20,421 nt of DNA from a virus. The notes under the pieces were generated by a model that was not told the origin of the DNA, did no database searches, and worked only from the letters and a program-made list of their open reading frames with translations. Where the stretch lies: IMG/VR virus record IMGVR_UViG_3300029267_001832, positions 1 to 20,421 of that record; one strand, given 5' to 3'. Positions 1-20,421 of this stretch are shown here, one piece after another. The stretch's first letter is position 1. Each line of letters opens with the position of its first letter. Both the position numbers and the translations under genes were made by a program.

Positions 1-20
1 GCCCTCCATCGCCGTCTCAT
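1..20 (-). CDS. probable 5' end of the next leftward gene (partial)
   Basis: On the minus strand an ATG lies three bases after the TAG stop of the Stealth-like gene, and a GAAGGG ribosome site sits 8 bases upstream of it. Only about six codons (M-R-R-R-W-R) fall in the window, so no function can be given. The tight spacing fits continuation of the leftward operon past the window edge. Confidence 0.35.
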
Positions 21-23
21 GGT

Positions 24-785
24 CTATGCCCTTCGTGCGGTACGAGCCGGGACCTTCGCCTCGTAGCGCGACGGGTCGGGAAACATGGTCGACAACGCTG
101 TGCGGAAGTGTCGCCAGGACAAGTCGGTGGTCGAGTGGAACGGCGTGCGGAGCTTGCCGGGACGGAACGCCTTCGAGTCCTCGATGAGAACACTGTCCTC
201 GCGGCGAATGTTCAGGTTCCCGTACAGCGTTCTCCACTGCGGTGGATTCGTGGGCGTGATCTCCGAGAAGCGGGTGAGCGTGTCGGCCATGAGCTGTCTG
301 TCCGCCGGAAACGGCACGTGCAGCTCGTAGCTCAACGGGTCGTCGACACCGATCGCTTGCAGGCAGATCTTCGTCGTCCGCAGCGACTCCGCCCACCACG
401 AGGACTTGCCGTTCGTAGCCATACGGACACGGGGAAGCCGCAGGTGAGCGTCGAGCGAGCTTCGGTAGTACACGGGGAGGGCCGTCAGTGGCTCGGTCAG
501 GAAGAAGTCGTCGTTGAACACGATGACCTCGTCTGACACCCCTTGCGTTGAGCAGGCCGTGAGGATATTGCGAAACACGTTGGTCTGCGAACTCGCGCTC
601 GTGTTGCCGGGGATGAACTCGACGCCGGTCAGCCAGTTCGGCTTGTACCCCACCACCCACACGGTGCCGTGATCGGGGAAGAAAGCCTCCAGCGAACGGA
701 GGCTGTACCGCAGCTCGTCGTTGGTGTCGCCGGGGCGAACCGGATAGATGACGTCGCGCATGATCGTGCTACGCCGCTGTGTCAC
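24..785 (-). CDS. Stealth-like sugar(-phosphate) transferase
   Basis: This 253-residue protein resembles the Stealth family of hexose-phosphate and glycosyl transferases that build or decorate polysaccharides. Visible signs are the opening DVIYPVRPGD followed by ELRYSLRSLE (residues 11-33), close to the Stealth CR1 pattern, and IVFNDDFFL (88-96), the acidic NDD-F-F motif typical of the catalytic core. The length is near the minimal core, with no membrane segment or signal peptide. The GTG start overlaps the previous stop as GTGA. There is no clear ribosome site, so translation is probably coupled; an ATG at 761 (residue 9) is an alternative start. It lies at the distal end of the head operon, which also carries a second glycosyltransferase and two methyltransferases, so I infer a role in glycan decoration of the virion or another phage product. 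The family call is fairly good; the substrate is unknown. Confidence 0.65.
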   Translation of the reverse strand: MTQRRSTIMRDVIYPVRPGDTNDELRYSLRSLEAFFPDHGTVWVVGYKPNWLTGVEFIPGNTSASSQTNVFRNILTACSTQGVSDEVIVFNDDFFLTEPLTALPVYYRSSLDAHLRLPRVRMATNGKSSWWAESLRTTKICLQAIGVDDPLSYELHVPFPADRQLMADTLTRFSEITPTNPPQWRTLYGNLNIRREDSVLIEDSKAFRPGKLRTPFHSTTDLSWRHFRTALSTMFPDPSRYEAKVPARTARRA

Positions 786-1168
786 AGGACGTCGTGAATG
801 GCCTTGAGTACAGCGGCCTTGTTCGGGAGTCTGTGCGGATCTTCGATGCCGAGCTTGGCTGCGTAGTCGTTCAGCGCACCACGGTGCCAGTCGGCATCGG
901 GAAAGCCGTCGTCGTAGTTCGGCCCGGTGACGGGAGGCTCGTAGGCAACAGGTGCCACCGCCGACGGAGTGTCCAACAGCCCCGCCGCGCTGGCATTGCC
1001 CTCGGGGATCCGATAGAGCCGACGCGGCCCGGTGCGGGTCAGCGTTTCGATGACCTCTGGGCCGTACAGCTCGATGAGCCGACGCAGACCGGGGCCGCGC
1101 TTGGACGGATCGACGAAGTCGACGATCGCGAATCCGTCCTCAATGGTGGTCACAATCCCGTCAGGCAT
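782..1168 (-). CDS. small head-tail-region protein with HeH/SAP-like C-terminus
   Basis: This 128-residue protein directly follows the two capsid-type genes. The C-terminal stretch WHRGALNDYAAKLGIED followed by LPNKAAVLKAI has the helix-extended-helix look of HeH/LEM/SAP-like motifs (a short hydrophobic helix, G-I turn, then NKAxLxxAI). Such motifs are common in small actinophage proteins encoded just after the capsid gene. The N-terminal half (residues 1-60) is mixed strand and helix without a recognised domain. The ATG start is preceded by AAGGGAA about 8 bases upstream. The position suggests a head-tail connector or head accessory protein, but that is inferred from gene order only. It is translationally coupled to the Stealth-like gene by a GTGA overlap. 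Confidence 0.6.
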   Translation of the reverse strand: MPDGIVTTIEDGFAIVDFVDPSKRGPGLRRLIELYGPEVIETLTRTGPRRLYRIPEGNASAAGLLDTPSAVAPVAYEPPVTGPNYDDGFPDADWHRGALNDYAAKLGIEDPHRLPNKAAVLKAIHDVL

Positions 1169-1182
1169 CTACGGTTTCCCTT

Positions 1183-1956
1183 CTAGGTGATCTGTACGGC
1201 CGCGATCAGGCTCTCGTAGCCGACAACAACCGACCGCTCTGCAATCGCCGCGTACGTGTTCTCCTGCTCTGTCATGGTCGACCGGACCTGCACGGCGTCA
1301 CGCCATCCGAACAGCGGAGACGTTGCGACAAGAACGTCGCCGAGAGTGTCGACGTAACCGCCGCCGAACACCCACCGATGCCCCAGCGTGGTCCGCATGG
1401 CACCGGACACGTTACGGATCTGGTCCGGGTCGACGCTCGCCCAGGCTGCCGACGCGTGAATCACACCGACGGTGTTCGTTTTGGCGAGCTCGCCCTCGAG
1501 GTAGGCAACCGCAGTGGCGAGAGACGTACGTGCGACAGGGGCGGGTGCGTCAAGGATCAGCTGACCGCCGACAGCAGTCTCGACCGCTGTCTGTTCCTCC
1601 AGCCGAAGAATCTGCTGCACGCGCGCGTTGACCTCGGCTTGGCTCGCTGCTGTCAGATCACACTCGTCGTAGGCCCATACGGTGATCGGTGCGAACGGGT
1701 CGGGGTCCATGTCCGGACGGACACCGGTCTTGAGGCTCTCGGAGCCGCTGTCGGGCACGGCGCACCATGGTTCGTCACCCCACACGCCGAACGCGTCGCT
1801 GCCGCCGTAGTTCCACGGACGAATCTTGACGCCGTCCGACAGGAACCGCGACGGGCCGCTGGCCTCGGTCCACAGGGTTGCGCTGTACAGGCCGGGAGCC
1901 GCCGGGCTGACCAGCGGAGGGTCGAAGATCAGTGCCTGAATCACTGGAGCCGTCAT
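1183..1956 (-). CDS. second head protein, candidate partner of the major capsid protein
   Basis: This is a soluble protein of 257 residues encoded immediately after the major capsid gene. Some actinophages have a pair of adjacent capsid-type genes at this position, often labelled hexamer and pentamer proteins. Features that recall that second protein are the opening IQALIFDPP, GPSRFLSDGVKIRPWNYGG (about residues 34-52), a helical segment EVNARVQQILRLEEQ, and a C-terminal half with WVFGGGYVDTLG, LVATSPLFGWRD and a closing VVVGYESLIAAVQIT. The assignment rests on memory of the family and on gene order, so a minor head or decoration role is possible. The start is an ATG with GAGGAG 7 bases upstream. 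It is separated from the capsid gene by a 14-bp inverted repeat, which suggests separately tuned expression. Confidence 0.55.
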   Translation of the reverse strand: MTAPVIQALIFDPPLVSPAAPGLYSATLWTEASGPSRFLSDGVKIRPWNYGGSDAFGVWGDEPWCAVPDSGSESLKTGVRPDMDPDPFAPITVWAYDECDLTAASQAEVNARVQQILRLEEQTAVETAVGGQLILDAPAPVARTSLATAVAYLEGELAKTNTVGVIHASAAWASVDPDQIRNVSGAMRTTLGHRWVFGGGYVDTLGDVLVATSPLFGWRDAVQVRSTMTEQENTYAAIAERSVVVGYESLIAAVQIT

Positions 1957-1978
1957 GGCTTACTCCTCATAGTGGTAC

Positions 1979-2025
1979 GGAGGCGGATGACGCGAGTTGT
2001 CGGGGTACTCACGTCATCCGCCTCC
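1979..2025 (-). terminator. 14-bp perfect inverted repeat after the capsid gene
   Basis: GGAGGCGGATGACG (1979-1992) pairs perfectly with CGTCATCCGCCTCC (2012-2025) across a 19-base loop. It lies between the capsid stop and the ribosome site of the next leftward gene. There is no U-tract, so it could be a partial terminator, a processing or mRNA-stability hairpin, or a protein-binding palindrome. Confidence 0.6.
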
Positions 2026-2047
2026 TATCCGATCAGCGTGGCTGCCT

Positions 2048-3727
2048 CTACACGCTCGGAGTATTGCACTCGACGGTCTGGCGCGCTCCGATAGCACCGG
2101 AGACACACAGCGGGATGGTCACCAGGATCGACTGGTTGCACCGCTTGCCGACGGCGTAGGCGTCCTCGGTGAAGAACCGCGTGTAGCGGTTCACCTGGAG
2201 CTGCTCCTTCGGGTACATGACACCCAGCTCGATGACGTTGCTCATCGAGCGGAACCATGTCCCCGCCGGGTACAGCACCACGTCCACGGTGTCGGGCCAG
2301 AGCACCGTGTCGAGGTCACCGGGCAGGTCGGTGTCCCGCGTCTGCCAGTCGCCGACGAACTGAAGGGCGATGTTCCGCGCCGACAGCCAGCTCGAGATCT
2401 GACCGTCGGAGACGGCCAGGACGTCGAGACCCTCGCGCAGCGCCAGGTCGGCGCGGAGCACCTCGTGGAACCAGCTCGGGGCGATGCCCTCGATGGTGGC
2501 GGTACGGGCCAGGCCCTTCTGGAGACGAAGGTTCGTTGCCATCAGAGCCAGGCTGTTCAGCACCGAAGCCGCCGAGCCGAGAACACTGGTCGGCGGAATC
2601 ACCTTCGCTGCTCCCGAACCGGCCACCACGTCAAGCACGGTGCGGCGGCTGACCGCCCGCAGATGCTCCTGAGCCAGCGAGCGCATGAACCACTCGATCA
2701 GCTCGGGCCAGCCCTGCGTCTGGAGGACTCCCGCCTCGACGCAGTACCCCATCGCGTTGAGGCGCAGCTCGACGAACTCGTCGGGGCACGGAATCTCCAC
2801 GCAGGCCTTGAACGCTGTCGGCTCGCCGGTGCCGCTGTCCACTGCCTCGAGTTCGGGCTCGGTGAAGAAGAACTCGAAGGACTCGTAGATCGAGCTGAGA
2901 TCCGGCTCGACCGGCCAGCGGATGCCGCCACGGTTAATCGTGATCTCCGGCAAGCTGACCAGGTCAGTCGCACTCGGCACGTCGCAGAAGTCGTACAGCT
3001 GCTCGGACGGAGCGCACCAGCCACCGGCTGCGGTGAGGCTCCCACCGGGAAGCCGACGCTCGTCGGTGGCCTCGGTGATGGCCGCGACGAGAGCGTGGCT
3101 GTCCTCGACCAGCTTCACGTCACGGTTGAGCCGTGCGAGAACCTGAGTCGCGAACGAGCCGCGCGCACCGGACGGACGACGCGCGCCGCGCGAACCGGGG
3201 CGAACGGAGTCCACCGCGAGGGCCAGCTCACGGAAGCCGACACGACCGCTGCGGTAACCCGGAGCGCCGGGCACCATCTCCCAGCCGGGACCGGTGGGGC
3301 CTTCGGGAGCGTCCACGGTGCCGACGTTGGCGAACGAAACGGGCGCGTTGCTGTTCGCAGCGACCGGCTCGGTCTCCTCGACGGTTTCGGCTTCAGCCTC
3401 GGCCTCGGTTTCCTCGACCTCGGCTTCGACCTTCTCGGCCTCGGCTTCGGTCTCCTCGACCTTCTCGGCGGTGGCGGAGGCAGCGCGGTCAAGCAGCTCA
3501 GTCACGCTGCTGCGGTGCGCCTCCTCCTCGGCGGTGGCGGTGGCGAGAGCAGTGCTGAGCTTGTCGACGCTGTCGAGCAGAGAGCGGAGCGCCTCCACGT
3601 CGTCGCGTGACAGTTCCTCACCAGCTTCGTGGCGGGCCTGAATGACATTGATTGACCGCTGGGCCTGTGTCCGCAGCTCCTCGAGCTCCGAGACGGTGGC
3701 GGGCAGTTCCTCCGGCAGAGTGAACAC
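2048..3727 (-). CDS. major capsid protein with N-terminal scaffold-like (delta) region
   Basis: This 559-residue protein is the probable HK97-fold major capsid protein. Residues 1-85 are charged and helical, and 86-120 are an almost pure Glu/Ala/Val/Thr coiled-coil stretch, as expected of a removable delta/scaffold domain. The capsid core begins later; GGWCAPSE (235-242) followed by YDFCD is a pattern I associate with actinophage capsid proteins, and the C-terminus is strand-rich. The core contains eight cysteines, high for a cytosolic assembly protein. The reading frame stays open upstream to 3979, but I choose GTG at 3727 because AAGGAG sits 7 bases before it and the upstream extension overlaps the previous gene. 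The protease fusion encoded upstream is the likely processing enzyme. A 77-base leader and a downstream 14-bp inverted repeat isolate it within the operon, consistent with high expression. Confidence 0.85.
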   Translation of the reverse strand: MFTLPEELPATVSELEELRTQAQRSINVIQARHEAGEELSRDDVEALRSLLDSVDKLSTALATATAEEEAHRSSVTELLDRAASATAEKVEETEAEAEKVEAEVEETEAEAEAETVEETEPVAANSNAPVSFANVGTVDAPEGPTGPGWEMVPGAPGYRSGRVGFRELALAVDSVRPGSRGARRPSGARGSFATQVLARLNRDVKLVEDSHALVAAITEATDERRLPGGSLTAAGGWCAPSEQLYDFCDVPSATDLVSLPEITINRGGIRWPVEPDLSSIYESFEFFFTEPELEAVDSGTGEPTAFKACVEIPCPDEFVELRLNAMGYCVEAGVLQTQGWPELIEWFMRSLAQEHLRAVSRRTVLDVVAGSGAAKVIPPTSVLGSAASVLNSLALMATNLRLQKGLARTATIEGIAPSWFHEVLRADLALREGLDVLAVSDGQISSWLSARNIALQFVGDWQTRDTDLPGDLDTVLWPDTVDVVLYPAGTWFRSMSNVIELGVMYPKEQLQVNRYTRFFTEDAYAVGKRCNQSILVTIPLCVSGAIGARQTVECNTPSV

Positions 3728-3804
3728 TCCCGAACTCCTTCTTGTACGACGGTAACCACTTGGTTGGATCGTCTCCCTGGCCCGCAGCCAACAGAAAACT
3801 CTCT
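3728..3804 (-). promoter_or_regulatory. leader of the major capsid gene with strong ribosome site
   Basis: This is the only sizeable gap in the tightly overlapping run between portal and capsid. On the minus strand it carries AAGGAG (3735-3740), seven bases before the GTG start. Upstream is an imperfect hairpin: AACCA/TGGTT (3754-3758 with 3761-3765), flanked by ACGA/TCGT (3746-3749 with 3769-3772). No convincing -35/-10 pair was found. An added capsid promoter or an RNA element raising capsid translation is inference. Confidence 0.35.
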
Positions 3805-4506
3805 CTACGGCAAGACCATAACTGTGTCCGGTGCAGAGGTGTCGGGATCCCGGCGTTTCACCATGAAAGCGACACGGTTGTCGGTAGGCCGACGAGAGCC
3901 CTCGGCTTCGATCCGCTCGTAGCGACTGTGCCGGTGGAGATACCCGTGGACAGCGAGAGCGCACCCGTCCCAGTACCAATAGTCGTCGATGATGATGAGC
4001 CCGCCGGGATTGACGTACGGAAACAGTGACTCGAGCACCTCGGTGGTGGACGAGTACCAGTCACCGTCGAGGCGCAGCAGTGCGATGCCGTCCGGATACC
4101 CCTCGTCGCCGGGCAGCGTCTGGGAGAACCACCCGACGTGTGTGCGGTAGTTGTCGACACCGGCGAGCGCCATGGCTTCGATCGCCTTGTCCTCGGAGGC
4201 GGCGCAGTTGTGTCCCGTCACCGCTTGCCACTCCACCGCCGATTGACCGGACGGTGTGCCACCGTCGATGTCCTCAGCGGGCGGGAGTCCACGGAAACTG
4301 TCGAACAGGTGGTATCGGCGCTCGTTGCCGAGCAGGCTGGCGATACCGGCGATCATGCCGCCGCGCCAGACACCGCACTCAACGACGGCTCCTGGCACGT
4401 TGCGGGTCTCGAGTGCGAGCTCAAGGTTCGTCACGTACCGGCGCTCCTTCACCATGGAGTGCCGACGGAATCGCCGCCATACGTCATGCAGTGAGCTGTT
4501 CTTCAT
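3805..4506 (-). CDS. TylF-like SAM-dependent O-methyltransferase
   Basis: This 233-residue protein matches the TylF/macrocin O-methyltransferase family, which usually methylates sugar hydroxyls. Visible motifs are the SAM-binding VVECGVWRGG (residues 41-50), LFDSFRGLPP (67-76), LLRLDGDWYSST (143-154) and IIIDDYWYWDGC (171-182), whose Asp-Asp pair is the usual metal/catalytic site. The length is normal and the key motifs are intact, so it is probably active. Its ATG overlaps the stop of the preceding methyltransferase as ATGA. The pair sits between the protease fusion and the capsid gene, and the operon also carries two sugar-transferase-like genes. I therefore infer O-methylation of a phage-made glycan, perhaps on virion protein. 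The acceptor is not visible from the sequence. Confidence 0.8.
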   Translation of the reverse strand: MKNSSLHDVWRRFRRHSMVKERRYVTNLELALETRNVPGAVVECGVWRGGMIAGIASLLGNERRYHLFDSFRGLPPAEDIDGGTPSGQSAVEWQAVTGHNCAASEDKAIEAMALAGVDNYRTHVGWFSQTLPGDEGYPDGIALLRLDGDWYSSTTEVLESLFPYVNPGGLIIIDDYWYWDGCALAVHGYLHRHSRYERIEAEGSRRPTDNRVAFMVKRRDPDTSAPDTVMVLP

Positions 4507-5060
4507 TTGTCGGCCCGTCGCGTGACGGCCATTCGCCTACCGACCAGTTCCAGCCACGAGAGGCTGCCGTTCAGAACGAGACTGTCAACGGCAGACACAA
4601 CGCCGGGGAATCGGTCGTAGTAGTCGTCGAACACCACGGTGGCGTTGTCGGCCAGATGAACGTCCCAGGCCGTGAAGTCCCGCAGCACGGAGTCGTGCGT
4701 GTGTTCTCCGTCGATGTAGAGCAGGCCCACTTTCAGCCCGACCGTCCAGGTCGCTGCCGCGTCGGTGGACAGCGCCCGCTGAAACGTCGCACCTCGGGCG
4801 GTCTCCATCGCGATCTCCATGTCGCGGTGCCGGTAGCGGCGATGCATGTGCGGTCGCCCCTCATAAGCCCCCTCGAGCCCCCAGGAGTCGATGCCGAACA
4901 CCGGAGCGCCCAGACCCGCCGCTGCGCCCTCGACGATGACACGCAGCGACCCGCCCTGATAAACACCGATCTCCACGCAGGCCGTGTCGGAGGGCGTCTG
5001 AGCCGCGAGTTCTCTCAGACGTTCGAGCGCGACGATCTCGGTCAGCGTCTCGGTGTTCAT
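4503..5060 (-). CDS. class I SAM-dependent methyltransferase
   Basis: This 185-residue Rossmann methyltransferase belongs to the same broad group as cephalosporin hydroxylase/Methyltransf_24 proteins. The SAM site is CVEIGVYQGGS (residues 28-38), followed by FGIDSWG (55-61), LLYIDGEHTHDSVLRDF (113-129) and VVFDDYYDRF (142-151). The IDGEHxxxxVxxD and DD motifs are characteristic of small-molecule or sugar methyltransferases of this group rather than of DNA base methyltransferases; there is no DPPY or PCQ motif. The frame is open further upstream, but the ATG at 5060 overlaps the previous stop as ATGA and has GGAAGG 12 bases before it. It is coupled to the TylF-like gene by another ATGA. The two are similar in architecture and may act in sequence on one glycan; this is inference. 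Confidence 0.75.
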   Translation of the reverse strand: MNTETLTEIVALERLRELAAQTPSDTACVEIGVYQGGSLRVIVEGAAAGLGAPVFGIDSWGLEGAYEGRPHMHRRYRHRDMEIAMETARGATFQRALSTDAAATWTVGLKVGLLYIDGEHTHDSVLRDFTAWDVHLADNATVVFDDYYDRFPGVVSAVDSLVLNGSLSWLELVGRRMAVTRRADK

Positions 5061-5236
5061 CGCGGTCGAACAACCTTCCGTATCGTCCCGCCGCCTGCCT
5101 GACGAACCTCGACCTTGGCCTCGATCAGTGACAGAAACTCGGATGAGCTGGTGCCGTCTGGATAGGTGACGACGTAGCCGACCACTGTCACGCCGCTGGC
5201 GGCAGCACGACGACGGGCACCGCAACCGCAACCCAT
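5057..5236 (-). CDS. small conserved phage protein MGCGCG (DUF7196-like)
   Basis: This 59-residue protein begins MGCGCGARRR, continues with YVVTYPDGTSSSEFLSLIEA and ends AGGGTIRKVVRPR. The pattern of a Cys-rich start, 'V-YPDG', a helix of the 'EAK' type and 'GGG-I-RKV' matches a family of tiny actinophage proteins found near capsid genes (DUF7196, from memory). Function is unknown. The two N-terminal cysteines could bind metal or be acylated, but there is no lipobox or signal peptide. It overlaps both neighbours by ATGA, so it is translated as part of the head operon. Confidence 0.7.
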   Translation of the reverse strand: MGCGCGARRRAAASGVTVVGYVVTYPDGTSSSEFLSLIEAKVEVRQAGGGTIRKVVRPR

Positions 5237-8200
5237 CAGCGACGCGCCAACAGGTCGGCGATCTCCTCCGCCGGTGTCGGAGGACGAGTGATGCGCGAGG
5301 CCCGCTCGAGCAGCTCGGACTTCTCGGCTGCACGCTTCGCCTCGAGATCCGCGACGCGCGCTTCGCCGATCGCCTCCTTGACCGCTGCCTTGATCTCGTC
5401 GGCGGTAATGACCGGGGAGACGTCCTCGGCAACGTCCTCGTCGGTGGGGCCGAGTGACGCGACCAGGGCGATCGGACGCCCCTGCTCGTCGGAGCGGCCA
5501 CGGGCCGAGAACCCTGGCGTGTTCACGGCCAGCGCGGCAACCAGCTCGAGCCCCTGACCGAAGTCCCGCCAGTCGCCGGACAGTGGCGACGAGAGACCCT
5601 GCTCGATCTGGTCGGCGGTCGCCCACGGAGCCGCGACGCCGGAGAACCAGATGCCGTGATCGTCCTCGCCCACTCTGACCAGCGCGAAGCAGGTTCCCGT
5701 GTTGTCGTAGTGTGCCGCTGCCGCTCGGCCGCTCGCGCCGGGGCTGGCGTGACCGGTGCCGACGGTGAGACGTCCCACCGGAAGCCGCTCGCCGTTGTCG
5801 AGACGTACAGCCGGGCTGGTGTGGAAGTGCGCGTAGTTCGCCCGGCTGCGGGGAGCAATGACGCACTCGGTCTGAATCGACCGATGGCACTCACCGAAGC
5901 AGGCGAGGTGGCCGTAGATCCGGCCGTCGTCGCCCATCGTCGGAAGCGTCGGCCCCTCGAGCTGGGGATTCTGAAACAGCCGGTGGTCGTAGACGCGCGG
6001 GCGGAACTCCTCCGCTGCCGCCGCGACCAGTGCCACGTCGCGGGACTCGCGCTCCAGGTTCAGCGGCAGCGTGGTGTCGCCGAACGCCGGAGTCGCCACC
6101 AGCGTGGTGCCGATCAGCTCGGCCTCGGTGATCGTCATGAACACCTCACCGTCACTGTCCTCACTGATCTCGTTACCGTCGCGGTCGGTGACCACCCAGC
6201 TGGCCGCAGCGAGGTCGACACTGGGACGGGTCACGCCGTGCGCGAGCTGGTCCGCCGCCTCGTCGGCCTCGGCCGTGTTCAGCAGGTACCCCGACGCGAC
6301 GATCGTGTTGTCACGCTGCTCGGCGGACTCGATGACGCCGACGGTGTAGGCGCTGGTGTGCCCCTCAGCGCCCTGCTTCATCCACATGAGCGGAAGTGGA
6401 AACGCACGGAAGGTCAGAGTGATGTCCGACCGCAGCATTCGTCCGTCACTGGTCGGCGTGCCGATGAACGCCACGACGGCGTCGGTGAACGTGCGGAACT
6501 CTCCGTCGCTCATGATGTTCTCCTGTTCGGTCGGCGAGCTTGCTGTCATACTCTCAGCCAGCAGGGCAGGCGGCACGAAGCCGAGACCGGCCGGGTCCTC
6601 ACGAGCACGGATAATCCCCTGCCGCTGACGGTGAATGATCTCGTTCCGTTGAGCGGAGTTACGTCGCTGCTCGCGCGGAAGCGGCGCGTCGGGCGGGGCC
6701 ATGCCGACACGGCAGCGGCAGTTGCGGACCTCCTGAGACGGCCCACTCGGATCGCCGGGATACTCGAGCTCAGCACCGCCGACGAAGAACGGGTCCTCGA
6801 CTCTGGCCTTCTGACCGTCGGCCGCGAAGTGCGTGTGCCGAGTGCGGCGGTCCATGTGCGCGCACCAGACCTTGTCGAACTCGACGCCCGATGTTGACGC
6901 GGCGTTGAGCATCGCCTGGTTAATGATCCCTGCCGCTTGCAGACCGCTCTCACGAGCGACGTCACGGAACCGTTGGAAAAAGTCGGCAGCCGGGCGGGTC
7001 GGTCCCGGTTCGTAGATGTTCTCGTACGCCCGCTCCATCTGAGTGCCTTCGGACCAGTCTCCGCGTGATCGCGCCTTGGCGAGCTTGGCGGCGATCTCAC
7101 GAAGCCCCTCGGGGCCTCTGGGCATCAGCTCGTTGGTCCGAACGCTGCTGAAGGCGTCCACACCGGTACCGAGCCAGGCTCCGAGCTCGGCTCTAAGCTC
7201 CGAGATAGGTATGGCGCGGCGGCTGTTCTTGTTCGTGGTACCCACAAGCAGATCTCGTAGGCGGCTCGGTATGGACTTGCCTGCTGGAGGGTCGTAGGAG
7301 CCGAGGAACATCTCGAGTCGGCGACGGCTGCCGACCTGATCCCAGAGCAGGAGAGCCGCCATCTTGACCTGGTCGGGATCGGTGTCCCAGGCCAGTGCCG
7401 TCATGCGGGCAACAAGATCAAGACCGAGCCGCTGCTGCCCGGATCGGGGCGCTGTCGGTGCGGGCCAGTTGGCCTCAACCCACTTGGGCGAAGTGCGATC
7501 TTCGGTGTACGTGTTCGCGGCCGTCTGCTCGGGAAGGGCGTTACGGATCATCATGGTGCGGGGGAATAGGCGCTCGGGCTCGGGAGGTAGCTCACCGAAC
7601 GTCGGTCCTCCGAACTTCTCTGCCAGCGCACGGAAGGTCGCTTGCTTCTCGTGCATGTGCTCAAGCCATGTCGGGAAGTCCGATGACCAGTTGGCAGATG
7701 CGCCTGATGGCGAGATCCCCTTCGTGGTCGGCGGGGGATTCATGATCTGGTCGCGGATTCGAGCGGATCGCCGCTCATACTCCTCTGGGGAATACGGGCT
7801 GTGCACCCACCACTCGGCTAGTCCGTACGGGTTGTCAGGAGTACCGATCGGGATAGGCGCGCCGGTGCGAGGGTCCGTTGTCCACTTGATCTTCGCGGCA
7901 TCCTTGCGGCGCAGCTCTGCAAGCTGCTTCAGAGCCTCCTCGCGTTCCTCGGGTGTCGAGGGCGGGAGGTAGCCGGGATTACCCGGTATCTCCCACGGGG
8001 GACGATCGTCGTCAGGCTCGCCGTCAGCTGTCAGAGCTGGAACGGGACGAGTGTCCGACGCCAGATCCATGCACAGCACGTACGCGGTCTGAACGTAGGC
8101 GAAGCACCACATCATCGCCATCACGGGAATGACGCTCAGCTCGACGAGCTCGTCCCACAGGGCCTGCGCGTCCTCGGACACCAGAACATCGAGGTCGGGA

Positions 8201-8337
8201 GGCGTGGAGTCGTCACCTGCGAGAACCTTCGGGATCATCTCCGACAGCCAAAGTGCGAGCGGGGCGTGATAGGCCCGCTCGAGCGCCCACTCAGCGGCCT
8301 CGGTGGTGACGGTCTGCTCGTCGTAGTCAGGCCACAT
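5236..8337 (-). CDS. MuF-like minor head protein fused to capsid maturation protease
   Basis: This 1033-residue fusion joins two head-assembly functions. Residues about 1-600 are the MuF-like part, with the characteristic WCAHMDRRTRHTHFAADGQ (491-509) and EYPGDPSGPSQEVRNCRCR (525-543). Such proteins bind the portal inside the head. From about 609 a protease-like part follows. H660 in EGHTSAYTVGVI and S706 in VTRPSVDLA sit where the His and Ser of HK97-type (S78-like) prohead proteases are expected. A further conserved segment includes HFHTSPAVRLDNGE (837-850) and SSPLSGDWRDFG. The protease probably trims the Glu/Ala-rich N-terminus of the capsid protein. An AGGAG ribosome site precedes the in-frame ATG at 6513, so a free 425-residue protease may also be made. 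The ATG start overlaps the portal stop as ATGA. Confidence 0.8.
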   Translation of the reverse strand: MWPDYDEQTVTTEAAEWALERAYHAPLALWLSEMIPKVLAGDDSTPPDLDVLVSEDAQALWDELVELSVIPVMAMMWCFAYVQTAYVLCMDLASDTRPVPALTADGEPDDDRPPWEIPGNPGYLPPSTPEEREEALKQLAELRRKDAAKIKWTTDPRTGAPIPIGTPDNPYGLAEWWVHSPYSPEEYERRSARIRDQIMNPPPTTKGISPSGASANWSSDFPTWLEHMHEKQATFRALAEKFGGPTFGELPPEPERLFPRTMMIRNALPEQTAANTYTEDRTSPKWVEANWPAPTAPRSGQQRLGLDLVARMTALAWDTDPDQVKMAALLLWDQVGSRRRLEMFLGSYDPPAGKSIPSRLRDLLVGTTNKNSRRAIPISELRAELGAWLGTGVDAFSSVRTNELMPRGPEGLREIAAKLAKARSRGDWSEGTQMERAYENIYEPGPTRPAADFFQRFRDVARESGLQAAGIINQAMLNAASTSGVEFDKVWCAHMDRRTRHTHFAADGQKARVEDPFFVGGAELEYPGDPSGPSQEVRNCRCRVGMAPPDAPLPREQRRNSAQRNEIIHRQRQGIIRAREDPAGLGFVPPALLAESMTASSPTEQENIMSDGEFRTFTDAVVAFIGTPTSDGRMLRSDITLTFRAFPLPLMWMKQGAEGHTSAYTVGVIESAEQRDNTIVASGYLLNTAEADEAADQLAHGVTRPSVDLAAASWVVTDRDGNEISEDSDGEVFMTITEAELIGTTLVATPAFGDTTLPLNLERESRDVALVAAAAEEFRPRVYDHRLFQNPQLEGPTLPTMGDDGRIYGHLACFGECHRSIQTECVIAPRSRANYAHFHTSPAVRLDNGERLPVGRLTVGTGHASPGASGRAAAAHYDNTGTCFALVRVGEDDHGIWFSGVAAPWATADQIEQGLSSPLSGDWRDFGQGLELVAALAVNTPGFSARGRSDEQGRPIALVASLGPTDEDVAEDVSPVITADEIKAAVKEAIGEARVADLEAKRAAEKSELLERASRITRPPTPAEEIADLLARR
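6511..6526 (-). promoter_or_regulatory. internal ribosome site and start codon for a free protease
   Basis: Inside the MuF-protease gene the minus strand reads AGGAG, six bases, then ATG at 6513. The start is in frame (codon 609) and lies exactly at the junction between the MuF-like and protease-like parts. Initiation here would yield a 425-residue protein beginning MSDGEFRTF. The other nearby Met (codon 597) lacks a comparable site. Use of this start is inference. Confidence 0.5.
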
Positions 8338-10124
8338 CAGACGTCCACCACCTGCCGCGTCAGCTCTCTGACGACACGGTCACGGACGGTGGCTCGGAGC
8401 TTGTCCGGTGAGATACCCAGCCGGTCGAGGAGATCCTCCTCGAGCGCGGAGTCCCAACCGCGAATCAGGTCGAGGACGTCCTCGTGCGCCACAGCTTGCA
8501 TGAAATGGTGTGTCTCGTGCATGGGCACATCGCGGAGCCGGTCGTAGTCGGCACGAGTACGCCGTCGTTTACCGGCGAGCTCGAGCGCCCGTGTCACCAT
8601 CAGGTCGATGACCGCGCTCTGAGCTGTGGCGTCCCTCGTCGGCGCGGGGCTGTTCTCGGTGTCGGGCTCACGCTGCGGGCTCTGCTCGATCGGAGGCGGC
8701 GGTGGGGATTCCTGAATCGCCGCAGGTGGAGGCTCCACGACGCCGTCAAGAGGATCAAGCAGGGGAAGCAGCGAGGATAGGAGAGTCGGATCGGTCGAGA
8801 CGCGATCCCGCGCCCACTCCTGCCAACCCTGAATCGTCGACAGGTCGTAGCCGCTGTCGCCGAGTCCGAGGAACTCACGAAACGCCGTTCCGGTGATGAC
8901 ACCGCGATCGAAGGCGTTGGTCGCCTCGTCGGTGAGATCCGGGTCGGCAGTCAGAATCGACGCGTCGTGCCAGACGACGTATCGCTCCGGTTCGATACCC
9001 TCGGCCTCCAGCATTCTCGACAGAACCTGCTCGGTGAGCGCCGAGCAGATCGTCTCGACCGGAGGAACGATGTGCAGGCGCACGTCCTCGTCACCGATCT
9101 GCCAGGCGCTCCAGTGATTACTGTTGCTGCCCAGACCCAGCAGGCGCTCGGGGCTGACGTCGAGGCCCATGGCGAGACGGGCGATGGCGTCCTTGCGCGT
9201 GGTGATGGCGATGTCGGTGACGCTGTTGTCGAACTTCAGGTGGCTGACGTTCTTGACCTGCTCGCCGGGGACGGCCGCGAACATGGGGATCAGCGCGGCC
9301 ATGCTGTCCTCGTCGTCGTAGGCTGTCTGAGCGACTTGGAACAGCAGCTCCTGTAACTGCTTGACGGCTGGAGACCCGACCAGCTCCATCTCGGACTCGT
9401 AGCTGCCGTTCGGCGCTCCGGTGGGCGGCAGCGACATCTCCTGTGGAACGAACACGACGCCGTTGCCGATCAGTCGGGACTTGCTGGCGTTGCTGATCGT
9501 CTTGGTGGTGCGGACGATCTCGCGCAGGCTGTCCATGGTCGCGCGTACCGGAGAGTCGGCCTCGCTGGCTTTGCGCGGCCGTGGATTCCAGACACGGAAC
9601 ATCGTGTCGACGCCGGGGACGATCTCGTACTTGTCGCCGTCGGGAAGCAGTACCTCGACGGAGTTACCCTTCCGTTTGATCTCGTCGCGGGTCAGCACGA
9701 GCCAACGCTCGCCGCCATCGGACACGATAATGGCAAGCCACAGCTCGCCGGGGACGGTCAGGCACTCGACACTGCGTTTCAGCAGCTGGCCCTGGCCGAG
9801 CGGACCACCGGCGATGGCCTTGACGATGTCGTTCACACGGTCGTTGGTGCATTCTCCGGTCGGAAGGCCGGTCTCGTCGTCGAGCTCGGAGGCGATGAGC
9901 CGGACACGCGAGCACGAGTTGGCCCGCCACGCGACGTAGTACCGCAGTTCGCCGACGAGATCGAGCATGTCCCACGCCTGGTCCTGCCAGTCGGAGTTAC
10001 GCGATCCGACAACGGAGGACTTGAAGGACGAAGCTGGGTCGTCGAGGAGCTGGCTCGCAGCGGTCAGTGCTCTGCGGGCACCGTTTTTCGGTCTCCGAAC
10101 GACACGTAGATGCGAAGCAGGCAC
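8337..10124 (-). CDS. portal protein
   Basis: This 595-residue protein is placed and sized like a siphophage portal, the dodecameric ring through which DNA enters and leaves the head. Supporting segments are YYVAWRANSCSRVRL (62-76), the mixed region around EMELVGSPAVKQLQELL (245-261), and LAMGLDVSPERLLGLGSNSNHWSAWQIGDEDVRLHI taken in pieces across 327-362, which is typical of actinophage portals. A Pro-rich linker (roughly 470-500, PPPAAIQESPPPPP) leads into a charged helical C-terminus of about 100 residues. The start is GTG at 10124 with no obvious ribosome site. It follows the DUF1360-type gene after 26 bases and overlaps the MuF gene by ATGA. The order terminase-portal-MuF/protease-capsid is classical. 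Confidence 0.88.
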   Translation of the reverse strand: MPASHLRVVRRPKNGARRALTAASQLLDDPASSFKSSVVGSRNSDWQDQAWDMLDLVGELRYYVAWRANSCSRVRLIASELDDETGLPTGECTNDRVNDIVKAIAGGPLGQGQLLKRSVECLTVPGELWLAIIVSDGGERWLVLTRDEIKRKGNSVEVLLPDGDKYEIVPGVDTMFRVWNPRPRKASEADSPVRATMDSLREIVRTTKTISNASKSRLIGNGVVFVPQEMSLPPTGAPNGSYESEMELVGSPAVKQLQELLFQVAQTAYDDEDSMAALIPMFAAVPGEQVKNVSHLKFDNSVTDIAITTRKDAIARLAMGLDVSPERLLGLGSNSNHWSAWQIGDEDVRLHIVPPVETICSALTEQVLSRMLEAEGIEPERYVVWHDASILTADPDLTDEATNAFDRGVITGTAFREFLGLGDSGYDLSTIQGWQEWARDRVSTDPTLLSSLLPLLDPLDGVVEPPPAAIQESPPPPPIEQSPQREPDTENSPAPTRDATAQSAVIDLMVTRALELAGKRRRTRADYDRLRDVPMHETHHFMQAVAHEDVLDLIRGWDSALEEDLLDRLGISPDKLRATVRDRVVRELTRQVVDV

Positions 10125-10150
10125 AACGCTACGGTATCCGGTGCGGGTGC

Positions 10151-10477
10151 TTAATCGTCGTTAACGGTCTCGATGGCGATGTCCTCGTCGGAGGACAACG
10201 GAGCGAGCATTCCGATGAGTTGACTTGCGGCAAGGCCGAGCGGAAGCATCGACCACCACGGCCACTCGAGCAGCAGCACCGGCACGGCGGCTCCGGCGAG
10301 GCTGATCCAGAAGCCCACACACCATGGGCAGCCGACGAACTCGAGGACACCGGACGTCGGACCGAACCGTCGTGCCAGCCGAATACGAACAGGGTCGAGA
10401 ATCGTGTCAGCGTTGACCAGACGTGTCAGTCGCATGACGGACAGAACGTACAGCGTGAGGATCAGCACCGTGCTCAT
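10151..10477 (-). CDS. DUF1360-type small membrane protein
   Basis: This 108-residue protein has a hydrophobic N-terminus (STVLILTLYVLSVMRLTRL), a central CPWCVGFWISLAGAAVPVLLL and a third hydrophobic stretch MLPLGLAASQLIGMLAPL, then an acidic tail. The CPWCVGFW motif within a membrane segment is the mark of DUF1360 proteins, which occur in Firmicutes and in many actinophages between terminase and portal. Biochemical function is unknown. Three membrane passes are likely. It starts with ATG, has no clear ribosome site, and lies back-to-back with the rightward nuclease gene across only 29 bases. Its promoter is therefore likely shared or upstream, with transcription perhaps continuing from the terminase gene. 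Confidence 0.75.
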   Translation of the reverse strand: MSTVLILTLYVLSVMRLTRLVNADTILDPVRIRLARRFGPTSGVLEFVGCPWCVGFWISLAGAAVPVLLLEWPWWSMLPLGLAASQLIGMLAPLSSDEDIAIETVNDD

Positions 10478-10506
10478 GGCAGTGACGATACAAGCTGTGG
10501 AGTAGC

Positions 10507-10950
10507 GTGCTCACCATGGCGGACGTCCGGTGCATCGACTGTCTCGCCGAGGGCGTGACGCGCCCTCGCCCGACACCGCACGGAGGGCCTCGGTCGCCGC
10601 GATGCGTGACCCATCACCGCGCCAAGAAACAGCGGGAACGGCTGCGTGCTCACGAGCTGAAGGTTCAAGCGGGGTACGGCATCAGTGGAGAGCAGTACTG
10701 GCAGTTGTACGCCGCTCAGGACGGCAAGTGCTTCATCTGCCAGCGCGCCACCGGCCAGCGGAAACGGCTGGCGGTCGATCACGAGCACAACAAGGACGGC
10801 TGCACGCATCCGCCGGAGACCGGCTGTCCGGCCTGCGTGCGGGCACTGCTGTGCGGCCCGTGCAATCAGATGATCGGTCGGCTCGGCGTCGCGGCCCTGA
10901 CACGCGCGATCGACCTGCTTCAGAATCCACCGGCACAGAGCATTCTGTGA
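10507..10950 (+). CDS. HNH / endonuclease VII-like nuclease
   Basis: This 147-residue protein (GTG at 10507; ATG at 10516 is also possible, GGAG lies at 10499-10502) has the pattern of recombination endonuclease VII-type HNH enzymes. YGISGEQYWQLYAAQDGKCFICQRATG carries the first zinc cysteines, RLAVDHEHNKDG the catalytic DH-H, and LLCGPCNQMIGRLG the second Cys pair. An extra N-terminal Cys pair (CIDC and RCVTHH) may bind another zinc. HNH proteins beside the terminase are common and in some phages assist genome cutting during packaging. Here it is on the strand opposite the whole head operon, inserted between terminase and the DUF1360 gene, so it is either separately controlled or a homing-type insertion. 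The motif call is strong; the role is inferred. Confidence 0.85.
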   Translation: MLTMADVRCIDCLAEGVTRPRPTPHGGPRSPRCVTHHRAKKQRERLRAHELKVQAGYGISGEQYWQLYAAQDGKCFICQRATGQRKRLAVDHEHNKDGCTHPPETGCPACVRALLCGPCNQMIGRLGVAALTRAIDLLQNPPAQSIL

Positions 10951-10986
10951 GGTACATCGTCGCGCTCGGTGGCATCGTCACCCGTC

Positions 10987-11020
10987 GGCGCGTACGAGCG
11001 AAAGCGTGCTGGTACGCGCC
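10987..11020. terminator. hairpin between convergent nuclease and terminase genes
   Basis: GGCGCGTAC (10987-10995) pairs perfectly with GTACGCGCC (11012-11020) over a 16-base loop. It lies between the 3' ends of two convergent genes and touches the terminase stop codon. Symmetry and position suggest a bidirectional terminator. There is no long U-run, as is common in high-GC genomes. Confidence 0.6.
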
Positions 11021-12663
11021 TATCCGATCCGTCGCTTCAGCCAAGCGGGAGTGTCCACAGGTCGAATCGGAAACGGAGCCGTCATCGTGATCTGGCCCGC
11101 ACTGAGCGCAGCCAGCCGATCGTGGGCAATGAGAGCGGCAGCGACACGGTCGGGCTGATGCTGTCCGGACTGCCAGTCCGCCGCCTCCGCCTCGAACACC
11201 GCGAGCTTGTGTTCGACGGTGCGGCACTTCCCCGTCTCGAACGCCTGCCGCAGCAGCGATGACCGGCCCACCGCGTCGACGGAACCACGTCCGCGCCACT
11301 TGTAGATCACGAAGGGCATCTGCACGGGAAGTGCCCGCTCCTCCACCGCTGTCAGCGGAGCGCCCCGCTGCTTCTTGGTCACGACCTCGGTGTGCAGATC
11401 CTTCCAAGCTCGACGCAGAACCGCCTCGTACGTCGTCGCCGACGAGTACGCCTCCATCGCGATCTCGCGGGCGTTGACCTCGAGCGCCAGCAGCACCGCC
11501 TGCCTGGCCCATTCGTCAGCCGTCATCTGTCCCGACCAGTCCTCGGTCAGCGTCACGATGCCGTCGCCGCCAAGCGACGCGGCGATGATTCCGGTCTCGT
11601 CCCCTCGCCCTGAGTCGGCAGGGTCCACGCCGACAACGGACGCCACCACGCGTTCGGGAGGCTCGGGGACACGGGTCTCGAACCAGGACCGCATGAACAG
11701 CCCACCTGCGGGGTTGCGTGGACTGCCCTGATACAGCGCGTACCAGACACGCTCACCGATCTTGCGTCTCGTCTGCTCGAACTCGTGCCGCGTACGGCCT
11801 CGCGCACTCACCATGACCTCGCCCGGCTCTCGGCCCAGCGAGTCGGTGATTCCGTCCTCGGCGATGGCCGGAATGTTGATATGACGCCACGTGCGGTACT
11901 GCGGAGCGATCTGCGACTCACCGGCGATGATCTGACCGGCAAGGTCCTCGGGATGCCAGCGGGTCTGAATCAGAATCATGCTGGCCTCGGGCGAGAGCCG
12001 CGTCTGGGCCACGGAAGCGAACCATTCGTCGACCTTGCGCCGGTGGCTGGCGCTGTCCGCCTCGATCATGTTCTTGTACGGGTCGTCGATGATGAACAAG
12101 TCGGCAGCGCGGCCGGTGATGGACGAGCCCAGGCCCACGGCGATCATGCCCCCTCGAGCTCCAGCGATCCGCCAGGACTGCACACGGGACGACGTGGTGG
12201 ACAGCTGAAGGCCCAGCTTGTCCTCGATGGAGACACCGGTCATGGCGTCGACCACGCCGGAGCCGTGACGGAGGATCAGATCTCGGCAGGCCCGGCTGTG
12301 GTCCTCGGCCAGCGCATCGCCGTAGGTCGCCAGAATGATCCGTCGGTTTGGATTCAGCTGAAGCGCCCGCAGTGGTGTGAAGATCGCACAGAGCGAGCTC
12401 TTGCCCTCCTGCGGCGGCGTGGTGACCAGCAGGTTGTGGCGCGGCTTGGTCAGTACCACCTCGATCGCGTCGGCGATCATCTTCAGTGCAGGTGTGATGT
12501 GGTAGCCCGGATCGACCGCGTGCGCGAGCTCGGCCGCATTGCTGTAGAGCGTCTTGACACGCTCGCGCGACTGCGAGGCGCGGAGATACTCGAGCATCGC
12601 CTGCCTCGCCTCCGGCTGCCATGAGCTGGAGACGTTGCCGACGACGTCCGGCGAGTACGTCAT
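11020..12663 (-). CDS. terL: terminase large subunit
   Basis: This 547-residue packaging motor has an N-terminal ATPase and a C-terminal nuclease. Walker A is TTPPQEGKSS (81-90), the PPxxGKS form usual in one TerL group. Walker B is LFIIDDP (189-195), and the coupling-type motif is LIQTRWHPEDL (231-241). The RNase H-like nuclease begins at VVGVDPADSGRGDETGI (343-359), and a late acidic motif is probably in DRVAAALIAHDR near the C-terminus. All expected motifs are present. The ATG overlaps the glycosyltransferase stop as ATGA. No small terminase subunit was recognised in the window; it may be elsewhere or too divergent to see. Confidence 0.93.
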   Translation of the reverse strand: MTYSPDVVGNVSSSWQPEARQAMLEYLRASQSRERVKTLYSNAAELAHAVDPGYHITPALKMIADAIEVVLTKPRHNLLVTTPPQEGKSSLCAIFTPLRALQLNPNRRIILATYGDALAEDHSRACRDLILRHGSGVVDAMTGVSIEDKLGLQLSTTSSRVQSWRIAGARGGMIAVGLGSSITGRAADLFIIDDPYKNMIEADSASHRRKVDEWFASVAQTRLSPEASMILIQTRWHPEDLAGQIIAGESQIAPQYRTWRHINIPAIAEDGITDSLGREPGEVMVSARGRTRHEFEQTRRKIGERVWYALYQGSPRNPAGGLFMRSWFETRVPEPPERVVASVVGVDPADSGRGDETGIIAASLGGDGIVTLTEDWSGQMTADEWARQAVLLALEVNAREIAMEAYSSATTYEAVLRRAWKDLHTEVVTKKQRGAPLTAVEERALPVQMPFVIYKWRGRGSVDAVGRSSLLRQAFETGKCRTVEHKLAVFEAEAADWQSGQHQPDRVAAALIAHDRLAALSAGQITMTAPFPIRPVDTPAWLKRRIG

Positions 12664-13532
12664 GTCGCGGAGTCATCCACCTTGCGGTATTCGTCGCTCA
12701 GAATCTGTGGCACCGCGAACCGCCACAGGACTCGGTGGTGGATCCGCTGCGAGGAGCCCATGGGCGTAATGATGACGCACGACGGTGCCATCATGACGGT
12801 GTAGAACGACTTCAGATACGTGCCATTGTCGCGGTACACGTCGGACATGCCGCCGTCGTTCATCTGCGTCGGAGGCTGGTGCAGCTGAAAGCCGGTGTGC
12901 GTGAGCAGCAGCTCGCCACGGTTCCCCTGCGTGACGTACGTGTTCACGTCCTCGTTGATACGGCCGACGAACTCGACGGGACGGTCGGTGCGGATGAAGA
13001 AGCTGTTCATCGCCTTGCGGGCGAGCCCCCGCTGGAAGAACCCGCCTCGCTGTGTGCCGCTGATGTAGTCACCGCCCTGCGCGAAGGCGACGGTGAGGGC
13101 GTCGGTGTCGTCGAGAAACCGCAGGTAGTGGCAGATCACCTCGTCGAGGCTCTTGGTCATGATGTTCTTGAGCTCGTCGCCGATGTTGATTCGATGCGAG
13201 AAGTACGTGTAGTCGTCGTCGAGCTGAATGTGCCACTTCAGGCCGAGGTCGGCCGCGATCTTGCTGGCCGCGTTCCGCGCGTAGACGATCGTGCGCCGGT
13301 TGTCGGACTGGTCGGCGGTGTCGAAGGTCTTGGATATGGCGAGCTTGTCGAACTCGATGACCTGATCCCCGTACCGCTCACGGTACTGCGGGGCGGTCTC
13401 GTCCTCGTTGTCGATGACGATGTAGATCGGGCCGGTGTACCCGCGCTTACGGAGCGAGTTGTACGTGATGACACGGTCGGGCCTGCCATGCGTGAGGATC
13501 AGGGCCGCGAAGCCCTCGGGGACTCCGCTCAC
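12660..13532 (-). CDS. TET-associated-type glycosyltransferase (TAGT)
   Basis: This 290-residue GT-A-like enzyme matches the TET-associated glycosyltransferase family, first predicted in phages that hypermodify cytosine. Motifs in order are LILTHGRPDRV (11-21), YIVIDNEDE (37-45), FDKL (61-64), VYARNAA (83-89), QLDDDYTYF (103-111, the metal/sugar-nucleotide DxD), and INEDVNTY (192-199). The frame is open upstream to 13823, but I choose GTG at 13532: it overlaps the ParB-like stop as GTGA and has GAGGAG just before. It is translationally coupled to terminase. Known relatives transfer sugar to 5-hydroxymethylpyrimidine in DNA. No TET/JBP dioxygenase is visible here, so the target may be DNA, with the oxygenase elsewhere, or a virion protein. 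Confidence 0.75.
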   Translation of the reverse strand: MSGVPEGFAALILTHGRPDRVITYNSLRKRGYTGPIYIVIDNEDETAPQYRERYGDQVIEFDKLAISKTFDTADQSDNRRTIVYARNAASKIAADLGLKWHIQLDDDYTYFSHRINIGDELKNIMTKSLDEVICHYLRFLDDTDALTVAFAQGGDYISGTQRGGFFQRGLARKAMNSFFIRTDRPVEFVGRINEDVNTYVTQGNRGELLLTHTGFQLHQPPTQMNDGGMSDVYRDNGTYLKSFYTVMMAPSCVIITPMGSSQRIHHRVLWRFAVPQILSDEYRKVDDSAT

Positions 13533-14335
13533 AGCTCCTCCGGCTGTTCCTCGAGATCCTTCGAGAGCGTGTCGCGGAGCGCGTTGGTCAGCCGGACGTA
13601 GCCTTTCTTGATCGCGTGGTCGAAGTCGATCAGCACGAGTGCCTGATCCTCCATCAGCCGCTGGACCTCGGCGGGTGCGCTCGCGTAGTAGTCCGCGACC
13701 TTGTGAAAGTCGATGACGGTGTGCCGCTGCGCGGCACGGAGCAGGAACGCGGTCACGTCGTCGGGCAGCTTCGCCTTCGTGATGGCTTTCTCGAGCTCGA
13801 GTGTGCGGCTGACGTCCATGCACTCGGACAGGTCCGGCGGATCGTCGGTCGGCGTGTAGTGCGGGACCTCGGTCTTGTCGCTGTACTTCGGCGTCGTGTC
13901 GGAGGCCCGCTGAAGCTGGTCGATGTCGGCCTGCGTGTAGCTCAGCCCCTCGAGGTCGTCGCCCATGTCGTTGAGCAGAGACAGCAGCTCGTCGGTGTCG
14001 TAGCCGCCCAGCTGGGACGTGCGGTTGTCGACGAGCACGATCCGGTTGGCGCGGTCGTCGTCCACGTCGACCCAGTGAACGAGCATCGTGTCCCAGCCCT
14101 CGTCGGGATGCTGCTCGGCCAGGTCGCGGAACGCCATCAGTGTGTGGTTACCGGCGAGCACCTCGTTCTGCCGTCCGGTGTGCGTGCCGATGTTCACCAC
14201 GATCGGCTTGTACTGACCGTGCGCCCGCAGGCTGGCGGCGATGGCCTTGACGTCACCTCGTCTCGGATTCCGGTGGAACGTGGACAGGTCTTTGATCGGT
14301 ACCGAGGTCGTCGCCCCGGTCAGCGATGTGGTCAT
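13529..14335 (-). CDS. ParB-like nuclease-domain protein
   Basis: This 268-residue protein has a ParB/Srx-type N-terminal domain: HRNPRRGD (21-28), GQYKPIVVN (40-48), VLAGNHTLMAFRDL (59-72, the G-N-H-x-x-x-A box) and a following VDNRTSQLGGYD (102-113). The C-terminal part (about 185-255) is helical, with DFHKVADYYASAPAEVQRLMEDQALVLIDFDHAIKKGYV spanning its core, a segment I associate with phage ParB-like proteins near modification enzymes. The frame continues to 14404, but the ATG at 14335 starts just before the conserved domain; no strong ribosome site is seen for either. It is the first gene of the leftward operon and is coupled by GTGA to the glycosyltransferase. DNA binding, CTP-dependent clamping or nicking are family possibilities; the role here is unknown. 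Confidence 0.75.
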   Translation of the reverse strand: MTTSLTGATTSVPIKDLSTFHRNPRRGDVKAIAASLRAHGQYKPIVVNIGTHTGRQNEVLAGNHTLMAFRDLAEQHPDEGWDTMLVHWVDVDDDRANRIVLVDNRTSQLGGYDTDELLSLLNDMGDDLEGLSYTQADIDQLQRASDTTPKYSDKTEVPHYTPTDDPPDLSECMDVSRTLELEKAITKAKLPDDVTAFLLRAAQRHTVIDFHKVADYYASAPAEVQRLMEDQALVLIDFDHAIKKGYVRLTNALRDTLSKDLEEQPEEL

Positions 14336-14376
14336 ACGGGAAAGCGTAACCGACAATCGCTGGCCTGCTACGACGG

Positions 14377-14433
14377 TATGATAGAATGGATCCACGAGCG
14401 GCACGGAAGCCGCTCCCCACGGAAGGAACCGAC
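14377..14433 (+). promoter_or_regulatory. leader cassette copy 1: extended -10, hairpin, ribosome site
   Basis: TATGATAGAAT (14377-14387) contains TGA-TAGAAT, an extended -10 box. GAGCGGC (14396-14402) and GCCGCTC (14409-14415) form a 7-bp stem around ACGGAA. GGAAGGAACCGAC (14421-14433) leads directly to the ATG at 14434. The hairpin would begin about two bases after the predicted transcription start. No shared -35 box was found. Confidence 0.75.
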
Positions 14434-14781
14434 ATGCGAAACATCCAGCAAATCCCCCAGGCGATCCTCGGCGGCGTTGATCTCGGAAAGCTGAGCCGGG
14501 AGCAGCTGAAGGCTCACGTCATCGGCCTGCGACCCAGCCCCGTCGAGCACGCTCAGGTGCAGATCGCGTTTCAGATCGACGGTGCGCGGAAACGGGTCGA
14601 GGCCCAGCTCCAGCCGCTCGTGTTCGCGTCCGAGAACGAGGAGTCTCTGTGGCGCGAGGGTCTGCGCGACGAGGGTCTGTCCGACGAGCAGATCGACCTG
14701 ATCGCCGCCGGGCAACCGGTGCCGGGTCTGGGTCGCGAGTGGCAGCCCATCGCACTGCTCGAGGCCGAGGGTCGGTGGTGA
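14434..14781 (+). CDS. hypothetical protein, first gene of the rightward module
   Basis: This soluble protein of 115 residues does not match any family I recognise. The first third is helical (IPQAILGGVDLGKLSREQLKAHVIGL), the middle resembles two strands (AQVQIAFQIDGARKRVEAQLQPLVF), and the end is acidic and helical (ESLWREGLRDEGLSDEQIDLI). The reading frame extends 48 bases upstream, but ATG at 14434 is chosen because GGAAGGAACCGAC precedes it, as in two other units. It is the first gene after the divergent control region. The next gene starts within its stop codon (GTGA). Confidence 0.75.
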   Translation: MRNIQQIPQAILGGVDLGKLSREQLKAHVIGLRPSPVEHAQVQIAFQIDGARKRVEAQLQPLVFASENEESLWREGLRDEGLSDEQIDLIAAGQPVPGLGREWQPIALLEAEGRW

Positions 14782-14936
14782 CCATGAACCGCCCCACCGC
14801 CGCCAGCCCGGAGCAGATGCGGAACCGGTTGGAGCTGCGCCGTAGTAATGCGGCCCAGCCCCACCGGAACCGCAAGGCCGAGGCGAAGAAGCCGGGCAAG
14901 GGTAACCGCAACAACTGGAAGCGAGAGGTCCGATGA
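14778..14936 (+). CDS. small basic protein
   Basis: This 52-residue, strongly basic protein contains PEQMRNRLELRRSNAAQPHR followed by NRKAEAKKPGKGNRNNWKREVR. It has no hydrophobic segment or cysteines; the composition suggests binding to nucleic acid or to an acidic protein. The GTG at 14778 overlaps the previous stop as GTGA and has GAGGG six bases upstream; the ATG at 14784, two codons later, is an alternative. Its stop overlaps the next start as ATGA. The unbroken overlap chain is the main argument that it is a real gene. Confidence 0.65.
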   Translation: MTMNRPTAASPEQMRNRLELRRSNAAQPHRNRKAEAKKPGKGNRNNWKREVR

Positions 14937-15409
14937 ACCGCTTCGTTCTGCACGCCGACCCGTTCGTCGCCGCTCGGATGCACTGCGACAAGCACGTCGT
15001 CAAGATGATCCTCGAAGAAGCCCAGATGCTGAGCACCGTGCAGCGGGCGCACGGCAATGAGGACGACCGGCTGTATCGGGCCACGCATCGGCACCACCCC
15101 TGCACCGTGTGGGCCGGTGAGAGCGTCGAGAACTATCGGTGGGCGTGGCTCCTCCTGTGCGCCCTGCTGCGTGAGTACGAGTACCGGTACGGCCGCGTCC
15201 ACCTCACGTCACGGCTGCGCGACCTGCTGGCAGACCCGCCCGCCGATCTGCCGAGTCGCGGACTGACGCCGTTCCCGCAAGCGATGCCGGAGCAGTTTCG
15301 GGGCGACGACCCGGTGGCTGCGTACCGCCGGTTCTACCTCCTCGACAAGGTTCGGTTCGCTCGGTGGACCCGCAGGTCAGCACCGGAATGGTGGACCGCC
15401 GTCGCCTGA
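14933..15409 (+). CDS. conserved phage protein of the HCDKHVVKM family
   Basis: This 158-residue protein belongs to a widespread phage family recognisable by HCDKHVVKMILEEAQML (17-33), HPCTVWAGESVENYRWAWLLLCALLREYEYRYGR taken in pieces (about 55-88), and a C-terminal RFYLLDKVRFARWTRR then PEWW. Relatives in T4-like, cyanophage and actinophage genomes are usually left hypothetical. Some databases link them to pyrimidine-dimer glycosylases (from memory, weak). The conserved His, Cys, Lys and Trp residues suggest an enzyme. The ATG overlaps the previous stop as ATGA. The stop codon lies in the loop of a terminator-like hairpin just ahead of leader copy 2. Confidence 0.7.
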   Translation: MNRFVLHADPFVAARMHCDKHVVKMILEEAQMLSTVQRAHGNEDDRLYRATHRHHPCTVWAGESVENYRWAWLLLCALLREYEYRYGRVHLTSRLRDLLADPPADLPSRGLTPFPQAMPEQFRGDDPVAAYRRFYLLDKVRFARWTRRSAPEWWTAVA

Positions 15410-15416
15410 GACGGCG
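15397..15416 (+). terminator. terminator-like hairpin at the end of the first rightward unit
   Basis: CGCCGTC (15397-15403) pairs perfectly with GACGGCG (15410-15416) around GCCTGA, which includes the TGA stop at 15407-15409. The next base begins the TATGATAGAAT of leader copy 2, so the hairpin separates two transcription units. It lacks a U-tract. Confidence 0.5.
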
Positions 15417-15476
15417 TATGATAGAATGGTACTAGCGTCCGGCACTGAAGCCCGGACCCAACGGAAGGAACCGAGA
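15417..15476 (+). promoter_or_regulatory. leader cassette copy 2: extended -10, hairpin, ribosome site
   Basis: TATGATAGAAT (15417-15427) is identical to copy 1. The hairpin is GTCCGGC (15437-15443), loop ACTGAA, GCC, one bulged C (15453), then GGAC (15454-15457). GGAAGGAACCGAGA (15463-15476) leads into the ATG at 15477. The stem bases differ from copy 1 but still pair, and the loop again fits A-N-N-N-A-A. Confidence 0.75.
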
Positions 15477-15689
15477 ATGACCGCAAACAAGCTGAGCCTC
15501 GTCAAGGTCGCCCCGCTGACCTGGACGGTCGGGGCCGGATCGCTGCACCACCACTACGTCGTTCGGAAGGTCTCGGGAGTGTTCGAGGTTCACCGCCGCG
15601 ACGCTCGCGGAGTGACCCGCATCGGCACCGCCCACACCGTACCCAGCGTCAAGCAGCTGATCGCCGACCACGAAGGGACGTGGAACTGA
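15477..15689 (+). CDS. hypothetical protein, 70 residues
   Basis: This is a small, probably strand-rich protein: KLSLVKVAPLTWTVGAG, then LHHHYVVRKVSGVFEVHRRD, then a C-terminal helix VPSVKQLIADHEGTWN. The alternation of hydrophobic residues suggests a compact single-domain fold in which the C-terminal helix packs on a sheet, somewhat like small phage-encoded inhibitors, but I recognise no family. The ATG at 15477 follows GGAAGGAACCG of leader copy 2; the upstream in-frame Met lies inside the leader. The stop shares bases with the next start (TGATG). Confidence 0.7.
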   Translation: MTANKLSLVKVAPLTWTVGAGSLHHHYVVRKVSGVFEVHRRDARGVTRIGTAHTVPSVKQLIADHEGTWN

Positions 15690-15856
15690 TGGCGACGATG
15701 CTGGGCGACCGCACCAAGCACAAGCTCCCCTGGTCGCAGTGCGACTGCGGGTGCCGTGCCGGAAGCCGGAGCCGCAAGGCCGAGCGCCGCATTCAGCGCA
15801 AGGTCGAGAAGCTGGAAGTCCGTCGTCAGATCGAGGTGGAGCGGAGCGAGTCATGA
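15689..15856 (+). CDS. small protein with a CDCGC cluster
   Basis: This 55-residue protein starts MATMLGDRTKHKLPWSQ, has a tight cysteine cluster C-D-C-G-C at residues 18-22, and ends in a long basic/acidic helix (RSRKAERRIQRKVEKLEV then RRQIEVERSES). Three cysteines in five residues suggest metal binding or a redox site; the helix suggests a coiled coil. It is supported as a gene by a TGATG junction with the gene before and an ATGA overlap with the gene after. No family is recognised. Confidence 0.65.
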   Translation: MATMLGDRTKHKLPWSQCDCGCRAGSRSRKAERRIQRKVEKLEVRRQIEVERSES

Positions 15857-16536
15857 CCACACCGTTCAGCTCCACCGCCCGCCCCGCCTCGTTCGCACCA
15901 CGGAAGGGACCGATGAACAAGCGCGAGCAGTTCCTCAACCACGTGTTCGGCAACGGCTGGATGCCCGACACCACTCGGCAGGTCCGTTCGGGCGACGGGC
16001 TGGTGCAGGACCCTCACGCGTTCGTGCGGGAGTCCCAAACCGGGCCGGACTGGAAGCTCCGGCTGGACTTCACCGACGCTAACGGATACCTGAGCACCAA
16101 GCTGCGCGGCGTGCTCCTGTTCCGCGAGGGCGAGGAGAAACTGCGCCTGCTCCCGCAAAGAGACTGGAGCCACAACCGCGTGCTCTGGGAGGTCACCGGA
16201 CGAGACCTCGAGCCCGGCTGGCGGGAGGTCGCCCTGCGGCCCCGCGCCGAGCGCATGGTCGAGGACCCTGATCTGTGCGCCTGGCTGGCCGCCGAGCAGC
16301 TGTGGACCGAGCGGGTCGAGTTCGAGGCCCGCGAGAAAGCCCGCATCCACGAGCAGAAGCAGCGGCGGAAGCCGCCGCAGGGCCTGGCTGTGGAACGGCA
16401 CGTCTGGGACCGGCGAGCGGATGCTGTGCTGTCCGCCGCTCGGAAGCTCTATCGGATCGACGGTCTGAGTGACACCGCCGCACTGATGGACGACCTGCGG
16501 AAGGCGGTCGCCCAGCTCGAGGAGTCCCTGTCGTGA
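15853..16536 (+). CDS. hypothetical protein, 227 (or 207) residues
   Basis: I do not recognise this soluble protein. It has aromatic and charged stretches such as DWKLRLDFTDANGYLSTKLRGVLLF in two pieces, EEKLRLLPQRDWSHNRVLWEVTGRDLEPGW, a charged helix (AAEQLWTERVEFEAREKARIHEQKQRRK) and a C-terminal helical bundle-like end (DAVLSAARKLYRIDGLSDTAALMDDLRKAVAQLEESLS). Two starts compete. The ATG at 15853 overlaps the preceding stop as ATGA and has GGAG six bases before. The ATG at 15913 (giving MNKREQFLNHVFG) has the leader-type ribosome site CGGAAGGGACCG right before it. I list the longer form; the residues between the two are low complexity, so the shorter form is quite possible. Confidence 0.7.
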   Translation: MTTPFSSTARPASFAPRKGPMNKREQFLNHVFGNGWMPDTTRQVRSGDGLVQDPHAFVRESQTGPDWKLRLDFTDANGYLSTKLRGVLLFREGEEKLRLLPQRDWSHNRVLWEVTGRDLEPGWREVALRPRAERMVEDPDLCAWLAAEQLWTERVEFEAREKARIHEQKQRRKPPQGLAVERHVWDRRADAVLSAARKLYRIDGLSDTAALMDDLRKAVAQLEESLS

Positions 16537-16550
16537 CTCCTCCGAATCGT

Positions 16551-16567
16551 CCCGCGCACCGCGTGGG
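16551..16567 (+). terminator. possible short terminator hairpin
   Basis: CCCGCGC and GCGTGGG (16551-16557 with 16561-16567) can form seven pairs, including one G-T, around a three-base loop. It lies in the 70-base gap after the preceding gene. A 23-codon frame also spans this gap (16533-16604), so the hairpin is only tentatively a terminator. Confidence 0.35.
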
Positions 16568-16606
16568 TCAGCAGTACCCAACTACACCGAAAGCAGGTAT
16601 CTGAAC

Positions 16607-16930
16607 ATGAAGGTCACCATCCGCCCCGACGGCTCGATGGAGCTGGACGTCGCCAACGGAGACGGGCAGGCCGCACTGGACCTGATCCGCTCGCTTCAGG
16701 GCAGCACGACGACACCGCCGAAACGGCAACCGAACGATCCGGCAGCGTTGACACCGGAGCAGCGGAAAACGTACGACGTGCTGGCCGCTCATCCCAGCGG
16801 GTGCCATTACACCGTGGTCGCGGAGTACCTCGATGTGTCGAAGTCCGTCGCCAACAGCCGGTGCAACTACCTGGCCGGTATCGGGTACGCGGAGCGCATC
16901 CGCTCCGGTGTCTATCGGGTGGTCTCATGA
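16607..16930 (+). CDS. winged-helix DNA-binding protein
   Basis: This 107-residue protein has two parts. Residues 1-35 form a small strand-rich start (MKVTIRPDGSMELDV then GDGQAALDLIRSLQG). Residues about 48-107 resemble a winged helix-turn-helix: LTPEQRKTYDVLAAHPSG is the first helix, YTVVAEYLDVSKSVANSRCNYLAGIG the helix-turn-helix, and YAERIRSGVYRVV the wing. Such domains occur in small phage regulators. The ATG at 16607 has only a weak upstream purine stretch (AAGCAGG). It overlaps the membrane-protein gene by ATGA. It lies between leader copies 2 and 3, so it is a candidate regulator of that cassette, though this is only proximity. Confidence 0.65.
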   Translation: MKVTIRPDGSMELDVANGDGQAALDLIRSLQGSTTTPPKRQPNDPAALTPEQRKTYDVLAAHPSGCHYTVVAEYLDVSKSVANSRCNYLAGIGYAERIRSGVYRVVS

Positions 16931-17100
16931 CCGCCCTCACCGTGGTCCCGCTGCTCCTGTCTCTGCTCGGAACCGTGATGCTGTGGCGGCAGACGGTGCG
17001 CGGCGACGCCGACACCCACTGGACCGACATGTGGGCGGTGCTGGCCCTGGCACCCCTCATGTTCTTCATCGTGGCGCAGGTCATCGGGTCCGTACCATAG
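16927..17100 (+). CDS. small membrane protein, two predicted segments
   Basis: This 57-residue protein has hydrophobic segment LTVVPLLLSLLGTVMLW (residues 4-20), a polar loop RQTVRGDADTHWTDM, and a second hydrophobic segment WAVLALAPLMFFIVAQVIG (36-54). The size and hairpin topology are compatible with a holin, a superinfection-exclusion protein or another membrane effector; nothing in the sequence decides. The ATG overlaps the winged-helix gene stop as ATGA, so the two are co-translated. It is the last gene before leader copy 3. Confidence 0.7.
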   Translation: MTALTVVPLLLSLLGTVMLWRQTVRGDADTHWTDMWAVLALAPLMFFIVAQVIGSVP

Positions 17101-17119
17101 CCCGCCCGGCTAGCCCACA

Positions 17120-17175
17120 TATGATAGAATCATTCCAAGCGGCAACCAAGCCGCCCCGACCGGAAGGAACCGACA
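17120..17175 (+). promoter_or_regulatory. leader cassette copy 3: extended -10, hairpin, ribosome site
   Basis: TATGATAGAAT (17120-17130) is identical to the other copies. GCGGC (17139-17143) and GCCGC (17150-17154) enclose AACCAA. GGAAGGAACCGACA (17162-17175) precedes the GTG start at 17176. The -10 to ribosome-site distance (42 bases) matches copies 1 and 2 (44 and 46). The 30 bases upstream show no conserved -35 box. Confidence 0.75.
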
Positions 17176-17586
17176 GTGAGCAAGATCAAGTACACGACGA
17201 AGCCCGGAGAGTACGCCCTCGAGTACATCGCCGATCACGGCAGCCTGCGGATCAATATCGACAAGACCGCGCCGGAGTACCTGCCGTGGTGCGTGTTCAT
17301 CACCGAGCACAACGGCCCGAACCACGTCGAGGCGACGGAGTCGCGGACGGTGCTCCACACCTATGCCCAGACCCTGACAAGGGCGAAGGAGCTGGCGCAG
17401 GACTACGTGGACACCCATCCTCAAGGGCAGTCGGCGGAGGACCGCTACCGCGACAGGCTCCCTGACATGCCGGACCTCGACCTGCTGGCCGATCTGGCGA
17501 GCGCCACTCGTCAGAACAAGTACGGAAGCCACGGTGACCAGATCGCCATGCTGGAGGCCGAGATCCTGCGACGGATGCAGAACTGA
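17176..17586 (+). CDS. hypothetical protein, 136 residues
   Basis: This soluble acidic protein begins MSKIKYTTKPGEYALEYIADHGSLRINI in two short strand-like pieces. It continues with LPWCVFITEHNGPNHVEATESRTVLHTY, a helix QTLTRAKELAQDYVDTH, a polar linker, and ends in helices LDLLADLASATRQ and QIAMLEAEILRRMQN. An N-terminal sheet plus C-terminal helices is plausible, but no family is recognised. The GTG start is fixed by leader copy 3, whose GGAAGGAACCGACA directly precedes it. A hairpin follows the stop. It appears to be a single-gene transcription unit. Confidence 0.72.
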   Translation: MSKIKYTTKPGEYALEYIADHGSLRINIDKTAPEYLPWCVFITEHNGPNHVEATESRTVLHTYAQTLTRAKELAQDYVDTHPQGQSAEDRYRDRLPDMPDLDLLADLASATRQNKYGSHGDQIAMLEAEILRRMQN

Positions 17587-17598
17587 GTCGCGCTTGGC

Positions 17599-17624
17599 GG
17601 CACCGTGCCTCTCAGCCCGGTGCC
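17599..17624 (+). terminator. terminator-like hairpin after the 136-residue gene
   Basis: GGCACCG (17599-17605) pairs with CGGTGCC (17618-17624) around a 12-base loop, starting 12 bases after the stop. The remaining bases to 17695 hold no recognised promoter. The next gene has its own GAGGAAC ribosome site. Confidence 0.45.
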
Positions 17625-17695
17625 TGCCAGTGAGCCACTCAGCTCCCCCACGGCGGGGCCAGCCGAACCAACCGAGTAGTGAGGAACACCCCACC

Positions 17696-18778
17696 ATGAC
17701 CGAACAGGTCGCAGGAAACACCACCCCGGACGACGGCACACTGACCATCGTCACCGGGGACGAGGAGAACCCCCGAGAGCTGATCGTCCCCCCGCCCGGT
17801 GTGCGGCAGGACGCCTTCCACGCGCTCGGCACCGAGATCCCCGAGGGTCTCGACACCGCTGAGGCGCTCGAGTACGCCAACATGGCGAACTGGAACGTCC
17901 GCAAGGAGCAGCTCACCGCCGTCGTGTACGAGGACGGCATCCGCAACGAGGTCCAGGTGCCGAACAGCCACGCGGTGATCCGCACCTCGCCGTTCACGCA
18001 CAAGGCCGAGGTGCTGGGCATCGTCGGCAACCGGTGGACCCCGTTCCAGAACGAGGCCGTGGCCGGTGTCATGGACAACATCACCGCGATGTCCGGCGCT
18101 CGGCTCAAGACCGCGCTCGTGCTGAACGGTGGCCGCAAAACGGGACTGGTCATGGAGATGCCCGAGGGCATGACCTTCACCAGCCCGGTGACCGGGGCGA
18201 AGGACGTGACGAAGCTGAACCTCGTCCTGTTCAACAGCCACGACGCCAGCTCCGCTCTGAGCGCGGTGTTGACGCCGATCCGCCTGTTCTGCGCCAATCA
18301 GCAGCGCATGGCGGAGAGCACCGCGACGAGCCGGTTCATGCTGCGGCACACCGGCGAGGAGTCGATTCGTATGGCACAGCTGGAGGAACTGCTCACCGAG
18401 TCGTTCAGCTATCAGGACGTGTTCACCCGTCAGGTCCAGGCGATGATCGACCGGAGCCTCGACGAGGAGCTGGCCCGGATCGAGCTGGAGCATCTGTTCC
18501 ACGCCAAGGACGTGGACCTGACCGAGCGGCAGCGCGAGCTGCGTCAGCAGACGGTGGACTCGGTGTTCAGCCTCTACATGGGATCGGAGACAGTGGCTCC
18601 GTTCCGTGGCACCGCGTACGGAATCTACAACGCGGTGACCGAGTACACCGACCACGTTGCACGGGTGATCGTGCCGGACGGTGACAACGAGCGCAACGTG
18701 CGCGCGATGCGGACGCTCGAGTCCGCCGGACTGGACGACCTGAAGGCCCGCGCCTTCGATCAGCTGGTCCCCGCCTGA
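17696..18778 (+). CDS. DUF932-type phage/plasmid protein
   Basis: This 360-residue protein matches the DUF932 (TIGR03299) family found in phages and plasmids, whose biochemical role is not established. Supporting features are FHALGTEIPEGLDTAEAL near the start, WNVRKEQLTAVV, SHAVIRTSPFTHKAEVLGIVGNRWTPFQNEA (as consecutive pieces), LNLVLFNSHDASSALSAVLTPIRLFCANQQRMA, then a helical C-terminal half ending GTAYGIYNAVTEYTDHVAR. The frame is open upstream to 17534, but ATG at 17696 is preceded by GAGGAAC about nine bases before and follows the previous terminator. It is closed by a 12-bp terminator hairpin, so it is probably its own unit. The length is normal for the family. Confidence 0.82.
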   Translation: MTEQVAGNTTPDDGTLTIVTGDEENPRELIVPPPGVRQDAFHALGTEIPEGLDTAEALEYANMANWNVRKEQLTAVVYEDGIRNEVQVPNSHAVIRTSPFTHKAEVLGIVGNRWTPFQNEAVAGVMDNITAMSGARLKTALVLNGGRKTGLVMEMPEGMTFTSPVTGAKDVTKLNLVLFNSHDASSALSAVLTPIRLFCANQQRMAESTATSRFMLRHTGEESIRMAQLEELLTESFSYQDVFTRQVQAMIDRSLDEELARIELEHLFHAKDVDLTERQRELRQQTVDSVFSLYMGSETVAPFRGTAYGIYNAVTEYTDHVARVIVPDGDNERNVRAMRTLESAGLDDLKARAFDQLVPA

Positions 18779-18785
18779 CCGGAGC

Positions 18786-18813
18786 GCCCCGCCCGTGGAG
18801 ACACGGGCGGGGC
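18786..18813 (+). terminator. strong terminator, 12-bp perfect stem with GAGA tetraloop
   Basis: GCCCCGCCCGTG (18786-18797) pairs perfectly with CACGGGCGGGGC (18802-18813) around the tetraloop GAGA, eight bases after the DUF932 stop. The run after it is CTTCC rather than a U-tract. It is the strongest hairpin in the window. Confidence 0.8.
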
Positions 18814-18853
18814 CTTCCACCCCTCTGACCACACCACACGAAAGCATGGAGAC

Positions 18854-19471
18854 ATGACCCACTTCACGATCACGGTGGCCCTGCCGGGAGACACCGACAG
18901 AGGCGACATCGAGGCGGCACTGCAAACCGCGATGGAACCGTATTACGAGGAGCTGAACGTCGAGCCGTATGTCCGGTACACCGCTCAGGACATCGTCGAG
19001 GACACGCAGTACCAGCTGTATCGGATTCAGCACCCGAACATCACGCCGGAGGACTGGTTCGGTGGAGAGCTGGACGAGGACGGGAACATCGTCAGCACCT
19101 ACAACCCGGACAGCCAGTGGGACTGGTATGTCATCGGTGGGCGATGGGGCGGGCACTGGACGATCAAACAGGAGTACGCGTACACGGCGGCGAAGGGTCT
19201 GACCGAGCCAAGCAGCTTCGGGCACTCCGAGCACGCCGCCGATCCCCGTCGTGTGGACGTGGCACGGATCGGTCAGCTCGAGCCGGAGTCGCTGGACCCC
19301 ACCTTCGCACTCATCACGCTCGAGGGCGAGTGGCGCGAGAGCGGCACCGTTCTGTGGTTCGGCCAGTCTCGCGACGAGAAGAATCAAGCCGTCTGGGAGG
19401 CGGAGTACCTGTGCTGGATATCCTCGCTGCCCGCCGACACCTGGGTCGTCCTCGTCGACGCCCACATCTGA
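18854..19471 (+). CDS. conserved phage hypothetical protein with WDWYVIGGRWGG motif
   Basis: This 205-residue, acidic, Trp-rich protein begins with MTHFTITVALPGDTDRGDIEAAL, an RRM-like strand-helix start, and has the motif NPDSQWDWYVIGGRWGG (about 84-100). I associate that motif with a family in actinophage and actinobacterial genomes that lacks a known function. The C-terminal half is ALITLEGEWRES, VWEAEYLCWISS, and DTWVVLVDAHI, suggesting an alpha-beta fold. The ATG follows GGAGAC directly after the terminator of the DUF932 gene. A regulatory or sensor role is possible but there is no direct evidence. Confidence 0.72.
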   Translation: MTHFTITVALPGDTDRGDIEAALQTAMEPYYEELNVEPYVRYTAQDIVEDTQYQLYRIQHPNITPEDWFGGELDEDGNIVSTYNPDSQWDWYVIGGRWGGHWTIKQEYAYTAAKGLTEPSSFGHSEHAADPRRVDVARIGQLEPESLDPTFALITLEGEWRESGTVLWFGQSRDEKNQAVWEAEYLCWISSLPADTWVVLVDAHI

Positions 19472-19475
19472 GACG

Positions 19476-19595
19476 ATGACCGACCTCGAGCTCGAGATGC
19501 TCACCACTCCGAAGATCGACCCGCTGACCGACCCGCTGCTCCACGTCGACCCGTCCTGCCCCCTGTGGGACCGTCTGATGGACGAACTCCGATGA
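19476..19595 (+). CDS. very small protein, 39 residues
   Basis: This short acidic frame reads MTDLELEMLTTPKIDPLTD then PLLHVDPSCPLWDRLMDELR. There is no membrane segment or motif. It fills the four-base-spaced gap after the preceding gene, and its stop overlaps the next start as ATGA, which is the main evidence that it is translated. No convincing ribosome site precedes the ATG, so coupling to the upstream gene would be needed. Confidence 0.5.
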   Translation: MTDLELEMLTTPKIDPLTDPLLHVDPSCPLWDRLMDELR

Positions 19596-19831
19596 TCGGT
19601 GTGGTGGTGGGCCTGCTGATCGCACTGTCTCCTGCGGACGATCGCTTGGACGACTACGCGCGCGACAACAAAGTCATGGTCTGCTACCTGCTGGACAAGC
19701 ATTCGGGTCCGGCAACGCAGCAGGAACTGGCGACGCGCATGACCGACTCCGACGCCCTGGCTGTGATGCGGTGGGCCGTGGAGAACTACTGCCCGCGCAA
19801 TCGGGCCACTCTCGAAGGGCTGACATCATGA
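19592..19831 (+). CDS. small probably secreted protein (DUF732-like pattern)
   Basis: This 79-residue protein begins MIGVVVGLLIALSPADD, a likely signal peptide or membrane anchor ending near residue 15. The mature part has VCYLLDKHSGPATQQELATRM and AVMRWAVENYCP, with two cysteines about 40 residues apart. The spacing and the final A-V-x-x-Y-C-P recall DUF732-type small secreted proteins of actinobacteria; the match is by eye. The cysteines would likely form a disulfide outside the membrane. It is linked by ATGA overlaps to both neighbours. A host-envelope target is possible. Confidence 0.6.
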   Translation: MIGVVVGLLIALSPADDRLDDYARDNKVMVCYLLDKHSGPATQQELATRMTDSDALAVMRWAVENYCPRNRATLEGLTS

Positions 19832-19923
19832 CAACGCCGCGAGGTCTCGAGATCACGTTGTGGACGACGGGTATCGTCGCCGCGTTCGGGCTCGCCTTCC
19901 TACTGCTTGGGGCTCGCTCGTGA
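19828..19923 (+). CDS. 31-residue single-pass membrane peptide
   Basis: MTTPRGLEITLWTTGIVAA continues into FGLAFLLLGARS, giving one hydrophobic helix (about residues 9-28) with polar ends. It overlaps the previous stop as ATGA and the following GTG start as GTGA, so it is a link in an unbroken chain of tiny genes. Such peptides occur in phage lysis cassettes, but function cannot be assigned. Confidence 0.5.
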   Translation: MTTPRGLEITLWTTGIVAAFGLAFLLLGARS

Positions 19924-20090
19924 GCGCGAAGCTGTACCTCTGCCGAGGGTCGAACGAGATCGGAGCAGCCAGACAGGACGCGGTGGGCTGGTGCCGGTGG
20001 TGCAAAAAGATCGTGCGGGCACGTGTGGGGACAGGACGACTGATTCGGCACACGACGGCGATCAAGTCACAGGGAAGCGAGGAGCTGTGA
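19920..20090 (+). CDS. small possible zinc-binding protein
   Basis: This 56-residue basic protein is MSAKLYLCRGSNEIGAARQ followed by DAVGWCRWCKKIVRARV and a tail with RLIRHTTAIKSQGSEEL. Cysteines at 8, 25 and 28 (the last two as CRWC), plus His 45, could form one zinc site. The GTG start overlaps the previous stop (GTGA); the stop runs into the next start as TGATG. The composition suggests nucleic-acid binding. No family is recognised. Confidence 0.55.
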   Translation: MSAKLYLCRGSNEIGAARQDAVGWCRWCKKIVRARVGTGRLIRHTTAIKSQGSEEL

Positions 20091-20284
20091 TGCGGTCTCC
20101 CCTCGAGATCACCGTGAGTGTCGATCGTGAGACACAGAGCGTCGTGGTCGCCTTCGGGCCGATGGATGCCGGAGACGTGGCCCATCTGGTCGACCACATC
20201 GCCCATCACCACGAGTCGTTTCGCGAGACGCTGGTGGATCATGTCGCGGACGCCGTCATGCAAGCTCAGGACACGGTCACATGA
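20090..20284 (+). CDS. small acidic protein, last gene of the rightward module
   Basis: This 64-residue protein has a strand-like beginning (LEITVSVDRETQSVVVAFG) and a helical end (AGDVAHLVDHIAHHHESF then RETLVDHVADAVMQAQ), rich in His and Asp. No family is recognised. The ATG shares bases with the previous stop (TGATG), with GAGGAG nearby upstream. Its last 19 bases overlap the 3' end of the leftward cell-wall hydrolase gene on the other strand, so the two are convergent. Confidence 0.6.
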   Translation: MRSPLEITVSVDRETQSVVVAFGPMDAGDVAHLVDHIAHHHESFRETLVDHVADAVMQAQDTVT

Positions 20285-20421
20285 ACATGGTCGTAATGGG
20301 CCGGTGCCTGCCAGATCGTGTAGACGACACCGAAGCGGCCTCGCTGCGACAGGACGTCGGCGTTGATCGTGTTGCCCAGCGCAGTGTTGCCTCCGACCAT
20401 CACGTCGATGGCCCGGCCGGA
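20266..20421 (-). CDS. C-terminus of a cell-wall hydrolase, probable endolysin (partial)
   Basis: Reading the minus strand from the right edge gives 51 codons ending at a TGA (20266-20268). The protein contains SGRAIDVMVGGNTALGNTI, then FGVVYTIWQAPAHYD and finally HVHVTVS. The G-R-A-I-D-V-M motif and the closing D-H-V-H-V match the metal-ligand pattern of M15/VanY-like peptidase folds and the ARB_07466/VldE-type domain found in actinophage endolysins and tail lysins. The D in AID and the H in HVH would be zinc ligands. The gene begins beyond the window, so full domain make-up and the choice between endolysin and tail-associated lysin cannot be decided. Confidence 0.75.
   Translation of the reverse strand, partial: SGRAIDVMVGGNTALGNTINADVLSQRGRFGVVYTIWQAPAHYDHVHVTVS

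What the first reader, a model, noticed from the sequence alone, without database searches (positions are those of the whole stretch)
14377..17175. Three-copy leader: extended -10, 5'-terminal ANNNAA hairpin, identical ribosome site
Seen directly: TATGATAGAAT occurs at 14377, 15417 and 17120. Each is followed by a short hairpin (14396-14415, 15437-15457, 17139-17154) and by GGAAGGAACCGA before the start codon. The stem bases vary but keep pairing (copy 2 even has a bulge), while the loop stays A-N-N-N-A-A closed by GGC/GCC. That is compensatory variation, suggesting the RNA fold matters. If TAGAAT with its TGn extension is the -10 box, the hairpin begins about two to four bases from the RNA 5' end. 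It may protect the mRNA, bind a phage protein, or coordinate a regulon of small genes.
Basis: partly seen in the sequence, partly recalled or inferred. Interest (0 to 1): 0.78.

Follow-up and report, generated by a model that had tools for sequence, protein, structure and literature searches.

The report
Phage promoter-linked mRNA 5' hairpin leaders
A virus related to phages of Mycobacterium and Gordonia puts the same small control module in front of three genes (a promoter, an RNA hairpin at the likely start of the message, then a ribosome site that can sit in a second tiny hairpin), and related viruses use the same layout with different letters, possibly to keep short viral messages stable and well translated.

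Summary
Three copies alone cannot test compensation. Relatives show the layout is a group trait: in cluster-B-type mycobacteriophages and Gordonia phages I found 138 curated elements in 41 loci with -35, -10, a GC hairpin about 5 nt into the predicted transcript, ribosome site and start codon. The hairpin is spaced tightly from the -10 box and loosely from the start codon, so it belongs to the 5' end. Its outer pairs covary across relatives; within genomes the signal is modest. A model built from relatives does not find the window copies (E 1.2, 3.9, none): layout and, for copy 1, map position are shared, not the family sequence (GGC/GCC and 6-nt loop instead of GGG/CCC and 5 nt). New here: the Shine-Dalgarno can lie in the loop of a second small hairpin, whose stems compensate strongly within genomes among minus-strand genes of five Gordonia phages (0 of 4000 shuffles), but not in all relatives, and untestably in the window. 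Best reading: a module that shields the mRNA 5' end and keeps the ribosome site open; the mechanism is inferred. Closest published kind: cluster K SAS/ESAS, which differs. New variant of a known kind.

The parts
14377..14387 (+). copy 1 promoter box TATGATAGAAT (extended -10: TGA-TAGAAT); predicted +1 about 14394 (A)
   Evidence: exact repeat; +1 inferred from spacing only
14396..14415 (+). copy 1 5' hairpin GAGCGGC-ACGGAA-GCCGCTC
   Evidence: -13.4 kcal/mol, z -3.9
14420..14431 (+). copy 1 Shine-Dalgarno mini-hairpin CGG-AAGGAA-CCG
   Evidence: weak alone (-1.4 kcal/mol)
14434..14781 (+). gene behind copy 1, 115 aa, no Pfam or PHROG match, no match in phage records at E 0.01; divergent from the ParB-like gene
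15417..15427 (+). copy 2 promoter box; predicted +1 about 15434 (A)
   Evidence: +1 inferred
15437..15457 (+). copy 2 5' hairpin with one bulged C, loop ACTGAA
   Evidence: -9.6 kcal/mol, z -2.0
15462..15473 (+). copy 2 Shine-Dalgarno mini-hairpin CGG-AAGGAA-CCG
15477..15689 (+). gene behind copy 2, 70 aa, no Pfam or PHROG match, no match in phage records at E 0.01
15901..15912 (+). fourth Shine-Dalgarno element CGG-AAGGGA-CCG, without promoter box or 5' hairpin, before gene 15913-16536
   Evidence: (1 mismatch at 15902)
17120..17130 (+). copy 3 promoter box; predicted +1 about 17137 (A)
   Evidence: +1 inferred
17139..17154 (+). copy 3 5' hairpin GCGGC-AACCAA-GCCGC
   Evidence: -9.6 kcal/mol, z -4.4
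17161..17172 (+). copy 3 Shine-Dalgarno mini-hairpin CGG-AAGGAA-CCG
17176..17586 (+). gene behind copy 3, 136 aa, GTG start, unknown (PHROG 33247 at 1.3e-5; weak match in phage Serendipitous)

Best explanation
Each copy is a self-contained expression module for a small right-arm operon. A host-sigma-type promoter starts an RNA whose first structured element, 2-3 nt (window) or about 5 nt (relatives) from the predicted 5' end, is a GC hairpin; then comes the Shine-Dalgarno in the open loop of a second small hairpin, then the start codon. Shown: the layout, its recurrence, its anchoring to the promoter, covariation of the 5' hairpin across relatives, strong compensation of the Shine-Dalgarno stem among minus-strand genes of five Gordonia phages. 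Inferred: the transcription start; that the 5' hairpin works as RNA and shields the 5' end from end-dependent decay (RppH, RNase E or RNase J entry); that the second hairpin keeps the ribosome site single-stranded and free of competing structure. The conserved loop start (A) may also be read by a protein; that is not shown.
For: Three intact copies. The simple layout scan gives 155 distinct hits in 134 loci against 16 in reversed sequence and 31 with the hairpin spacing shifted. A -35 box of at least 4 of 6 lies at 16-18 nt in 108 of 138 elements, against 9-34 at six control offsets. In genomes with three or more elements the within-genome sd is 0.98 nt for -10 to hairpin and 2.99 nt for hairpin to start. 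Covariation in 42 relatives: 10 cells changed on both sides against 3.1 shuffled, 0 of 500; slid controls give 0 or 1 cells. Within Obutu the -10 to hairpin distance runs over 4 nt (13-17), which suits an RNA element better than a regulator needing fixed DNA phasing (inference). Shine-Dalgarno stems, leaders in genomes with two or more: within-genome permutation 267.5 against 238.8 sd 6.2, 0 of 2000; one genome per group 168.5 against 143.2 sd 5.4, 0 of 2000; 72 minus-strand genes of 5 Gordonia phages 180.5 against 148.2 sd 6.6, 0 of 4000. Precedent: in E. coli a 5' hairpin stabilises mRNA and impedes RppH; in B. subtilis a hairpin, ribosome site or protein near the 5' end stabilises (PMC3997798, passages; the aprE 5' stem-loop by reference title only). 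No U-run follows the hairpins, and the terminator scan finds none there.
Against: No RNA 5' end, half-life or expression data exist here. Within-genome compensation of the 5' hairpin is only modest, and G.U departures do not clearly exceed A.C at pair 6 (10 and 8). Loop positions 2 and 4 are mostly C and G (98 and 109 of 132), which is symmetric about the dyad as a DNA site would be. In the relatives about 5 unpaired nt are predicted before the stem, while B. subtilis RppH needs only two and prefers three or more (PMC3997798, passage), so shielding there is doubtful. The relatives' model does not find the window copies. The Shine-Dalgarno stem is identical in the three window copies, so untested there, and weak (-1.4 kcal/mol). 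It is not significant in most single genomes, among Gordonia plus-strand genes (686 of 4000) or Obutu genes (361 and 318 of 4000), and falls below expectation in KayaCho minus-strand genes (z -2.0).
Confidence: 0.42

Rival explanations
1. The inverted repeat is a double-stranded DNA operator in the initially transcribed region, bound by a phage regulator that sets the promoters; the RNA fold is incidental.
For: Tight spacing to the -10 box; arms GGCGGG/CCCGCC almost fixed in many genomes; loop C2 and G4 symmetric about the dyad; other dyads (CCCG..CGGG) visible in the -35/-10 spacer of many relatives. Pope et al. 2011 prefer DNA binding for cluster K ESAS repeats (PMC3203893, passage).
Against: Both-side changes within genomes that keep pairing (Obutu GGCGGG to GCCGGG; JAMaL A-U, G.U, G-C; MossRose A-U, G.U, G-C, though also one A.C); loop A1 in 121 of 132 with T5 in only 7 of 132, not symmetric; distance to the -10 box varies by up to 4 nt within Obutu.
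Confidence: 0.27
2. The hairpin is a binding site for a phage or host RNA-binding protein, either an antitermination site near the 5' end (boxB-like 5-bp stem and 5-nt loop) or a translational switch.
For: Loop not free: A1 121 of 132, C2 98, G4 109; one module per operon; window loops ACGGAA and ACTGAA match A-C-N-G-A plus A, the third (AACCAA) does not.
Against: Loops vary within Gordonia phages (AGGTA, AGACA, ACAGA, ACGGA in Ligma); hairpin to start distance is loose, which does not suit a simple ribosome block. A boxA-like element was not looked for.
Confidence: 0.2
3. Chance: three similar promoters with GC-rich palindromes typical of a 65% GC phage.
For: Short stems in GC-rich DNA are common; copy 2 is only z -2.0, and whole leaders of copies 2 and 3 are z -1.2 and -1.7.
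Against: 155 hits against 16 and 31 in controls; 11 of 12 whole phage records carry 3-15 model matches, 80 of 85 on the minus strand (all 11 had given sequences to the model).
Confidence: 0.05

Closest known systems
[quoted passage not shown] 2011, PMC3203893; Adephagia 2024, PMC11373665; Yasnaya_Polyana 2025, PMC12699233)
   Same: Repeated element over the ribosome site of right-arm genes, sometimes with an upstream promoter and inverted repeat; the window also has one ribosome element without promoter (15901-15912). The outer letters of SAS (GGG...CCC) also flank the Shine-Dalgarno.
   Different: The 13-bp SAS consensus is not at the window leaders; the authors found that ESAS repeats do not generally support RNA pairing, whereas the relatives' hairpins here mostly do; in parts of three cluster K genomes each of 9 non-exact SAS sites loses at least one of the three pairs (one of them has a both-side change that keeps a pair), unlike the Gordonia stems.
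5' stem-loop leaders of cluster B (Bclasvirinae) and Sourvirus-type phages, found here (model R1)
   Same: Order promoter, 5' hairpin, ribosome site, start; copy 1 sits in the corresponding place, divergent from the ParB-like gene.
   Different: Window has GGC/GCC, a 6-nt loop and an extended -10 without a visible -35; R1 scores are not significant.
5' mRNA-stabilising stem-loops such as ompA, papA and aprE leaders (review PMC3997798, passages and reference titles)
   Same: Hairpin close to the predicted 5' end followed by a ribosome site.
   Different: No stability measured; here repeated before many phage operons with a conserved loop start.
Lambda-type boxB (nut) hairpins (recalled, no call)
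   Same: About 5 bp and 5-nt loop near the 5' end of phage transcripts.
   Different: No GNRA-type loop, no boxA sought, a ribosome site follows at once.

Membership tests
R1 leader family (cluster B and Sourvirus-type phages) | -10, hairpin, Shine-Dalgarno, start in that order and spacing | tested here: met
   (copies 1 and 3 found by the layout scan, with TATGAT taken as -10; copy 2 missed because of its bulge)
R1 leader family (cluster B and Sourvirus-type phages) | closing GGG/CCC and 5-nt loop A-N-N-N-N | tested here: not met
   window has GGC/GCC and 6-nt loops
R1 leader family (cluster B and Sourvirus-type phages) | significant score to the covariance model built without the window | tested here: not met
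   17119: 8.0 bits, E 1.2; 14376: 6.3 bits, E 3.9; copy 2 absent; four other places score higher
R1 leader family (cluster B and Sourvirus-type phages) | leader divergent from the ParB-like gene | tested here: met
   copy 1; in 9 of 12 records an R1 match lies within about 220 bases of the right end; 8 of these 9 are listed with the ParB-like gene at the left end (Ligma not in the rows shown)
Cluster K SAS | 13-bp GGGATAGGAGCCC with at most 2 deviations at gene starts | tested here: not met
   with up to 3 mismatches 6 sites in the window, 5.96 expected, none at the leaders
Cluster K ESAS | 17-bp imperfect inverted repeats with a SigA-like promoter | tested here: not met
   no ungapped inverted repeat of 8 or more in the 121 bases around each copy (the 5-7 bp hairpin arms are below that limit)
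5' mRNA stabiliser (ompA/aprE type) | hairpin within a few nt of the mapped 5' end | not testable with these tools
   5' end inferred from the -10 box only
5' mRNA stabiliser (ompA/aprE type) | longer mRNA half-life conferred by the hairpin | not testable with these tools
   needs experiment
Rfam families | match at gathering score | tested here: not met
   0 matches in the window; with relaxed limits in 14300-17700 only a microRNA model far below its cut-off, away from the leaders

The most novel reading that the evidence does not exclude
These phages mark their own messages with a two-part 5' code, a terminal hairpin and a Shine-Dalgarno held in a hairpin loop, read by a phage or host factor so that phage messages outlive and out-translate host messages; the two parts evolve separately (5' hairpin conserved largely in letters, ribosome stem of the Gordonia phages conserved only in pairing).
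Probability: 0.15. Interest if true: 0.75.

Novelty: new variant of a known kind. Interest (0 to 1): 0.52.

Why it matters
Mycobacteriophage promoters are poorly defined (stated in PMC11373665, passage). A promoter-anchored 5' hairpin, in some phages with a loop-presented ribosome site, with 3-15 model matches per genome in 11 of 12 phages examined, gives a ready system to test how RNA structure controls mRNA life and translation in mycobacteria and Gordonia, predicts transcription starts for many unknown small genes, and could serve as a compact expression part for these hosts.

Tried and rejected
Exact whole-leader patterns in viral contigs and bacterial genomes: apart from the near-identical strain L004, the viral hits read as chance by eye; the 2 genome hits are in Marinilabiliales and Sulfurimonadaceae MAGs and were judged by title only.

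Intrinsic terminator or attenuator: no U-run after the hairpins; 1 terminator-like site in 14200-20421, elsewhere and on the other strand.

A phage RNase E story: relatives carry a gene annotated 'RNase E', but the 6 such proteins tested show only helix-turn-helix-type or weak families in Pfam and no RNase E family among the rows shown, so I dropped it.

G.U against A.C asymmetry as proof of RNA: tried, not decisive (10 and 8 at pair 6; in the listing six of the A.C cells are from Ligma, whose stems are 5 bp).

SAS as a Shine-Dalgarno loop hairpin: tested in parts of three cluster K genomes (Anaya, Kratio, Pixie; plus strand only); 37 exact sites say nothing, and each of 9 non-exact sites loses at least one pair, so pairing is not supported there. 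Some of the 9 (up to 4 mismatches) may be chance.

Dropped rows: 8 of 146 elements were removed by hand before the counts (unrelated loci or coding hits). One search counted with a register search that misplaced L185 and L211; it is superseded. One search used 141 elements before that curation. In these regex-based sets the inner three pairs were required, so only pairs 4 and outward test pairing. Elements of closely related phages are not independent. In one search, 23 of 95 minus-strand Gordonia starts had no usable GGA core and were left out.
Full report
What is there. The window is a 20,421-base viral fragment. Its left part carries minus-strand structural and packaging genes (portal-type by similarity; terminase by PHROGs) and a ParB-like gene (13532-14344, minus); from 14434 the genes discussed run on the plus strand. 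DNA and protein searches place it beside Gordonia phages (Evaa, Sour, MossRose) and Bclasvirinae mycobacteriophages. Its own host is not known. All letters and coordinates in the finding are correct.

Is it more than chance? TATGATAGAAT with up to 2 mismatches gives only the three exact sites, expected 0.49. Each is followed by a hairpin, the identical 12-mer and a start codon. A fourth 12-mer (one mismatch, 15902) stands before gene 15913 without promoter box or hairpin. If TAGAAT with its TGn extension is the -10 box, +1 falls on A in all three copies (14394, 15434, 17137) and 2-3 nt precede the stem; this is inference. If TATGAT were the -10 box, the distance to the stem (13-14 nt) would fit the relatives too.

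Relatives. Upstream regions in MossRose, Evaa, Sour and Acadian showed the same order by eye. A simple script found it across named phages and in 134 loci (155 distinct hits; 16 in reversed sequence, 31 with shifted spacing; some hits in unrelated loci are plainly chance; copy 2 of the window is missed because of its bulge). A second scan that fixes only the inner three pairs gave 146 elements, 138 in 41 loci after I removed 8 by hand. A -35 box of at least 4 of 6 lies 16-18 nt before the -10 box in 108 of 138, against 9 to 34 at six control offsets. In genomes with three or more elements the within-genome sd is 0.98 nt for -10 to hairpin and 2.99 nt for hairpin to start: the hairpin is tied to the 5' end.

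Whole records. A covariance model from 42 relatives without the window (R1) finds 85 matches in 11 of 12 phage records, 80 on the minus strand; NTR1 has none. All 11 records with matches had given sequences to the model, NTR1 had not. Obutu's two strong plus-strand matches precede plus-strand genes. Mid-genome matches also head minus-strand genes, for example Obutu gp22 inside the structural region, Obutu gp45-43 and Evaa gp40-38 with helix-turn-helix genes. In 9 of 12 records a match lies within about 220 bases of the right end, next to the ParB-like gene if the genome is joined end to end; copy 1 of the window has that place.

Is the window a member by sequence? R1 gives 8.0 bits (E 1.2) for copy 3, 6.3 bits (E 3.9) for copy 1 and nothing for copy 2; four other places in the window score higher. 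So layout and place are shared, the letters are not: the closing pair is C-G instead of G-C and the loop has six bases.

RNA or DNA? For R1: 98.4% standard pairs against 94.2% shuffled and covariation 0.142 against 0.064, 0 of 500 for each; further pair types 4 against 2.1 (2 of 500); pairs changed on both sides 2 against 1.1 (70 of 500); 4 of 6 pairs never vary; a slide of +3 reaches a score of 0.084. Relatedness inflates such counts, as the tool warns. Within-genome permutation, which controls for lineage, gives 390 against 379.0 sd 4.7 Watson-Crick pairs (264 of 20000), one genome per group 200 against 193.3 sd 3.9 (1220 of 20000; with G.U 648 of 20000); the window alone cannot be tested (6642 of 20000). 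Non-standard cells: pair 4, 4 of 138; pair 5, 6 of 138; pair 6, 18 of 138. G.U and A.C at pair 6 are 10 and 8. Loop position 1 is A in 121 of 132, 2 is C in 98, 4 is G in 109, 5 is T in only 7. I read this as favouring RNA, not proving it.

The second hairpin. Folding the window leaders showed the Shine-Dalgarno in the loop of CGG-AAGGAA-CCG in all three. In Gordonia relatives the flanking stems change and stay paired: MossRose GGG/CCC, GTCC/GGAC, GACC/GGTC; Evaa GATCC/GGATC; NHagos TGATCT/GGATCA, GGGG/CCCC. Permuting the parts within genomes (leaders in genomes with two or more): 267.5 against 238.8 sd 6.2, 0 of 2000; one genome per group 168.5 against 143.2 sd 5.4, 0 of 2000. Single genomes below 5%: MossRose 25, Evaa 33, Ligma 30 and L187 31 of 1000; the others tested are not, and the window is uninformative (identical stems). 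Over annotated starts: Gordonia minus-strand genes (72 of the 95 listed have a usable GGA core) 180.5 against 148.2 sd 6.6, 0 of 4000; plus-strand genes (26) not significant (686 of 4000); Obutu minus 361 and plus 318 of 4000; KayaCho minus below expectation (3963 of 4000). So this is well supported for the five Gordonia phages taken together, compatible but untested for the window, and not supported in Obutu and KayaCho. Arms that differ from gene to gene within one genome do not suit a DNA operator.

How it most likely works. A host-type promoter yields a short leader that begins with a hairpin and presents the ribosome site in a loop. A 5' hairpin impedes RppH in E. coli, and a hairpin or ribosome site near the 5' end stabilises mRNA in B. 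subtilis (PMC3997798, passages). The same review says B. subtilis RppH needs two unpaired 5' nucleotides and prefers three or more; the window's predicted 2-3 would suit shielding better than the relatives' 5 or so.

Known or new? SAS/ESAS of cluster K are the nearest published kind (PMC3203893, section 15 part 1 of 2 and passages; PMC11373665, passages; PMC12699233, passages and section 21). Pope et al. state that ESAS repeats do not generally support RNA pairing; in my test non-exact SAS sites do not compensate; the window leaders carry neither the SAS consensus nor an ESAS-length inverted repeat. Rfam has no match. Paper searches (listings) and the passages read showed no description of these leaders in cluster B or Gordonia phages; the library lacks most subscription papers, so this is not proof of novelty.

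Noticed in passing
L091:2509-3105, L086:2050-2763, L084:7119-7763, L083:5788-6390, L095:1484-2068, L088:835-1551: Genes annotated 'RNase E' in cluster-B-like phages match only helix-turn-helix-type or weak Pfam families; the label looks doubtful.
   Followed up: partly
relatives, for example L089, L095, L180: A dyad of the form CCCG..CGGG lies between -35 and -10 in many mycobacteriophage leaders, a possible regulator site; not seen in that form by eye before the window's leaders.
   Followed up: no
window 14933-15409: Protein of PHROG 624 ('DNA binding protein'; the best hits in phage records, in Acinetobacter phages, are partly annotated putative endonuclease V) downstream of copy 1.
   Followed up: no
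window 17618-17630 and 20302-20314: CGGTGCCTGCCAG occurs exactly twice (0.02 expected), the second near the contig end, where a minus-strand reading frame ends in HYDHVHVTVS (peptidase-like by eye).
   Followed up: partly
window 3805-5501: Two methyltransferase-like reading frames on the minus strand (by eye, no search) among the structural genes.
   Followed up: no
L207, L209, L211, L236: IMG/VR contigs with divergent versions of the leader (GGGGG/CCCCC, G.U-containing stems, 4-nt loops) that would help a wider covariation test.
   Followed up: partly
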